A DNA stretch of 64,000 bases from [Lactobacillus] rogosae (lineage in GTDB: Bacteria > Bacillota > Clostridia > Lachnospirales > Lachnospiraceae), in NCBI GenBank assembly GCA_900112995.1, contig FONU01000005.1:62001-126000 (forward strand), in the 5' to 3' direction. How positions within the stretch are numbered: position 1 is the first letter of the stretch; the number at the start of each line of letters is the position of its first letter. Below, piece by piece: positions 1 through 64,000 of the stretch. Position numbers and translations under genes: made by a program. The notes beneath the pieces are model-generated. The model searched no databases and was not told the DNA's origin. It saw nothing but the letters and a program-made list of their open reading frames with translations.

Positions 1-1
1 A

Positions 2-1990
2 TTTTACTCACTGATTGCCGGTGGGCTTGCGGCATGCCTTTTACTGCCTGAGTTCTACACATTTTCTTTATCAGCTTCAAGTGACATTGCATTTCCTAAG
101 AAATTAAGTCTTTATTTCAGCATATTAAATATGCTCACTAGACAATTAATAAATGTTCCTGTCCACCTTGGACTTGAACACTACCCTAACATATACTGCG
201 GCGTTGCTGTATTCCTTCTTTATCCTCTCTATGTTATGGACAAAGACATCAATTTATGCGAAAAGATAGGCAAATCCGTATTACTGCTTGTCTTCCTTAC
301 AGCATTTAACCTTAATATACCTAATTTTATATGGCACGGATTTCATTATCCTAACAGCCTGCCTTGCAGACAATCATTTATATACATTTTCTTCCTGCTT
401 ACAATGTGTTATGAGGCATTAAGCCATATAAAGCGGATGACAAGCAGACAGTTAGGAATTGCCGTATGGATAAGCTTAGGACTTCTTGTGCTTATTGAAC
501 AGGTATTTGCAGTTGATGAAACTTATGATTTTAAGGCAATTTACTTAAGCGGTGCTTTTATTCTTGTGTATGCAGGACTTATGATTGTCTATAACAAGAC
601 CAACTGGAAGCTGCCTGTAACAGTATTTCTTGCATTTATAGTCTGTATAATAGAATGTACTATCAATATGGATTCAACAGGAATTGGAACTACTAACAGA
701 ACCTCTTATCTTTTAGATTATGATGCTGTTAAATCTGTGACACAGACCGTTAGAGATGAAGATACATCATTTTACCGAATGGATAAGAAGTTTGGTGCGC
801 GTTCAAAAAATGACGGAGCTTGGCATAATTACAACTCAATATCAACATTTTCATCAACTTCAAGTGCTGGAATGTCAGAATTGTTCGGAAAGCTTGGCTT
901 TGAACATTCAATGAATGCCTATGGCTACAATGGTGCTACACTTGTTACAGAAAGCTTATTCTCGGTTAAATATACAATTACCAACCGTATACTTACAAGC
1001 AGTTCTCTTCGCGAGTATTACGTTGGAGATGACGGCGAATTCGTCTATGAGAATAAATATACACTTCCACTTGGATTTATAACCTATAATAATGCAGGCG
1101 AATGGAATCCATCAGAAGCCAATGGAACAGGAATTGAGAACCAGAACTCGCTTATACAGACACTTACAGGCATTGCCAATGTATTTACACTTACTTATGA
1201 AAATGCCACCGACTCAAGCTTTGAAGTTAAGCCTGTAAAAGCAGGACATCTGTATATGGTTGTAAGAAATACGACCTGCGACAACGTAACTGCCACTATT
1301 AACAATTCTGAATATACTTATTCAGGACTTAAAAATGGCAATCACATAATTGACCTAGGCTACGCCGTTCCAGCAGATACCGTTGTCATATCTGGCGATT
1401 CAGCAATGAATGCCAGCGTGTATACACTTGAAACTTCAAGATTTACAGAAGCTTACAATATATTAAATGGCAGTTCCCTTTCTATCACTTCATTTAAAGA
1501 CACCAAGATAAAGGGAACTATAACAGCTAATAAAGCCGCAACCCTTATATTCTCCATCCCTTACGATAAAGGCTGGAAGGTATATATTGATGGCAGAAAA
1601 GTAGAGACCTCTGCCCTTTATGATGCTCTCTTAAGCGTACAGATAAGTGAGGGCAGCCACGAAATAACATTAAAATATACACCTGTGAACCTTATTAAGG
1701 GTTGCTTAATTACAGCATTATGTATTATTATATTAATCGGTATTTATATATTAAAGAAGAAAAATATAACAATAAATATATTAAAAACCGCCAGTACAAA
1801 TAAAGCTGTTGAAGCTGATGATACTTACAACGCATTATCTGAAGATTCAGCTGATAATACTCTCACAGATTTAGATGTTTCATCTGCTATGGATATAAAT
1901 ATCGTGGGTGATAATGATATAAATATGCTAGATAGTCTTGATGACTTCGACAATCTTGACAGTGATGAGATTAATTCATCAGAAGAATAA
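2..1990 (+). CDS. YfhO family membrane protein, C-terminal part (5' end outside window)
   Basis: The frame is open to the left edge, so the ATG at 131 is internal and the true start lies upstream. The visible part (about 660 residues) has hydrophobic segments at its start, a long extracytoplasmic stretch rich in Ser/Thr/Asn, and one more membrane segment near the end (CLITALCIIILIGIYIL). This layout fits YfhO-type proteins, large multi-span proteins related to glycosyltransferase-C fold enzymes and linked to lipoteichoic acid glycosylation in Bacillus. The last 60 residues form a very acidic cytoplasmic tail dominated by Asp, Asn and Ser, which is unusual for the family and may be lineage-specific. 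argH follows 60 bp downstream on the same strand. The family call rests on architecture and the early segment; the exact substrate is unknown. Confidence 0.7.
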   Translation, partial: FYSLIAGGLAACLLLPEFYTFSLSASSDIAFPKKLSLYFSILNMLTRQLINVPVHLGLEHYPNIYCGVAVFLLYPLYVMDKDINLCEKIGKSVLLLVFLTAFNLNIPNFIWHGFHYPNSLPCRQSFIYIFFLLTMCYEALSHIKRMTSRQLGIAVWISLGLLVLIEQVFAVDETYDFKAIYLSGAFILVYAGLMIVYNKTNWKLPVTVFLAFIVCIIECTINMDSTGIGTTNRTSYLLDYDAVKSVTQTVRDEDTSFYRMDKKFGARSKNDGAWHNYNSISTFSSTSSAGMSELFGKLGFEHSMNAYGYNGATLVTESLFSVKYTITNRILTSSSLREYYVGDDGEFVYENKYTLPLGFITYNNAGEWNPSEANGTGIENQNSLIQTLTGIANVFTLTYENATDSSFEVKPVKAGHLYMVVRNTTCDNVTATINNSEYTYSGLKNGNHIIDLGYAVPADTVVISGDSAMNASVYTLETSRFTEAYNILNGSSLSITSFKDTKIKGTITANKAATLIFSIPYDKGWKVYIDGRKVETSALYDALLSVQISEGSHEITLKYTPVNLIKGCLITALCIIILIGIYILKKKNITINILKTASTNKAVEADDTYNALSEDSADNTLTDLDVSSAMDINIVGDNDINMLDSLDDFDNLDSDEINSSEE

Positions 1991-2050
1991 TCAGGCATTC
2001 TATTAACAATTAATTATAAGCACTAACGAAGTGCAGGAAAGAGGTACAAT

Positions 2051-3436
2051 ATGAAACTTTGGGGCGGACGCTTCACTAAAGAAACTAATGAGCTTGTTAA
2101 TAATTTTAACGCTTCTATCTCCTTTGACCAGAAGTTCTACAAGCAGGATATTCAGGGAAGCATTGCACACGCTACAATGCTTGCTGCTCAGGGTATTATC
2201 TCAGAAGATGAAGGAAAGCAGATTACTGACGGCTTAAAAGGTATTCTTTCTGACATAGAATCTGGAAAGCTTGAAATCACTGATGAATATGAAGATATTC
2301 ACACATTTATGGAAGCTACCCTTATTGAGCGTATCGGTGATGCAGGAAAGAAGCTTCACACAGGCAGAAGCCGTAATGACCAGGTTGCACTTGATATGAG
2401 ACTTTATACACGCGATGAAGTTAAAAATGTTGATGAAGAAGTAAGAGAGCTTATGGAAGTTATCTTAAGAATAATCAAAGAAAATGTTGACACTTATATG
2501 CCAGGCTTTACTCATCTTCAGAAAGCACAGCCTGTAACTGTTGCTCATCATTTTTCTGCTTACTTTGAAATGTTCAGACGTGACAGAAGCCGACTTCACG
2601 ATATATATAACAGAATGAACTACTGCCCTCTTGGTGCTGGTGCTCTTGCAGGAACTACATATCCCCTTAACAGAGAGATGACAGCCGAGCTTCTTGGATT
2701 TGCTGGTCCTACTCTTAATAGTATGGACTCTGTATCAGACAGAGATTATGTTATTGAATTCTTAAGTGCACTCTCTACTATTATGATGCATTTAAGCAGA
2801 TTTTCTGAAGAAATATGTATATGGAATTCTAACGAATACAAATTCATCGAATTAGATGATGCTTTCAGTACAGGTTCAAGCATTATGCCACAGAAGAAGA
2901 ACCCTGATATAGCTGAGCTTGTCCGTGGTAAGACTGGACGTGTATATGGTGCTCTTATGAGTATCCTCACAACTATGAAGGGAATTCCTCTTGCCTATAA
3001 TAAAGATATGCAGGAAGATAAAGAGCTTACATTTGATGCTATAGATACTGTTAAGGGCTGTGTAAGCTTATTCAAGGGTATGATTGATACTATGAAATTC
3101 AATAATACACGTATGGAAGACTCAGCTAAAAAAGGCTTCACTAATGCTACTGATGCCGCTGACTACCTTGTTAAGAAAGGGGTTCCTTTCAGGGATGCAC
3201 ATGGTATTGTAGGACAGCTTGTTCTTATGTGTATTGACAAGGGTATTGCACTTGATGACCTTTCACTTGATGAATACAAGAAGATAAGCCCTGTATTTGA
3301 AGAAGATGTATACGAAGCTATCAGCTTAAAGACCTGCGTTGAAAAACGTCTTACTCTCGGAGCACCTGGCCCTGAGGTTATGAATAAAGTTATCGGACTT
3401 TATGATGAGTATATGAAGGACAACCAGAAATTATAA
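2051..3436 (+). CDS. argH: Argininosuccinate lyase
   Basis: Cytosolic enzyme that splits argininosuccinate into arginine and fumarate, the last step of arginine synthesis. The protein has 461 residues, the usual length. It opens with the family's KLWGGRF start, carries [16 protein letters not shown] at residues 103-118, and has the superfamily signature [12 protein letters not shown] at 275-286, whose flexible loop holds the catalytic serine. The start is preceded by AGAGG at a good distance. No other arginine gene adjoins it, so the gene stands alone here. A strong hairpin with T-runs on both sides at 3531-3597 ends transcription. The call is very secure. Confidence 0.97.
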
Positions 3437-3530
3437 AATATACCACTATAAAATATACTCACTTAAAGCTTATTTAAAATAAAACATAAATAACTACAGT
3501 TCAGAATTAATAAACAAACATAATAATATA

Positions 3531-3597
3531 AAAAGCCCTGTCACTACCCGCTATATATTGGGACTTCCAGTATATGCCAATAATGACAGGGTATTTT
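3531..3597. terminator. Bidirectional terminator between argH and the DUF4177-like gene
   Basis: CCCTGTCA at 3536-3543 pairs with TGACAGGG at 3584-3591. The stem is flanked by A5 on the left and T5 on the right, so it can act on both strands. It ends argH on the + strand and the convergent small gene on the - strand, whose displaced-frame stop (3597-3599) abuts it. Confidence 0.8.
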
Positions 3598-3740
3598 TAA
3601 AATGTAAACTTCTCAACCTTACCAGCTTTACTATCATAAGTTGATGTAAGATAATCAAATGTATATCTTGCTTCACCGTGCATTGGAACAGTAAATGTCA
3701 AAGTCTTATCCCAATCCATTCCACGTCTTATCATCTTTTT
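3597..3740 (-). pseudogene. Displaced-frame continuation of the DUF4177-like gene
   Basis: In the +1 frame relative to the upstream gene, codons continue through GMDWDKTLTFTVPMHGEA and end KAGKVEKFTF with a TAA directly before the terminator. Codon choice looks like the rest of the window, and no ribosome site or good start codon precedes this part. The simplest reading is one 110-residue gene split by an insertion in the run read as AGAAAAGAAAAAGATG. A sequencing error or a +1 recoding site are the alternatives. Confidence 0.5.
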
Positions 3741-3933
3741 CTTTTCTGAATGTAACAACAAATGCTCCTTTAATCTGCATAGATGTTGCCATATAATCAT
3801 AAGTGACTAACTCCCAGCCGTCAGCTGCTCTCTCATTAATCAGATTGTCTAACATAGCAATATCATTAGCATCTGCCTTATCTGAAAGCCATTTAGTGCC
3901 AACCGTTAAAATCTCTGTTTTGTATGTATACAT
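3706..3933 (-). CDS. DUF4177-like small protein (possibly frameshifted)
   Basis: A 75-residue protein beginning MYTYKTEILTVG, with NLINERAADGWELVTYDYM in the middle and GAFVVTFRKEK near the end. The pattern of an aromatic start, a GWELV core and a hydrophobic last strand ending in basic residues matches DUF4177-type proteins, small cytosolic proteins of unknown function. The start has a strong ribosome site (AAAGGAGGAG). After FRKEK the frame runs only seven residues further to a stop, while the +1 frame continues as good coding sequence to 3597. The gene may therefore be complete at about 65 residues with a junk tail, or broken by one extra A in an A-rich run near 3736-3746. Confidence 0.6.
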   Translation of the reverse strand: MYTYKTEILTVGTKWLSDKADANDIAMLDNLINERAADGWELVTYDYMATSMQIKGAFVVTFRKEKDDKTWNGLG

Positions 3934-3967
3934 ATACTCCTCCTTTATTAGATACTATCTTAACTTT

Positions 3968-3998
3968 ATATATTATTATATTATATTATATTATATTG
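3968..3998. repeat. AT microsatellite
   Basis: A run built from TTATA/ATATT units lies between the small gene and the antitoxin remnant. It contains the stop codon of the remnant (3991-3993). It is simple slippage sequence with no further signal. Confidence 0.7.
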
Positions 3999-4180
3999 AT
4001 TTCTTTTTTACAATTTGTAATTTATAACCTAAAGCCTCAAGTATATGACTAAATGTGCGTATTGTTGGATTACTTTTCTTTTTCTCAATTCTGGAAATAT
4101 CCTGCTGTTTGTTTCCTGTCAATGCAGCTAATTATTTTTGCGTAATATTTTCCTCTTACTTTATTAGAGCACAACATAAA
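3991..4180 (-). pseudogene. Remnant of an XRE-type (HigA-like) antitoxin gene
   Basis: Read on the - strand, 4131 to 3991 encodes LAALTGNKQQDISRIEKK, then KSNPTIRTFSHILEALGY and a basic end. This is the second half of a helix-turn-helix of the XRE/HigA antitoxin family (QxxLAxLTGxxQxxISRIE). Directly upstream in frame are the codons for EENITQK followed by TAA at 4132-4134, where the family normally has Gln, so CAA to TAA is likely. A few codons further, ALIKVR can be read only by allowing one base change in length. There is no start codon or ribosome site. The gene is dead, and no intact toxin partner is visible. Confidence 0.7.
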
Positions 4181-4213
4181 TGTTGTATTGTCAAATATAA
4201 AATTATATATTTT

Positions 4214-4294
4214 TATTCAATAATTACATCTGACCTTATTACACATTCATCTTCTCCCTTATAATTAAATGTCAGTTTAATACCACCTGACATT
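4214..4294 (-). other. Very short open frame, possible gene remnant
   Basis: A 26-codon frame (MSGGIKLTFNYKGEDECV...) lies just upstream of the antitoxin remnant on the same strand. It has no ribosome site, and stops flank it. I do not recognise it; it may be the decayed end of a neighbouring gene. The rest of 4295-4440 shows only the AT-rich region leading to pdxS. Confidence 0.2.
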
Positions 4295-4455
4295 ATCAAA
4301 CTTCTTTACATTGAACATTTTAATATAATCAGATAAGTCTTATTATAGTCGCAAGTTAATTAAGTTACTGCTATGTAATATATTTGTAGTTCTGGCAGAG
4401 CATTTTAACAATTTAACAAAAAGCATTTAAATATAAAGAAATGAGGTTAATAATT

Positions 4456-5334
4456 ATGACAACTACTTCTCAGTATGAATTAAACAAAGGACTTGCACAG
4501 ATGTTAAAGGGCGGAGTTATTATGGACGTAACAACTCCTGAACAAGCTAAGATTGCTGAGGCGGCTGGTGCCTGTGCTGTTATGGCACTTGAAAGAATAC
4601 CTGCTGACATCAGAGCCGCTGGCGGTGTATCACGTATGAGTGACCCTAAGATGATTAAAGGAATTCAGGAAGCTGTAAGTATCCCTGTTATGGCTAAGTG
4701 CCGTATCGGTCATTTTGTTGAAGCCCAGATTTTACAGGCTATTGAGATTGATTATATTGATGAATCAGAAGTACTTTCTCCTGCTGATGACATTTATCAT
4801 ATTGATAAGACACAGTTCAATGTACCATTTGTATGCGGTGCAAGGGACTTAGGCGAAGCTTTAAGAAGAATTAACGAAGGGGCTTCTATGATTAGAACTA
4901 AGGGTGAACCTGGTACTGGTGATGTTGTTCAGGCTGTACGCCATATGAGAAAAATGAATTCTGAAATCCGCAAGATTACATCTATGCAGAAAGATGAACT
5001 CTTTGAGGAAGCTAAGCAGTTACAGGTTCCTTACGACCTTGTACTTTATGTGCACGATAATGGAAAGCTTCCTGTTGTTAACTTTGCCGCTGGTGGTGTT
5101 GCAACCCCTGCTGATGCTGCTCTTATGATGCAGCTTGGTGCTGAAGGTGTGTTCGTAGGTTCTGGTATATTCAAGTCTGGCAATCCTGCAAAACGTGCTT
5201 CTGCTATCGTTCAGGCTGTTACTAACTATCAGGATGCAGCACTTATTGCCAAGTTATCAGAAGACCTTGGCGAAGCTATGGTAGGTATCAATCCTAGTGA
5301 AATACAGATAATTATGGAAGAACGTGGACGTTAA
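4456..5334 (+). CDS. pdxS: Pyridoxal 5'-phosphate synthase lyase subunit PdxS
   Basis: Makes pyridoxal 5'-phosphate from ribose 5-phosphate, glyceraldehyde 3-phosphate and ammonia supplied by PdxT; works as a dodecamer. The start at 4456 is preferred over an in-frame ATG at 4441, because that ATG is part of the ribosome site GAAATGAGG. From this start the protein has 292 residues, and the two catalytic lysines fall at the family positions: Lys81 in [10 protein letters not shown] and Lys149 in [11 protein letters not shown]. The phosphate-binding loop [19 protein letters not shown] follows, then GVFVGSGIF. pdxT starts 32 bp downstream with an identical ribosome site, so the two form an operon. 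Confidence 0.97.
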
Positions 5335-5366
5335 TAATATAATCGCACATAGAAATGAGGCTTACT

Positions 5367-5927
5367 ATGAAGATAGGTGTACTTGCTGTCCAAGGTGCTT
5401 TTATTGAACACGAGCATATGATTGAAGAAATCGGACATACAGCAATAGAAATAAGACAACGGGATGATTTAGAGGGATTAGACGGTCTGATACTGCCTGG
5501 CGGTGAAAGTACTGTTCAGGGACAGTTACTTAACAAGCTTGATATGATGAAGGACATTAAGAATATGATTAGTAATGGTCTTCCAACACTTGCAACCTGT
5601 GCTGGACTTATACTTCTCTCTGAACATATAGCAGACGATGACACAGTCCATATAGGAACGCTTCCTGTCACCATTAAACGTAACGCTTACGGAAGACAGC
5701 TTTCAAGCTTTGTAACTAACGCTGATATTAAGCATATCGGCAATTATCCTATGACATTTATAAGAGCACCTTATATCGAAAATGTCAGCGATGGTGTTGA
5801 AGTGCTTGCAAGTGTTGATAATCATATCGTTGCCGCTAAATACAATAATCAGATTGGACTTTCTTTCCACCCTGAATTAACAGGCGACACACGCATACAC
5901 GAATATTTCTTATCAACTATAAAATAG
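5367..5927 (+). CDS. pdxT: Pyridoxal 5'-phosphate synthase glutaminase subunit PdxT
   Basis: Class I glutamine amidotransferase that hydrolyses glutamine and channels ammonia to PdxS. The start MKIGVLAVQGAF at 5367 matches the family; the ATG at 5355 belongs to the ribosome site GAAATGAGG. The 186-residue protein shows GGESTVQGQLL, the nucleophile Cys78 in LATCAGLILL, and His168/Glu170 in LSFHPELTGD, a complete Cys-His-Glu triad. It ends at a long hairpin terminator shared with the convergent parC. Confidence 0.97.
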   Translation: MKIGVLAVQGAFIEHEHMIEEIGHTAIEIRQRDDLEGLDGLILPGGESTVQGQLLNKLDMMKDIKNMISNGLPTLATCAGLILLSEHIADDDTVHIGTLPVTIKRNAYGRQLSSFVTNADIKHIGNYPMTFIRAPYIENVSDGVEVLASVDNHIVAAKYNNQIGLSFHPELTGDTRIHEYFLSTIK

Positions 5928-5943
5928 CTCTATTCAAAAATAA

Positions 5944-5995
5944 AAATCAGGACAATGCAGCAGAATACGCCACGCTGTATTGTCCTGATTTTATT
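5944..5995. terminator. Bidirectional terminator between pdxT and parC
   Basis: AATCAGGACAATGCAGC (from 5945) pairs with GCTGTATTGTCCTGATT (5974-5990), giving a stem of about 17 bp with one wobble. A-rich sequence lies to the left and TTTTATT to the right, so it can serve both convergent genes. Confidence 0.85.
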
Positions 5996-6050
5996 ACGCT
6001 TATATAGCGTTGAAATGTTATTTATATACGATGAATAGCAAAATTATAAT

Positions 6051-8363
6051 TTACACTCTGACTTTTATGCCTTTTGTGTCTCTATGTGCCATTTTCATCT
6101 TAGCAAAGTCTATCTTCTTTCCTTTATATTCCATCGTGAATTCCATTCCGTCATCCATAATGAATATATCTTCTATATAATCGTCTTTGCCAAGCTTAAT
6201 ACCTCTGACACCTACTGCACTCTTCTTCTTAACTGGTATTTCAGAAAGAGGGAACTTTAAGAACACACCATTAGCTGTCTGTACAATTACATTTTTATTA
6301 CTTACAATTTCTTCAACTTCACTTCTGCTGCCATCAAGATTAAACTTAGAAAGCGTTTCAACCTGAACGTCAGCCTTTTCAATGCTTACTATCTTGTCAT
6401 CATCCTGAAGCTTTGTCGAAGCTACCGTTCTCTTGGCTACATCAAATTCTGCCGTGTCAACTATCTTCATCATGCCCTGACTTGTAACAAAGAGCAGCTT
6501 CTGATTTTTGATAGTTTCATATGCACACAGGTATATAATAAGTTCACCGCTGCTGTCATAATTTCCAAGATTATCTATTGGAGTACCTTTGTCCCTGAAC
6601 TTAGTGAGGAAAGGAATATCCTTTACTTTAATCTGGTGAAGCTGTCCGTTATCCGTAAATATACATATTTTATCAGTATTCATACAGGTAAATACATACT
6701 TAAAATCGTTGTAGATAGCTTCCTTATTACGTTCATAAGAAGCTGTATCTATAGTCTTTGCATAGCCAAATCTATCCATAATAAATACAACTTCCTGTGC
6801 TGGAACTTCTTTTTCAACAAATACTGCAACCTTTGCATCAGTTATTACGGTCTTTCGTTCAACACCATATTCCTTCTTAATTCTTACAAGGTCGTCCTTT
6901 ATTACTTTTGCCATAGCCTTCTTACTGCCAAGTATCTTTTCATACTTTGCAATCTTTGAAAGACATTCGTCATATTCCTTCTGGAGTGCAAGTATCTCAA
7001 GACCTATAAGCTTGTACAGGCGCATTTCAAGTATGGCTGAAGCCTGCTTTTCTGTAAAATCAAGCTTAGCCGCCTGATTCTTAGAAGCTTCTGACTTGAA
7101 TTTGATATTATCAACATTACCATTAATAAGGCAGTCTTTTGCCATTTTAAGATTAGAGCTTCCACGAAGAATTTCTATTATAAGATCGATTATATCGCAG
7201 GCTCTTATAAGTCCTTCTTTAATCTCCTTATTGGCAAGCTCCTTATTAAGAAGTGTTGTGTATTTTCTTGTATTTATCTCATACTGGAAGTCAATATGAT
7301 GCTTTATTATCTGGCGTAACCCAAGAGTTTCCGGTCGGCCGTCAACTATAGCAAGCATATTTACACCAAATGTATCTTCAAGCTTAGTCTTCTTATATAA
7401 AAGGTTCTTAAGATTTTCAATATCTGTGTTCTTCTTTAATTCAAGAACTATTCTTATACCTTCTTTTGATGACTCATTTGACACATCAACAATATCAGTT
7501 GTCTTCTTGGTTTCAACCAAATCCACTATATCTGATATGAACTTTCCAATATTAGCACCTATCATTGTATAAGGAATTTCTGTTATTACAAGCCTGTCCT
7601 TCTCGCCTTTTCTTGCCGCTGGCTCATATACAACCTTTCCTCTTAACTTTATCTTTCCTGTACCAGTCTCATATATGCCTGCAAGCTCTGACTTATTAAT
7701 AACAAGTCCACCTGTAGGAAAGTCAGGTCCGGGTATATACTGCATAAGCTCAGTTGTAGTTATATCTTCATTATCCATATATGCGCATACTGCATCGACA
7801 ACTTCTGAAAGATTATGTGTTGGAATATTAGTTGTCATACCAACTGCGATACCGTCAGCACCATTTACCAACAGATTAGGTATTCTTACCGGAAGAACTG
7901 CTGGTTCTTTCTCTGTTTCATCAAAGTTAGGCACAAAATCAACTACATCTTTATCCAAGTCTGATAAATATACATCCTGTGTGAACTTCTTAAGCTTGGC
8001 TTCTGTATATCGCATAGCCGCAGCACCGTCACCTTCTATAGAACCAAAATTGCCGTGACCGTCAACAAGTGCCATTCCCTTTTTAAAATCCTGTGAAAGC
8101 ACAACAAGTGTTTCATATATAGAACTGTCGCCGTGTGGATGATATTTACCCATTGCATCACCTACGATACGCGCTGACTTTCTATGAGGTTTATCATAAT
8201 TTAAACCAAGCTGATCCATAGCATACAGCACTCTTCTTTGTACTGGCTTAAGTCCATCCCTTACATCCGGAAGTGCTCTTGCTGTTATAACACTCATTGA
8301 GTAATCTATATAGGACTTCTGCATCAGCTCAGAATATTCAGTTTTAATAATATTCTCTGCCAT
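6051..8363 (-). CDS. parC: DNA topoisomerase IV subunit A (ParC/GyrA family)
   Basis: Breakage-reunion subunit of a type IIA topoisomerase that separates linked chromosomes. The 770-residue protein has KPVQRRVLYAM at 39-49, the quinolone-resistance region GKYHPHGDSSIYETLV with Ser80 and Glu84 at the E. coli ParC positions, and the active-site Tyr119 in AAMRYTEAKL. The C-terminal domain has beta-pinwheel-like repeats, but the spot expected to hold a gyrase box reads VAKRTVASTKL, without the QRRGG(R/K)G motif. This favours topoisomerase IV over gyrase. The start has GGAG eight bases upstream. It follows parE on the same strand after a 241-bp structured gap. Both quinolone positions look like the sensitive wild type. 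Confidence 0.9.
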   Translation of the reverse strand: MAENIIKTEYSELMQKSYIDYSMSVITARALPDVRDGLKPVQRRVLYAMDQLGLNYDKPHRKSARIVGDAMGKYHPHGDSSIYETLVVLSQDFKKGMALVDGHGNFGSIEGDGAAAMRYTEAKLKKFTQDVYLSDLDKDVVDFVPNFDETEKEPAVLPVRIPNLLVNGADGIAVGMTTNIPTHNLSEVVDAVCAYMDNEDITTTELMQYIPGPDFPTGGLVINKSELAGIYETGTGKIKLRGKVVYEPAARKGEKDRLVITEIPYTMIGANIGKFISDIVDLVETKKTTDIVDVSNESSKEGIRIVLELKKNTDIENLKNLLYKKTKLEDTFGVNMLAIVDGRPETLGLRQIIKHHIDFQYEINTRKYTTLLNKELANKEIKEGLIRACDIIDLIIEILRGSSNLKMAKDCLINGNVDNIKFKSEASKNQAAKLDFTEKQASAILEMRLYKLIGLEILALQKEYDECLSKIAKYEKILGSKKAMAKVIKDDLVRIKKEYGVERKTVITDAKVAVFVEKEVPAQEVVFIMDRFGYAKTIDTASYERNKEAIYNDFKYVFTCMNTDKICIFTDNGQLHQIKVKDIPFLTKFRDKGTPIDNLGNYDSSGELIIYLCAYETIKNQKLLFVTSQGMMKIVDTAEFDVAKRTVASTKLQDDDKIVSIEKADVQVETLSKFNLDGSRSEVEEIVSNKNVIVQTANGVFLKFPLSEIPVKKKSAVGVRGIKLGKDDYIEDIFIMDDGMEFTMEYKGKKIDFAKMKMAHRDTKGIKVRV

Positions 8364-8408
8364 TATTATCTCCGTATAATACTTTTATTAATATATATCA
8401 TAATACCA

Positions 8409-8592
8409 TGGTCAAAAGGTCTAAACCCATATGAGCTTGCTCATATGTGGGTGAATGACCTTGGGACCCGCCCCAATATGAGCATAAAAGTGGGATGATA
8501 GTCCCACGATATGCGAATATTGGGGAGGATTGTGGGAGTGCGTAGCACGGAACAATCCGTAGGTATCATAGTTGGGGGCTTTTGACCCCAAC
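8409..8592 (-). other. Multi-hairpin segment between parE and parC
   Basis: This part of the 241-bp gap is clearly GC-richer than its surroundings and folds into four successive hairpins. These are GTTGGGG/CCCCAAC (8571-8577, 8586-8592); GGATTGT/ACAATCC (8527-8533, 8552-8558) with an inner GTGC/GCAC; CCCCAATAT/ATATTGGGG (8471-8479, 8517-8525) around GTGGGA/TCCCAC; and AAGGTC/GACCTT (8416-8421, 8457-8462) around CCCATATGAGC/GCTCATATGTGGG. None has a T-run, so it is not an ordinary terminator. It is probably transcribed with parE-parC. It could be a structured regulatory RNA, an mRNA processing site or a mobile palindromic repeat. Confidence 0.6.
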
Positions 8593-8604
8593 ATCATATC
8601 ATTT

Positions 8605-10581
8605 TTATGCATCAATCTCCGCTTCATTAGCGTGTGCATGTATAAATGCTCTTCTTGGTGGCACATCACTTCCCATAAGCATAGAAGTAACCTCTGTTGC
8701 CATTCTTGCATCCTCTATCTCTACCTGCTTTAATATTCTTGTCTCTGGATTAAGTGTAGTTTCCCATAACTGTTCAGGGTCCATCTCGCCAAGCCCCTTA
8801 TATCTTTGCAGAGTAAATGTTCCACTTGCGTGAAGCTCTTTATACCTTTCCAGTGCTTTATCATCATAAAGATACTGTACTGTCCTGCTCTTATCTACCT
8901 TCGTCTTAGTTCCTTCTGCCTTCTTAGAAGCTTTGTCTGCCTTAGGTACTTTCTTAAGTTCAGCCCTGTAAAGCGGTGGTGTAGCTATGTACACATGTCC
9001 CTGATTAATAAGTTCAGGCATAAATCTATAGAAAAATGTAAGCAGAAGTGTATCAATATGTGCACCATCAACATCGGCATCTGTCATAATGATAATCTTA
9101 TCGTATCTTAACTTGCTTATATCAAAATCATTGCCGTAACCTTCAAGGAAGCCACAGCCAAATGAGTTAATCATAGTCTTAATCTCGGCATTAGCAAGCA
9201 CCTTATCAATAGAAGCCTTCTCTACATTAAGTATCTTACCTCTTATTGGAAGTATAGCCTGAGTACGTCTGTTTCTTGCTGTCTTGGCTGAACCACCCGC
9301 AGAATCTCCCTCGACTATAAACACCTCACATTCCTCTGACTTCTTGCTCTCACAGTTAGCAAGCTTACCATTGGAATCTATTGAGAACTTAGACTTAGAT
9401 AAAAGATTAGTCTTCGTTCTCTCCTCTGCCTTTCTTATCTTTGCAGACTTTTCGGCACAGGCTATTACTGACTTTAACTGTTCAAGATTTCTATCAAAAT
9501 ATAACTGCACCTCATCACTTGTAACCGCACTTACAACTGTTCCCGCATCCGGATTATCAAGCTTAGTCTTAGTCTGGCCTTCAAATCTTGGTGCAGGGTG
9601 CTTGATAGCCACAATTGCTGTCATACCATTTCTTACATCAAGACCGGTAAAGTTATTATCCTTTTCTTTAAGAACACCTAACTCCCTTGCATACTGATTA
9701 ATAATCATAGTGAACTTAGACTTAAATCCTGTAATATGAGTTCCCCCCTCCTGAGTGTATATGTTATTACAAAAACCAAGAATATTTTCCTCAAACTCAT
9801 TAACATACTGGAAAGCACACTCTACCTCTATGCCGTCTTCACTCTTCTTAAAATAGATAATATCCGTCACAGCTTCCTTGCCATTGTTAAGTTCCTTTAC
9901 ATATGCCTTGATACCATCTGGTTCTGAATATGTAATCTTTTCCTCGCTTCCACTTCTCTTATCCTCAAAATGTATTGTAAGTCCCGGATTAAGATAAGTT
10001 GTCTCGTGCATTCTGCTCTTTATTGCATCTGACTTAAATCTTGTCTTTTCAAATATCTCACCATCAGGAAGAAATGTTACTTTAGTTCCTGTATCATTCT
10101 TTCTGCATGTTCCCACTTTTTCAAGTGGTGCTACTGCCTTTCCTCTTTCATAACGCTGCCTGTATACACCACCATCAACCTTTATCTCTACTTCAAGCCA
10201 AACTGAGAGTGCATTAACTACTGACGCACCTACACCATGAAGTCCGCCTGATATCTTATACCCGCCATCACCGAACTTACCACCTGCGTGAAGCACTGTA
10301 AATACTACCTCAACTGCAGGTATGCCTGCCTTTGGATGAATTCCTATAGGAATACCTCGTCCATTATCTATAATAGTAGCAGTTCCATCATTATTAAGGG
10401 TTACTGTAATCTCGCTACAGTAACCCGCAAGGTGTTCATCAACTGCATTATCAGCTATCTCATATATAAGGTGGTTAAGTCCTTTAGTTCCAACACTTCC
10501 TATATACATTCCTGGTCTTTTTCTTACAGCTTCAAGACCTTCAAGAATTGATATACTATTTGCATCATATTTTGCTGCCAT
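8605..10581 (-). CDS. parE: DNA topoisomerase IV subunit B (ParE/GyrB family)
   Basis: ATPase subunit partnering ParC. The 658-residue protein shows the GHKL ATP-binding motifs IADNAVDEH (near 42-50), DNGRGIP and LHGVGASVVNALS. The TOPRIM motif VEGDSAGGSA lies near 424, followed by PIRGKILNVEKA and the metal-binding DADVDGAHI near 500. The tail RYKGLGEMDPEQLWETTLNP is typical. It lies upstream of parC on the same strand, which is the usual order of the pair. GyrB and ParE are close relatives; the partner without a gyrase box supports ParE. Confidence 0.9.
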   Translation of the reverse strand: MAAKYDANSISILEGLEAVRKRPGMYIGSVGTKGLNHLIYEIADNAVDEHLAGYCSEITVTLNNDGTATIIDNGRGIPIGIHPKAGIPAVEVVFTVLHAGGKFGDGGYKISGGLHGVGASVVNALSVWLEVEIKVDGGVYRQRYERGKAVAPLEKVGTCRKNDTGTKVTFLPDGEIFEKTRFKSDAIKSRMHETTYLNPGLTIHFEDKRSGSEEKITYSEPDGIKAYVKELNNGKEAVTDIIYFKKSEDGIEVECAFQYVNEFEENILGFCNNIYTQEGGTHITGFKSKFTMIINQYARELGVLKEKDNNFTGLDVRNGMTAIVAIKHPAPRFEGQTKTKLDNPDAGTVVSAVTSDEVQLYFDRNLEQLKSVIACAEKSAKIRKAEERTKTNLLSKSKFSIDSNGKLANCESKKSEECEVFIVEGDSAGGSAKTARNRRTQAILPIRGKILNVEKASIDKVLANAEIKTMINSFGCGFLEGYGNDFDISKLRYDKIIIMTDADVDGAHIDTLLLTFFYRFMPELINQGHVYIATPPLYRAELKKVPKADKASKKAEGTKTKVDKSRTVQYLYDDKALERYKELHASGTFTLQRYKGLGEMDPEQLWETTLNPETRILKQVEIEDARMATEVTSMLMGSDVPPRRAFIHAHANEAEIDA

Positions 10582-10605
10582 TATATTCTACACTCCTGTA
10601 CTACT

Positions 10606-11601
10606 CTAATTAATTGTTATTGAATTAAATAAATCCTCAAATCTTACATTAAAAGATGGTGCAGAAGAAACTTTTAACTTATTCCATTCATCTTTGTTAA
10701 TTTCAACATACTTTGAAGACTCATATTGTTCAAATTTATCATTAAATGCCTCTAACTTCTTCTTTTCAAGAATTGATGACTTATTAACCTCTGTCTTCGC
10801 TTTATCATTATCTGACGTACATCTTATTATATAAAATCTTCCGTCAGCTTCTACGATTCCGCTTGTCTGGCCTGTTGAAAGTGAATAAGCTGTATCTTCA
10901 AATGCTTTAGCCATCTCGCCTCTTCTAAGTTCATATTCATATTCGCCGTCAGCATTATATTTCTTGGCAATTGCAAAGAATGAATTGCCCTCATTTAATT
11001 CTGCATAAGCTTTGTCAATTTCTTCCTTTGAGTCTGTTACAATATATTGTATATTTATTACTCTTGCATCATCTGAACTCACTTCAATATCCATAAGTGA
11101 AGTTACATCATTGTAAAGCTTTGAAGCGATTGCAAATTCAGTAAACATCTGATTAACCTTATCCTCTGTGATATCATACTGGCTCTTCTGTTCTTCTGTA
11201 AGACCATCAAAATACTGTTCTGCTGCCTTAGCTGTTTCATTCTTTTCTTCTCTTCCAAGAACTACTCCTCTTTCTTTAGCCATAGAATTCATACATCTTA
11301 CTCTTATAAGCTTTACTCTTATCTGTTCTTTTATATATTCCTCAAACGGCTGTCCGTCAATATCTTCTGTCCATATACTGCTTCCAAACATATCTTCATA
11401 TTGTTTCTTAGCATCTGACATTAATACTTCTGCCTCAAATGTATAAGTCTTCTGTCCATCAACCTTCATAACAACAGATTTTCCCATACCAGTTGAAATA
11501 TATAATAAATTACCATTAAAGAACTTCATAAATACTAATACCGCAGCCACAGCTACAATAATGATAAGTGCTGTTATTAATCTTTTCTTATTTCTTTTCA
11601 T
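10606..11601 (-). CDS. Membrane-anchored PpiC-type peptidyl-prolyl isomerase (foldase)
   Basis: Likely PrsA/SurA-type foldase that helps exported proteins fold at the outer face of the membrane. The start at 11601 (MKRNKKRL) is chosen because GGAG lies just upstream, and the longer frame would overlap rlmH. The protein has a basic start, one hydrophobic segment (ALIIIVAVAAVLVFMKFF) and no lipobox, so it is anchored by an uncleaved helix. The C-terminal half contains a parvulin-like domain (INIQYIVTDSKEEIDKAY ... GEMAKAFEDTAYSL ... GRFYIIRCTSD). A second protein of this type lies at 57331-58497. Substrates are unknown. Confidence 0.75.
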   Translation of the reverse strand: MKRNKKRLITALIIIVAVAAVLVFMKFFNGNLLYISTGMGKSVVMKVDGQKTYTFEAEVLMSDAKKQYEDMFGSSIWTEDIDGQPFEEYIKEQIRVKLIRVRCMNSMAKERGVVLGREEKNETAKAAEQYFDGLTEEQKSQYDITEDKVNQMFTEFAIASKLYNDVTSLMDIEVSSDDARVINIQYIVTDSKEEIDKAYAELNEGNSFFAIAKKYNADGEYEYELRRGEMAKAFEDTAYSLSTGQTSGIVEADGRFYIIRCTSDNDKAKTEVNKSSILEKKKLEAFNDKFEQYESSKYVEINKDEWNKLKVSSAPSFNVRFEDLFNSITIN

Positions 11602-11617
11602 AACTTCTCCATTCTGG

Positions 11618-12097
11618 TTATTTGTGATAAGGTTCATTCTTCATAATTCTGTAGCTTCTATATATCTGTTCAAGAAGAATTACTCTCATAAGCTGATGTG
11701 GAAATGTCATAGGCGAAAAACTAAGCTTGAAATCAGCCCTGTCAAGAACCCTTTTATCAAGCCCTAATGAACCTCCTATAACAAAGACAATATCACTCTT
11801 TCCTGATATTCCAAGATTATCTATTTTCTGTGATAACTGTACAGAATCAAGCATTTTACCATCAATTGCCAGAGCTATCACATATGCTTCATCTTTTATG
11901 CACGAAAGAAGTCTTTCTCCCTCTTTAGCCTTTATTATATCATTAACAGTATCACTTGCATTATCAGGTGTCTTCTCATCTGCCACCTCTTTTACCTCAA
12001 GCTTGCAGTATCTTGACAACCTTTTACTGTACTCATCTATTGCCTGACAATAGAACTTTTCCTTTACTTTGCCTACACAGCATATTGTTATTCTCAT
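11618..12097 (-). CDS. rlmH: 23S rRNA (pseudouridine-1915-N3)-methyltransferase RlmH
   Basis: SPOUT-class methyltransferase that modifies helix 69 of 23S rRNA using S-adenosylmethionine. Its 159 residues match the family length. It begins MRITICCVGKVKE and has the cofactor-binding knot region VFVIGGSLGLDKRVL and the family ending FPHQLMRVILLEQIYRSY with a C-terminal PYHK. A foldase gene follows 16 bp downstream and a small acidic protein gene lies 10 bp upstream, so all three are probably co-transcribed. Confidence 0.96.
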   Translation of the reverse strand: MRITICCVGKVKEKFYCQAIDEYSKRLSRYCKLEVKEVADEKTPDNASDTVNDIIKAKEGERLLSCIKDEAYVIALAIDGKMLDSVQLSQKIDNLGISGKSDIVFVIGGSLGLDKRVLDRADFKLSFSPMTFPHQLMRVILLEQIYRSYRIMKNEPYHK

Positions 12098-12107
12098 ATC
12101 AGCCCAA

Positions 12108-12374
12108 CTATGCCTCTACGAAGAAATATCCGCCGTTATTATCAAGCTTGAACACTTCAAGCTGTTCCTCAAGCTCTGCATCAGAAAGTTCTGATACATC
12201 CATTCCCTCATCGTCCATAATCTGTCTTAATTCTTTAATATTACTGCAATACTGTGCAAAGCATTCCTCAAGAAAATCTTCTGCCTCCTCTAAATCATAT
12301 ACAACCGGCTCATCAAAAAGCTTCTTCTGATCTCTTAAAAATACCTTTGCACATTCTTTCATATGTTTTTCCAT
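12108..12374 (-). CDS. Small acidic protein of unknown function
   Basis: An 88-residue protein rich in Glu and Asp. The start at 12374 (MEKHMKECAK) follows the ribosome site GAGGAG at good spacing, whereas the longer frame from 12401 has none. It has three cysteines, no membrane segment and a predicted mostly helical middle (DLEEAEDFLEECFAQYC). It sits tightly between the HAD phosphatase gene (31 bp from its start codon) and rlmH (10 bp), so it is translated with them. I do not recognise the family. Confidence 0.7.
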   Translation of the reverse strand: MEKHMKECAKVFLRDQKKLFDEPVVYDLEEAEDFLEECFAQYCSNIKELRQIMDDEGMDVSELSDAELEEQLEVFKLDNNGGYFFVEA

Positions 12375-12405
12375 AATAATACTCCTCATTTCTACAAACA
12401 TTATC

Positions 12406-13182
12406 TTATATATTAAACTCTTTTCTTAGTGTGCCTTCAACCCATTCAGTTGTGTCATATGCATATTTCTTGATATCCTCACATGCTGTATCCATAACAT
12501 ACGCATATTTTACTGACTTAAGCATATCAATATCATTATAATTGTCGCCAAATGCCATACATTCATCTTCTGACAATCCAAAGTACTGCTGAAGCTGATG
12601 CATTGCTTTTCCTTTGGTAACGCTGCTCTCCATAAAATCAAGATATAAATCTCCTGAAACTGTAATTGAAGCTTTGCCATTCCATTTGCTAAAGAAATGT
12701 TCCTTGGAATTATCAATTCCGCTAAAATCACATACCGCAATCTTTAATATATCTTCATCTACATCTGTGAATTTATCAATAAGCGTAGTCTTATAATTAA
12801 CAACCTTGGTCATTCTATAATGATATTCTTCTGTCTTAGGCTTGATATATGCTGTATGCTGGCCTGATATAAGCACCTCGCAATCAGGCTGTTCATATAC
12901 ATCTTCTATTATCTCAAGAGCAAGCTTTCTATCCATTGGTGTCTTGGCAATAACCTCACCCTTATATTCACATAATGCTCCATTCTCAGCAATGTATACA
13001 AGCTTATCGCTTACAGGCTCAAAAAGCCTTTTCAGGCTTACTATCTGTCTTCCGCTGGCAGGTGCAAAGTACATTCCTTTATTAACAAGCTGTTCAATCG
13101 CTTTAATTGTAGATGGTTCTACACTCTGGGCACCTTTTCTTAGTATTGTACCATCAAGATCACTTGCAATTAATTTAACCAT
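12406..13182 (-). CDS. Cof-type HAD-IIB phosphatase
   Basis: Haloacid-dehalogenase phosphatase with a type IIB cap, acting on small phosphorylated metabolites. The 258-residue protein has motif I LIASDLDGTILRKG at its start (nucleophile and acid Asp), Ser in FAPASGRQ, Lys in SSVTKGKAMHQL and motif IV FGDNYNDIDML. This complete set is typical of Cof/YwpJ-like enzymes. It overlaps the end of maf by 13 bp, indicating translational coupling. The substrate cannot be told from the sequence. Confidence 0.9.
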   Translation of the reverse strand: MVKLIASDLDGTILRKGAQSVEPSTIKAIEQLVNKGMYFAPASGRQIVSLKRLFEPVSDKLVYIAENGALCEYKGEVIAKTPMDRKLALEIIEDVYEQPDCEVLISGQHTAYIKPKTEEYHYRMTKVVNYKTTLIDKFTDVDEDILKIAVCDFSGIDNSKEHFFSKWNGKASITVSGDLYLDFMESSVTKGKAMHQLQQYFGLSEDECMAFGDNYNDIDMLKSVKYAYVMDTACEDIKKYAYDTTEWVEGTLRKEFNI

Positions 13183-13754
13183 AACTTTAACTCCTGATAT
13201 ACCCTTGCAACCGGAAGTCCGACAACATTATTATAGTCACCGTCTATCTTTCCAATAAATGCTGCAAATCTCCCCTGAATTCCGTAAGCCCCTGCTTTAT
13301 CCATTGGCTCACCTGTACTTATATATTCTCTTATCTCATTATCACTAATATCATTACAGTATACATCTGTCTTTTCTGCAAAGTTACTTACAACATTATT
13401 ATTCTTGATAAGTGTAACACCTGTATACACCTGATGACAATCACCAGCCAGTTCCTTAAGTATATCAAAAGCATTACCCGTATCCTTAGGTTTTGTAAGA
13501 ATATGTCCCTTATGGCTTACGATTGTATCTGCACCTATAACTACAACATCTTCATTCCTGTAATCATCATCATCTTTTACCATATCCCATACAGCCTGTG
13601 CCTTAATCCTTGATAGATATTTCACATATTCATCCGGCTGTGTAATTAAAGTTGTCTCATCAACATCACTCGTAATTATATCAAATTCTATTCCTATCTG
13701 TTCCAGCAGTTCTTTGCGTCTTGGTGAACCAGATGCAAGAATAATCTTACTCAT
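13170..13754 (-). CDS. maf: Maf-family nucleotide pyrophosphatase
   Basis: House-cleaning enzyme that hydrolyses non-canonical or canonical dTTP/UTP-type nucleotides; in Bacillus, Maf is linked to septum control. The 194 residues include the start ILASGSPRRKELLEQIG, DVDETT, VIGADTIVSHKG and KPKDTGNAFDILKELAG, all Maf signatures. It is the first gene of a run maf - HAD - acidic protein - rlmH - foldase, with overlaps or short gaps throughout. Confidence 0.95.
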   Translation of the reverse strand: MSKIILASGSPRRKELLEQIGIEFDIITSDVDETTLITQPDEYVKYLSRIKAQAVWDMVKDDDDYRNEDVVVIGADTIVSHKGHILTKPKDTGNAFDILKELAGDCHQVYTGVTLIKNNNVVSNFAEKTDVYCNDISDNEIREYISTGEPMDKAGAYGIQGRFAAFIGKIDGDYNNVVGLPVARVYQELKLWLN

Positions 13755-13940
13755 ATATTCATTCCTTTCAGAATTAATTCATTAACTATAAGATTATAAC
13801 AGCTGGTAAGTCAAAAATCCAGTTATTACTAAAAAAGAATATAAAATAGAAAAGAATATGCAAAGCACATTCCCTAACCGGACGCGGTCGCCTGCAACTG
13901 ACTACAGCTTCATATGGGTACATATCACCAGCACATAGTT

Positions 13941-13990
13941 CCTTTTATGTAATAGTAAATTCCGATAAAATTATCCATTACATAAAAAGG
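13941..13990. repeat. Inverted repeat downstream of leuA
   Basis: CCTTTTATGTAAT (13941-13953) pairs with ATTACATAAAAAGG (13977-13990). The arm next to leuA also supplies the T-run of the leuA terminator, so the two hairpins compete or stack. The stretch 13755-13940 holds the upstream region of maf and a short GC-richer piece (13871-13905) that I cannot assign. Confidence 0.55.
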
Positions 13991-14047
13991 CTTCCTTTCT
14001 AAACAGAAGGAAATATTACTATATCTCCTGTCTGTTTAAAGGAAGCA
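13985..14047 (-). terminator. Terminator of leuA
   Basis: On the - strand GCTTCCTTTAAACAGA is followed after a loop by TCTGTTTAGAAAGGAAGC and CTTTTTATG. The arms lie at 14031-14046 and 13990-14007. It starts 65 bp after the leuA stop. Confidence 0.8.
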
Positions 14048-14111
14048 CATAATTATATCTCTGCAAATATGTTCATATACGCAGATACAATATTTATACT
14101 GATATTATTCT

Positions 14112-15773
14112 CTACTCAGTCATACTTCTGTTCATTGCTGATTCTACCGCATCAATTGAAGCTCTTATGATATCGTGGTCGATACCTATGCCAAAGTATT
14201 CTTTACCATCATCACCCTTAATTCCTACATATGCAATAGCACTTGAATCAGAACCCTGCTTTAATGAATGTTCCTCATAGCATATTACATCACAAGGCTT
14301 TCCAAAATGCTTTGAAAGTGCATTACTTACAGCATCAAGACGACCATTACCACCCGCTTCTACTACTGTTGTCTTTCCATCAGCCTCAATTGTAACTTCT
14401 GTCTGGATACCATCAATCTGCTTGAAATGGACTTCTGAAATCTTGAATACCGGTGTGAACTTCTTATAACGCCTCTCAAATATCTCAAGAACCTCATCTG
14501 CTGCAAGTTCCTTATGGTTAACATCCGATACATCTTTAACAGCATAACCTAGGTCTTCTCTCATAGCCTTTGGAATAATCATTCCATAATTATGCTCAAG
14601 AACATAAGCAACTCCGCCCTTACCTGACTGGCTGTTAATTCTGATTACGTCTGAGTCATATGTACGTCCAACATCTTCTGGATTAATTGGAAGATATGGA
14701 ACTGTCCACTTAGATGGATCCTGTTCAATTCTATAGTGCATACCTTTAGATATGGCATCCTGATGTGAACCAGAGAATGCTGCAAATACAAGCTTACCAC
14801 AGTATGGGTGTCTGTCATCTATCTTCATCTGTGTAAGACGTTCGAACATCTCTGCAAGCTCTGGCATATTAGAAAAATCCAATTCCGGGTCAACGCCCTG
14901 TGCGTACATATTCATAGCAAGATTAACAATATCCACATTACCAGTTCTCTCACCATTGCCAAATAATGTACCTTCTATTCTGTCTGCACCTGCAAGCATA
15001 CCAAGCTCTGCATCTGCAACGCCTGTTCCTCTGTCATTATGTGGATGAAGTGATACAACTACATTTTCTCGATTATGAAGATTCTTGCTCATATATTCAA
15101 CCTGACTTGCAAATACATGTGGAAGTGACATCTCTACTGTAGCAGGAAGATTAATTATACACTTCTTATCAGGTGTTGGCTGCCATATATCTATAACTGC
15201 ATTACACACTTCAAGTGCGTATTCTGGCTCTGTTCCTGTAAAGCTTTCAGGACTATATTCAAAAAGGAAATTACCGCCATCTGCTTCTGCAAGTTCTTTA
15301 AGAAGCTTAGCGCCCTCAATTGCAATCTGTTTGATTTCTTCTTTAGACTTTCTGAATACCTGCTCTCTTTGTGCAAGAGATGTCGAATTGTATACATGTA
15401 CAATCGCTCTTGGTGCACCCTTTACAGCTTCAAAAGTCTTCTTAATAATATGCGGTCTTGCCTGTGTAAGCACCTGAATTGTAACATCATCAGGAATCAT
15501 ATTCTTCTCAATAAGTGTACGGCAAAGCTCATACTCTGTCTCTGATGCTGCCGGGAAACCAATCTCAATTTCCTTAAATCCAACCTTAATAAGCTTATTA
15601 AAGAATTCAAGCTTTTCATCAAGACTCATAGGCTCAACTAAAGCCTGATTACCATCTCTTAAATCCACTGAACACCATACTGGTGCTTTGTCAATATACT
15701 CCTTCTTTACCCAGTCGTTACACTCAACCGGTGGCATAAAATAACCTCTCTTATACTGTCTGTAATCAAACAT
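14112..15773 (-). CDS. leuA: 2-isopropylmalate synthase
   Basis: Condenses acetyl-CoA with 2-ketoisovalerate, the committed step of leucine synthesis. The protein has 553 residues, the length of the longer LeuA class found in actinobacteria, yeast and many clostridia. It has the DRE-TIM metallolyase start SVDLRDGNQALVEPMSL, the metal-binding HPHNDRGTGVADAE and GTLFGNGERTGNVDIV. After a linker, the last 130 residues form the LeuA allosteric domain (VTIEADGKTTVVEAGGNG), so leucine feedback is expected. A T-box leader lies directly upstream, giving control by uncharged leucine tRNA. Confidence 0.96.
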   Translation of the reverse strand: MFDYRQYKRGYFMPPVECNDWVKKEYIDKAPVWCSVDLRDGNQALVEPMSLDEKLEFFNKLIKVGFKEIEIGFPAASETEYELCRTLIEKNMIPDDVTIQVLTQARPHIIKKTFEAVKGAPRAIVHVYNSTSLAQREQVFRKSKEEIKQIAIEGAKLLKELAEADGGNFLFEYSPESFTGTEPEYALEVCNAVIDIWQPTPDKKCIINLPATVEMSLPHVFASQVEYMSKNLHNRENVVVSLHPHNDRGTGVADAELGMLAGADRIEGTLFGNGERTGNVDIVNLAMNMYAQGVDPELDFSNMPELAEMFERLTQMKIDDRHPYCGKLVFAAFSGSHQDAISKGMHYRIEQDPSKWTVPYLPINPEDVGRTYDSDVIRINSQSGKGGVAYVLEHNYGMIIPKAMREDLGYAVKDVSDVNHKELAADEVLEIFERRYKKFTPVFKISEVHFKQIDGIQTEVTIEADGKTTVVEAGGNGRLDAVSNALSKHFGKPCDVICYEEHSLKQGSDSSAIAYVGIKGDDGKEYFGIGIDHDIIRASIDAVESAMNRSMTE

Positions 15774-15825
15774 TGCATTATCCTCCTGATATATTAATTA
15801 TATTAGCATAATAAGTAAATTATAC

Positions 15826-16132
15826 AAAAAAATCTTTCATCTCCAAAGGCCTTAACCTCTAAGAGACGAAAGATATAATCTCACGCGTTACCACTCTTAT
15901 TCGCAATTAATAATTGCGCTCTCACCGAATACGTGCATATTGCATTATATTCTGTCCACTATAACGGTTGGCTTCCGTCTACGTCTACTCTTATATCCTG
16001 CTGATATAATTTCGGGTAGCAGCTCCAAGGTGAGTTCAATAAGTTCCTTTCACTGTCTCGCACCTTCCGACAGTTCTCTGAAGCTGGTCCTTATCTAATA
16101 TTCCTCTTCATTGCATTTACTTATTATCAATT
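15826..16132 (-). promoter_or_regulatory. T-box leader of leuA
   Basis: The - strand leader carries the T-box core AAGAGTGGTAACGCG (15897-15883), which pairs with the free end of uncharged tRNA. It is followed by the terminator ATCTTTCGTCTC ... GAGATGAAAGAT (15874-15863, 15843-15832) and a T-run. The upstream half contains GGTGCGAG and, further on, GAACTCACCTTGGAGCTGC, matching Stem I. The codon CTC there (Leu) fits the specifier position and the gene served. Seen directly: T-box and terminator. Inferred: the specifier. Confidence 0.92.
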
Positions 16133-16138
16133 ATTGAA

Positions 16139-16167
16139 ATGATAACGCATATAATTTAAAATGTCAA
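16139..16167 (-). promoter_or_regulatory. Promoter of the leuA T-box transcript
   Basis: TTGACA at 16167-16162, a 17-base spacer and TATCAT at 16144-16139 form a near-consensus housekeeping promoter. It is placed directly upstream of the T-box leader. Confidence 0.75.
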
Positions 16168-16175
16168 TAGAATTT

Positions 16176-16304
16176 TCAATTATGTATTGCAATATTAAAT
16201 GCAATATTAAATCAAATTATGTATTGCAATATTAAATCAAATATTAAATCAAATTATGTATTACAATATTAAGTCCAGTTATATATTTGAGCTATGTATT
16301 AAAA
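16176..16304. repeat. AT-rich tandem repeats after the DUF4129-like gene
   Basis: Several imperfect copies of a unit of about 25 bases, of the form AATTATGTATTGCAATATTA, with a shorter unit AATATTAAATC, run from about 16176 to 16275. They end close to the stop codon of the gene at 16305. They lie upstream of the leuA promoter. Confidence 0.75.
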
Positions 16305-17627
16305 TCATTTGAAGTTCTTAAGAAAACTTATATCTTCCTCTGATACTTCACCATTAGAATATCTCGCTTTCTCATAGTCATCTGTTATTCTTCGTGCTTT
16401 TGCTTCATCATCAGTTATCAGTTTGCTCGTAATCTCTTCCGGCATCATATGCGAATCAACCTTTGCACCTGCCAACTTAGACTTTGTGACAACCTTTTTG
16501 GACTTGGCATATTTCTTATAAAGCTTTCTGTACCGTATATTGGCTTTATCTTTAGTATCCTTAACCTTAACACTTTTCTTTACTTTATATTCCTTTTCCT
16601 CGTCATTATTAATATATTCCACTTCATCTTTATCATTATCTAATGACTTTCTGAACCTGGAAGCATATCTGACTATTGTCACTATTATTAATATAATCAC
16701 TCCGATTATAAGGAATATTGCAACCACCTCCATAAGAGCATTACCAGCCGCATTATTAACCATAACATCCATCTCATCCTCTACTGGTTCAGGGGACGTT
16801 GTCGTTTCTTCTATATAATCGTCCATTACTGTATCATCATCTCCGCGGAGCATTAATAACAGTTTTAATATCCATTTAATAATTGCAAGCAATGCCATTC
16901 CAATCATAGAGAATATATTGCCATATCTTCCGTGATAGAATATAAGCATGCCAAATACCAGAAGCAGTCCGAACACAATCATTATAAGCACATTAATTCC
17001 CATAATTCTTCTGGCCGGGAATTCTGATTTACCTTCATTAAATACGAACACCTCATACAGCCTGCTTACCTGATTATATACGAACTGGCATAATACAAAC
17101 ATAACAAATAAAAATGCCTGTATTTCCATAAGCACAGAATTACCTTCAATACCTCCTAATATATAAAAGCCTATCATAAATATTCCATATGCTATATGAA
17201 GCTTCTCACTCGCATTAACAGCAATCAGCATATCATCCTTGCTCTTACCAGTTTCATCATATATATTTTCCTGAACTCGCTCATATTGCTTCTTGTTTAC
17301 ATATAGATTCTTTAACCTTATTGAGTGTCCAGATATTGCCGCTGCGCATATCACATAACCTGCAAACTCCAGATCTGTGTCCGCAAGCAATGCCGCTATA
17401 ACAACGAACACAAGATTAATCACCATAAATAATGGATAACTTTTAATATATTTTCTTGAAAAATATGTAACTATAGCTGGAATTATTACAATAAGGCTAT
17501 AATATGCCTTAGATGTGTCATTACCGGCAATTCCTATATACACTCCCGCCGCCATTGATATGTACGCAACACACAATATAAGTATTTCCGTTATGATTTT
17601 ACTATTTCTTAGATGTCTTATCTGCAT
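16305..17627 (-). CDS. Multi-span membrane protein with DUF4129-like C-terminus
   Basis: A protein of about 440 residues. The start at 17627 (MQIRHLRNSK) is preferred because GGAG lies just upstream; a GTG 18 bases earlier lacks one. There are several hydrophobic segments in the first 250 residues, then an acidic linker, another membrane helix (VVAIFLIIGVIILIIVTIV) and a charged cytoplasmic tail. The tail contains YRKLYKKYAKSK and ends EKARYSNGEVSEEDISFLK, resembling the DUF4129 end of transglutaminase-operon proteins. It is the last gene of moxR-DUF58 and presumably acts with them. The cellular role is unknown. Confidence 0.6.
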   Translation of the reverse strand: MQIRHLRNSKIITEILILCVAYISMAAGVYIGIAGNDTSKAYYSLIVIIPAIVTYFSRKYIKSYPLFMVINLVFVVIAALLADTDLEFAGYVICAAAISGHSIRLKNLYVNKKQYERVQENIYDETGKSKDDMLIAVNASEKLHIAYGIFMIGFYILGGIEGNSVLMEIQAFLFVMFVLCQFVYNQVSRLYEVFVFNEGKSEFPARRIMGINVLIMIVFGLLLVFGMLIFYHGRYGNIFSMIGMALLAIIKWILKLLLMLRGDDDTVMDDYIEETTTSPEPVEDEMDVMVNNAAGNALMEVVAIFLIIGVIILIIVTIVRYASRFRKSLDNDKDEVEYINNDEEKEYKVKKSVKVKDTKDKANIRYRKLYKKYAKSKKVVTKSKLAGAKVDSHMMPEEITSKLITDDEAKARRITDDYEKARYSNGEVSEEDISFLKNFK

Positions 17628-17659
17628 CTTACTCTCCATTCCCACACTGCTTATACATT

Positions 17660-18769
17660 CTAATCAAGCTTTTCCAGATACAGGCTTCCATTGCCTGATA
17701 CAACACACGGAACAATCCATATTTTATTCTGTTGTTTAGACATAAGTCTTTCTGCTGAAAGCTTTAATTTTCCGTGCTTGTTAGCTGATATAAGAACATA
17801 CACCGAATCCTGCCTTTGGTTCTTATTATTGTATTCCTGCATATTATCAAGAATAATGCTGAATTCCTGCATAGGAAGCTTCAGATCTATTCTTGCAAAT
17901 GCCGTGTTGATACGTCCAAAATGTGACAGTCCGCTTCCAGCCTCTATCACTGTCTGCTCCTTAGTATCAATATCACAGCCATTAGATGTTACAGATACAT
18001 TGATGCCCTTTCCTATAAGAAGCTGGGCCAGACCTGCCGCTATTGATATTGCCTGTTCAATAACATCTTCCTGCATAAGAACGCCCTCGCTTTCAAGATT
18101 AAGCAGGATACATACATTACGGCTCACTGTTTCATTATACTGATTAACCATAAGCTTTCCCGTTCTTGCACTGGCATTCCAATTAACATCCCTTATGCTG
18201 TCATAAGACTGGTAATCCCTTATTCCTGCAAATACGAACTTATCCTCTAACAGATATTTTCTTCTTTCAAGCTCACCTAAAATACTGTTATTGACCTGTA
18301 AAAGATTATTAACATTTTCTGGCTTGGGATATACTGTAATCATATGATTAACATTTTTATTATTAATCATAATATCGTTCATAAAAGCACCTGCAAATAC
18401 AGTTTCAATGGCTTCTAATCTATATACACCCCTTCTGGCACACAATACATCTATCTTTCGTGTTACCCTCTGGTTAGAAAGAAGTGAAAATACATCGTTG
18501 CGGTAAGTCTTATCTGTAATTCTGGAATTATTGTCCTCCTGCCCAAACACCAGATTCTTGTCTATGCTGAATTTAATATTAACACAAGGCAGTGGCATTC
18601 TCTTAGCATTAGTTACTGTCTCCACCATCTTGATAGTATCACCTTTTGTAGCTGTATTGCTGGAAAATGTAACATCAACCGATAAATTCCTGCTCCAGTT
18701 ATCCCTGTAGGCAACCCTCAATATGTTGTATACAATAACAACACCTATAAGCATTAATATTATATTCAT
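17660..18769 (-). CDS. DUF58 domain protein
   Basis: The protein has 369 residues. An N-terminal hydrophobic helix (ILMLIGVVIVYNILRV) anchors it, and the DUF58 signature RDYQSYDSIRDVNWNAS lies at 184-200, followed by ARTGKLMVNQ. DUF58 proteins have a von Willebrand factor A-like fold and are almost always encoded beside MoxR ATPases, as here. The start codon overlaps the moxR stop as ATGA, so the pair is translationally coupled. Function in this lineage is unproven; roles in envelope integrity or assembly of protein complexes are suggested for relatives. Confidence 0.9.
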   Translation of the reverse strand: MNIILMLIGVVIVYNILRVAYRDNWSRNLSVDVTFSSNTATKGDTIKMVETVTNAKRMPLPCVNIKFSIDKNLVFGQEDNNSRITDKTYRNDVFSLLSNQRVTRKIDVLCARRGVYRLEAIETVFAGAFMNDIMINNKNVNHMITVYPKPENVNNLLQVNNSILGELERRKYLLEDKFVFAGIRDYQSYDSIRDVNWNASARTGKLMVNQYNETVSRNVCILLNLESEGVLMQEDVIEQAISIAAGLAQLLIGKGINVSVTSNGCDIDTKEQTVIEAGSGLSHFGRINTAFARIDLKLPMQEFSIILDNMQEYNNKNQRQDSVYVLISANKHGKLKLSAERLMSKQQNKIWIVPCVVSGNGSLYLEKLD

Positions 18770-19701
18770 CTATTGCTCCATTCTTCAGTAGGCACCTCTA
18801 CCTGTGATAATGCCTCATTTATTGCCTGTTCCCTGTTCTCCTTAACAACTATTCCTGTATTAAATACAAGTCTGTGTCCCCATACGCATAAAGCAAGCTC
18901 TTTAATATCTGATGGAACAACATAATTACGTCCATTAACATAAGCGTATGCTCTTGCTGCATTAACCATAGCTATTGAACCTCTTGGGCTTATTCCTATT
19001 GCAACACTTCCCATATTACGTGTAACTTCTGCAAGCTTTACAATATATTCTATAAGCGAAGGATGAATATATATATTCTTAACCTCATTCTTCATAGCTT
19101 TAATATCTTCTTTGGAACATACATTAGAAATATCTTCTATTGGATTATCCTTAAGAAAACGGTTAAGTATTGTAATCTCCTCTTCCTTATCCGGATATCC
19201 CATTTCAAGCTTCATAAGAAATCTGTCAAGCTGTGCTTCTGGAAGCGGATATGTTCCTGCTGTTTCTATTGGATTCTCTGTGGCTATTACAATAAATGGT
19301 TCATCTAACTGTAATGTATCACCATCTATAGTAACCTGATGTTCTTCCATACACTCAAGCAATGCTGACTGTGTTCTTGGTGTAGCCCTGTTAATTTCAT
19401 CAGCAAGAATGATATTCGCAAATACAGGTCCTTTCTTTAATACAAAATCTTCACTCTTCTGGTTATATATATGTATTCCTGTTATATCTGATGGAAGCAG
19501 ATCCGGTGTGAACTGCACTCTTCCAAAATCGCAGTCAATACTTTTTGCTAATGTCTTGGCAAGCATTGTCTTACCCATACCCGGAACATCTTCCAAAAGA
19601 ATATGTCCACCTGCAAGTATGCTTGTAATTACTTTTTTTGTAACTTCCTCTTTACCGACTATAACCTTTGAAACATTATCTAATATGTCTGTTATCTGCA
19701 T
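18766..19701 (-). CDS. MoxR-family AAA+ ATPase
   Basis: A 311-residue AAA+ ATPase with chaperone-like activity toward partner proteins. The Walker A site DVPGMGKT is at 38-45, Walker B IILADEINRA at 97-106, then TQSALLECMEEHQVTIDG, sensor 1 in FIVIATENPIE and the sensor 2 region ISPRGSIAMVNAARAYAY. This is the canonical first gene of the MoxR/DUF58 operon. A von Willebrand or transglutaminase gene, often found with such sets, is absent here. Confidence 0.95.
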   Translation of the reverse strand: MQITDILDNVSKVIVGKEEVTKKVITSILAGGHILLEDVPGMGKTMLAKTLAKSIDCDFGRVQFTPDLLPSDITGIHIYNQKSEDFVLKKGPVFANIILADEINRATPRTQSALLECMEEHQVTIDGDTLQLDEPFIVIATENPIETAGTYPLPEAQLDRFLMKLEMGYPDKEEEITILNRFLKDNPIEDISNVCSKEDIKAMKNEVKNIYIHPSLIEYIVKLAEVTRNMGSVAIGISPRGSIAMVNAARAYAYVNGRNYVVPSDIKELALCVWGHRLVFNTGIVVKENREQAINEALSQVEVPTEEWSNR

Positions 19702-19771
19702 TTAATTACCCCGCCTTTTCTTTAATTATATATTCTGTGCCTTACCTCATTTCACATATTAATATAGTACC

Positions 19772-19807
19772 AAAAAACCACAGATGTATCAATAACACCT
19801 GCGGCTT
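19772..19807 (-). terminator. Terminator of the Lrp-type regulator gene
   Basis: On the - strand GCCGCAGGTGT (19806-19796) pairs with ACATCTGTGGT (19787-19777), using wobble pairs, followed by TTTTTTGG. It lies 34 bp after the stop codon of the regulator. Confidence 0.7.
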
Positions 19808-19840
19808 TCTCACATAGAATTTTACCAAATTTTATTATAC

Positions 19841-20305
19841 TTATGCCTGTGGTTCTTCTCCCGGAAGCTCCTGATTAACATCAATTCCTCTTGGTGCAAC
19901 AGGAGTTGAGAATACTATCTGTGTACTTGTCCTTCCGAACTTCTGTAACTGTCCGATAAATGTATCAAGCTCCATTGTACTTGGAAATACAACCTTAAGA
20001 AGCATTGAATAATTACCTGTAACACAGTTACATTCAACTACATTAGGGCAGGTTTTGATAAATGGATAGAACTCCGGCTTCTGTACAGGTGCAACCTCAA
20101 GATTAATAAATGCTGTTATATGATAGCCTAATTTAATCTGGTTAATCTTAACCCCATAGCCTTCTATTATTTCTTCTTTCTCAAGTCTTTCTATTCTTGC
20201 TGAAACTGCTGGTGATGATAAAAACACATTTTCAGCCAATGCCTTAAGTGGCATTCTCGCATTATTCTGAAGTAATGTAATTAATTTCTTATCAATTTTG
20301 TCCAT
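19841..20305 (-). CDS. Lrp/AsnC-family transcriptional regulator
   Basis: A 154-residue DNA-binding protein. The N-terminal winged helix-turn-helix starts MDKIDKKLITLLQNNARMPL and contains LSSPAVSARIERLEKE. The C-terminal ligand-binding RAM domain includes GYHITAFINLEVAP and VVECNCVTGNYSMLLKVVF. Proteins of this family sense amino acids and form octamers. The gene is single, with its own promoter (20444-20416) and a terminator-like hairpin between that promoter and the start codon, so its own expression may be attenuated. The ligand cannot be inferred. Confidence 0.93.
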   Translation of the reverse strand: MDKIDKKLITLLQNNARMPLKALAENVFLSSPAVSARIERLEKEEIIEGYGVKINQIKLGYHITAFINLEVAPVQKPEFYPFIKTCPNVVECNCVTGNYSMLLKVVFPSTMELDTFIGQLQKFGRTSTQIVFSTPVAPRGIDVNQELPGEEPQA

Positions 20306-20346
20306 AGTTGTCCTCCATTAATCTGTGGCATTGCTTTCTTAACATC

Positions 20347-20387
20347 AAAAAAGAGACAACCCGAGCTTTGTATGCCTGAATTGTCCC
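20347..20387 (-). terminator. Terminator-like hairpin in the lrp leader (possible attenuator)
   Basis: On the - strand GGGACAATTCAGGC (20387-20374), a 7-base loop and GCTCGGGTTGTCTC (20366-20353) pair at 13 of 14 positions including wobbles. Six Ts follow (20352-20347). It lies between a good promoter and the regulator's ribosome site, 42 bp before the start codon, so transcription must read through it. Confidence 0.7.
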
Positions 20388-20415
20388 CTTTGACTTAATT
20401 TATTAATTTATATGT

Positions 20416-20444
20416 AATATACACCTTTTTTTATAAATTGACAA
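20416..20444 (-). promoter_or_regulatory. Promoter of the Lrp-type regulator
   Basis: TTGTCA at 20444-20439, a 17-base spacer and TATATT at 20421-20416 form a near-consensus housekeeping promoter on the - strand. The rest of 20445-20599 is AT-rich and must hold the divergent promoter of the DUF1292 gene, which I cannot place with confidence. Confidence 0.7.
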
Positions 20445-20599
20445 CCCCTGATTTTATGTTTTTTTATAGTTTTTTATTATTTTTCTTAACTTTTTATCGT
20501 GTGTCTTCTTAATTTTTCTATTATAATGTTTGCTTTTTATACTACTTATATGGTAAAGTTCTTATTGTATGTTAATGACTATATTTAATGGAGGCACTT

Positions 20600-20929
20600 A
20601 TGTCAGATAATAAAGATTTTAATAACAACTCTGAATATTCAACAGTAACATTATCATTAGATGATGGCACTGAGTTAGAGTGTGCAATAATCCGTACTTT
20701 CCCAGCAGGAGATAAGAACTATATTGCACTTTTACCTATTGCAGATATTGATGAAGAAGAAAGTGAAGTATACTTATACAGATTTTCTCTTGACAGCAAC
20801 AACGAGCCAGTTCTTGAAAATATCGACTCTGATGAAGAATATGAAATCGTATCAGATGCATTTGACGAAGAACTTGATGCTATGGAATATGAAGAACTCT
20901 ACGAACAGGAAGACTCTGAGAACGAATAA
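20600..20929 (+). CDS. DUF1292 (YrzB-like) protein
   Basis: A 109-residue strongly acidic protein. The start at 20600 (MSDNKDFNNNSE) is chosen because the ATG at 20588 forms part of the ribosome site AATGGAGG. The body has the DUF1292 pattern: TVTLSLDDGTELECAII, KNYIALLPI, VYLYRF and a closing segment with EEYEIVSDAFDEEL. Members are small cytosolic proteins conserved in Firmicutes, of unknown function, usually beside ruvX and alaS. Here it is alone and divergent from the Lrp gene. Its 3' end overlaps the convergent helicase gene by 31 bp. Confidence 0.88.
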   Translation: MSDNKDFNNNSEYSTVTLSLDDGTELECAIIRTFPAGDKNYIALLPIADIDEEESEVYLYRFSLDSNNEPVLENIDSDEEYEIVSDAFDEELDAMEYEELYEQEDSENE

Positions 20930-22815
20930 TCAACATAATGGTCATCTATCTCAGTAACAAATCTTGAAATGGTTGTATCCTTGTTATATCTGCTTTTAGC
21001 ATATAACAGATACAACTTTTCTTTTGCCCTTGTCATCGCAACATACATAAGCCTTCTCTCCTCTTCTATCTCATAATCAAGCACAGCTTTATTATAAGGA
21101 ATTATCCCCTCAACCACGTCCATAATAAATACTACTTTGTACTCAAGTCCTTTACAACTATGCATTGTATGAAAATGTACTGCATTATCGTTATCTTGCG
21201 GATAAGAATTTTTAGAAGCCTTTATATTCTCAACTAATGCTGCATTTTTAGAATTATTCATACTTATATTATTGTTATTAATATATTCCAGCCAGTTATC
21301 TATTGTGTCAAACTGCTTTGCCATTTCTTTGAATTCTTCAATCTTATCGTAAGCTTCTGTCCCGTTAATCCTATGCGTTAATATATATTCCTTATAATAT
21401 TCTTCATAACCAATACCTTTAATTATATAATTAACCGCCGCATATGGCGACATATTTTTAATTATATTCATATCAAACTGCCAATCATTGATTATATTTA
21501 TCATTTCAGCATTATTCTCATAAGAAGCTCTTAGCTGTTCATAACTAAAAGGTTCTTTTATAAATGTCCTTTTTATATATCTTAATGGTTTATTGACAAT
21601 CCTTAAGATATCCTCTCTTTTACATTTTCCCTTCGACACCTTAATATATGCAAGCATATCCTTAACAGCCCAGTAATCATATATATTCTCCTGTTTCATC
21701 ACCGAAACGCAGGGAATTCCATCATCAATAAGTCTGGAATAATATATACCATTAATACTGTTGGTTCTTGATATAACAGCAATATCTGATGGTTCAATGC
21801 CATCTTCTATCAGCTTCTTTATACTATCCGAAAGCATTTTCTTAAGACTATGTATATCTTTTGCTTCCTGTACCTGTATACATTCTCCTACCATACCTGC
21901 TGATTTGATATTTTTGTAATAGCGTAGAGAATTATTACCAATAAGACTTCGTGCTGCTTTAACAATATTATCAGTACACCTGTAATTGACATTCAGATTT
22001 ATTATTTCTGCATTACTATAATAATCTTTAAATGCAAGCATAATATCAGGCTTAGAGCCTCTAAATCCATATATACTCTGATCATCATCTCCAACAGCAA
22101 ATATATTCGCACTTTCCCCTGCAATCAATTTAATTGTGTCAAACTGCATTTTATTAATATCCTGAAATTCATCAATAAGAATATACTTGTATTTATCCTG
22201 CCACGCAGCTTTATAATCAGCCCTCTGTGTAAGAAGCTCATTGCACAGAACTACCATATCATCATAATCTATAAGCCTTCTTGATATAAGCATTTTCCCA
22301 TATTCTTTATATATTATCCTGAATGTTTCGTAGGGACAGGCTGTACTGATATAATCATCTATATTAAGACAATCATTCTTTACCTTGCTTATCTGCGATA
22401 AAATGCTGTTTACCGTTTCATTTTCATCTGAATATTCAAGTTCAAAGCTTATAAGCTTGTCCCTGATAAAATTATATTGTAAATCTCTCGTAATAATGGA
22501 ATTAACTGAATAATTATATGCGTGACGCAGTATCGTAAAAAATACCGCATGAAATGTACCAAATGTAACTGGTACATTAAGACTTCCTTCTAAAGACATA
22601 AACCTTTCTTTCATAGACACCGCCGCCGCTTTGGTAAAAGTTATAACCAGTATTGATGACGGCTTGATACTATGCTTAATAATAAGGTTATATACTCTGT
22701 TAACTATAACTGTGGTCTTTCCAGAACCTGGACCTGCAATAACAAGTGCAGGTCCATCTTTAAAATGTATTGCTCTATTCTGTGCTTCACTTAAATGTAT
22801 ATCTGTTCTGCTAAT
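20899..22815 (-). CDS. UvrD/Rep-family superfamily 1 DNA helicase
   Basis: ATP-dependent DNA helicase of about 638 residues. The downstream GTG at 22620 would remove motif I, so the start must be upstream. In frame, the codons run from ATA/ATC/ATT at 22821-22813 directly into SEAQNRAIHFKDGPALVIAG, then PGSGKTTVIVNRVYNLI (Walker A) and LVITFTKAAA (motif Ia). No ATG, GTG or TTG lies between the greA stop and Walker A. AAAGGTGG sits six bases before ATT, the likeliest start. Further motifs are YILIDEFQDINKMQFD (II), GDDDQSIYGFRGSKP (III), NYRCTD (IV), HTMHSCKGLEYKVVFIM (V) and EERRLMYVAMTRAKEKLYL (VI). It is shorter than PcrA. The gene follows greA by 15 bp. Confidence 0.85.
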   Translation of the reverse strand: MSRTDIHLSEAQNRAIHFKDGPALVIAGPGSGKTTVIVNRVYNLIIKHSIKPSSILVITFTKAAAVSMKERFMSLEGSLNVPVTFGTFHAVFFTILRHAYNYSVNSIITRDLQYNFIRDKLISFELEYSDENETVNSILSQISKVKNDCLNIDDYISTACPYETFRIIYKEYGKMLISRRLIDYDDMVVLCNELLTQRADYKAAWQDKYKYILIDEFQDINKMQFDTIKLIAGESANIFAVGDDDQSIYGFRGSKPDIMLAFKDYYSNAEIINLNVNYRCTDNIVKAARSLIGNNSLRYYKNIKSAGMVGECIQVQEAKDIHSLKKMLSDSIKKLIEDGIEPSDIAVISRTNSINGIYYSRLIDDGIPCVSVMKQENIYDYWAVKDMLAYIKVSKGKCKREDILRIVNKPLRYIKRTFIKEPFSYEQLRASYENNAEMINIINDWQFDMNIIKNMSPYAAVNYIIKGIGYEEYYKEYILTHRINGTEAYDKIEEFKEMAKQFDTIDNWLEYINNNNISMNNSKNAALVENIKASKNSYPQDNDNAVHFHTMHSCKGLEYKVVFIMDVVEGIIPYNKAVLDYEIEEERRLMYVAMTRAKEKLYLLYAKSRYNKDTTISRFVTEIDDHYVDYSFSESSCS

Positions 22816-22830
22816 GATTATCCACCTTTC

Positions 22831-23331
22831 TTAGAAGCTCATAATCTTATCCCCTGAATCATCTGTGTTCTCAATAGATAAAATCTCAATCCAATAGCTT
22901 ATATTACTGTTGACGACCACTTCTACCCTATCTCCAGCCTTGTGTCCAAGTATTGCCTTGCCAAGAGGCGATTCAATACTTATAAGTCCTTCAAGAGAGT
23001 CACCTCTTACCGTTGTCACAAGCTTAATCTTCTCTGTAGAACCATCGTCCTCATATTTAACTTCAACTGTATTATTAACACCAGCCTCATCATCTGCCGA
23101 CTCTTCTGATATTACCGTTGCTGTCTTAATCATTCGCTGAAGATATCTTATTCTGCTCTCATTCTGATTTTTGAACTTCTTGGCGGCATAATACTCAAAA
23201 TTCTCACTCAAATCGCCCTGTGCCCTTGCTTCTTTAACATCATCAAGAGCTTTTTTCCTCACAATGTGAACCCTGTATTCGATCTCATCTTCCATTTTCT
23301 TGATATCACTTGGAGTAAGTTCATTATTCAC
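22831..23331 (-). CDS. greA: Transcription elongation factor GreA
   Basis: Stimulates cleavage of backtracked RNA by RNA polymerase. The 166-residue protein has the coiled-coil finger with ARAQGDLSENFEYYAAKKFK, where the acidic tip residues Asp and Glu are present, then a C-terminal FKBP-like domain with GDSLEGLISIESPLGKAILG and HKAGDRVEVVV. Length and order are normal. It precedes the UvrD-like helicase, whose start codon lies about 16 bases after the greA stop. Confidence 0.95.
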   Translation of the reverse strand: MNNELTPSDIKKMEDEIEYRVHIVRKKALDDVKEARAQGDLSENFEYYAAKKFKNQNESRIRYLQRMIKTATVISEESADDEAGVNNTVEVKYEDDGSTEKIKLVTTVRGDSLEGLISIESPLGKAILGHKAGDRVEVVVNSNISYWIEILSIENTDDSGDKIMSF

Positions 23332-23377
23332 GATTACAACATCTCCTTAATATAAACATACCATTACTATAAAAAGG

Positions 23378-24037
23378 CTATTCATTGCTTGTCTGTTTAA
23401 CATATAAAATAGCTTTCTTTACCGGTGGAAGCATAATTACAATTATTGTAATAATTCCTTCTGCACCTATATATGCCGCATTATATGCTAACGAATATAA
23501 TACAGCACTATTAAAGAATTCCGGTGTATACACCGCAAAAAATATCCAGCCTGATAAGAATGAGAAGAAGAATCTTCCAGCAATTCCTGCTATATAACCT
23601 TTAACCAACCCATTCCTGGAATTAGCAAATATTCCTGATAATCCTAACGCACCAAATGCAAAGATATAGTCAAGAAACATCTGTGGCAGACTGATAATAT
23701 ATGGATTAACAATAAGCTGTAATACTCCATACGCTATTGAAGCTGTCATACCTGCACTTATTCCATACCAGTATCCTATAAGCACGATAAACAGCATACT
23801 AAAAAGTGTTACTGAACCTCCCATAGGCATCTTAAATATAGTAATAAACGAAGTTAGCGTAGCGAGTGCAATAGCCATAGCTGATGTCACAAGCCTCTTT
23901 ACGCTGTGTGTCTTCTTATCCTTTACTATAAAACCAACAGCCAGCACAACAATAACTACTGCTATCAGCACTACATATCCCAGTGGTGTAAGATTATAAC
24001 TTATACCATCCTCACTCACAATCTTTGTTGCAAGCAC
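23378..24037 (-). CDS. ThiT-like thiamine transporter, ECF S component
   Basis: Substrate-binding membrane subunit of an ECF vitamin transporter. The 219-residue protein starts on GTG after GGGGAGG. It has an extra N-terminal helix, then about six membrane segments. The segments MGGSVTLFSMLFIVLIGYWY, GMTASIAYGVLQLIVNPYI and PQMFLDYIFAFGALGLSGIF closely follow the ThiT (YuaJ) pattern. The ATPase and EcfT subunits are not nearby, as expected for group II S components that share a common module. No thiamine pyrophosphate riboswitch is seen upstream; the leader is only about 40 bases. Substrate is inferred from family. Confidence 0.75.
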   Translation of the reverse strand: MLATKIVSEDGISYNLTPLGYVVLIAVVIVVLAVGFIVKDKKTHSVKRLVTSAMAIALATLTSFITIFKMPMGGSVTLFSMLFIVLIGYWYGISAGMTASIAYGVLQLIVNPYIISLPQMFLDYIFAFGALGLSGIFANSRNGLVKGYIAGIAGRFFFSFLSGWIFFAVYTPEFFNSAVLYSLAYNAAYIGAEGIITIIVIMLPPVKKAILYVKQTSNE

Positions 24038-24082
24038 TTATATCAACCTCCCCAATATTAAATAATCATATATTCTTTTAGT

Positions 24083-24110
24083 ATTATAACATATTATTAA
24101 ATATATGCAA
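24083..24110 (-). promoter_or_regulatory. Promoter of the ThiT-like gene
   Basis: TTGCAT at 24110-24105, a 16-base spacer and TATAAT at 24088-24083, about 45 bases before the GTG start. Confidence 0.65.
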
Positions 24111-24164
24111 TATTCCGGAATAAAAAGTCGTAGAATATGTTTTTTATTGAAGTCTGGGGTGTTA

Positions 24165-24209
24165 GCGGATTGTTCGGATTACATAGCAATGCAGCAATCC
24201 GAACACCGC
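24165..24209. repeat. Long inverted repeat between the lyase-like gene and thiT
   Basis: TGTTCGGATT (24171-24180) pairs exactly with AATCCGAACA (24196-24205), extended by GCGG/CCGC after a small bulge. There is no T-run on either side, so it is not a classical terminator. It is GC-richer than its flanks. The rest of 24211-24302 shows only a short AT hairpin and nothing else I can name. Confidence 0.6.
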
Positions 24210-24302
24210 AATAAGTGTTAAAATTTCTTTTAACCCTTACATCATTAATATTCTATCAGCTATTATAATCAATATATGATATCTTGTTTATTTATCATCT
24301 TT

Positions 24303-26321
24303 TTACCAGAATATTTTCCTATATGAATACTCACCTCTGTAATTAGAAGCATTGTAGTCCGGATACTTATATGGCTTGTAAGCATCTTCCATCGGCTCAT
24401 CATCCTGCGTGTATATATACATATAATTATAATCCCACGTTACAATTTCATCTCTTGCATCACCTAAAAGATTAACCGCCTCCGTGCAAAGAGTTGGGTG
24501 TCCGTCATCAGGGAACTTTACAACCTGTATTCCATTACCATCTATCATTCCACCTCTCTTAACATCTGCATTAAGAAGTATGAAATCCTGTCCATCACCT
24601 GTCCAGTTAACCGGTGTAAGAAGATTACCATTAAGCTCATTCTCCATTTCCCACATATCATTGCCTTCACTGTCGTAGAAATATATAATGCCCTGATGTC
24701 CCCAGAAATTAACTACAGCCATCTCATATCCTTCTTTATCCGGACAGTAATTAGCAAGACTCACTCTCTGTGCGTGTCCAATTCCGTCCTGTTTTAAAAT
24801 ATTACCTTCAAAGTCACAAAGAATAAAACCTTGTGTACCTGCAACACACGCAAAGAATTTTTTCCCTTTATTAGGACCTGTTTCAAATCTTCCTGGTACA
24901 ATTTCATCGATGTGGTCTACCTTAAACGGCATAGTCCACATTTTCTTTCCATTACAATCAAGCATATTATATCCAACCAGCAGTTCATCATAGCCATCAC
25001 CATTAATGTCAATTGCAAATGGAAAATGTCCTGTATTCTTATCACTCTGAAAATGCCACATAACTTCAAGGTCATCATTTAACGCATATACCCTGCAATA
25101 TCTGTCCTTAATAAGAATATCCCTTGGCTTGTCAAGTCCTCTGAAATTGCATATCCTCATTCCATCAGGGTTAATTCTGTCAAATGCATATTCTCCATCA
25201 GGAACACCTATAATTGTGCCATCTTCTTCCATTGTCGATAATGGTGTCTTTGCTCTTTTCTTAACATTTCCTGTCTTTCCGTCAAGTATAAGCACCTCGA
25301 AATTCTTGGCAGTTATAACCTCATCGTATCCATCACCATCAATATCATATATCTGCATTGGCATATCAGCAGATATATTTCCTATCTCCATATTATCTGT
25401 AGGTTCACCATACTGCCATAATATATTACCATCCAAATCCATAGCTGTAAGACAGCTTATAGTTCCATATGCATCTCTGTTGACTCTTTTCTGACACTGG
25501 GCAAGCACCATCTGATACTCTCCATTACCAAGCAGGTGTCCGAAACGTACCTGTCTTCCTGTTCCACAGCCTTTAAGGTCTATCTTCTTAACAAGCTTCA
25601 TCTTTGGATATCTGCTCTGTGCTTCTGTGCATTTATTACTGTATTCTTCCCTCTTAGCTTTAATTCTTTCATCTGTCTTTTCATCTACATTGACATTAAT
25701 GTAGCCAAATGCCGCTGGTATAGTAGCCGTAATTGCTGCCTTTCCTCCCTGTACAGCATAAACTGTATCAATATCTATATATTTAGTGCCATTAACATAG
25801 CACTCAACATGACTGCCGTTAACACTTACATTTAATATATATGTATCGTCACTATTATAATCAAATGCTTTACTTTCAAGCTCTTCAACATTTTCTTTAT
25901 GGCGGTAAACAAGCTTTACCTGCTTATCTTCAAACATAAATACAAGCATATTAAGAGAATTCTGTGCACAAAAACCAATACCGGCATTTCCCCATTTAGT
26001 GTTAAACATTCTGACACTTGCCTCTATATCATAATCTTTCCAAAATCTGTCCCCTGTTTCAAGTGTCGGAAAAGTTCTATGTGGCTCTGTATTATGAAGT
26101 CTCATCTGCTCCATATAATGCTTCCCACAATACTCCGTAATAACCCATGAAGCACCCTGTCCGTTATATCTGTAATTACACACTGGGTCATACCATTTTC
26201 CATAATACCCTGGATATTGCACAAAATGATACTCTCCCATTGCAGAATGATTCTTATCATATGGGAACTCTCCTATTGGAAAATTCTTAAAATCTTCTTT
26301 GAGCAAATATATACTCTTCAT
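24303..26321 (-). CDS. Rhamnogalacturonan-lyase-like beta-propeller protein (PL11-like), cytosolic
   Basis: A 672-residue protein starting at 26321 (MKSIYLLKEDF) after GGAGG; the longer frame from 26357 lacks a ribosome site. Residues 1-220 look like a concanavalin/laminin-G fold (WYDPVCNYRY, FWKDYDIEASVRMF, YILNVSVNGSHVECYVNGT). Residues 250-670 form propeller blades with calcium-type loops DIDGDGYDEVITA and DINGDGYDELLVGYN, ending DEIVTWDYNYMYIYTQDD. This resembles family 11 polysaccharide lyases and related pectin-active proteins. No signal peptide is present, so it would act inside the cell on imported oligosaccharides. Family assignment is by pattern only; it could be a non-catalytic FG-GAP protein. 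Confidence 0.55.
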   Translation of the reverse strand: MKSIYLLKEDFKNFPIGEFPYDKNHSAMGEYHFVQYPGYYGKWYDPVCNYRYNGQGASWVITEYCGKHYMEQMRLHNTEPHRTFPTLETGDRFWKDYDIEASVRMFNTKWGNAGIGFCAQNSLNMLVFMFEDKQVKLVYRHKENVEELESKAFDYNSDDTYILNVSVNGSHVECYVNGTKYIDIDTVYAVQGGKAAITATIPAAFGYINVNVDEKTDERIKAKREEYSNKCTEAQSRYPKMKLVKKIDLKGCGTGRQVRFGHLLGNGEYQMVLAQCQKRVNRDAYGTISCLTAMDLDGNILWQYGEPTDNMEIGNISADMPMQIYDIDGDGYDEVITAKNFEVLILDGKTGNVKKRAKTPLSTMEEDGTIIGVPDGEYAFDRINPDGMRICNFRGLDKPRDILIKDRYCRVYALNDDLEVMWHFQSDKNTGHFPFAIDINGDGYDELLVGYNMLDCNGKKMWTMPFKVDHIDEIVPGRFETGPNKGKKFFACVAGTQGFILCDFEGNILKQDGIGHAQRVSLANYCPDKEGYEMAVVNFWGHQGIIYFYDSEGNDMWEMENELNGNLLTPVNWTGDGQDFILLNADVKRGGMIDGNGIQVVKFPDDGHPTLCTEAVNLLGDARDEIVTWDYNYMYIYTQDDEPMEDAYKPYKYPDYNASNYRGEYSYRKIFW

Positions 26322-26462
26322 AACAATTCCTCCATTCATCTGATAAAAGCAGCACACATTCCATTATAAGCTGCTTATCACGCAAAAATATTTAGTTGTC
26401 GTTCAAGAAACTATTGTTAATATACTACATTTTCATTAGCAAGACAAGACATTTATTTAATA

Positions 26463-26503
26463 AAAAAGATGTGGACATTTAATCATTTATCGATGTCCAC
26501 ATC
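26463..26503 (-). terminator. Second of two tandem terminators after the GGGtGRT gene
   Basis: On the - strand GATGTGGACAT (26503-26493) pairs perfectly with ATGTCCACATC (26478-26468), followed by six Ts. Confidence 0.8.
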
Positions 26504-26517
26504 CCACAATGAATATC

Positions 26518-26553
26518 AAAAAGAGAGCCTTTAGATTTCTCTAAAAGCTCTCT
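26518..26553 (-). terminator. First of two tandem terminators after the GGGtGRT gene
   Basis: On the - strand AGAGAGCTTTTAGA (26553-26540) pairs with TCTAAAGGCTCTCT (26535-26522), then five Ts. It starts 25 bp after the stop codon. Confidence 0.85.
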
Positions 26554-26578
26554 AAACAGCATAAATGCTAGCTTTCTA

Positions 26579-27589
26579 TTAGAACTTACCTTCATCAGCA
26601 GCCTGCTGTACAGAAACAGCAACAGCAACTGTAGCACCAACCATTGGGTTGTTACCCATACCGATAAGACCCATCATTTCTACATGGGCAGGAACTGAAG
26701 ATGAACCAGCGAACTGTGCATCTGAGTGCATACGTCCCATAGTATCTGTCATACCATAAGAAGCAGGACCTGCTGCCATATTATCTGGGTGAAGTGTACG
26801 ACCTGTACCACCACCTGAAGCTACTGAGAAGTACTTCTTGCCAGCTTCAAGTCTTTCTTTCTTGTATGTACCTGCAACTGGGTGCTGGAATCTTGTAGGG
26901 TTAGTTGAGTTACCCGTGATAGAGATATCAACATTCTCCTTCCACATAATTGCAACACCTTCTGTTACGTCATTAGCACCGTAGCAGTTAACCTTAGAAC
27001 GAAGTCCGTCAGAATATGCGATTCTTTCGATTTCCTTAACTTCGCCTGTAGCATAATCCATCTCTGTCTCAACGAATGTGAATCCGTTAATTCTTGAGAT
27101 AATCTTAGCAGCATCCTTACCAAGACCGTTAAGAATAACTCTAAGAGGTTTCTGTCTAACCTTGTTAGCCTTCTCTGCGATACCAATAGCACCTTCAGCA
27201 GCAGCGAATGATTCGTGACCTGCTAAGAAAGCGAAACATTCTGTATCTTCTTCAAGAAGCATCTTACCAAGGTTACCATGTCCAAGACCAACCTTTCTCT
27301 GGTCAGCAACTGAACCTGGAATACAGAATGCCTGAAGACCTTCACCGATAGCTGCAGCAGCTTCTGAAGCCTTTCTGGCACCCTTCTTGATTGCGATAGC
27401 TGCACCTACGATATAAGCCCAGCAAGCGTTCTCGAAACAGATAGGCTGAATGCCCTTTACCATGTTGTATACATCTAAACCAGCATCTTTAGTAATCTTC
27501 TCAGCTTCTTCTATAGATGAGATACCATAGCTGTTAAGTACAGCGTTGATCTGGTCAATTCTTCTCTCATATGATTCAAATAATGCCAT
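26579..27589 (-). CDS. GGGtGRT family protein
   Basis: A 336-residue protein named for the motif GGGTGRTLHPDNMAAG seen near residue 252. Other marked segments are ACWAYIVGAAIAIKKGA, GHESFAAAEGAIGIAEKA, RVILNGLGKDAAKII and the ending GMGNNPMVGATVAVAVSVQQ. No signal peptide or membrane helix is convincing. Its partner is the NifU-like scaffold protein encoded 14 bp upstream; the two are constantly paired in clostridia. The biochemical function is unknown to me. Regular codon choice, strong ribosome sites and two tandem terminators suggest high expression. Confidence 0.9.
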   Translation of the reverse strand: MALFESYERRIDQINAVLNSYGISSIEEAEKITKDAGLDVYNMVKGIQPICFENACWAYIVGAAIAIKKGARKASEAAAAIGEGLQAFCIPGSVADQRKVGLGHGNLGKMLLEEDTECFAFLAGHESFAAAEGAIGIAEKANKVRQKPLRVILNGLGKDAAKIISRINGFTFVETEMDYATGEVKEIERIAYSDGLRSKVNCYGANDVTEGVAIMWKENVDISITGNSTNPTRFQHPVAGTYKKERLEAGKKYFSVASGGGTGRTLHPDNMAAGPASYGMTDTMGRMHSDAQFAGSSSVPAHVEMMGLIGMGNNPMVGATVAVAVSVQQAADEGKF

Positions 27590-27603
27590 TATATTCGTCC
27601 TCC

Positions 27604-28308
27604 TTACTTAACCTCTTCATCTGTTCTAGGATCAATAATCTTAACTGCATCAGCAACACGGCCATACTGTCCAGCTGCCTTCTCATATGCTGTGTTAGGA
27701 TCATCACCCTTCTTAATGAAGTCTGTCATCTTACCAAGGTTAACGAACTTATAACCAATAATCTGATCATCCTTATCAAGAGCGATACCTGTTACATATC
27801 CCTCTGCCATCTCTAAGTAACGTGGTCCCTTTGCAAGAGTACCATACATAGTACCAACCTGTGAACGAAGTCCCTTACCAAGATCCTCAAGACCAGCACC
27901 AACTGCTAAACCGCCTTCTGAGAAAGCACTCTGTGTTCTGCCATATACAATCTGTAAGAATAATTCTCTCATAGCTGTATTAATAGCATCACATACTAAG
28001 TCTGTATTTAAAGCTTCCATAACTGTTAAGCCTGGTAAGATTTCAGCGGCCATAGCTGCTGAATGTGTCATACCTGAACATCCGATTGTTTCAACTAAAG
28101 CTTCCTGAATAATACCTTCCTTAACATTTAATGTAAGCTTACATGCACCCTGCTGAGGAGCACACCAGCCAACACCATGTGTAAAACCTGAAATATTCTT
28201 AACTTCCTTATTCTGTACCCACTTTCCTTCTGTAGGAACTGGAGCAGCGCCATGATGAACGCCCTGTGCTACTGGACACATGTTTTCAACTTCCTGTGTA
28301 TAAATCAT
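27604..28308 (-). CDS. NifU-like iron-sulfur cluster assembly scaffold protein
   Basis: A 234-residue protein with the scaffold-type core ALVETIGCSGMTHSAAMAAE and further cysteines in ENMCPVAQG and GWCAPQQGACKLTL. The spacing resembles the three-cysteine site of NifU/IscU N-terminal domains, though the surrounding fold is extended. The start at 28308 is set by AAAGGAG. It is the first gene of a two-gene operon with the GGGtGRT protein and is preceded by a 5' hairpin. Likely role: carrying an Fe-S cluster for, or with, its partner. Confidence 0.85.
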   Translation of the reverse strand: MIYTQEVENMCPVAQGVHHGAAPVPTEGKWVQNKEVKNISGFTHGVGWCAPQQGACKLTLNVKEGIIQEALVETIGCSGMTHSAAMAAEILPGLTVMEALNTDLVCDAINTAMRELFLQIVYGRTQSAFSEGGLAVGAGLEDLGKGLRSQVGTMYGTLAKGPRYLEMAEGYVTGIALDKDDQIIGYKFVNLGKMTDFIKKGDDPNTAYEKAAGQYGRVADAVKIIDPRTDEEVK

Positions 28309-28330
28309 CTTATTACTCCTTTCGTTATAT

Positions 28331-28359
28331 AAGGGATCCGGACATAACCGAACCCCTTT
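28331..28359 (-). promoter_or_regulatory. Leader hairpin before the Fe-S scaffold operon
   Basis: On the - strand AAGGGGTTCGG (28358-28348) pairs with CCGGATCCCTT (28341-28331) around a 6-base loop, with two wobbles. It ends about 22 bases before the start codon and has no T-run. It may protect the 5' end of the message or control initiation. Confidence 0.45.
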
Positions 28360-28442
28360 ATCCTTGCATTATTTTCTCACATCATACTGCGTAAGTCAAT
28401 TATGATTGTGTAAAAAATATCAAAATTTATCGGAAAATGTAA

Positions 28443-30509
28443 TTAAAGCTCAAATCTGTTAATTGCTTCTGTTAAATGAGTAGCAATTTCATCAAGTTCA
28501 ACTGTAAACTGGTTAAGTGTATGCATAGTTGCATTAACTTCTTCTGCCGATGCAGATACTTCTTCTGAAGCAGCTGCTGTTTCTGTAGATACAGAAGCTA
28601 CGTCTTCCATACTCTTAACAACATTTTCACGGCTTGCATCCATCTGCTCATTAAGAGAGGCTATATTATCAAGACCTTCCTTTAATGCATTGACAGCATC
28701 TGATATATGTCCAAATAATTCTTTGGCATCATTAATTGACTTATTCTGTTCATCAATTATATCAACGCTTTCGTCCATAGTCTTTTCTGCAACTACTGAT
28801 TTAGCACTTATTTCCTTAACAATCTGCTTAATCTCATCTGTAGATGACTGTGACTGTTCTGCAAGCTTTCTGATCTCGTCAGCAACTACTGCAAAACCTC
28901 TTCCACTCTCACCTGCTCTTGCAGCTTCAATACTTGCATTAAGAGAAAGCAAGTTAGTCTGTTCTGTGATCTCAGTAATAGCATCTGATATAAAATTAAT
29001 CTTATTGATACTTTCAATCATCTCATTAACTACGTTCTTAGAAAATCTTGAATTATCCTTTGACTTTTCGCCCTTTTCAATAAGATCATCAACAATTGTA
29101 AGACCCTGATCACTAAGCTGCTTAGTTTCAACTGACATATCATTAATATCACTTACATAAGCCTTTGTTTCGTGAAGCTTAGAAGCAAGTAATTCAACCT
29201 CAGAAGTTGCCTTCTGTGTACTCTCTGCCTGTCCTGAAGCTCCGATTGATACGCTCTGGATAGCCTCTGATACCTGATTCACTGTCTCTGTTGTTGATTC
29301 ACTTACATTTGAAATCTTCTGTGAAGCAGTTATAAGTACACCAGACTTTTCTTCAACACCCTTAATAAGTGATGATATCTGGTCTGCCATAACATTGTAG
29401 TTAGCCTCTGCCTGACCAAGCTCATTCTTGCTCTTTACATTAATTCTATATGTAAGCTTACCATTAGCCATCATATTCATAGCATTATTAAGTGTCTTAA
29501 GTTCCTTAGTAACCGCTCTTGTTATAATTAAAGCTATAACAATACCAATTATAAGTGCAATAATAGCAAGTTCAATTGTTGTCTTTGCAATCTTATTAAC
29601 AACTGCCTGTGTCTCTGATTCGCTGATAAATCCCATAAGTGTCCAGCCTGTAACAGCATCCTTTGAAGTTACAATATGTACTGACTCCCCATTAATCTTT
29701 TCATCAAAAGAAAATGTTGTGTCATACTGGTCTTCCGAAAGATTCTTAATTGTATTCCAGCACTCAAGCGATGTTACATTATCCTGGACATTAGTATTCT
29801 TATCATTATCTACAAGAATCTTTCCATCTTTATTAACAAGTATTACATATCCTGTATTAAGAAGTCCTATATTTTTTACATAATCCTCAACTTCTGCGAA
29901 ATCAATATTAAGACCTACAGCACCATAGTTAGCACCATCTGTATATTTAATTTCCTGTGAAACTGTGAATATAGTCTTTCCTGATGATGAATCTACATAT
30001 GGATCTGAGAACTGTGAATATATAGTATTTCTTGCCTTAGAGCCTATACAGTTCTGATACCAGCTCTTGCTTGTATCGTTAACACCTCTTGTAAGACCTC
30101 CCTTATTAGCTGTCTTACCTGTCTCTGGGTTAATCTCTGCCCATCCATCAACTCTTAAACCTGTCTTAGTTGTAAAGAAAGCAAGTTCTGCTCCATTAGT
30201 TACCTTAACAGATGCAACTAATGAATCTTTTATTGCCTTAACATTATCATCAAGCTCCCCCTGATCTTCCAAATGCTTAATCTCATTCTTACGTGTAAGA
30301 AGATCGACTGGCTGTGACAGAGTCTTTAAATATGTTGTAAATCCCTCTTGAACATTATCCAATGTCTGCTCACTTGTCACTTCTGTGTTTGCATTTATCG
30401 ATGTCTTAGTTATCCTGATAGAACCAAGCGATACAAGAATTATTGCAACGCATACTGCAACGGCAAACGATAATACCAATTGAGAACCAATTCCCTTAAA
30501 AGCTTTCAT
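28443..30509 (-). CDS. Methyl-accepting chemotaxis protein
   Basis: Membrane chemoreceptor of 688 residues. There is a membrane helix near 12-30, an extracytoplasmic dCache-like sensor up to about 305 ([20 protein letters not shown]), a second helix ([18 protein letters not shown]), a HAMP linker and a long coiled-coil signalling domain. The CheA/CheW-binding hairpin tip is clear: [20 protein letters not shown] followed by [19 protein letters not shown]. The C-terminus has no CheR-binding pentapeptide. The gene is monocistronic with a flagellar-type promoter candidate upstream, so the cell is probably motile. The ligand is unknown. Confidence 0.95.
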
Positions 30510-30571
30510 ATCTTTACCTCACCTTATTTTTTTATTATTTTATAAATGTTCACATTGTGTTCACATTTATA

Positions 30572-30598
30572 CTTTCGACATAATAACATATACTCTTA
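30572..30598 (-). promoter_or_regulatory. Candidate sigma-28 (SigD/FliA-type) promoter of the chemoreceptor gene
   Basis: TAAG (30598-30595), exactly 15 bases, then GTCGAAAG (30579-30572), close to the motility sigma consensus TAAA-N15-GCCGATAA. It overlaps the stop codon of the upstream gene. Downstream, AATGTGAAC occurs twice in 20 bases (30550-30570). Confidence 0.45.
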
Positions 30599-31264
30599 AT
30601 ATTTTTCAACCACTTCAGCCCTATTTTTATAGATTGAACCCGATTTAATACAACCTCTGACACTTGAAAGCGGATATATATTACTATTCCTTCCAATTAT
30701 AGTACCTGGATTAAGTACACTGCCACATCCTATCTCAACATTATCACCAAGAAATGCTCCTATTTTCTTAATTCCAGTGTCTATATTTCCATCTGGTCCT
30801 TTTATTGTAATAAGCTTCTTGTCAGACTTTACATTAGATGTAATTGAACCTGCACCCATATGTGCCTTATAGCCTAATATTGAATCTCCCACGTAATTAT
30901 AATGAGGAACCTGCACATTATCGAACAATATGACATTTTTTAACTCTGTTGAATTACCAACGACTGCATTTTCTCCTACAACAGCCTTTCCTCTTATAAA
31001 TGCACAATGCCTTACTTCTGCACCTTTGCATATAATAGCAGGACCTGCTATATACGCCGAGTCAAATACTGTTGCTTCCTTATGTATCCATATGTTATCA
31101 CCTCTCTTATAATATTCCTTTTGTGGAAGTGAATTACCAAGTCCAACAATATAATCACCAATCTTTGATAATACCTCCCAAGGATACACAGCACCTTCAA
31201 ATATTCCTGCGGCTATAGTCTTATCAAGACTAAACAACTCTTTGATTGTAATCTGTTCGTTCAT
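30596..31264 (-). CDS. Left-handed beta-helix (hexapeptide repeat) sugar-nucleotide-type acyltransferase-like protein
   Basis: A 222-residue protein. The first 65 residues are a helical lead (KELFSLDKTIAAGIFEGA) and the rest is hexapeptide repeats of the left-handed beta helix type (AVVGENAVVGNSTELKNVIL, GAFLGDNVEIGCGSVLNPGT). This matches the acyltransferase half of GlmU-type proteins, but the nucleotidyltransferase half is missing. It may acylate a sugar nucleotide or act as a metabolite sensor; the acceptor is unknown. It follows topB by 11 bp on the same strand. Confidence 0.75.
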   Translation of the reverse strand: MNEQITIKELFSLDKTIAAGIFEGAVYPWEVLSKIGDYIVGLGNSLPQKEYYKRGDNIWIHKEATVFDSAYIAGPAIICKGAEVRHCAFIRGKAVVGENAVVGNSTELKNVILFDNVQVPHYNYVGDSILGYKAHMGAGSITSNVKSDKKLITIKGPDGNIDTGIKKIGAFLGDNVEIGCGSVLNPGTIIGRNSNIYPLSSVRGCIKSGSIYKNRAEVVEKY

Positions 31265-31275
31265 AACTTTCCTCC

Positions 31276-33276
31276 TTATTTATAATTTTTTGCGGTCTCA
31301 TTAAATAACGTAACAAGCTGTGCCTGATTACGCAGGTCTTTAACCGCTAATGTTCTTCTTCCAACAAAGCCTGACAGCTTCTGCATATATTCGTCGGCGG
31401 TTATACTTCCCTCAGCAACATATGTAAGCCCCTTTTCCCAGCTTGCTGTAAGTTCAGGATTTAACAACTGCTTAATAGAATTATCGACAACATCATATAT
31501 TATTTCACCAAGCAGGGTAGGTGTTATTATCTGGGTCTTGGTATTAGTAAAAATGTATTGGTTGGAGTTAAGCTTTTTAAGTATCTCTGCTCTTGTTGCA
31601 CTCGTACCAATTCCACTACCCTTTATCTGTGCCCTTAATTCTTCATCTTCTATTAACTGCCCTGCATTTTCCATAGCAAGAATAATTGAACCCGAATTGT
31701 AACGCTTAGGTGGCGATGTTTCACCTTCCTTTATATTAAATTCCTTAAATGATATCGGCGAACCTTTTTTTAAGCTTTTAAGACTTTCTATCAGTGATGT
31801 ATCTGCATTTTCCTGGTCATCTTGATTTTTATCTGTATCTGCCATCTTATTCCTTCCGAATGAATTCTTCGCAACCTTAAGGTAGCCCTCGTCTACAAGC
31901 ACTTTAAATGTAGCATAAAGCTGTTCATCTTTTACAACTGAGGTAATGCTCACCTTCTGGTATATAGCCGCTGGATAGAATATGCTCAGAAATCTTCTGA
32001 CAATTATCTCATATGTCTTCTGTGCAGTTGATGATAACGATGATAAACTTCCAAATCCCTGTCCTGTAGGAATAATGGCATAATGGTCAGTTATTGCTTT
32101 ATCATTGCAATACCTCGTCTTCTCAATTCCTTTGTACATATTACTATCTAATATCTGCTGTGCATACTCTCTGGCTGGTGCATAATTTCTTAGGCCTCCT
32201 ATATTCTTGTATATTTCCTTACAGACAGCAGTTGATAGCACTCTCGCATCTGTTCTTGGATATGTAACAAGCTTTTTTTCATATAACTCCTGAATTATAT
32301 TAAGTGTCTGGTCAGGACTTATCTTGAATAATTTACTACATTCGTTCTGTATTTCTGCAAGATTATACAATAACGGAGGATTTTTTGTTTCCTTTTTCCT
32401 TGAAGCTTCCTTTACAACGCCCTCTGCAGGGAGTGGTTCTGATAAAATATCCACAAGCTCCCTTGCTTTATCCTTATCCTTAAACCCATTATCCTTATAT
32501 AGATATGGTGTATTATAATATCTGCTTGCCTCACACACTCTCCACTCGACATCAAATGTATGATCATTAATATCAGCTGTTCCAATAACCCTGTAGAATG
32601 GTGTCTTGACAAAGCTTCTTATCTCTCTTTCCCTTCTTACAACCATTCCCAGAACACAGGTCATAACACGCCCAACAGACACAACTGCCCTGTCAAGATG
32701 AAGATAATTGGCAATATTTCTTCCATATTTTAATGTAAGAACCCTCGAAAAATTGATACCCATAAGATAATCTTCTTTTGCTCTTAAGTATGCAGCATCA
32801 CTTAGATTATCATATTCTGATATATCTTTAGCGGTATTAATACCTTTAAGAATCTCTTCTTCTGTCTGGGAATCAATCCATACCCGCCTTTCCTGCTTGT
32901 CCTTTACCTTGGCTTCCTGCCTTACAAGCCTGTATATATATTCTCCCTCACGTCCCGAATCAGTACATACATATATTGTATCAACATCAGCTCTGTTTAA
33001 AATGCCTTTTACTATATTAAACTGCTTCTGAACAGCTGGAATAACTTCATATTTAAAAGTCTGCGGAATAAATGGAAGTGTATCAAAACTCCACCTTTTC
33101 AATTTCTCATCATAGGCATCCGGATAACTCATTGTAACAAGATGTCCAACACACCATGTAACTATATGATTATCCGCCTCAAGATAACCATCTTTTCTTT
33201 TAAAATCCGTATGCAGTGCCTTGGCAAATTCCTGTGCAACACTCGGTTTTTCCGCTATATATACGGATTTTCCCAT
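31276..33276 (-). CDS. topB: DNA topoisomerase III (type IA)
   Basis: Single-strand passage enzyme that resolves recombination and replication intermediates. The 666-residue protein starts KSVYIAEKPSVAQEFAKAL (TOPRIM), has the metal site in VCTDSGREGEYIYRL, and the catalytic tyrosine near residue 337 in KLVTYPRTDARVLS. IKGSGIGTSATRAEIL follows near 550. There is no cysteine-rich zinc end, as in many Firmicute TopB proteins. This enzyme is often carried on mobile elements, but no transfer genes are near, so it looks chromosomal. Confidence 0.92.
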   Translation of the reverse strand: MGKSVYIAEKPSVAQEFAKALHTDFKRKDGYLEADNHIVTWCVGHLVTMSYPDAYDEKLKRWSFDTLPFIPQTFKYEVIPAVQKQFNIVKGILNRADVDTIYVCTDSGREGEYIYRLVRQEAKVKDKQERRVWIDSQTEEEILKGINTAKDISEYDNLSDAAYLRAKEDYLMGINFSRVLTLKYGRNIANYLHLDRAVVSVGRVMTCVLGMVVRREREIRSFVKTPFYRVIGTADINDHTFDVEWRVCEASRYYNTPYLYKDNGFKDKDKARELVDILSEPLPAEGVVKEASRKKETKNPPLLYNLAEIQNECSKLFKISPDQTLNIIQELYEKKLVTYPRTDARVLSTAVCKEIYKNIGGLRNYAPAREYAQQILDSNMYKGIEKTRYCNDKAITDHYAIIPTGQGFGSLSSLSSTAQKTYEIIVRRFLSIFYPAAIYQKVSITSVVKDEQLYATFKVLVDEGYLKVAKNSFGRNKMADTDKNQDDQENADTSLIESLKSLKKGSPISFKEFNIKEGETSPPKRYNSGSIILAMENAGQLIEDEELRAQIKGSGIGTSATRAEILKKLNSNQYIFTNTKTQIITPTLLGEIIYDVVDNSIKQLLNPELTASWEKGLTYVAEGSITADEYMQKLSGFVGRRTLAVKDLRNQAQLVTLFNETAKNYK

Positions 33277-33358
33277 ATCATCACTCCATTCTTTATACTA
33301 TTTTTCACTATCTGACAGATAGATTTTTAATATTAACGCTATTATTTATAAACCATAG

Positions 33359-33943
33359 CTATTTTGACTCATCTAAAGTCTTAAAAAATGCTGGTATATA
33401 TTCTTTCATATAATAATCAGCTTCTTTTATCTTCATATCCCTAATAGAATTATATATTGTCTTTTCTGCCTCAAGAAAATCGCAATTCCCCATTTTCTTT
33501 TCCTCTATACACTTTATATAAGCTGAAATTCTGTCAGCTGCTTTAACATACTCCCATAATCCTGCTTCATTTTCTGTTTCTAAAAGAAGCCCTTCATATC
33601 TTGCCCTTAGAACTTCTGGAAGTCCTGATAACATCTGCTCATTAGCCACCTGCTCGACTTCTTTATACGCATTTCTTATATATGGACTGTAATACTTAAC
33701 AGGCGTTGGCATATCCCCTGTAATTATCTCTGTCACGTCATGATACATTCCAAGTACCGCAAGACGTTCTGCATTAATATCCCCACCAAACACTTCATTA
33801 TTAATAACACCAAGTGCATGTGCAATAAACGCAACTTCAAGACTATGCTCGGACAAATTCTCATTGCGTGTATTTCTCATAAGTCCCCATCTGTTGATAT
33901 ATTTCATTCTTGACAGCATTGCGTAAAAATAATTATTCTTCAT
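33359..33943 (-). CDS. HD-domain 5'-deoxynucleotidase, YfbR-like
   Basis: A 194-residue phosphohydrolase that removes phosphate from deoxynucleoside 5'-monophosphates. The HD metal site is complete: RNENLSEHSLEVAFIAHAL supplies the first His, LGMYHDVTEIITGDMPTPVK the His-Asp pair, and WEYVKAADRISAYIKCIEE the last Asp. Length and motifs match YfbR. It stands alone between topB and asd. Confidence 0.88.
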   Translation of the reverse strand: MKNNYFYAMLSRMKYINRWGLMRNTRNENLSEHSLEVAFIAHALGVINNEVFGGDINAERLAVLGMYHDVTEIITGDMPTPVKYYSPYIRNAYKEVEQVANEQMLSGLPEVLRARYEGLLLETENEAGLWEYVKAADRISAYIKCIEEKKMGNCDFLEAEKTIYNSIRDMKIKEADYYMKEYIPAFFKTLDESK

Positions 33944-34030
33944 ATTTCATACATCTCCACGCTTCCATATATTTATAATATTATAAGATATATTGTAAGT
34001 TTTTGCAAATTCCGTATAATTTTCCAAATA

Positions 34031-34075
34031 AATAAGGAAGATAATCAGGCTCAACGCCTTTTCATCTTCCTTATA
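34031..34075 (-). terminator. Terminator after asd
   Basis: On the - strand ATAAGGAAGAT and ATCTTCCTTAT (34073-34063, 34042-34032) pair, enclosing GGC ... GCC, followed by TTATTT. The T-run is weak, but the stem is perfect. It lies about 90 bp beyond the asd stop. Confidence 0.6.
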
Positions 34076-34165
34076 TATTTATTAATCTTAATAACTATTA
34101 ATTGATGGCTCACACTAAACCGCCTGTCAATATTATAGCTATTATATACTAATTATTCTGATATC

Positions 34166-35254
34166 TTATTTAGCTGTAATGTAACCCTGAGCCTTAAGAA
34201 GTTCTGCACATAATACAGCTCCACCTGCTGCTCCTCTTAATGTATTATGTGAAAGACCTACAAACTTGTAATCAAATACACTGTCTTCTCTTAATCTGCC
34301 AAGTGAAATTCCCATTCCATGCTCATAATTAACATCAAGCTTAACCTGTGGACGGTCATCTTCTTCAAGATACTGGATAAACTGCTTTGGTGCTGATGGA
34401 AGATCAAGCTCCTGTGGTGCTCCCTTGAAGTTTCTCCATTTTTCGATAATCTGTTCCTTAGTAGGCTTCTTACCAAAGTTAACAAATACTGCCGCTGTAT
34501 GTCCATCAAGAACTGGAACTCTTAAGCACTGGCAAGTAATAACTGGCTCAGCAGCAGGAACGATTTCACCATTCTCAACTGTACCAAGAATTCTAAGAGG
34601 TTCTTTTTCTGACTTTTCTTCTTCTCCACCGATATATGGAATTATATTTTCAACCATCTCTGGCCACTGTTCAAATGTCTTACCAGCTCCAGAAATAGCC
34701 TGATATGTAGTAGCTACAACAAGCTTTGGCTCGAATTCCTTAAGAGCTGCTAATGCTGGTGCATAACTCTGGATTGAGCAGTTAGGCTTTACAGCTATAA
34801 ATCCTCTTGTAGTTCCAAGTCTCTTCTTCTGTGCCTCTATAACCTTAGTATGTTCTGGGTTAACCTCTGGAAGAATCATAGGAACATCTGGTGTCCAACG
34901 ATTAGCACTATTGTTAGATACAACCGGAACTTCTGCCTTTGCATATCTTTCTTCTAATGCCTTAATCTCTGCTTTTGGCATATTAACTGCACAGAATACG
35001 AAATCAACCTTAGATACTATCTCATCAAAGTCTTTATCCATATCATATACAGGCATCTTCTTAACGAATTCTGGCATTGCTGTCTGCATCTTCCAGCGTC
35101 CCTCAACAGCATCTTCGTAAAGCTTTCCTGCTGAACGTCCACTTGCTGCAACTAACACTACATCAAACCAAGGATGATTTTCAAGTAATGTTATAAATCT
35201 CTGACCTACCATGCCTGTACCACCAAGGATACCAACTCTTAACTTCTCGCTCAT
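34166..35254 (-). CDS. asd: Aspartate-semialdehyde dehydrogenase
   Basis: Reduces aspartyl phosphate to aspartate semialdehyde with NADPH, at the branch to lysine, methionine and threonine. The 362-residue protein begins LRVGILGGTGMVGQRFITLL (nucleotide fold). It has the active-site cysteine in AVKPNCSIQSYAPALAAL and the substrate-contact stretch CQCLRVPVLDGHTAAVFV, and ends LRGAAGGAVLCAELL. The sequence type is the archaeal/fungal class, also common in Lachnospiraceae. Own promoter upstream; no lysine riboswitch is evident. Confidence 0.96.
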   Translation of the reverse strand: MSEKLRVGILGGTGMVGQRFITLLENHPWFDVVLVAASGRSAGKLYEDAVEGRWKMQTAMPEFVKKMPVYDMDKDFDEIVSKVDFVFCAVNMPKAEIKALEERYAKAEVPVVSNNSANRWTPDVPMILPEVNPEHTKVIEAQKKRLGTTRGFIAVKPNCSIQSYAPALAALKEFEPKLVVATTYQAISGAGKTFEQWPEMVENIIPYIGGEEEKSEKEPLRILGTVENGEIVPAAEPVITCQCLRVPVLDGHTAAVFVNFGKKPTKEQIIEKWRNFKGAPQELDLPSAPKQFIQYLEEDDRPQVKLDVNYEHGMGISLGRLREDSVFDYKFVGLSHNTLRGAAGGAVLCAELLKAQGYITAK

Positions 35255-35406
35255 TATAGTCCTCCAATTATTGTTATTCTAATTGCCTGAAAACAATTTG
35301 CGCGTTTTGTCTTTCTGTGACGTACATTTGTTTTTCATTGCTTTGACAATACTATCATAACTGTAATTATATTGCAAGGGCTTTTTAATGATAAATTGTA
35401 TAAAAA

Positions 35407-35997
35407 TCAATATTCAAATATATACCTGTCATATCCGTTAATTATAGTTGTGTTATTATACTGCTCCTCTCTTTGGAATTCCCTTGAATAATTCAAATGT
35501 ACATGCCCGTGTATGAAATATTTGGGACTATATTTGTCAAGTATATCAACAAATGCTTCAAACCCCTTATGTGGATTATCCTCACCATCACCAAGCCCTG
35601 CCGCCGGAGAATGTGTAAGCAGTATATCAATGCCTTTCTTTACCTTTATCTTAGGCCACATCATAGCAGCCCTTTTCTTCATCTGATTCTGTGTATACTG
35701 GTTAATACCCTTCTTGTATCTGATTGAACCGCCAAGTCCCATAATTCTTATTCCATTGTATACATATATCTTATCTTCTATACATATACAGCCTTCTGGC
35801 TCTTTATCTGCATAGCCATCATCGTGATTGCCTCGCACATATAATATAGGCACTTTAGAAAATGAAGCAAGAAATGACAGATAATCTGCTTTTAAATCTC
35901 CACAAGACAATATAAGGTCTATTCCTTCAAGCTTCTCTTTTTCAAAATAATCCCACAGGTACTTTGACTCAACATCAGCTAATACTAGTATCTTCAT
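35407..35997 (-). CDS. Calcineurin-like metallophosphoesterase
   Basis: A 196-residue cytosolic phosphoesterase. Metal-binding motifs are present in order: LILSCGDLKADYL, LYVRGNHDDGYADKE (GNHD), ILLTHSPAAGLGD and YFIHGHVHLNY (GHxH). The first motif is less standard (LVLADVESKYLWDYF, with no Asp-x-His). The gene lies 19 bp after the BMP-domain protein gene and probably shares its transcript. The substrate is unknown. Confidence 0.85.
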   Translation of the reverse strand: MKILVLADVESKYLWDYFEKEKLEGIDLILSCGDLKADYLSFLASFSKVPILYVRGNHDDGYADKEPEGCICIEDKIYVYNGIRIMGLGGSIRYKKGINQYTQNQMKKRAAMMWPKIKVKKGIDILLTHSPAAGLGDGEDNPHKGFEAFVDILDKYSPKYFIHGHVHLNYSREFQREEQYNNTTIINGYDRYIFEY

Positions 35998-36016
35998 AAC
36001 CTTTTAACTTTCCTCA

Positions 36017-37951
36017 CTAATCGTTCACATCTATAATTCCCTGATTGATAACAAGCATTTTTGAATTATCATCAAGTTCTTCATATTCTGGTACTCTGCC
36101 AACAACATTATCAAGAAGCCAATCCATTTCAATAATCTCATCAGGATCAAGTTCTTCGTCTGGCTTATTGTGCACCTTTCCATCCTGATCCTTTAATTCA
36201 CCCGTAAATGGCTTGAACTCACCTTTTACTATTGCTTCCCTTATAAGCGATGTAACCTTTTTCGTTTCATCAGGAACTGCACCGCCATATATTATGTCAA
36301 TTGCACCAGCAGACATCCCCCACCAGTAATTAAGTGCTGATACCTTATCTCCTTCTTCTTCCTTCTTCCACGAACCACTTAATATGCTCTGTATAAGCTT
36401 CTCGTAGAACACACCCCAGTGCCATACAGGCATTGCCAGATGCTTTACCATACCTGAGTCCGTTACATAAAGACCGAACTTTCTTGATGTCTTCTTAGGT
36501 GTTATCATATCCTGATCTGAAATACAGTTAATACCCTGTTCTGCAAATCTTGCTTCTATGTCATTGTCTTTAATGCCACTCCATTCAACATATACCTTAA
36601 CATCAGGATTTACCGCCCTTGCCCCCATAGCAAAAGCATTAACATTAGCCATAACACCATACAACGGACAGCTTGCAACATAACCAATCTTGTCACTCTT
36701 TGCCATAACCCCAGCTATAACCCCCGTCAGATACTTAGCCTCATACATTCTTGCATAATAAGTTCTTATATACTTATGCGATATATTAAGCGAACAGTTA
36801 AGTATCTTAGCCTTTGGATGTGCTATTGCCTGTTTAAGACTTGCATACATCATAGATGGCGATGTTACAAATATAAGATCCGTATTATCATCAATAAGCC
36901 TCTGGATGGCATTATAATCATCTTCCTTTGGTCTTACATTAGTAATACTGACTGTTTCTATCTGGCTTCCAAAGGTTTCATCAATATACTGTCTTCCCAA
37001 TTCGTGGGCATAACACCACTCAGATGTCTGTGGTGTATTCTCGTATATAAATCCAACCTTAAGCCTTTTATTAGCCTCTCCTCCTGACCTTGGGAGAAGA
37101 TAACTTAATATATTCTTCTTGGCTGGCTGTGTTGTAACCGGATCCATTCTTAAATCTACTTCGCTGTTATCTGATAATAATTCAAATTCAGCCCAGGTCT
37201 TAGCTACATTTTTATCCATCTGCTCCGGTGTCATATGGCGTACTGTATCATATCCGTGAATATGAATAAATCTTAAAAAAGCATCTCCAACCGGATAATC
37301 AAATCTGTCACCGCCTCTTGATTCATAAGCTGTTCTAAAGTTAAGATAACTTGATACCAAATCCCTCTTGTCATCTTCATCCATTGGCTGTCCCGGAGTA
37401 ATTCCAACAAGCTCCATAAATGTTATGAAGCTGCCCTCTTTGCTAAAATATATATCATTAATCTTGGTAGATTTATAAAAATCCATAAATTCATAATATA
37501 TCTTAACATCAGGATTGTCAGACTTCCTAGGCACTTTACGGATAACCTGTGCATTTACCGTCACCGCATTAAAATATTTAAGAACACTAACTCTCTTGTT
37601 ACCCTCAAGAACGTAGAATTTATTCATATATTCATATACTTTAACAGGGTCTCTTATTCCCTCATTAACCTGACTGTCACTAAGTGATGCCCATTTAGCT
37701 GAGAACTCACTTCCCCATTCAAGAATAGGCATCCAGTTATCTGCAAATGCATTAGTTCTGCCTGCTGTACATGTACCAACAACAAGCCTTAAAGGTATCT
37801 GGTCTATTCCAAGACTTACTTCTGAATCTATCTGTTCTTCATCCATCATACTTTCCATAACTGGAAGATATGGATATTTACCCTTATTGACACACGCATT
37901 ATATTCTCTTTTTCCAAGCTTAAGAGCACTCATATAATCCTGTACTGACAT
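36017..37951 (-). CDS. Cytoplasmic protein with ParB-like N-terminus and BMP (PnrA-like) C-terminus
   Basis: A 644-residue protein without signal peptide or lipobox. Residues about 45-150 contain a ParB/sulfiredoxin-like pattern, with FYVLEGNKRVSVLKYFNA at its core. From about 290 on, a periplasmic-binding-protein fold of the BMP/PnrA nucleoside-binding family is seen (KVGFIYENTPQTSEWCYAHE, LTGVIAGVMAKSDKIGYVAS, NAFAMGARAVNPDVKVYVEW, TDSGMVKHLAMPVWHWG). Normal BMP proteins are exported lipoproteins feeding an ABC transporter; none is encoded here. It is read directly after a GGDEF protein (20 bp gap). It is probably an intracellular sensor of a nucleoside-like ligand. Confidence 0.7.
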   Translation of the reverse strand: MSVQDYMSALKLGKREYNACVNKGKYPYLPVMESMMDEEQIDSEVSLGIDQIPLRLVVGTCTAGRTNAFADNWMPILEWGSEFSAKWASLSDSQVNEGIRDPVKVYEYMNKFYVLEGNKRVSVLKYFNAVTVNAQVIRKVPRKSDNPDVKIYYEFMDFYKSTKINDIYFSKEGSFITFMELVGITPGQPMDEDDKRDLVSSYLNFRTAYESRGGDRFDYPVGDAFLRFIHIHGYDTVRHMTPEQMDKNVAKTWAEFELLSDNSEVDLRMDPVTTQPAKKNILSYLLPRSGGEANKRLKVGFIYENTPQTSEWCYAHELGRQYIDETFGSQIETVSITNVRPKEDDYNAIQRLIDDNTDLIFVTSPSMMYASLKQAIAHPKAKILNCSLNISHKYIRTYYARMYEAKYLTGVIAGVMAKSDKIGYVASCPLYGVMANVNAFAMGARAVNPDVKVYVEWSGIKDNDIEARFAEQGINCISDQDMITPKKTSRKFGLYVTDSGMVKHLAMPVWHWGVFYEKLIQSILSGSWKKEEEGDKVSALNYWWGMSAGAIDIIYGGAVPDETKKVTSLIREAIVKGEFKPFTGELKDQDGKVHNKPDEELDPDEIIEMDWLLDNVVGRVPEYEELDDNSKMLVINQGIIDVND

Positions 37952-37971
37952 ATTAATCCTCCATTCTTACA

Positions 37972-39747
37972 TTACAACACACTTGCAATAACCTTAGTAA
38001 GTGTCATTATATAGTTCTTGTCTGATTCATTCCATCGAAAACCTTTATTGAATGTATCATACGATGCAATTATATTATCTCCTGCCTGATTGGTAAAGTA
38101 ACTATATATCATTCCACCGATATTACTTTGAATTGTTTCATCATACAGCTTCTTGTTAAATGACTCTATATTCGATGTGTACACAATTGTCATATAGTGG
38201 TTCTTATCAAACATTCCTAAGAATTCTTTAGTATTAACTATATCATTAATGTCTGGAAGCTTCACATAATTACCATAATATTCAATAAGCCTGCCAGTTG
38301 TTCCATTATATATCCTTATGCCATCAATCTCAAATGCTTTACAGGCTCTCTGTAATACATTATCAAGTACACTGCTTCCATTCTTTATAAGATTAATAGA
38401 CATATCAGCAACTTCCTGTGCCAGTGTTTCACCTTTTTTAATAGGTGCCATAGAAAATCCTTTTCTTCCCATATCATCAAGAAAATCGCCGTGTTTCTGT
38501 GCATCATATATAATATATCTGTTCTTTCCTTTATTCTTGGCAATATAAAGGCATTTATCAGCCTTATTAAATAATGAGTCATAATCACTTCCATTGTCTG
38601 GATATTTACACACACCCATAGAAAGAGTAACATCACAGCTGTTCTCTCCCTGCCCTAACTCCGCCCTTACTTTCTGCTTGATAAATGTAAGTATAGAACG
38701 CAGCTGGCTTTCCTTAGTTATCCAATTCGTAAATATAAAGAACTCATCTCCTCCAAATCTTCCAACAATACCTCTTCCATTAAGTGCGCTGTTAATAATA
38801 GCGGCAACTTTTAATATAACTTTATCCCCATACAGATGCCCATATGTATCGTTGACATTTTTAAAATTATCTATATCTATCATAGCCATATAATGTATAT
38901 CTTTATTAGTTGCAATTGAGTCCTGCACATATTCCTTGCAGGCTCTTTTATTAAGAAGCCCTGTAAAGAAATCCTTCCCCTCCTGTGTGGCATAATAACT
39001 GACCTCATTCTGCTTATCAATTGACTTGATAATCCCAATTACAACCCTGTCTCTGTTATTCTTATATGTAAGCTTACAATCAATGTTATATACAACAAGC
39101 TTGGACATATCTGTAATAAGCGGTCCTGTAATCTCACCATTAAACCCCTCATTAGCATTACGGACTTTATTAACAAAATCTGTAAAATCCTGCTTTTGTC
39201 TTGCATTATTTAGATATTCCATATACACCTTTTCGAATTTATCCAGTGTCATCTTGCATATTATCGTTGCCTTGAAGCTTCTGTATATATATAGGGAAAA
39301 CATATCTGTTACGGTATCATAATCAAACATATAATCATTATACATTGACAAATATGTCCTGTATTTGTTCACATCATTATGAAGCCTTGTATATTTCTTC
39401 TCCATCATAAAAATGTTAACTACATTCATATCTATAACCGCCTCTTCATTAATGATATTCCCATGATTGGCAAGGCTCATATGAACAAGAAAATACTGTC
39501 CGTCACCACCTTTTATACACGTTATAATTCTCTGGGACTGACCTGATTCTTTCAGACTCTCACATACATTTTTAAATTCACCCACATAATCAGGATGTAT
39601 CATCTCTGTGATAATAATATTAACAAGCTTTCCTGCATAATTATAAAAATAGTCATCTGCAAAAAGCACAAGATATGAAGAATTAAATGATGCCATACAA
39701 TACATCATTGATGATTTGTTATTATAAATATCCTCTGATATTAACAT
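37972..39747 (-). CDS. GGDEF-domain protein, probable diguanylate cyclase
   Basis: The protein has 591 residues and no membrane helix. Residues 1-125 resemble a PAS-type sensor, and a second sensor-like part spans about 130-260. The GGDEF domain follows: FFTGLLNKRACKEYVQ, MAMIDIDNFKNVNDTYGHLY, the active site RFGGDEFFIF near 333 and ADKCLYIAKNKGKNRYIIY. A GAF-like part ends the protein. The active-site motif is intact, so cyclic di-GMP synthesis is expected. The RxxD inhibitory site five residues before the motif is absent. It heads an apparent operon with the BMP/ParB protein and phosphoesterase. Confidence 0.88.
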   Translation of the reverse strand: MLISEDIYNNKSSMMYCMASFNSSYLVLFADDYFYNYAGKLVNIIITEMIHPDYVGEFKNVCESLKESGQSQRIITCIKGGDGQYFLVHMSLANHGNIINEEAVIDMNVVNIFMMEKKYTRLHNDVNKYRTYLSMYNDYMFDYDTVTDMFSLYIYRSFKATIICKMTLDKFEKVYMEYLNNARQKQDFTDFVNKVRNANEGFNGEITGPLITDMSKLVVYNIDCKLTYKNNRDRVVIGIIKSIDKQNEVSYYATQEGKDFFTGLLNKRACKEYVQDSIATNKDIHYMAMIDIDNFKNVNDTYGHLYGDKVILKVAAIINSALNGRGIVGRFGGDEFFIFTNWITKESQLRSILTFIKQKVRAELGQGENSCDVTLSMGVCKYPDNGSDYDSLFNKADKCLYIAKNKGKNRYIIYDAQKHGDFLDDMGRKGFSMAPIKKGETLAQEVADMSINLIKNGSSVLDNVLQRACKAFEIDGIRIYNGTTGRLIEYYGNYVKLPDINDIVNTKEFLGMFDKNHYMTIVYTSNIESFNKKLYDETIQSNIGGMIYSYFTNQAGDNIIASYDTFNKGFRWNESDKNYIMTLTKVIASVL

Positions 39748-39977
39748 ATGTCCCCCATCCGTAAATTCCTATAAAACCACTGCACCCTATAGAAATCCAC
39801 CTCTTTATACAACCTAAGACCATACAGCATATAAACCATACAATCCTGATATAAATATTGTATTAAATCCGCTAATATTATATTAGTAATTTTGCACTCT
39901 ATTTATATGAATAATAGCACGTTTTTTATTACTTGTAAACTAATTGTGTATTTATTAACATACATTTCAATTACAAT

Positions 39978-40006
39978 TTGCATATGCCTTTAGAGCGTCG
40001 TATTAT
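39978..40006 (+). promoter_or_regulatory. Promoter of the DUF4250 gene
   Basis: TTGCAT at 39978-39983, a 17-base spacer and TATTAT at 40001-40006 (overlapping TATAAT) on the + strand, about 50 bp before the start codon. The remainder of the 309-bp divergent gap (39748-40056) is AT-rich, and I see nothing else in it. Confidence 0.55.
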
Positions 40007-40056
40007 AATTCTTGTTACCAATATAGACATATAAAATGTATAGAAATGAGGATTTT

Positions 40057-40236
40057 ATGAATAATTTACCTAAAGACCCGGTTATGCTTCTTAGCTTTGT
40101 TAACATGCAGTTAAGGGATAATTACAGCTCACTCACAGAATTATGTAAGACTTATATGGTTGACGAGAGCAGTATCACAGACAAACTCACCGCTATCAAT
40201 TATGTATACAATCCTAAGACTAACCAATTTGTATAA
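40057..40236 (+). CDS. DUF4250 protein
   Basis: A 59-residue protein. The start at 40057 (MNNLPKDPVMLLSFVNMQLR) is chosen because the ATG at 40036 is followed by the ribosome site GAAATGAGG placed correctly for 40057. The start NLPKDPxMLLSFVN and the segment SSLTELCKTYMVDESSI match DUF4250, a small helical protein common in clostridia, of unknown function. It stands alone with its own promoter and terminator. Confidence 0.85.
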   Translation: MNNLPKDPVMLLSFVNMQLRDNYSSLTELCKTYMVDESSITDKLTAINYVYNPKTNQFV

Positions 40237-40241
40237 TTATT

Positions 40242-40319
40242 AAAAAAGCTATATGAAGGCTATAACAAATGTCCGATTTATTCAAAACATTTATTACAAC
40301 CTTACATATAGCTTTCTTT
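40242..40319. terminator. Hairpin terminator between the DUF4250 gene and clpB
   Basis: AAAGCTATATG ... CATATAGCTTT (from 40245, to 40315) with an inner AAATGT/ACATTT pair. A-rich sequence lies to the left and TTTCTTT to the right, so it can serve both convergent genes. Confidence 0.75.
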
Positions 40320-40366
40320 AAGTATATATATTAAATATACCGCTTTAAGTTACCTAATGAAGTAAA

Positions 40367-42964
40367 TTATGATTTCATATCTTTAGCAACTAAAGTACCA
40401 TTTTCACAATCTATAAGAATCTTGTCCCCTGTCGATACATCGCCGGCAAGTATAAGCTTAGCGGCAAGTGTCTCAACGCTCTTCTGGACATATCTCTTAA
40501 GAGGTCTTGCACCATACATTGGGTCAAAACCATGGTCAACGATATAATCTTTAGCTGTATCAGATAATACAACCTTAAGTTCCTTATCTTCGAGTCTTCT
40601 GTTGACATCATTAATAAGAAGGTTAATAATACTTCCTATATTATCCTTATTAAGAGGTTTGAACATAATAATCTCATCAAGACGGTTCAGGAATTCTGGT
40701 CTGAAGCTGTTACGCAGATCTCCCATAACAAGTTCCTCAACCCCCTCTTTAATATTACCATTCTCATCAATTCCATCAAGAAGGTAGGTTGAACCGATAT
40801 TACTTGTAAGAATTATGATCGTATTCTTAAAATCTACTGTCCTACCTTGTGAATCTGTTATACGTCCATCATCGAGAACCTGAAGAAGCACATTAAATAC
40901 ATCAGGGTGGGCTTTTTCAACCTCATCAAACAATACTACTGAATATGGTTTCCTGCGGACTGCCTCTGTAAGCTGTCCACCTTCATCATATCCTACATAT
41001 CCTGGAGGAGCTCCGATAAGTCTGGATACTGAATATTTCTCCATATACTCCGACATATCAAGCCTTATTATATTATTCTCATCATCAAACAGACTCTCTG
41101 CAAGTGTCTTTGCAAGCTCTGTCTTACCTACACCAGTTGGTCCTAAGAATAAGAATGAGCCAATTGGCTTGCTTGGATCTTTAATACCAGCTTTAGACCT
41201 GATAATAGCTTCTGTAACCTTGGTTACAGCCTCGTCCTGTCCAACAACTCTCTTATGAAGAGTTTCATCAAGATTAAGTGTCTTCTGCCTTTCTGACTCA
41301 CTTAACTTGGCCACTGGAATACCTGTCCATCTTGATATAATCTTAGCTATTTCTTCTTCTGTTACATTCTCGTGTACTAAAGAATCATCGCTTCCATCTT
41401 TCTTGGCCTTGGCTTCTGCTTCTTCAATCTGCTTTTCTATCTGTGGCAGCCTGCCATACTGAAGCTCTGCTGCTTTCTCAAGATTGTATTCTCTCTTTGC
41501 CTGTGCAATCTGGTTATTAACATTTTCAAGTTCTTCTTTTAACTTGCTGATATTATCAACCTTTGTCTTGTCAGAATCCCATTTAGCCTTCTGTATGCCA
41601 AATTCTTCCTTAAGTTCTGATAACTCTTTTCTTAAAGCTTCAAGTCTTTCCTTACTAAGATTATCAGTTTCCTTCTTTAAGGCTGCCTCCTCAATTTCAA
41701 GCTGCATAATCTTACGCTGCATTTCATCAAGTTCTGCCGGCATTGAATCAAGTTCTGTCTTAATCATTGCACACGCTTCATCTACAAGATCAATTGCCTT
41801 ATCTGGAAGAAATCTGTCTGTTATATATCTGTCTGATAACACAGCCGCACTTACCAAAGCACCATCATTAATCTTAACACCGTGGAATACTTCGTATCTG
41901 TCCTTAAGCCCCCTTAATATAGATATTGTATCTTCAACTGTTGGCTCATCAACCATTACAGGCTGGAAACGGCGTTCAAGTGCTGGGTCTTTTTCAATAT
42001 ACTGTCTGTGTTCATCAAGTGTTGTCGCACCTATACAATGCAGCTCACCTCTTGCGAGCATTGGTTTAAGCATATTACCAGCATCCATAGAACCCTCTGT
42101 CTTACCAGCACCTACAATTGTGTGAATTTCATCGATAAATAATATAATCTGGCCTTCTGACTTTTTAACCTCATCAAGCACAGCTTTTAATCTTTCCTCA
42201 AATTCACCTCTGTATTTAGCACCAGCCACAAGTGCACCCATATCAAGAGCAAATAACTTCTTGTCTTTAAGACTCTCTGGCACATCACCTTTTACAATTC
42301 TTTGTGCAAGTCCTTCAACAACTGCTGTCTTACCTACACCTGGTTCACCGATAAGAACCGGATTGTTCTTAGTCTTTCTTGAAAGAATTCTTATTACATT
42401 CCTTATTTCCTGATCTCGTCCGATTACTGGATCAAGCTTGCCGTCGGCTGCTCTTTGTACCAGATCCGTAGCGTACTTATTGAGTGTATCGTAAGTTGCC
42501 TCTGGATTGTCTGATGTAACTGTCTGGTTGCCTCTTACAGTAGCAAGTACTGAAAGAAAGCTCTCCCTGTTAATTCCATATGTCTTAAAGAGCTGCTTTA
42601 TTGCTCTGTTAGGTGCTGCTATAAGTGCAAGCATCAAATGCTCAACTGACACATAAGAGTCGCCCATTCTCTTGGCTTCATCTTCTGCATTGACAAGTAC
42701 CTTATTAAGGTCATTGCTTATATATAACTTAACATCACCTGATACCTTATTCTTCTGATTAAGAAGTTGTTCAATATTCTTTAAGAAAATGTCTTTATCA
42801 ATATTCATCTTCTCTATAAGGTTAGCTATAAGACTATCTTCAATAGTCATAAGGCTATAAAGAAAATGTTCCTGATCAATCTCCTGATTACCATAATCAT
42901 AAGCTATCTTCTCGCAGTTATTAATCGCTTCGATTGATTTCTGTGTAAACTTCTGAATGTTCAT
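40367..42964 (-). CDS. clpB: ClpB disaggregase (AAA+ chaperone)
   Basis: Hexameric ATPase that resolves protein aggregates with DnaK. The start at 42964 ([14 protein letters not shown]) follows AAAGAGGTG. The frame stays open 44 codons further upstream, but that part lacks a ribosome site and family similarity. From this start the protein has 865 residues, the usual length. It shows the N-terminal Clp repeats, Walker [14 protein letters not shown] near 208, the M-domain coiled coil (about 400-525), second Walker [15 protein letters not shown] near 608 and the C-terminal domain ending [24 protein letters not shown] operator overlaps the promoter, so HrcA control of the heat-shock response is expected. 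Confidence 0.97.
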
Positions 42965-43108
42965 ACAATTCACCTCTTTCTTAACCCCAATTATTGTTCC
43001 CTTGGAAATAAAGATTATCAGATAACACTTTAAAGACCAATTGTAATTCTTTGAACAATTTTTCATTACTTTTCTTCTAAAATGCTCTTTTCTCATTTCC
43101 TATTACAG

Positions 43109-43137
43109 GTTATATCACTTGTTGTTAGCACTGTCAA
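43109..43137 (-). promoter_or_regulatory. Promoter of clpB
   Basis: TTGACA at 43137-43132 (inside the CIRCE spacer), 17 bases, TATAAC at 43114-43109. This predicts a leader of about 140 bases before the start codon. Confidence 0.8.
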
Positions 43138-43151
43138 CAGGTGAGTGCTAA
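43125..43151. promoter_or_regulatory. CIRCE operator (HrcA binding site)
   Basis: TTAGCACTG, nine bases, GAGTGCTAA: one arm is the exact CIRCE consensus and the other has a single change (C to G at its last base). The operator covers the -35 box of the clpB promoter, an ideal place for repression. Confidence 0.9.
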
Positions 43152-43171
43152 TTATTTTATAAAAAATATAT

Positions 43172-43200
43172 AAACCCTGCGTTTTTTATAACGCAGGGTC
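43172..43200 (-). terminator. Terminator overlapping the end of queC
   Basis: ACCCTGCGTT (43199-43190) and AACGCAGGGT (43183-43174) form a perfect 10-bp stem around ATAAAA on the - strand. It includes the last codons and stop of queC, and T-rich sequence follows. Confidence 0.85.
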
Positions 43201-43863
43201 TTTTACTCCATTAGCCTCAAATGCCTTAGCTCTGTCTATACACGTTCCACACACGCCGCAAGGCTTATCTGCTCCTTCATAACAGCTCCATGTATATTCA
43301 TAAGGGACTTTTAAATCAAGTCCGATTTTTACAACTTGTGATTTTGTCTTATTAATAAATGGAGCTTCTATCTTTAACTGCTTACCACTTCCAAGATATA
43401 TCGCTTCATTCATTGCCTTGTTAAATTCATCACTACAATCAGGATATGCACTTCCTGCCGCGTCATCACTGTGTGCCCCATAATATATAACCTCACACCC
43501 TTTAGAAAGTGCTATGCTTGCCGCACTTGAAAGGAACAAGCCATTGCGAAACGGAACATAAGTTGACACAGGACTTCCGTTAGTCTTTTTAATCTGTTCT
43601 GCATAAGACTCCTCTGGTATCTCTTTATCAGAATGTGCAAGCAATGAACAATCACTATACTGGAATATCTTTTCAAGATCCAATGATATATGCTCAACAC
43701 CATAATATTCAGTTACCTTATCAGCTGACTCAATTTCCTTTGTGTGCCTTTGTCCATAATATATTGACAGTGCCACAACATTTTCCGCACCATACTTATC
43801 GACTGCTATTCCAAGGCACGTTGTACTATCAACGCCACCACTGCATAAAACCATTGCTTTCAT
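43186..43863 (-). CDS. queC: 7-cyano-7-deazaguanine synthase
   Basis: Converts 7-carboxy-7-deazaguanine to preQ0 using ATP and ammonia. The 225-residue protein has the PP-loop [18 protein letters not shown] and [18 protein letters not shown], and the zinc site formed by cysteines in [20 protein letters not shown]. It is the last gene of queD-queE-folE-queC and overlaps the end of folE by 35 bp. The hairpin terminator covers its last codons. Confidence 0.96.
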
Positions 43864-44416
43864 TAGAAAACCTCCCTCTTAATGTCTGTGTATATGTTTT
43901 TGTGTTGGTCTTTTTTATTCCTCTTGCTGTCATACAGCTGTGACAGCCCTCTATGAATACAGCAACATCTTCTGAACCTGTTACTTTGCATATTACATCT
44001 GCTATGTCTGAACCTATACGTTCCTGTAACTGCAATCTCTTTCCTACCATATCAGCTATTCTAGCTATCTTGCTAAGACCTATAACCCTGCCTTTAGGAA
44101 CATATGCTACTGTCACTTTCATATCGTACATAAGTGCAATATGATGTTCGCAATAGCTGAATATATCTATATCTTTTACAACTACCATATCACCGTATCT
44201 TGATGTGCCCTCGTCATCCACATCTTCTGCAAATGTCTTATCAAACATATCCGCTATTTCATCATTAGAATACTTCATTCCTTCAAAGACTTCTTCATAC
44301 ATTCTTGCAACTCTGTCAGGTGTTTCTTTCAGTCCTTCTCTGTCCGGATCATCTCCTAATGCCTCAAGAATTCCTCTTATATGAAATCTTATAGCTTCTG
44401 AATCTATTTGTTTCAA
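43829..44416 (-). CDS. folE: GTP cyclohydrolase I
   Basis: Makes dihydroneopterin triphosphate from GTP; in this setting it feeds queuosine as well as folate. The start is a TTG at 44416, six bases after AAGGAG and 2 bp past the queE stop. The ATG at 44482 would need a 65-bp overlap with queE and adds unrelated residues. The 195-residue protein has zinc-site residues in [17 protein letters not shown] and [16 protein letters not shown], and the GTP-binding part [16 protein letters not shown]. It ends with an unusual Trp-Trp-Arg tail translated inside queC. Confidence 0.93.
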
Positions 44417-44417
44417 T

Positions 44418-45161
44418 TTATACTCCTTTCTTATCTGGCGACCAGATGAATTTGTGGAGCTGGAGCTGTACTCTTGCCCCATTAATCAAATTATCCTTCA
44501 TAAAATCCACGATTGTTACAGGTTCAATCTTTCCAAATACAGGACTAAAATATACATAGCATTTTTCTGTAAGATTATATTGTCTTATTATTTCTAATGC
44601 TCTCTTTAAATCTTCTTCACTGCTTACAACAAATTTAACAGTGTCCTGACTTTGAAGGTTGTTAAAATTATCAAGCTTCATATATTGTTCCATATTGCTT
44701 CCAGCAAGCTTGTAATCTGCTGTCATTGATAATCTTTCCATTTCATCGTTAACCTTATCATAAATATCGTTTATGACCTGACCATTCATAGCTGTAGTAA
44801 GGTTATCCTTAACATTTTCTCTTACCTTATTAATATCAATGCTTCCATTGGTTTCTATCTCAACATTTCTGCCACTAATCAGAAGCTGTGCTATAAGCTT
44901 GTCTATCCCTGCCTGAATAAGCGGTTCTCCACCTGTAAGTGTAACATTGTCAATCTTAACATCTTCCACTGCCTTAACAATATCAGACACACTCATCTTA
45001 GCTGCCTTAGCATTAACATCATTTGCCCATCTGGTATCACAGTAACTGCAGTCAAGATTACAACCTCTGAACCTTACAAATACAGCAAGTTCTCCTGCTC
45101 TTACACCTTCTCCGTTAATGCTAGCAAAATGTTCTACGACATTAAATATCTGTTCGCTCAT
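44418..45161 (-). CDS. queE: 7-carboxy-7-deazaguanine synthase, radical SAM
   Basis: Radical SAM enzyme that contracts 6-carboxy-tetrahydropterin to 7-carboxy-7-deazaguanine. The start at 45161 ([12 protein letters not shown]) follows GAAATGAGG; the frame from 45203 includes repeat sequence. The 247-residue protein has the cluster motif CNLDCSYC (CxxxCxxC) in [18 protein letters not shown] and [14 protein letters not shown]. The middle (about 120-165) is an insertion absent from short QueE forms. Upstream gap to queD holds a duplicated 23-base segment. Confidence 0.95.
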
Positions 45162-45188
45162 ATGTTCCTCATTTCTGTATATATTATA

Positions 45189-45252
45189 TTTATGTATATA
45201 CATCTAATCCTATTTCTGCGTACCTTGCATTTATGTATATACGTCTAATCCT
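45189..45252. repeat. Direct repeat at the queD stop codon
   Basis: A 23-base segment at 45189-45211 recurs at 45230-45252 with one change. The second copy contains the stop codon of queD (45245-45247), so the first looks like a duplicated 3' end of the gene. Confidence 0.85.
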
Positions 45253-45667
45253 GTGTATAAGAGGCAGCATTATTTGGTGTCTCATAAACAGTTATCTGTT
45301 TCACCCTGTATCCTCTGCCGATCATTTTATCATAAAAATATTTCGCCATATTCTCTGCTGTTGGTCTGAAAGTAAACTGTATTATCCTGAAATTCTCATC
45401 CTGTAAAGCCTTCAGTGTTGTTTCCTTTAAACTGCCAGTTTCTATAATAAGGCAATGGTCTAAGTAATCTACGATTTCCTTTAAATCTTTCTTTAAATCT
45501 CCAAAGTCAACATACATTCCTCTGTTCTGTCCTGTTGTTTCAAGTTCATCACTTGATACCTCTGCTACAACTCTCCAGCGGTGTCCGTGTATGTTACTGC
45601 ATTTGCCCTCATAGCCGTATAAGAAATGTGCGGCATCGAAGCTGTGTTCTGTTTTTAATGTGTACAT
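45245..45667 (-). CDS. queD: 6-carboxy-5,6,7,8-tetrahydropterin synthase
   Basis: Converts dihydroneopterin triphosphate to 6-carboxy-tetrahydropterin, first committed step of queuosine synthesis. The 140-residue protein has the zinc ligands in HSFDAAHFL and SNIHGHRWRV, the catalytic cysteine in GYEGKCSNIHGH and the ending QITVYETPNNAASY. It is the first gene of the operon, behind a separate promoter and leader. Confidence 0.95.
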   Translation of the reverse strand: MYTLKTEHSFDAAHFLYGYEGKCSNIHGHRWRVVAEVSSDELETTGQNRGMYVDFGDLKKDLKEIVDYLDHCLIIETGSLKETTLKALQDENFRIIQFTFRPTAENMAKYFYDKMIGRGYRVKQITVYETPNNAASYTQD

Positions 45668-45704
45668 ATCTGCTCCTTAGATTTTCTATCAAAATTTCCT
45701 ATTA

Positions 45705-45751
45705 AATAAAATGGCGTGCCAGTTACCTCACAACTGACACGCCATTTTAAT
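45705..45751 (-). terminator. Terminator hairpin in the leader of the que operon
   Basis: On the - strand TAAAATGGCGTGTCAGTT pairs with AACTGGCACGCCATTTTA (45749-45732, 45724-45707). One position pairs only as G-U on this strand, so the structure is built for - strand RNA. It lies between the que promoter and queD, so it can act as the off-switch of a riboswitch. Confidence 0.8.
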
Positions 45752-45817
45752 GGTTCTATCTGATCACAACGCATATTATCATACATTGCATATTATACAG
45801 ATTTTAAGTTTTGAAGC

Positions 45818-45860
45818 CCTGGTTTTATTTTAAGACAGGATGGTACAAACGAACTGTCTT
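45818..45860 (-). promoter_or_regulatory. Candidate preQ1-I riboswitch aptamer of the que operon
   Basis: At the predicted 5' end of the transcript, AAGACAG (45860-45854), a 14-base loop TTCGTTTGTACCAT and CCTGTCTT form a stem, followed by AAAATAAAACC. This is the preQ1-I layout: short stem, pyrimidine-rich loop with ACC, A-rich tail. GTTT of the loop can pair with AAAC of the tail to make the pseudoknot. The 70-base distance to the terminator is longer than usual. Context is strong; sequence match to the consensus is partial. Confidence 0.5.
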
Positions 45861-45876
45861 TTATTATTCATACGAA

Positions 45877-45905
45877 AGAATAACAGAATTATTATCTGTT
45901 GTCAA
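45877..45905 (-). promoter_or_regulatory. Promoter of the que operon
   Basis: TTGACA at 45905-45900, exactly 17 bases, TATTCT at 45882-45877, directly after the stop codon of the ECF transporter gene. Confidence 0.8.
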
Positions 45906-45909
45906 CATT

Positions 45910-46677
45910 TTATAAATCTCTTAACATATCTGTCTTCTTCATAACTGGTCTTAAGGCAATATAAAGTATTGAAGCTACAATTACTGCTATAATAGCATTA
46001 ACTGTTGTTGTTATCGCACCAATCTTTGCAAGTGCCTTAGCTAAATCCTGAGGTACTCCAAGAAGATATGTCTTGTAGAAGTAACCAACTACAGGGTCTG
46101 CCACAATATTGAAAGCCATACCGCATATGCTTGAAACTATTGTTGCTACAGTAATATACTTAGCAGAATGCTCCTTTGATATCTTGAATAACTTATGTGC
46201 TACAAATCCTACAATAAGACCAATGCATAATTTTAATATAAATGTCTTAGGTGCACTTGTAACATAGGCTGTTGTAAGATCACTTATTGTCATACCCACA
46301 GCTCCTGCAAGACCGCCCCATGTACCGCCTATAAGTAATGCTGCAAGAACGCAGAATACATTACCAAAATGAAACATAGTTCTCTCTGTTCCTACCGGAA
46401 TATCAATCTTAATAAATGTTGCACCAACATAACATAATGCTGCACAAAGTGCTGCCTGTGCTATAACTTTGGCATCAACCGGCTTTTTCTCTGACTTGCA
46501 GAATGTATTATATAAGCCCGAGATTAATACTACTGCACCAATTATTGTGACGAGTAATGAAAATGCATATGCTTTATTACCCTTTACAACATATGTATTA
46601 ACACAAAGCACAATACCGATAATCATAATAACTGCACCGATAACAGCCTGAATAATACTTTTTGATTTTTCTTTCAT
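45910..46677 (-). CDS. ECF transporter S component, possibly for a queuosine precursor
   Basis: A 255-residue membrane protein starting at 46677 (MKEKSKSIIQAV) after GGAGG. Two helices at the N-terminus precede the S-component body: AQAALCAALCYVGATFIKID, MFHFGNVFCVLAALLIGGTW, GGLAGAVGMTISDLTTAYVT and a further three helices. The FHFGN and GGxWGGLAGAxG patterns place it among ECF substrate-binding subunits. The que operon starts five bases beyond its stop, so a deazaguanine substrate is plausible, but no aptamer is seen before this gene and the substrate is not proven. The shared ATPase module is not in the window. Confidence 0.7.
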   Translation of the reverse strand: MKEKSKSIIQAVIGAVIMIIGIVLCVNTYVVKGNKAYAFSLLVTIIGAVVLISGLYNTFCKSEKKPVDAKVIAQAALCAALCYVGATFIKIDIPVGTERTMFHFGNVFCVLAALLIGGTWGGLAGAVGMTISDLTTAYVTSAPKTFILKLCIGLIVGFVAHKLFKISKEHSAKYITVATIVSSICGMAFNIVADPVVGYFYKTYLLGVPQDLAKALAKIGAITTTVNAIIAVIVASILYIALRPVMKKTDMLRDL

Positions 46678-46845
46678 AAAGTCCTCCAATCTGGTATGCA
46701 ATATATATTAATCTGCATACGAGTCATTAGTAATAATTAACAGCTAAAACATACATATCTTGTATGTATTAATTGTTATTATGAAAGAATAATCTTTTAT
46801 AGGCATTATTAAAAGTGTCAATCTAATATTAATTTATAAGGTCAG

Positions 46846-47853
46846 TTACTGATACTCCCTTACTAAGAACATTGGCTTTATAGCCATTATCTCATCATAT
46901 TCTTCCTGTTCAACTGCAACGCTTGAATTAAGTGCCTTTAAATCGCTCTTTAATACTTCAAGTGCTTCATCTGCTTTCACCGCTCTGCCTTCCTCTATAA
47001 TATCAATCATTCTCTTAAGAACAACTGGATGAGCATACCACGCTGGAATTGGGAAGTCTGGATAATTGTGTATATATTCTTCCATATCCTCAACCGCACT
47101 CATAAGGTGGCTCTCTATGTATTTCTTATTATTCTTCGCTGTTGGAAGTACATTGGCACTTGAAAAAAGGAATATTGCCGCAAGTCCAAATAATAAGAAA
47201 TATACAGCAAAACCGGCGTGTGTTATAAGAGCAAATATTCCATATATAAGAGCTGCTGCCCCAAGAAGTGTTATACTGAGTGCAACCCATTTGTAAGCAG
47301 GATTGCTTCTGTCATATACTCTCTTTCTCTTAGCTCCTGCACTTAACTGTATGCTTAACTCCTCATTACGGTTAAGATATTCCATACAGTTATTAAGCAC
47401 TGCTACATTTGCCTTAGCTTCTTTACTGATTGCTACTGCTTTCTTCTGTTCTTTAAGTCTTTCTTTTTGTTTAAGACGTTTCTCAGCTTCTTCACTGTGA
47501 AGTCTTATATACGGGTGTGTCTGTTTAATATATGCAAGAAGAGAATCTACATTTTCTTCAAACTTGAAATTACACTGCTTCTCTTCTCCGTTATCATACT
47601 CAACAACAAGATAAGGAATTGTTGCAAATAATCCTTTGCCAGTAAATCCTCCTTTACTCATAGCAACTCTCTTAAATATTCTTTTAACATTGGACAGTGG
47701 AATATAATATCTCCTGTCAAAATAAAAGCTATTAAGATATATAGCCTTTTCGCCAACACCACAGGGACCAAACTTTCTGCAATTCTTTCTGTCTTTTACA
47801 AGCTCTTCCTTGCTAAGTGTTGTTCTGGATAAACAATGCGGCTTAAAAAGCAT
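46846..47853 (-). CDS. Two-TM protein of unknown function
   Basis: A 335-residue protein starting at 47853 (MLFKPHCLSRTT) after AAGGAG. The N-terminal part (1-110) is soluble with strands (AIYLNSFYFDRRYYIPLSNV, YLVVEYDNGEEKQCNFKF), reminiscent of a PH-like fold. A basic helical segment follows (about 120-190), then a pair of membrane helices (ALSITLLGAAALIYGIFALI, FAVYFLLFGLAAIFLFS) and a helical C-terminus. I do not recognise the family, though similar proteins appear common in Lachnospiraceae. It is a single gene. Confidence 0.6.
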   Translation of the reverse strand: MLFKPHCLSRTTLSKEELVKDRKNCRKFGPCGVGEKAIYLNSFYFDRRYYIPLSNVKRIFKRVAMSKGGFTGKGLFATIPYLVVEYDNGEEKQCNFKFEENVDSLLAYIKQTHPYIRLHSEEAEKRLKQKERLKEQKKAVAISKEAKANVAVLNNCMEYLNRNEELSIQLSAGAKRKRVYDRSNPAYKWVALSITLLGAAALIYGIFALITHAGFAVYFLLFGLAAIFLFSSANVLPTAKNNKKYIESHLMSAVEDMEEYIHNYPDFPIPAWYAHPVVLKRMIDIIEEGRAVKADEALEVLKSDLKALNSSVAVEQEEYDEIMAIKPMFLVREYQ

Positions 47854-47964
47854 AGCAATCAACTCCTTTTCAACAATATCATTATAATTATGATACAAAT
47901 ACATTATAATACAATTCATATTTAATAATAATTCACTTCATCTTCTGCACTCATATCATAATAT

Positions 47965-48006
47965 ATAAAAGGAGGGAATATATCCTGAGGACTTCCCTCC
48001 TTTTAT
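47965..48006 (-). terminator. Terminator of cstA
   Basis: AAAAGGAGGGAA (47967-47978) pairs with TTCCCTCCTTTT (47993-48004), a perfect 12-bp stem 64 bp after the cstA stop. The A/T ends can supply T-runs on both strands. Confidence 0.8.
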
Positions 48007-48069
48007 TCTAATAAGCTAACCTGCTTCATATGGCTGCTTATCATTATATTCTATTACTACTGTTATGTA

Positions 48070-49515
48070 TTAAGCAGCTTCCTTTGTATGCTTTCTTGTT
48101 GCATACATAAATATTCCAAAGAATACTGCGGCAATTATAATACCGGCTGGGTAAGCTACCTTTGTACCAAGGTTAAGACACTCTTTTGCATAGAAGAAAT
48201 ATGTCATTGAAACAGCACTCATAAATGTTGCAGGAACTGCTGTAATCCAGTAATTCTTCTTTTCCTTGAATAAGAACATACTAGCTGTCCAGAGAACTAT
48301 CATAGCAAGTGTCTGGTTAGTCCAACTGAAGTATCTCCATATAATTGTGTAATCAAGGTGTCCAACAAATGCACCAACTGCAAGTAATGGAACACAAAGC
48401 ATAAGTCTCTTAGCGTACTTACCCTGATCAATCTTGAACCAGTCTGCAAGTACAAGTCTTGCACTTCTGAAAGCTGTATCACCAGATGTGATAGGGCATA
48501 CAATAACACCTATCATAGCAAGTGCAACACCAACACCACCCATTGTCTTTGAGCATACATCATATATAGCTGCTGACTGTCCATTGGCAAGTATTGCACT
48601 TAAGCCTGTGCTTAAACCATCTGTTACTTCATAGATTGAACAGCCTGCTGCTGCCCATATTAAAGCGATAATACCTTCGGCAACCATTGCACCATAGAAT
48701 ACGAAATGTCCCTGCTTCTCTGACTTCATACAACGAGCCATAAGAGGTGACTGTGTTGCGTGGAAACCTGATATAGCACCACAGGCAACTGTTATGAACA
48801 TTACACTCCATATTGGAGTTGCCTTAGGATGCATATTAGTGAAGTGTGACCATATCTCTGGTATCTGGTACTGTGAGTGAGTAAATATACCAAGTGCAAC
48901 ACCAAGTGCCATAATGATAAGACATATACCAAATAATGGATAAATACGTCCGATAATCTTATCAATTGAAATAAATGTTGCAATGAAATAGTATGCAAGA
49001 ATTATCCATAACCAGAATTCTGTACTGGTAACAATTCCTGATACGTTACCATTCTTGAAAAGAGTTACAATAAGTCCAGCAGGACCTACTGCGAATACTG
49101 TACCAACCATAACAAGAAGTACAACACTGAATACTCTCATTACATTCTTCATAAATCCGCCAAGGTATATACCACATACCTCTGAGATTGATGCACCATC
49201 ATTACGTTCTGATAACATACCTGAGAAATAATCGTGTACACCACCAGCGAAGATAGTACCAAATGTAATCCATAAGAATACAACCGGGCCCCATAAAGCA
49301 CCCTGCATAGCTCCGAATATTGGTCCTAAACCTGCAATATTCAAAAGCTGTACTAAAAACAGTTTCCATTGTGGCATTACTACATAGTCAACGCCATCAT
49401 TAATCTTAACTGCTGGAGTTTCTCTGTCGTCTGGTGCAAATGTATTCTCTACAACTTTACCATACACAAAGTAACCGCCAATTAAAAGAAACAAGCAAAT
49501 GAAAAAACTAATCAT
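48070..49515 (-). CDS. CstA-family carbon starvation transporter
   Basis: A 481-residue membrane protein with about 13 hydrophobic segments. It has the CstA signatures DYVVMPQWKLFLVQLLNIAG, GPIFGAMQGALWGPVVFLWI, GGVHDYFSGMLSERNDGAS, GFHATQSPLMARCMKSE and ITSGDTAFRSARL. CstA/BtsT-type proteins import pyruvate or peptides during starvation. This is the shorter form lacking the extended C-terminus of E. coli CstA. No two-component regulator is adjacent. It has its own promoter and terminator. Confidence 0.92.
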   Translation of the reverse strand: MISFFICLFLLIGGYFVYGKVVENTFAPDDRETPAVKINDGVDYVVMPQWKLFLVQLLNIAGLGPIFGAMQGALWGPVVFLWITFGTIFAGGVHDYFSGMLSERNDGASISEVCGIYLGGFMKNVMRVFSVVLLVMVGTVFAVGPAGLIVTLFKNGNVSGIVTSTEFWLWIILAYYFIATFISIDKIIGRIYPLFGICLIIMALGVALGIFTHSQYQIPEIWSHFTNMHPKATPIWSVMFITVACGAISGFHATQSPLMARCMKSEKQGHFVFYGAMVAEGIIALIWAAAGCSIYEVTDGLSTGLSAILANGQSAAIYDVCSKTMGGVGVALAMIGVIVCPITSGDTAFRSARLVLADWFKIDQGKYAKRLMLCVPLLAVGAFVGHLDYTIIWRYFSWTNQTLAMIVLWTASMFLFKEKKNYWITAVPATFMSAVSMTYFFYAKECLNLGTKVAYPAGIIIAAVFFGIFMYATRKHTKEAA

Positions 49516-49580
49516 AACCTTGTCCTCCTTTACTTTAGAATAAAATATTTAACTTATCACAGTACTGTTCCGTTAGCTTT

Positions 49581-49608
49581 ATTATAGTATAATTAATAAA
49601 AATTTCAA
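49581..49608 (-). promoter_or_regulatory. Promoter of cstA
   Basis: TTGAAA at 49608-49603, 16 bases, TATAAT at 49586-49581, about 65 bp before the start codon. It lies immediately downstream of the terminator of the preceding gene. Confidence 0.65.
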
Positions 49609-49615
49609 CTTTGAA

Positions 49616-49652
49616 AATAAAAAAAATGTGCCAAAAAAGCCTGGCACATTTT
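49616..49652 (-). terminator. Terminator of the double-activase gene
   Basis: On the - strand AAAATGTGCC pairs with GGCACATTTT (49652-49643, 49632-49623) and runs into eight Ts. It lies about 80 bp after the stop codon at 49734. Confidence 0.88.
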
Positions 49653-49733
49653 AGTATTTATTAACAAATTTTATTTATTTTTTATATTTCTTTTTGAATA
49701 ACATTGACAAATCATCGTTTGTGTATCTCAACA

Positions 49734-52700
49734 TCAGCTATTCATAATCATCATCTGCATTCTGTTTTCAACGTTAGCATAGCTTGTATCAGGGTCAAGA
49801 TCAAGAGGCAGAATTGTAACATTTGGGTAGTCTTCTTTTATTCTCTTTATTACCCCTCTTCCGCATATATGATTAGGCAGACAGCCAAAAGGCTGTAATA
49901 TAATAAATGACTTTACGCCTTCCTTAGCATAATGTACAATCTCTGCTGCCATAAGCCAGCCCTCACCACAGCTTAGGGTTTCAGGAATTATATTTTTAAC
50001 TCCCTGATACATATCCCTTGGTCTTAATGCCTTTTTGTACAAAGGATGAAGAACAGCCGTCTTCTCCAACGACTTCTGGACGTGGTCAAACAGCCAGTCA
50101 ACAGCAAATGGATATGGGAATATATTTGCATTATAATCCTTTATCTCAGCCATAGATGCAAGAAAATCTTTTCTTAGCTGGTCTGTTATTCTTGGGAATA
50201 TAGTTTCCATTCCATTTTCTTCCATATATCTTTCAATATTAAAGTTAGAGCCTGAATGATATGTAACAAGCAGTTCTCCTGTTATGAATACTTTAGGCTT
50301 TAAATGGCTTCTGTCATAAGGTATCGCCGCCATATCCTTCATTCCCTGTTCAAATGCTTTTCTTGCACTTCCAATTCCAGATTTAATAGCCTGTGAAAGA
50401 TTATCAACACACTGCTGGTATACCCTGTCTGTTTCGCCTTTATTAATCTCATAAGGACGTGTCTTTCTGCATACATCAGTAAGCATATCAAGCATCATAA
50501 ATGACCATACAGCCTCTAATACCGCACTAACTCCAAGTAAGAATACACCTGGGTGATTTCTTTTAGTATCATTAACATCAGTTGTAAGAATTGGCACATT
50601 ACTAAAGCCTGCAGAATCAAGTCCTTTTCTAAGAAGTCCTGCGTAATGTGACATACGACAGTCACACTGGAATTTAACCATTCCAACGGCAACCTCGTCC
50701 TGATTATAACCGCCGCGTTTTAATTCACCTATAAGCTCTCCTATAACCATCTGGGCTGGGAAACATATATCATTATGTACATATTTCTTTCCAAGCTTAA
50801 TCTGCTCTGTTGAACCTATTGGTATTCTCTTAACTTTGAAATTCTCTTTTTCCAATATACCCTCAAGAATTTTAGAAACCTCAACTGATATATTAGGCAC
50901 AAGAATAGTTCTTATCTTCTTATCTTTCCTATAGAACTTGGCAGGACTTGGCTCTTTAAGCTCCTCATACATATGCTTCTTTATGAATTCTTCATCTTTA
51001 ATCCCACGTCTTATCTGTACAGACTTTATAAACGACTGTATTCTTATTCCAAGTGCTCCTGTCGCATCACTTTCATCAACTTTTAGAATAAGGGGCGGCT
51101 TATGTCCGCTCTCATTCATTATTCTTATAATCTCATCTGAAAGTATTGCATCATGTCCACAGCCAAAACTTACAATCTGCACATATTCAAGCTCTGGTGT
51201 CTTAGCTGCTATCATCGCCGCTGACAACATTCTTGTATGGAAATTATTGGTTATCTCTGCCCTTGTATTAGAAAGCACCTGCTCATTAAGCTTGTCAAGA
51301 CCATCAACAGGAATAACAGCAATTCCTTTCTTTGCAAGCATTTTCGATATATTCTTGCTTACAAATGGGTCTGTATGATATGGTCTTCCTGCAAGCACAA
51401 CAGCAAATGTATTATTCTTCTTAGCATTATCAATAGCCATATTGCTAAGTCTTATAAGTTCACCCTTAAATCCATTTCTTGCATCTGCTGCCTGTCTATA
51501 AGCTTCCTCTGCCTCACTCTTTGATACTGAAAGTTCATTGACAGCATATTCTATTATCTGGTGTCTTCTGTCTTTCTTTGAGAACCAGTGGAATATAGGT
51601 GTATCAAACTTAACCCCGTACTGTTTCTCTGGGTTCTGTGAGTTTCTTACAACCATAGGATATCCCATAACAACAGAACACACATAAGGACTCAGCTTAT
51701 CAGTTCCTTCTGGTGGCATATGCATAACATATGGCATAAATATTCTATCAACATTCTGGCTGGCAAGATCCTCTATATGTCCGTGAACAAGCTTTGCCGG
51801 AAAACATATTGTATCTGAAGCTACATATTTAAGCCCTTTCTCATACATTTTCCTGTTGCTTTTATGAGAAAGCTTGACATTATAACCCAATGCCTTAAAA
51901 AATGTTGTCCAGAACGGCATACTGTCAAAGAATTCAAGAACTCTTGGTATTCCGATTGTTATATCCTTGTGCTTTGAAACTTCTTTGTAATCATACGCCT
52001 TAAATAGCATTTTCTCACGCATTGCAAACACATCGAGCACGGCGTTCTCTTTGCTGTTTTCTTTAGTATCCTCAAGTACCGCCGCTGTTTCATCAAGTAT
52101 AAGTCCATTTTCACACCTATTGCCTGTAACCCATCTGCCGCCGTCAGGGAATGTAAGAACATTTCTTAAGCAGTGATTGCCGCAATGCTCACAACGTACT
52201 CCCGATTGTGTTGTGTATTCAAATTTCTTCACAGCCTCAAAGCCTATAAATGATGAGCTTTCACCATTCGCATAGCCTTCTTCTTTTATATGTTTCTTGG
52301 CTGCAAGTGCCGCACCAAGTGCTCCCATCTCACCTGGGAATGGTGCGAGAGTAACATTCATATCAAGATATTCTTCTATGGCACGAAGAACAGCCCTGTT
52401 TCTAAAAGTTCCCCCCTGAACTACTACTTTTTCACCAAGCTCTTTTGTATTGGCAACTCGCACAACCTTAGTGAACACATTTTCAATAATCGAACGGCAC
52501 AGACCTGCCATAATATCATCAGGGTTCTTGCCATCTCTCTGTTCATTAATTATTGTACTGTTCATAAATACTGTGCATCTGCTTCCTAAATGTGCTGGAC
52601 TAACTGAGCTGAATGCCCTTTTAGCAATATCCTTAACATCTATGTTTAGATTGGATGCAAAGTTCTCAAGGAATGACCCACAGCCTGATGAACAGGCCTC

Positions 52701-54119
52701 ATTGAGCATAATATTAGTTATTACGCCGTCATTAAGCCATATTGCTTTCATATCCTGACCGCCAATATCCAGCACAAATGTTGTATCAGGATAGAACTTC
52801 TGACAACCTGTCGTGTGTGCGACAGTTTCTACTGTATGGTAATCAGCCCTGAATGCCTTGGCAAGAAGATGTTCTCCATAACCTGTTGTTCCCATTCCCC
52901 TGCACACAAGCTTAATTCCTTTATCAGCATATTTATCATATATCTTTGTTATACCCTCTTTAACCACTTTTATAGGGTCACCGTGGTTATTAGCGTAAAA
53001 TGTATCTATAACTTTTTCTTCTTCATCTATAAGCACGAATTTAGATGTTGTACTGCCTGAGTCAATTCCAAGATATACATTCAGTACACCATTCTTAATA
53101 TGTGGCTCACTCAGCTTATAAAGCTCTTTATCGTGTCTTTGGGTAAACTCTTTATAATCTGCCTCATCTGCAAAGAATGGCTTGCTGACTGCTTTATGCT
53201 CTTTTATTAAAGACCTGTCAAAAGTATCAATTCTATTAATAAGCTCGTCAATAGTGACATATGTATCATCATCAAATAAATTATCTATCGCAACTGCTGT
53301 TCCATATGCAACTATTGTTTCTGCATGTTGTGGAACTATATAATCCTTATCTGATAGTCCAAGCCTTTCTGCAAATACCCTTATAAGTGTAGAATTAAAT
53401 GTAAGAGGTCCTCCCTCGAATATTATAGGTGCTTTTAACTCAAGTCCCTGTGACAATCCACCTATTGTCTGCTTGGCTATGGCGTGAAATGTTGACAAAG
53501 CAATATCAGCCCTGTCAGCTCCCTGTATTAATAATGGCTGTATATCTGTCTTTGCAAATACACCACATCTTCCTGATATGTCATATACAGTTGTACCTTT
53601 TGCCGCAAGGCTCTCAAATTCTTCTGTCTTAACGCCAAGCAGTGTTGCTATCTCGTCTATAAATGCACCCGTTCCGCCTGCACAGCTTCCATTCATACGC
53701 ATATCAGATGTCATAAGCCTGCCTGTATTATCATCAAAATAAAAGAAGATTACCTTAGCATCCTGTCCACCAAGTTCAATCGCTGTTCGTATATCCGGAT
53801 ACAGTCTTTGTACTGCCGCCGCATTAGCAACAACTTCCTGAATATAATGTATTCCCAATGCCCTGCTCACCGGCTTTCCACCTGAACCGCATACTGCTGC
53901 CTTAAAGTTTTTCCCACTAAGGAGCTCCTTTACCTCACTAAGAAGAGTTCTTGCTGTGTCAATCTGCCTTGCGTTATGTCTTACATATTTGGAATACACA
54001 ACATCATTGGTATTAATATCTGTTATTACAAGCTTAACTGTTGTTGAACCTACATCTATTCCTACCCTTATATCACTATTATCTGATAATCTGTTCTTTA
54101 CAAGTTCTTCCATCTTCAT
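49734..54119 (-). CDS. Giant 2-hydroxyacyl-CoA dehydratase activase-related protein
   Basis: A 1461-residue cytosolic protein joining several parts of the 2-hydroxyglutaryl-CoA dehydratase/benzoyl-CoA reductase system. Two ASKHA ATPase modules occur in tandem: the first with VGIDVGSTTVKLVI, ELGGQDAK and NGSCAGGTGAFIDE; the second (from about 345) with LGIDSGSTTSKFVLI, DIGGQDMKAI and ACSSGCGSFLENFA. Each has the conserved cysteine for a bridging Fe-S cluster. A cysteine cluster follows (CEHCGNHCLRNV), then a DUF2229-type part (ITIGIPRVLEFFDSMPFWTT), and a C-terminal dehydratase-like half with NDICFPAQMVIGELIGELK and FGCLPNHICGRGVIKR. Such fusions are common in clostridia, but the reaction is unknown. 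Probably oxygen-sensitive. Confidence 0.88.
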   Translation of the reverse strand: MKMEELVKNRLSDNSDIRVGIDVGSTTVKLVITDINTNDVVYSKYVRHNARQIDTARTLLSEVKELLSGKNFKAAVCGSGGKPVSRALGIHYIQEVVANAAAVQRLYPDIRTAIELGGQDAKVIFFYFDDNTGRLMTSDMRMNGSCAGGTGAFIDEIATLLGVKTEEFESLAAKGTTVYDISGRCGVFAKTDIQPLLIQGADRADIALSTFHAIAKQTIGGLSQGLELKAPIIFEGGPLTFNSTLIRVFAERLGLSDKDYIVPQHAETIVAYGTAVAIDNLFDDDTYVTIDELINRIDTFDRSLIKEHKAVSKPFFADEADYKEFTQRHDKELYKLSEPHIKNGVLNVYLGIDSGSTTSKFVLIDEEEKVIDTFYANNHGDPIKVVKEGITKIYDKYADKGIKLVCRGMGTTGYGEHLLAKAFRADYHTVETVAHTTGCQKFYPDTTFVLDIGGQDMKAIWLNDGVITNIMLNEACSSGCGSFLENFASNLNIDVKDIAKRAFSSVSPAHLGSRCTVFMNSTIINEQRDGKNPDDIMAGLCRSIIENVFTKVVRVANTKELGEKVVVQGGTFRNRAVLRAIEEYLDMNVTLAPFPGEMGALGAALAAKKHIKEEGYANGESSSFIGFEAVKKFEYTTQSGVRCEHCGNHCLRNVLTFPDGGRWVTGNRCENGLILDETAAVLEDTKENSKENAVLDVFAMREKMLFKAYDYKEVSKHKDITIGIPRVLEFFDSMPFWTTFFKALGYNVKLSHKSNRKMYEKGLKYVASDTICFPAKLVHGHIEDLASQNVDRIFMPYVMHMPPEGTDKLSPYVCSVVMGYPMVVRNSQNPEKQYGVKFDTPIFHWFSKKDRRHQIIEYAVNELSVSKSEAEEAYRQAADARNGFKGELIRLSNMAIDNAKKNNTFAVVLAGRPYHTDPFVSKNISKMLAKKGIAVIPVDGLDKLNEQVLSNTRAEITNNFHTRMLSAAMIAAKTPELEYVQIVSFGCGHDAILSDEIIRIMNESGHKPPLILKVDESDATGALGIRIQSFIKSVQIRRGIKDEEFIKKHMYEELKEPSPAKFYRKDKKIRTILVPNISVEVSKILEGILEKENFKVKRIPIGSTEQIKLGKKYVHNDICFPAQMVIGELIGELKRGGYNQDEVAVGMVKFQCDCRMSHYAGLLRKGLDSAGFSNVPILTTDVNDTKRNHPGVFLLGVSAVLEAVWSFMMLDMLTDVCRKTRPYEINKGETDRVYQQCVDNLSQAIKSGIGSARKAFEQGMKDMAAIPYDRSHLKPKVFITGELLVTYHSGSNFNIERYMEENGMETIFPRITDQLRKDFLASMAEIKDYNANIFPYPFAVDWLFDHVQKSLEKTAVLHPLYKKALRPRDMYQGVKNIIPETLSCGEGWLMAAEIVHYAKEGVKSFIILQPFGCLPNHICGRGVIKRIKEDYPNVTILPLDLDPDTSYANVENRMQMMIMNS

Positions 54120-54160
54120 TGCCTTACCTTTATATATACTTATATATTTATATATATCAT

Positions 54161-54895
54161 TTACATTTCATCAAGTGTAGTAATAATATCCTGCACATTC
54201 TCAACTATGTAATCTGCTCCTGCATTCTCAAGCTCATTTTCTTCAGCAAATCCATATCTGACACCGATAGACTCTATTCCGCAGTTCTTAGCTCCAAGAA
54301 TATCATCTTTTCTGTCACCAATCATAATTGAATCAGCCTTGATATCATTTAAAATATCTGCTGTATCTGATACATTTGTTGTATCCGAAGCATTAGTAAT
54401 ATCCGCGTTATCAGCTTTATTTAGCTTTATAATCTGGTTAAATACCTCATTAATCACATCATCCTTATGTCTTCTTGCACCGCCCTCTAATTCACTTCCT
54501 ACAGCTATATCAAAATATTGCTCTATATCAAAATACTTAAGTATCGTAGGAACATATATTTCAGGCTTACATGTTGCAAGTGCTGTTATGTAACCTTCTT
54601 TCTTTAAACTGCTTAACAGTTCTTTTATTCCATCAAATAATCTGTTCTCATATATTCCTGTATCTTTATATCTTTCCCTGTAATAATTAACCGCCTTTAA
54701 CGCATCCTCTCTACTTAAGCCGTGAAATTTAGCAAAGCTTTCATCAAGCGGAGGTCCTATATATCTTTTAAGCACTGCCTCGTCATTCTCTGTTATCCCA
54801 AGCTTATCAAGTGCATACTGCACACTCTTTGTTATTCCCTCACTTGAATCTGTAAGTGTTCCGTCCAAATCAAATAAAATATATTTCTTTCTCAT
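54161..54895 (-). CDS. HAD-superfamily phosphatase (phosphoglycolate phosphatase-like)
   Basis: A 244-residue phosphatase. Motif I is KYILFDLDGTLTDSSEG, the cap has IGPPLDESFAKFHG, motif II is ALATCKPEIYV and motif IV SIMIGDRKDDILGAKNCGIE. Order and length fit Gph/PpaX-like enzymes. An unusual insertion (about 165-190) built from ITNASDTTNVSDTADI lies just before motif IV and looks like local repeat expansion. It lies 41 bp upstream of the large activase gene on the same strand. The substrate is uncertain. Confidence 0.88.
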   Translation of the reverse strand: MRKKYILFDLDGTLTDSSEGITKSVQYALDKLGITENDEAVLKRYIGPPLDESFAKFHGLSREDALKAVNYYRERYKDTGIYENRLFDGIKELLSSLKKEGYITALATCKPEIYVPTILKYFDIEQYFDIAVGSELEGGARRHKDDVINEVFNQIIKLNKADNADITNASDTTNVSDTADILNDIKADSIMIGDRKDDILGAKNCGIESIGVRYGFAEENELENAGADYIVENVQDIITTLDEM

Positions 54896-54932
54896 AGATT
54901 ATCCTTTCAATTCTTTATATGTTATACAAATA

Positions 54933-54967
54933 CAAAAGAGGTGCACCTTTTACGTCCACCTCTTTTG
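54933..54967 (-). terminator. Terminator after the flotillin gene
   Basis: CAAAAGAGGTG (54933-54943) pairs with CACCTCTTTTG (54957-54967); T-rich ends serve - strand transcripts. It lies 24 bp beyond the flotillin stop codon. Confidence 0.75.
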
Positions 54968-54990
54968 ATAATCAATTATACTATTTTAAA

Positions 54991-56568
54991 TTAATTTGAC
55001 AACTCTGATTTGTCATTGTTTATAGTAATATTAGAAACTCCGTCTACACCATCAACAGATATATTTCTGTCTGTCTTTGCCTGTATTGTATTAGCTTTCA
55101 TAACATCTGTTATATCAAAGCCTGTTGTTTCTTTAATAGATTCTATTGTCTTTGCAAGCACCGATGGAACATAACCGCCCATCTGTCCTACACCAGAGCC
55201 ATTAGAACTATCTGTGCTGTCAATAATTGTAACCTTATCTATGCTCTGAAGCGGCTTAGCTACCTGTTCTGCCATCTGTGGAAGTACCTTTACAAGCATT
55301 TCCATCATAGCTGCCTGACCGTACTTCTCATAAGCTTCTGCCTTCTTCTCCATGGCTTCAGCTTCTGCTATACCTTTGGCTTTAGTTGCCTCAGCCTCTG
55401 CTATACCTGTCTTAGCAATAGCGTCTGCTTCTGCTTGTGCCTTAATTGCAATCGCTTCTGCTTCTGCCTGTGCTTCAACTTTCTTGGACTCAGCTCTCGC
55501 CTGTGCCTGTGCAATCTGACGGTACTTTTCTGCATCTGCATCTGCCATCTGTTTTGCCTTCTCAGCATTAGCTGGTTCAACTATAGTAACCCTTAAACTC
55601 TCTTTAGTTCTTTCAGCCTGCTTCTGTGCAAGTTCTATATTCTTCTGCTCTGATGCAATCTGAACCTGAATCTGTGCTTCTGCAATCTCTTTTTGTCTTT
55701 GCTGTTTAAGAAGCTCTGCATCCATCTGTGCCTGTATTACATCTTTCTGTGTAATATTAGACTGGATATCGTGTGCTAATTCTGCTTTAGCCTGTGCTGT
55801 CTGCTGTTCCTGCATATAATTGGCTTCAAGGACTGCCTTATCCTTAGCCGCCTGAGCTATATCTGCCTCTGCCTTTAACTTGGCTGACTCACCTTCCTGA
55901 CGTGCCTGTGAAGTCTTAATCTGCATATCTCTTGCAGCTTCTGCCTTCTGGATTTCAGCATCTTTCTTTCTCTGGGCAATCATACCATCACCAAGTGCCT
56001 TGATATATCCGTTCTCATCAGATATATCTGTGATAGTGAAGTTCTTAACCTCAAGACCCATATTGCCAAGCTCTGTACCTACAACTTCCTGTACCCTTGA
56101 AGAGAATTCTTCTCTCTTCTGATAAAGCTCCTCAACTGTCATAGTTGCAATAATCTCTCGAAGCTTACCTTCAAGAACTGCTATTGCTGTACCCTGAATG
56201 TTATCAATAATCTCTTTCTCGTTACGTCCCGTAAACTGTTCAATTGCTGTAAGAATACTGTTCTTTTCATTTCTTACTTTGATAACCGCTGTTGTAATTA
56301 CACTAATTGGTACACCCTGGCTTGAAAGACTGCTTCGTGTCGCAACACTAAGCGGTATATTTCCAAGCGAAATATAATCAATTCTTTCAAATACTGGAAT
56401 TACAAGTCCACCACCACCGGTGATGACCCTTTTCTTCATACCAGTTACAACTCCTGCCTTGTCCTGTGGTACTTTTTTCCACATTCTAAGTACAACTGTG
56501 AGAATTAATACAATTCCCAGTACTGCAGCTACAATGCCAAATAGACTTGACTCTGTGCCATATCCCAT
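54991..56568 (-). CDS. Flotillin-family protein
   Basis: Membrane-scaffold protein of 525 residues. The start at 56568 (MGYGTESSLFG) is chosen because the ATG at 56580 is part of the ribosome site AATGGAGG. There is one N-terminal membrane helix (FGIVAAVLGIVLILTVVLRM), then the SPFH/PHB domain (AVIKVRNEKNSILTAIEQFT, MGLEVKNFTITDIS), and a long coiled coil of about 200 residues rich in Ala, Glu, Lys and Gln (KVEAQAEAEAIAIKAQAEAD). It ends with a short C-terminal segment. In Bacillus, FloT organises functional membrane microdomains and is encoded with an NfeD protein, as here. Confidence 0.93.
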   Translation of the reverse strand: MGYGTESSLFGIVAAVLGIVLILTVVLRMWKKVPQDKAGVVTGMKKRVITGGGGLVIPVFERIDYISLGNIPLSVATRSSLSSQGVPISVITTAVIKVRNEKNSILTAIEQFTGRNEKEIIDNIQGTAIAVLEGKLREIIATMTVEELYQKREEFSSRVQEVVGTELGNMGLEVKNFTITDISDENGYIKALGDGMIAQRKKDAEIQKAEAARDMQIKTSQARQEGESAKLKAEADIAQAAKDKAVLEANYMQEQQTAQAKAELAHDIQSNITQKDVIQAQMDAELLKQQRQKEIAEAQIQVQIASEQKNIELAQKQAERTKESLRVTIVEPANAEKAKQMADADAEKYRQIAQAQARAESKKVEAQAEAEAIAIKAQAEADAIAKTGIAEAEATKAKGIAEAEAMEKKAEAYEKYGQAAMMEMLVKVLPQMAEQVAKPLQSIDKVTIIDSTDSSNGSGVGQMGGYVPSVLAKTIESIKETTGFDITDVMKANTIQAKTDRNISVDGVDGVSNITINNDKSELSN

Positions 56569-56601
56569 ATAAACCTCCATTCTGCCATTCCGGCTTCTGG
56601 C

Positions 56602-57168
56602 TTATCTGCCAGAATATTTATCTTCAAGACGTGATGTGCTCTCTACTATTATATAATCACCATCAAATCTTAAGATATTAACTTCTTTATCCTGCTTAAT
56701 AGACTCACCATCTTCTGCCTTGGCAGGATATGTGACATTTGAGCCTGTGCTTAATAATATGCTCACAGCCCCGACACCACCTTTGGGAATCGCATTACTC
56801 ACTGTTCCCCTGCTTAACAATATTTCACTCTTCTCTGCGGCAAAATTCTCAACCTTTTTCAGTCTTTTAATAATTGACTGTAATATAACAGCACATATGT
56901 AGCCTGCCACAATACCAATCACAATAAGAGCCGGTTCAGAAAGCTTTCCATTAAATATCATTCCTGTACAACCAAATATTAACGCCCATAAACACAGGCT
57001 GTTAATTGAAAATGGCAGAAAATCAAGAACCATATCAGAGCCGAATTCTAACTGAAATATATCTATTGATATAAAATCAACAAATCCATCAAACAAATTA
57101 AGCACTATACTACAAAATGGAATAAGAATTCCAATTATAATACACGCTATACATATCGTATTAAACAT
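56602..57168 (-). CDS. NfeD-like membrane protein, flotillin partner
   Basis: A 188-residue protein starting at 57168 (MFNTICIACIIIGI) after GGGGGAGG; the longer frame begins inside the ribosome site. Three or four membrane segments (TICIACIIIGILIPFCSIVL, SLCLWALIFGCTGMIFNG, PALIVIGIVAGYICAVIL) are followed by a small soluble beta-barrel-like OB domain (about 115-185, ending GDYIIVESTSRLEDKYS). The layout matches YuaF/NfeD2, which works with flotillin. The flotillin gene follows 33 bp downstream. Confidence 0.75.
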   Translation of the reverse strand: MFNTICIACIIIGILIPFCSIVLNLFDGFVDFISIDIFQLEFGSDMVLDFLPFSINSLCLWALIFGCTGMIFNGKLSEPALIVIGIVAGYICAVILQSIIKRLKKVENFAAEKSEILLSRGTVSNAIPKGGVGAVSILLSTGSNVTYPAKAEDGESIKQDKEVNILRFDGDYIIVESTSRLEDKYSGR

Positions 57169-57286
57169 AGAACCTCCCCCATATAAGGTCAATCCAATCA
57201 TCTGATTACAGCAGTATTTCTTAAATGCAAGGATATTACACCTTTTACATTGTCTTATATTTTATATTGTCTTACGCATATTCAAT

Positions 57287-57346
57287 TTAATTAAAATCTA
57301 ATATACTTAATCAAAATCTGATATACTTAACTAAAATCTGTTATAT
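57287..57346. repeat. Three tandem 20-bp repeats at a stop codon
   Basis: Three adjacent units of 20 bases (57287-57306, 57307-57326, 57327-57346) share the pattern TTAAtnAAAATCTnATATAC. The third contains the stop codon (57331-57333) and last codons of the foldase gene; the other two lie just beyond it. Confidence 0.85.
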
Positions 57347-58497
57347 ATATCCACCTGCATACTGTCAGTTATATTAGAAATATATTCTGAATATTTGTTG
57401 TTAAGTACATTTGACGCAATTGTTTCATCTGATGAACCATCATATGACTTATTAATAAAATACAGTACATAATAACAGCCTGATGATGAATTCTCTATAA
57501 CTGTTACATCTCCAGCCTTTCTGTCATCTGAAAGAAGCCAGTCTGATGTTCCTGTGTCCATATTAGAACTTACTACCTTGCTAAAGAGCGAACCATTGAT
57601 GTCATCATATTTAGTGTCACCATCATCTGCATATCTCTTACATAAATCATTAAATGCCTGCTCGCTCACAGCTCCTGCCGCAAACTCATCTGCCTTTGCC
57701 TTGGCTGCCTGCATCTCACCGTCAGTTGTATCTACAGCTTTTATTGTAAATTCACGATAATCAACCTGATCATATGTATCCTTATGTTCTTCATAATACT
57801 GTTTAACTTCATCATCTGTAGCCTTTAAGCTGTCTGTAAGTTCTGTTCTATAAGCATCTGCCTTAAGATATTCCATTAAATAGCTCTTTATATTCTTCTT
57901 GGTAGCATAATTACCAAAGTTCTGCTTATAATATGCCTTTTCATCTAATGATGCGGAGGCAGCTGCACTTTCAGCCTGTTCTACAAGCTTGTTGTAATCC
58001 TCATCTGCTGTTGTGTATTCGTAATTATTGTCAGCAGCATCCTTTAACAATGCCTTAGTTTCCTTAATTGTATTAACTGCATTATCCGCAAAATAAGCAT
58101 ACCATGTTCCACCTGTCTGTGAATTAGTCTGTGACTTATCATTCTCAGAGCTTTTATATCCCATATAAGAGAAATAGTCTGCCATTGTCGTATTTCCGTA
58201 AAATGTCTGTGATAACAGTGCATTTTTAGAAATATTATAATACATATCAAATTCTATCTGGCTTATATTCTCTGAATCAACTTTTATAAACTTGTTATGT
58301 ATTCTTGAATATCTTGTTCCCAGTGTTATTACTAAAGCTAATACTATTCCAGCAAGAACGCCAATTCCTACAACCTTAAATATAAAGCTTTCTCTTTCCT
58401 GTTTTCTTTGTTCAGCCTTTCTTTTAGCCATCTTCTTATCGTATTTTGTAACTATCTTCTGTGTGCTGTCATTCTTTGTATTGTTATTGCCAGCCAT
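57331..58497 (-). CDS. Membrane-anchored PpiC-type foldase
   Basis: The protein has 388 residues. A charged cytoplasmic start of about 40 residues with KKMAKRKAEQRKQERES is followed by one membrane helix (VVGIGVLAGIVLALVITLG). The remainder is extracytoplasmic. The second half has a parvulin-like region (VDYREFTIKAVDTTDGEM, FNDLCKRYADDGDTKYDD, SSGCYYVLYFINKSYD). It resembles PrsA/SurA foldases but uses an uncleaved anchor and not a lipobox. A relative is at 10606-11601. Tandem repeats follow its stop codon. Confidence 0.72.
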   Translation of the reverse strand: MAGNNNTKNDSTQKIVTKYDKKMAKRKAEQRKQERESFIFKVVGIGVLAGIVLALVITLGTRYSRIHNKFIKVDSENISQIEFDMYYNISKNALLSQTFYGNTTMADYFSYMGYKSSENDKSQTNSQTGGTWYAYFADNAVNTIKETKALLKDAADNNYEYTTADEDYNKLVEQAESAAASASLDEKAYYKQNFGNYATKKNIKSYLMEYLKADAYRTELTDSLKATDDEVKQYYEEHKDTYDQVDYREFTIKAVDTTDGEMQAAKAKADEFAAGAVSEQAFNDLCKRYADDGDTKYDDINGSLFSKVVSSNMDTGTSDWLLSDDRKAGDVTVIENSSSGCYYVLYFINKSYDGSSDETIASNVLNNKYSEYISNITDSMQVDIYNRF

Positions 58498-58549
58498 TTT
58501 TAATCCTCCTGATTATTTGATTATTAATATTTATATATATTATTAAATA

Positions 58550-60502
58550 TTATTCAAAGCCATTAGCTTCTTTAATTCTGTCAAGCTTTTCCATCCATGC
58601 AGCAGGACTTGCATCACTTGGCATTCTTAAATCTCCTCTTGGAGATACTGCAACCGAACCGACCTTTGGTCCGTCTGGCAGGCAGGAACGCTTGAACTGC
58701 TGTGCAAAAAATCTCCAGATAAATGTTCTTAACCATTTGTATATTACAGCAGGGCTATAATCATTTGCAAATGCAATATTAGCTATTCTGAATAACTTTT
58801 CTGGTCCGACTCCAAACCTTAACATATGATACATAAAAAAATCGTGAAGTTCGTATGGACCTACAAGGTCTTCCGTCTTCTGATGTATTGTTCCATCTTC
58901 ATTAGGTGGAAGAAGCTCTGGACTTACAGGTGTATCTAATACGTCAATAAGCACCTCTGATAATTCTTTATTAGCACAGGTATCAGCATAATATCTTACA
59001 AGATGTCTTACAAGTGTCTTTGGAACAGAAGCATTAACTCCATACATTGACATATGGTCGCCGTTGTAAGTTGCCCAGCCTAATGCAAGCTCTGACATAT
59101 CACCTGTTCCTATTACCATTCCGTTAGTCTGGTTGGCAATATCCATAAGAATCTGTGTTCTCTCTCTTGCCTGTCCATTCTCATATGTTACATTATGAAC
59201 ATCTTCATTATGTCCGATATCTTCAAAATGCTGTCTTACAGACTTCTTTATATTAATCTCTCTTAATGTACAGCCAAGCTTTTCTGTCATCTTAACTGCA
59301 TTATTATATGTTCTGTCAGTTGTTCCAAAGCAAGGCATCGTAATACAGTTAATGCCATTTCTGTCAAGATTAAGAATATCAAATGCCCTTACAGTTACAA
59401 GAAGTGCAAGTGTTGAATCAAGTCCCCCTGATATTCCTATAACTGCACTCTTACAGTTAGTATGCTCTAACCTTTTTTTTAGTCCATATGTCTGTATGTC
59501 AAGTATTTCCTCACATCTTGCATCTCTTTCCTTCTTATCATCTGGAACAAATGGTGCTTTATCAAAATATCTTTTTAATTCCAAAGTACGTTTTTTTAAT
59601 TCAGGGCAGGTAACATATTTATATGCTTCCTTCATATTTTCATCTACATTCACATCAAATGTAGACATTCTTCTTCTTTCCGAACATATTCTGTCAACAT
59701 CAATATCCGCATACACTGCTTCATTGGTGAACTTCTTAGCCTCTGCAAGCACTGTGCCATTCTCGCATATTAGATTATGTGCACCGAATACTATATCCTG
59801 TGTCGACTCTCCATCACCTGCTGTTGAATAAATGTATCCGCATACAAGTCTTGCCGACTGTCCTTTAACAAGCTCCCTTCTGTAAGCTGACTTTCCTATA
59901 GTCTCATTGCTTGCAGAAAGATTGACAATAATTGTCGCTCCGTTAAGTGCGTGTCTTATGCTTGGTGGTGCTGGTGTCCACAAATCTTCACATATCTCAA
60001 TTGCAAGTTTAACTTTATTACTGCTTCCAAACTGACATATCAGGCTTCCACCAAAATCAACATCTTCTCCATCTATATTAACAGACACATTGCCCTTAAA
60101 GCCTTCTTTAAATTGTCTTCTCTCGTAGAATTCCGCATAATTAGGTATATTCATCTTAGGCACAAGTCCAATAATATGTCCATTCATAAGCACTGCCGCC
60201 ACATTATAAAGCTTTCCCATATACATATATGGAAGTCCGACAACAACAGCCATTCCTTCATACTGTCCGGTATATTTCTTTAAATCAATCAATGAATTAT
60301 ATGCTTCATCTATCAATGTATCCTGTAAGAACAAATCATTGCAAGTATATCCTGTAATACACAATTCAGGAAAGCCTACAATTGCAGCTTTATTATCATA
60401 TGCTTTAGTGATAAGTTCTTTAATCTGCTCTGTATTATAACGGCAATCTGCAACCTTTATCTTGGGTGTCATTGCCGCAGCTCTTATATATCCATCCTTC
60501 AC
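58550..60502 (-). CDS. nadE: Glutamine-dependent NAD+ synthetase
   Basis: Amidates nicotinic acid adenine dinucleotide to NAD+ with glutamine as nitrogen donor. The 650-residue protein starts on GTG after GGGAG. The N-terminal nitrilase-type glutaminase has the Glu of VGFPELCITGYTCNDLFL, Lys of LVPKMNIPNYAEFYERRQF and Cys of AIEICEDLWTP. The synthetase domain has GISGGLDSTLALLVTVRAF and GTGDMSELALGWATYNGDHM. This is the long two-domain form. Confidence 0.96.
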   Translation of the reverse strand: MKDGYIRAAAMTPKIKVADCRYNTEQIKELITKAYDNKAAIVGFPELCITGYTCNDLFLQDTLIDEAYNSLIDLKKYTGQYEGMAVVVGLPYMYMGKLYNVAAVLMNGHIIGLVPKMNIPNYAEFYERRQFKEGFKGNVSVNIDGEDVDFGGSLICQFGSSNKVKLAIEICEDLWTPAPPSIRHALNGATIIVNLSASNETIGKSAYRRELVKGQSARLVCGYIYSTAGDGESTQDIVFGAHNLICENGTVLAEAKKFTNEAVYADIDVDRICSERRRMSTFDVNVDENMKEAYKYVTCPELKKRTLELKRYFDKAPFVPDDKKERDARCEEILDIQTYGLKKRLEHTNCKSAVIGISGGLDSTLALLVTVRAFDILNLDRNGINCITMPCFGTTDRTYNNAVKMTEKLGCTLREINIKKSVRQHFEDIGHNEDVHNVTYENGQARERTQILMDIANQTNGMVIGTGDMSELALGWATYNGDHMSMYGVNASVPKTLVRHLVRYYADTCANKELSEVLIDVLDTPVSPELLPPNEDGTIHQKTEDLVGPYELHDFFMYHMLRFGVGPEKLFRIANIAFANDYSPAVIYKWLRTFIWRFFAQQFKRSCLPDGPKVGSVAVSPRGDLRMPSDASPAAWMEKLDRIKEANGFE

Positions 60503-60566
60503 TGGTATAATTCTCCCTTATACAATTTTTAATTAGTATATCAAAACTAACAACTATTTACAACGC

Positions 60567-60622
60567 AAAAAAGTCCAGAGACCGACATTTATAATGCTGA
60601 TTACACGTCTGCTGGACTTTTT
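60567..60622 (-). terminator. Terminator after the lipoprotein gene
   Basis: AAAAAGTCCAG (60568-60578) pairs with CTGGACTTTTT (60612-60622) with inner pairing AGAC/GTCT. The - strand form ends in a T-run. Confidence 0.8.
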
Positions 60623-60635
60623 GACACCGTATTTA

Positions 60636-60911
60636 TTATTCGTGGAATGCTGATGAAATCTCTGTTGCAATTTCCTTCATTCCATTTTCTGCTGTTGACA
60701 TCATCTCTTTTGCACCAGTTGCCGCTTCTGTCATCATCTCTTTTGCTCCTGTGGCTGCTTCTGTCATAAGATTTTCTACTGTACTCTTGTTATTATTTCC
60801 TGAACCAGAATTACTCCCGCTTTCAGAGTCATTCTTTGCTCCACAGCCAACAAGAACTGCCATAACTGTAACCATCATAGCTCCGATAATGAACCATTTT
60901 AACTTAGACAT
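60636..60911 (-). CDS. Small repeat-containing lipoprotein
   Basis: A 91-residue protein starting at 60911 (MSKLKWFIIGAMM) after GGAGG. It has a lipoprotein signal peptide with lipobox LVGC at 18-21, a Ser/Gly/Asn linker, then an amphipathic repeat TEAATGAKEMM twice in a row and a third, diverged copy (AENGMKEIATE). The predicted mature form is a surface-anchored helix of about 45 residues. I do not recognise a family. It is a single gene between nadE and the riboflavin transporter gene. Confidence 0.72.
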   Translation of the reverse strand: MSKLKWFIIGAMMVTVMAVLVGCGAKNDSESGSNSGSGNNNKSTVENLMTEAATGAKEMMTEAATGAKEMMSTAENGMKEIATEISSAFHE

Positions 60912-60963
60912 AAATCCTCCATTCTTATGCCTGCCGCATAATATTATATTTATGAAATAAACC

Positions 60964-61024
60964 AATATAAGCGTATACAGCCATTGATAATGGTATCATT
61001 AATAATGGTATATACGCTTATATT
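60964..61024 (-). terminator. Stem-loop after the RibU-like gene
   Basis: AATATAAGCGTATA (60964-60977) pairs exactly with TATACGCTTATATT (61011-61024). The loop is itself built of GATAATGGTATCATTA-like repeats. The T-run is short, so termination is likely but not certain. Confidence 0.6.
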
Positions 61025-61064
61025 CATATAATATTATGTCCCTGTTAAAATCTATTATTCATCA

Positions 61065-61793
61065 TCAGGCTTTTAACTGATGACTTAAATACTTGTATAA
61101 CACAACTGTTATAACGCCGTCAATAACAGCTTTAATCACATTAAATGGTGCAACCGCCAATGCGACAAATGAGAATACATCTTTAATTGAAGCATTAACC
61201 TTTGTTCCCATAGCAATCAATGTATCCATAGGAAGACCGTAAAGTTCTGAATACTTAGGAAGCAGATACCACGCATTAAGTGCCATACCAGCTATTACAA
61301 GTATTATTCCACCTATTGCAAGTGATACTACAGCCATCTTTCTTGTCTTTTTAATGTGATAAATTATAGAAGCCGGCACAACATACATACAGCCAAGTAT
61401 GAAGTTAGCAAAATCGCCAACAAATGCTGTTGTAGTTCCTTTCATACAGAAATGAAGTATTACCTTAACTGCTTCTATAACGACTCCTGCACAAGGTCCA
61501 AGCATAAATGAACCTATAAGCACAGGCACTTCGCTGAAATCAATCTTATAAAAGCCCGGAGCTATAATTGGAATAGGAAAATCAAAGTACATAAGAATAA
61601 CCGCTATTGCTGACAGCATAGCCATAATAACTGTTTTATTAACTTTCGTATTCTTTGAAGCGAATTTAACTCCGTTTCTTTTCTCAATAAGCACTTCACT
61701 TGCCCTTGCAATCACAAATACTATAACCATAAGAAGAAGTGATATACCTACAAATTCAATATTCTTACGAATGACATCTAGTAAGTTACTCAT
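61065..61793 (-). CDS. RibU-like riboflavin transporter, ECF S component
   Basis: A 242-residue membrane protein with about six helices. The body has the RibU-type signatures YKIDFSEVPVLIGSFMLGP and AGVVIEAVKVILHFCMKGTT, then TAFVGDFANFILGCMYVVPA and SIIYHIKKTRKMA. An extra N-terminal helix with LLLMVIVFVIARASE precedes them. It would bind riboflavin and use a shared ECF module. No FMN riboswitch is seen; the gene lies 44 bp after a PAS-domain gene on the same strand. Confidence 0.85.
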   Translation of the reverse strand: MSNLLDVIRKNIEFVGISLLLMVIVFVIARASEVLIEKRNGVKFASKNTKVNKTVIMAMLSAIAVILMYFDFPIPIIAPGFYKIDFSEVPVLIGSFMLGPCAGVVIEAVKVILHFCMKGTTTAFVGDFANFILGCMYVVPASIIYHIKKTRKMAVVSLAIGGIILVIAGMALNAWYLLPKYSELYGLPMDTLIAMGTKVNASIKDVFSFVALAVAPFNVIKAVIDGVITVVLYKYLSHQLKA

Positions 61794-61837
61794 TATTGTT
61801 CTCCACTCTTAAATAATATTTATACATATACCAACAG

Positions 61838-62191
61838 TTATTTAAGATCTGAAATATTACCTACACTTACACGTAATACTCTGTGTCCTTCAAGAAGCTT
61901 ATTCTCTATTCTTATGAATACAACAACTCTTATCTTCTTACCTGTCTTAGTCTGAAAATAATGCTCATAGCAGGCATATCTCTGATCAATAAATGTCTCT
62001 CGAAGCTCTGTTATTATGCCCTCATAATCAATATCCGGCACAATATCTTTGAACACAAGACCATTTTTCATATCTTCTTCTGTGTAGCCAAGCATTTTAA
62101 CAAAGCCTTCATCAATCTCAATTATCTTGCCACTTCTCATCTCCATAGCAAAACGTGTAAATGGGAGTTTTCTCATTAAATTATCTGCCAT
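61838..62191 (-). CDS. Single PAS-domain protein
   Basis: A 117-residue cytosolic protein that is almost only a PAS domain: MRSGKIIEIDEGFVKMLGYT (N-cap and first strands), EEDMKNGLVFKDIVPDIDYE, YEHYFQTKTGKKIRVVVFI and a closing strand pair. There is no output domain, so it may work through protein contacts. It lies between valS and the RibU-like gene, 44 bp from the latter, in the same direction. A flavin cofactor is conceivable but the LOV cysteine motif is absent. Confidence 0.75.
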   Translation of the reverse strand: MADNLMRKLPFTRFAMEMRSGKIIEIDEGFVKMLGYTEEDMKNGLVFKDIVPDIDYEGIITELRETFIDQRYACYEHYFQTKTGKKIRVVVFIRIENKLLEGHRVLRVSVGNISDLK

Positions 62192-62240
62192 AACTTTTGT
62201 CCTCCATAATTATATATTCTGGTCTATTGCTTTTATGCAC

Positions 62241-62278
62241 TTCCCGCTGGATACTGCATTAATCTTTCCCAGCAGGAA
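62241..62278 (-). other. Stem-loop between valS and the PAS gene
   Basis: On the - strand TTCCTGCTGG pairs with CCAGCGGGAA (62278-62269, 62250-62241) with one wobble. There is no T-run afterwards, so it may be a partial terminator or an mRNA processing site. Confidence 0.4.
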
Positions 62279-62301
62279 ACACATATAACTTTAACTATTG
62301 G

Positions 62302-64000
62302 CTACTTAGAAAGTGTTGCAAGTCTTTCTTCAACCTGTGCAAGCATATTAGAATATTTCTCTAATTTAGCTTTTTCTTCATCTATCTTAGCCTGTGGTGC
62401 TTTAGATGTGAACTTCTCATTATTAAGCATACCATTGCAACGGCTGATTTCCTTATGAAGCTTATCTTCTTCTTTCTTTAATCTCTCGATTTCCTTATCA
62501 ATATCAACAAGCTCTGCAAATGGAATATAGATAACTGCATCTGGAATAACTGTTGATACTGCATCTTCTGGAATACCAGACTTATCAGACTGGATTACAA
62601 CTTCACTCGCATAACCTAATGTCGCAAAGAATACTTTACCATTAGCGAATATATTTCTAACATTCTCATTCTCTGAAACAATATATACAAGTGCTTTACG
62701 ACTTGGTGCAACATTCATTTCAGCTCTTAAATTTCTTATATTGCGGACTGCTGTCTTAATTGTTTCGATGGCATTTTCATCTTGTGAATAGTTATTATCT
62801 TCTGTGTATACAGGCCATGAACTTATCATAATAGACTCTTCCTCATCCTGAATATTACAGAATATTTCTTCAGTAATAAATGGCATATATGGATGAAGAA
62901 GCTTAAGTGCATCTATAAGAACCTTCTTTAATGTCCATATAGCTGCTGTCTTAGTTGTATCCTCGTCATTGTAAAGACGTGGTTTAACCATCTCTATATA
63001 CCAGTCACAGAATTCTTCCCAGATAAAGTCGTTAAGCTTGGCAACTGCTATACCAAGGTCGTACTTTTCCATATTATCTGTAACTTCTTTAATAAGTGAA
63101 TTCATCTTTGATAATATCCACTTATCAGCCGCTGTAAGATTAGCCGGCTTCTCATCTGTAGCCTTTATCTTGTTATCCGGGTCATTCATCATTATGAATC
63201 TTGAAGCATTCCATACCTTATTAGCAAAGTTACGGCTTGCCTCAACTCTTTCCCAGTAGAAACGCATATCATTACCAGGTGCATTACCCGTGATAAGTGT
63301 ATATCTTAAAGCATCTGCACCGTACTTATCAATAACTTCAAGTGGGTCTATACCATTTCCAAGTGACTTACTCATCTTACGTCCCTGTGAATCTCTTACA
63401 AGTCCGTGGAATAATACCTTGCCAAATGGCTTCTTACCCATCTGCTCATATCCTGAGAATATCATTCTGATAACCCAGAAGAATATAATATCATATCCTG
63501 TTACAAGTACATCTGTAGGATAGAAGTAATCAAGCTCAGGTGTATTATCCGGCCAGCCAAGTGTTGAGAAAGGCCAGAGTGCTGATGAAAACCAAGTATC
63601 AAGTGTATCTGGATCCTGTTCCATATTAGAGCTTTTACACTTAGGACATGTACATACCTTATCCTTAGATACTACCATCTCACCACAATCCTTACAGTAG
63701 TAAGCAGGTATTCTGTGTCCCCACCATAACTGTCTTGATATACACCAGTCTCTTATGTTATCAGTCCAGTTAAAATATGTCTTATCCATAGAAGCTGGAA
63801 CAAGTTCAATATCACCATTCTTAACGCCTTCAACTGCTGGCTTGATAAGCTCATCCATCTTAACGAACCACTGCTGTTTAATCATAGGCTCAACTGTTGT
63901 CTTACATCTATCGTGTGTACCAACATTATGAACGTGGTCTTCAACCTTAACCAAAAGTCCCTGTGCATCAAGGTCAGCTACCATAGCTTTTCTTGCTTCG
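62302..64000 (-). CDS. valS: Valyl-tRNA synthetase, C-terminal two thirds (5' end outside window)
   Basis: Charges valine to tRNA(Val). The frame is open to the right edge; residues upstream of the ATG at 63984 (EARKAM) belong to it. The visible 565 residues contain the end of the editing domain ([17 protein letters not shown]), [20 protein letters not shown], a zinc-type Cys cluster ([10 protein letters not shown]), the KMSKS loop in [18 protein letters not shown], the anticodon-binding domain and the C-terminal coiled coil (about the last 65 residues). All match class I ValRS. Confidence 0.96.

Follow-up and report, generated by a model that had tools for sequence, protein, structure and literature searches.

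A Probable MITE Bearing the Rfam Motif Clostridiales-1 Between parE- and parC-Like Genes of [Lactobacillus] rogosae, and Its Candidate Transposase

The structured segment between a parE-like and a parC-like gene in the 64,000-nt stretch of [Lactobacillus] rogosae DNA analyzed here (hereafter, the window) is, with high confidence, a 196-bp MITE (8401-8596) that inserted in this intergenic region in this lineage and was probably moved by an IS1182-like transposase. Its plus strand matches Rfam family RF01699 (Clostridiales-1), an orphan that has stood in Rfam for 16 years under the small RNA gene type and is here recast as mobile DNA, with a candidate transposase. Among the papers searched, none describes RF01699 as mobile; its mobility, together with its probable transposase, is the new point of this work. 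The element is an ordinary kind, a MITE, in the unusual dress of a covarying Rfam motif.

Fold, extent and Rfam identity

The parE-parC gap spans 241 nt (8364-8604), from the start of the parC-like gene (8363, minus strand) to the stop of the parE-like gene (8605), the latter of which also scored 748 bits against parE_Gpos, under that model's cut-off. Folded as minus-strand RNA, the gap had a minimum free energy of -87.5 kcal/mol, compared with -56.1 ± 4.6 kcal/mol for shuffled sequences (z = -6.86; 0 of 200 shuffles equaled it). In agreement with the preliminary description, four strong hairpins were found, the second and third with inner hairpins (Table 1), and the segment is richer in G+C than its surroundings (47% across the Rfam match vs. 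36% in the whole window). The true unit, 8401-8596 plus the flanking TATCA, is slightly larger than the extent given earlier, 8409-8592. The statement that no hairpin has a T-run needs qualifying for the inner hairpin at 8507-8490 on the minus strand, which has a weak terminator-like tail (TTTTATG), the one such site seen. A promoter search of the element region returned none above chance, and the ribosome-binding site of the parC-like gene (ACGGAG) is intact, with 37 nt separating the element from the start codon. The whole unit bears the tip TGATNNNRGNGTCAAAAG at either end, as 18-bp terminal inverted repeats, and no transposase ORF was found inside it.

The RF01699 match covers the full-length model on the plus strand, antisense to the parE-parC operon, and lies far above the gathering threshold. 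The segment had been matched to no known riboswitch class; it is indeed not a riboswitch, but its plus strand is a known motif, which was missed because the minus strand was read and riboswitches were in mind. Clostridiales-1 was reported as a candidate structured RNA from Clostridiales and human gut samples and was tabulated as a probable RNA, neither a cis-regulator nor a switch (Weinberg et al., 2010; PMC2864571). The likeness between that motif and our element extends to sequence and fold over the whole model and to the hosts (Clostridiales, human gut). However, the Rfam model ends before hairpin 4 while the element continues through it, and the model therefore misses the right inverted repeat and, with it, the mobility. 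Indeed, homology among aligned copies runs past the model and through hairpin 4.

Table 1. Coordinates of the element, its parts and the flanking genes in the window.
Feature	Coordinates	Strand	Basis
parC-like type II topoisomerase subunit A, downstream gene	6051..8363	-	NCBIfam subfamily NF004044, 683 bits (cut-off 654)
Target-site duplication, left copy, TATCA	8396..8400	.	Exact match to 8597-8601, just outside the inverted repeats
Left terminal inverted repeat, TAATACCATGGTCAAAAG	8401..8418	+	Matches family tip TGATNNNRGNGTCAAAAG
Rfam RF01699 Clostridiales-1 core	8401..8568	+	144.9 bits by cmscan over model positions 1-166 of 166 (gathering 48)
Hairpin 1, length varies in family, loop GCTTGC	8410..8468	+	Fold, family alignment, pair counts
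Hairpin 2, inner hairpin 8491-8507, conserved internal loop	8471..8525	+	Helices 2 and 3: both sides changed in 12/14 pairs
Hairpin 3, GGATTG-GGGAG-stem-GGAA-CAATCC, C(GNA)G loop	8527..8558	+	Helices 4 and 5: both sides changed in 8/11 pairs
Hairpin 4, includes the greater part of the right inverted repeat (GTTGGGG...CCCCAAC)	8571..8592	+	Fold; outside Rfam model, inside repeat
Right terminal inverted repeat, TGATGTTGGGGTCAAAAG	8579..8596	-	Tip pattern search of genome
Target-site duplication, right copy, TATCA	8597..8601	.	Matches left copy 8396-8400
parE-like type II topoisomerase subunit B, upstream gene	8605..10581	-	NCBIfam subfamily NF004189, 867 bits (cut-off 740)

Target sites, copies and hosts

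Among 91 copies from the element's own genome and its relatives, both tips were present in 68, of which 35 were flanked by exact 5-bp and 7 by exact 6-bp duplications; the consensus of the duplicated target is about TWWTA. Public-genome loci fetched by a hairpin-3 pattern showed 5-bp duplications in 15 of 25 two-ended copies, and at one locus (L057) two insertions lie in tandem with an AAATA duplication at each. Readable parE-parC gaps were compared among relatives, with gyrase pairs and order-level matches left out, and the element was found in none of the gaps of 19 other genomes (17 of the same genus and two from elsewhere in the family), which measure 12-142 nt. The gap of the closest relative, whose ParC is 95% identical, is 65 nt long and without the element, and the gap of the window, after removal of the element and one TATCA, would be 40 nt. 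The element thus entered the parE-parC gap by insertion, and did so recently as measured against the history of the genus. Since it has inverted repeats and target duplications and is absent from the 19 other gaps, we assign it to the MITEs. The mobile palindromic repeat that was among the earlier suggestions is borne out by scattered copies with inverted repeats and duplicated targets, by unoccupied sites and by a transposon that matches; the element is also short and non-coding, and the transposon is an autonomous relative sharing its ends.

Structured MITEs of bacteria include BOX and RUP in Streptococcus pneumoniae, ERIC in enterobacteria and the Correia repeats of Neisseria. Like these, the present element is short, intergenic, multicopy and foldable, and is trans-mobilized or presumed so; what sets it apart is an interior of several hairpins that covary in many genera of a single family.

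The element's own genome (a 2.8-Mb draft in 49 contigs) contains nine RF01699 matches on eight contigs, seven of them over the cut-off. A DNA search raised this to 18 matches by adding shorter and internally deleted forms, one of which is ~70 bp long and has both tips; four copies are full-length and several truncated, at scattered sites. A pattern search for the tip motif gave 18 sites in this genome vs. 0 for the reversed control. At 24150-24244 in the window, a hairpin segment (GGATTG...CAATCC) ends in the tip TGATGTAAGGGTTAAAAG on the minus strand, the left tip not being found; it is probably a degenerate relative of the RF01699 element.

RF01699 was matched at E 0.001 in 83 of 150 genomes of the family (64 over the cut-off), often with more than 10 matches each. 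In a sample drawn evenly from the class, 9 of 291 genomes were positive: seven belong to the element's family, its own genome among them, an eighth to a different family in the order, and the ninth match is weak. Named hosts, which include the isolate Eubacterium ramulus ATCC 29099 and Hominisplanchenecus faecis, are almost all Lachnospiraceae. Most copies are ~184-224 bp long and intergenic, beside unrelated genes in all orientations. Relative to the flanking genes, orientation was sense-sense in 37 cases, antisense-antisense in 21, divergent in 17 and convergent in 10, a weak sense bias based on crude ORF calls.

One genome of another family of the order (G185) has six RF01699 matches, two of them in tandem, at C6:50418-50738 and elsewhere; transfer or an older origin is possible for this occurrence outside the main host family. 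In another genome (G027), ~100 tips were found and many contigs begin 60-170 bases from a tip, which reflects a recent amplification that breaks the assembly.

The covarying interior

The interior of the element is a separate fold (RF01699) rather than transposon sequence, and it has been kept by extensive compensatory change. In 30 copies from 27 genomes, both sides had changed in 22 of 29 pairs, and the covariation score was 0.496, compared with 0.177 ± 0.011 for shuffles (0 of 500 reached it) and at most 0.130 for slid structures. Both the length and the sequence of hairpin 1 differ among copies, but it keeps its GCTTGC loop, which is almost invariant on the plus strand as G(CUUG)C; in hairpin 3, GGGAG/GGA is kept and the C(GNA)G loop mostly so. 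Since compensatory change is extensive, the folded strand, whether as RNA or as DNA, is selected or maintained.

We favor, with less certainty than the insertion itself, the possibility that the fold acts as plus-strand RNA in read-through of flanking operons, where a compact fold without a strong terminator would make insertions between genes tolerable. Selection at the level of DNA is a real alternative, though we consider it somewhat improbable: the fold may act as hairpin DNA during transposition, in cruciform or single-strand form, or the palindromes may be kept by template-switch correction. Wobble pairs bear on this choice. Over all pairs, a column count gave 39 G-U and 27 A-C, i.e., 1.5% and 1.1% of cells, and such a scarcity of G-U, with A-C nearly as frequent, is consistent with DNA, as is the resemblance of the C(GNA)G loop to very stable DNA mini-hairpins. 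On the other hand, hairpin 3 contained 13 G-U and no A-C by column alignment, though an unbiased recount gave 13 to 7, and template switching does not account for the conserved unpaired bases. As a gauge of the active strand, a terminator-like control gave only 30 G-U vs. 15 A-C, and the seven tRNAs in the fetched DNA were too few to serve as a control.

It is also conceivable, but unlikely, that the interior is a selected RNA cargo that aids spread or persistence, e.g., if it binds the mRNA of the transposase or a protein of the host, which would make Clostridiales-1 a selfish mobile structured RNA. Quite improbable, in our judgment, is the view of Clostridiales-1 as the gene of a trans-acting small RNA, multicopy by happenstance, as the Rfam type 'Gene; sRNA' implies. 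The strong covariation, the conserved unpaired motifs and the near-invariant plus-strand G(CUUG)C loop would all suit such a gene. Against it, the unit is mobile, with inverted repeats and duplicated target sites, its region has no promoter above chance, and an RNA gene should clearly favor G-U, which the recount of hairpin 3 (13 vs. 7 A-C) does not show. Mobility would nonetheless be compatible with a small RNA, since a MITE could carry one.

Candidate transposase and the setting in the window

The candidate partner is an 1850-bp transposon of a relative (L075:3226-5075) found by screening every fetched locus for tip pairs with duplications. It has the tips TGATGTTGGGGTCAAAT and TGATGTTGGGGTCAATT, a 6-bp duplication (TCAATA) and one long ORF, the transposase gene at L075:3283-4935, whose product contains DUF772 and DDE_Tnp_1_6, both above Pfam gathering. 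IS1182 was its best NCBIfam match; since the score against the equivalog NF033551 was 120.8 bits, under the cut-off of 270, we call it only IS1182-like. The IS1182 family and the partner thus share DUF772 and DDE_Tnp_1_6 and terminal inverted repeats, but the protein falls under the NCBIfam equivalog cut-off and the duplications seen here are regularly 5-6 bp long. Homologous transposases or fragments, mostly broken, occur in five further genomes (G118, G051, G038, G053 and G143), where the same tip adjoins them; at the right end in G118, the first 22 nt are common to the right end in the window (TGATGTTGGGGTCAAAAGCCCC). Both tips together with a clean duplication were seen in a single transposon copy only. 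From the shared ends, the IS1182-like transposase would bind the tips and move the MITE in trans.

All six transposase-bearing genomes also carry RF01699, yet the transposase is rare (clear in 6 of 150 genomes) and the MITE common. The IS1182-like transposase is missing from most of the MITE-bearing genomes examined, which would fit mobilization by another transposase sharing the same ends. We regard this as rather doubtful, since no sampled DDE_Tnp_1 or rve locus from the 150 genomes has such tips while the IS1182-like relatives in six genomes have them. Specifically, 70 loci with DDE_Tnp_1 (PF01609) transposases from 150 genomes, read both by pattern and by de novo inverted-repeat search, and 50 loci with rve (PF00665) transposases gave no matching tips. 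Tip pairs in two high-copy genomes enclosed short elements only.

To return to the IS1182-like partner, no recognizable copy of its transposase was found in the 49 contigs of the element's own draft genome, and present mobilization there is therefore unproven. The transposons contain no RF01699 match, so that simple deletion does not derive the MITE from them; the two share their ends and have unrelated interiors. A testable question follows, namely what reason a non-autonomous transposon has for retaining several covarying hairpins in an interior that bears no relation to its partner.

Another MITE-like family, 272-273 bp long, has comparable tips (TGAGTGGAGTGTCAAAAG / TGATTAGAGTGTCAAAAG) but a different interior and was seen at L075:2950-3222, L076:3122-3393 and L077:2922-3193; in L075 it adjoins the intact transposon.

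The position between parE and parC is a matter of chance. For an RNA structure in the parE-parC transcript that sets the proportion of ParE to ParC, be it through attenuation, processing or translational coupling, one could cite the great stability of the fold, placed as it is between the genes of a single complex, and the one weak terminator-like hairpin of the mRNA strand. Such a device is highly improbable given that this gap lacks the element in all 19 other genomes compared, 17 of them congeneric, that the conserved strand of the family is antisense to the operon, that copies in either orientation adjoin unrelated genes and that the target duplication marks a secondary insertion. With 0 of 19 other gaps carrying the element, neither the ratio-setting RNA nor the locus-specific mRNA processing site suggested earlier was sustained, and regulation of parE:parC as an ancestral function is refuted, the locus conservation of a cis-regulator being absent. 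RF01699 matches should accordingly be read with caution and not be taken for regulators of adjacent genes.

Two other RNA features were detected in the window, both on the minus strand. A T-box leader (15859-16120, 123 bits) lies upstream of a 2-isopropylmalate synthase gene (14112-15773, minus strand) and probably represents ordinary amino-acid control. A match to RF03531 (n00280) at 20995-21093 (78.9 bits, cut-off 65.2), a C. difficile small RNA said to sit within a helicase gene, may reflect protein-coding conservation.
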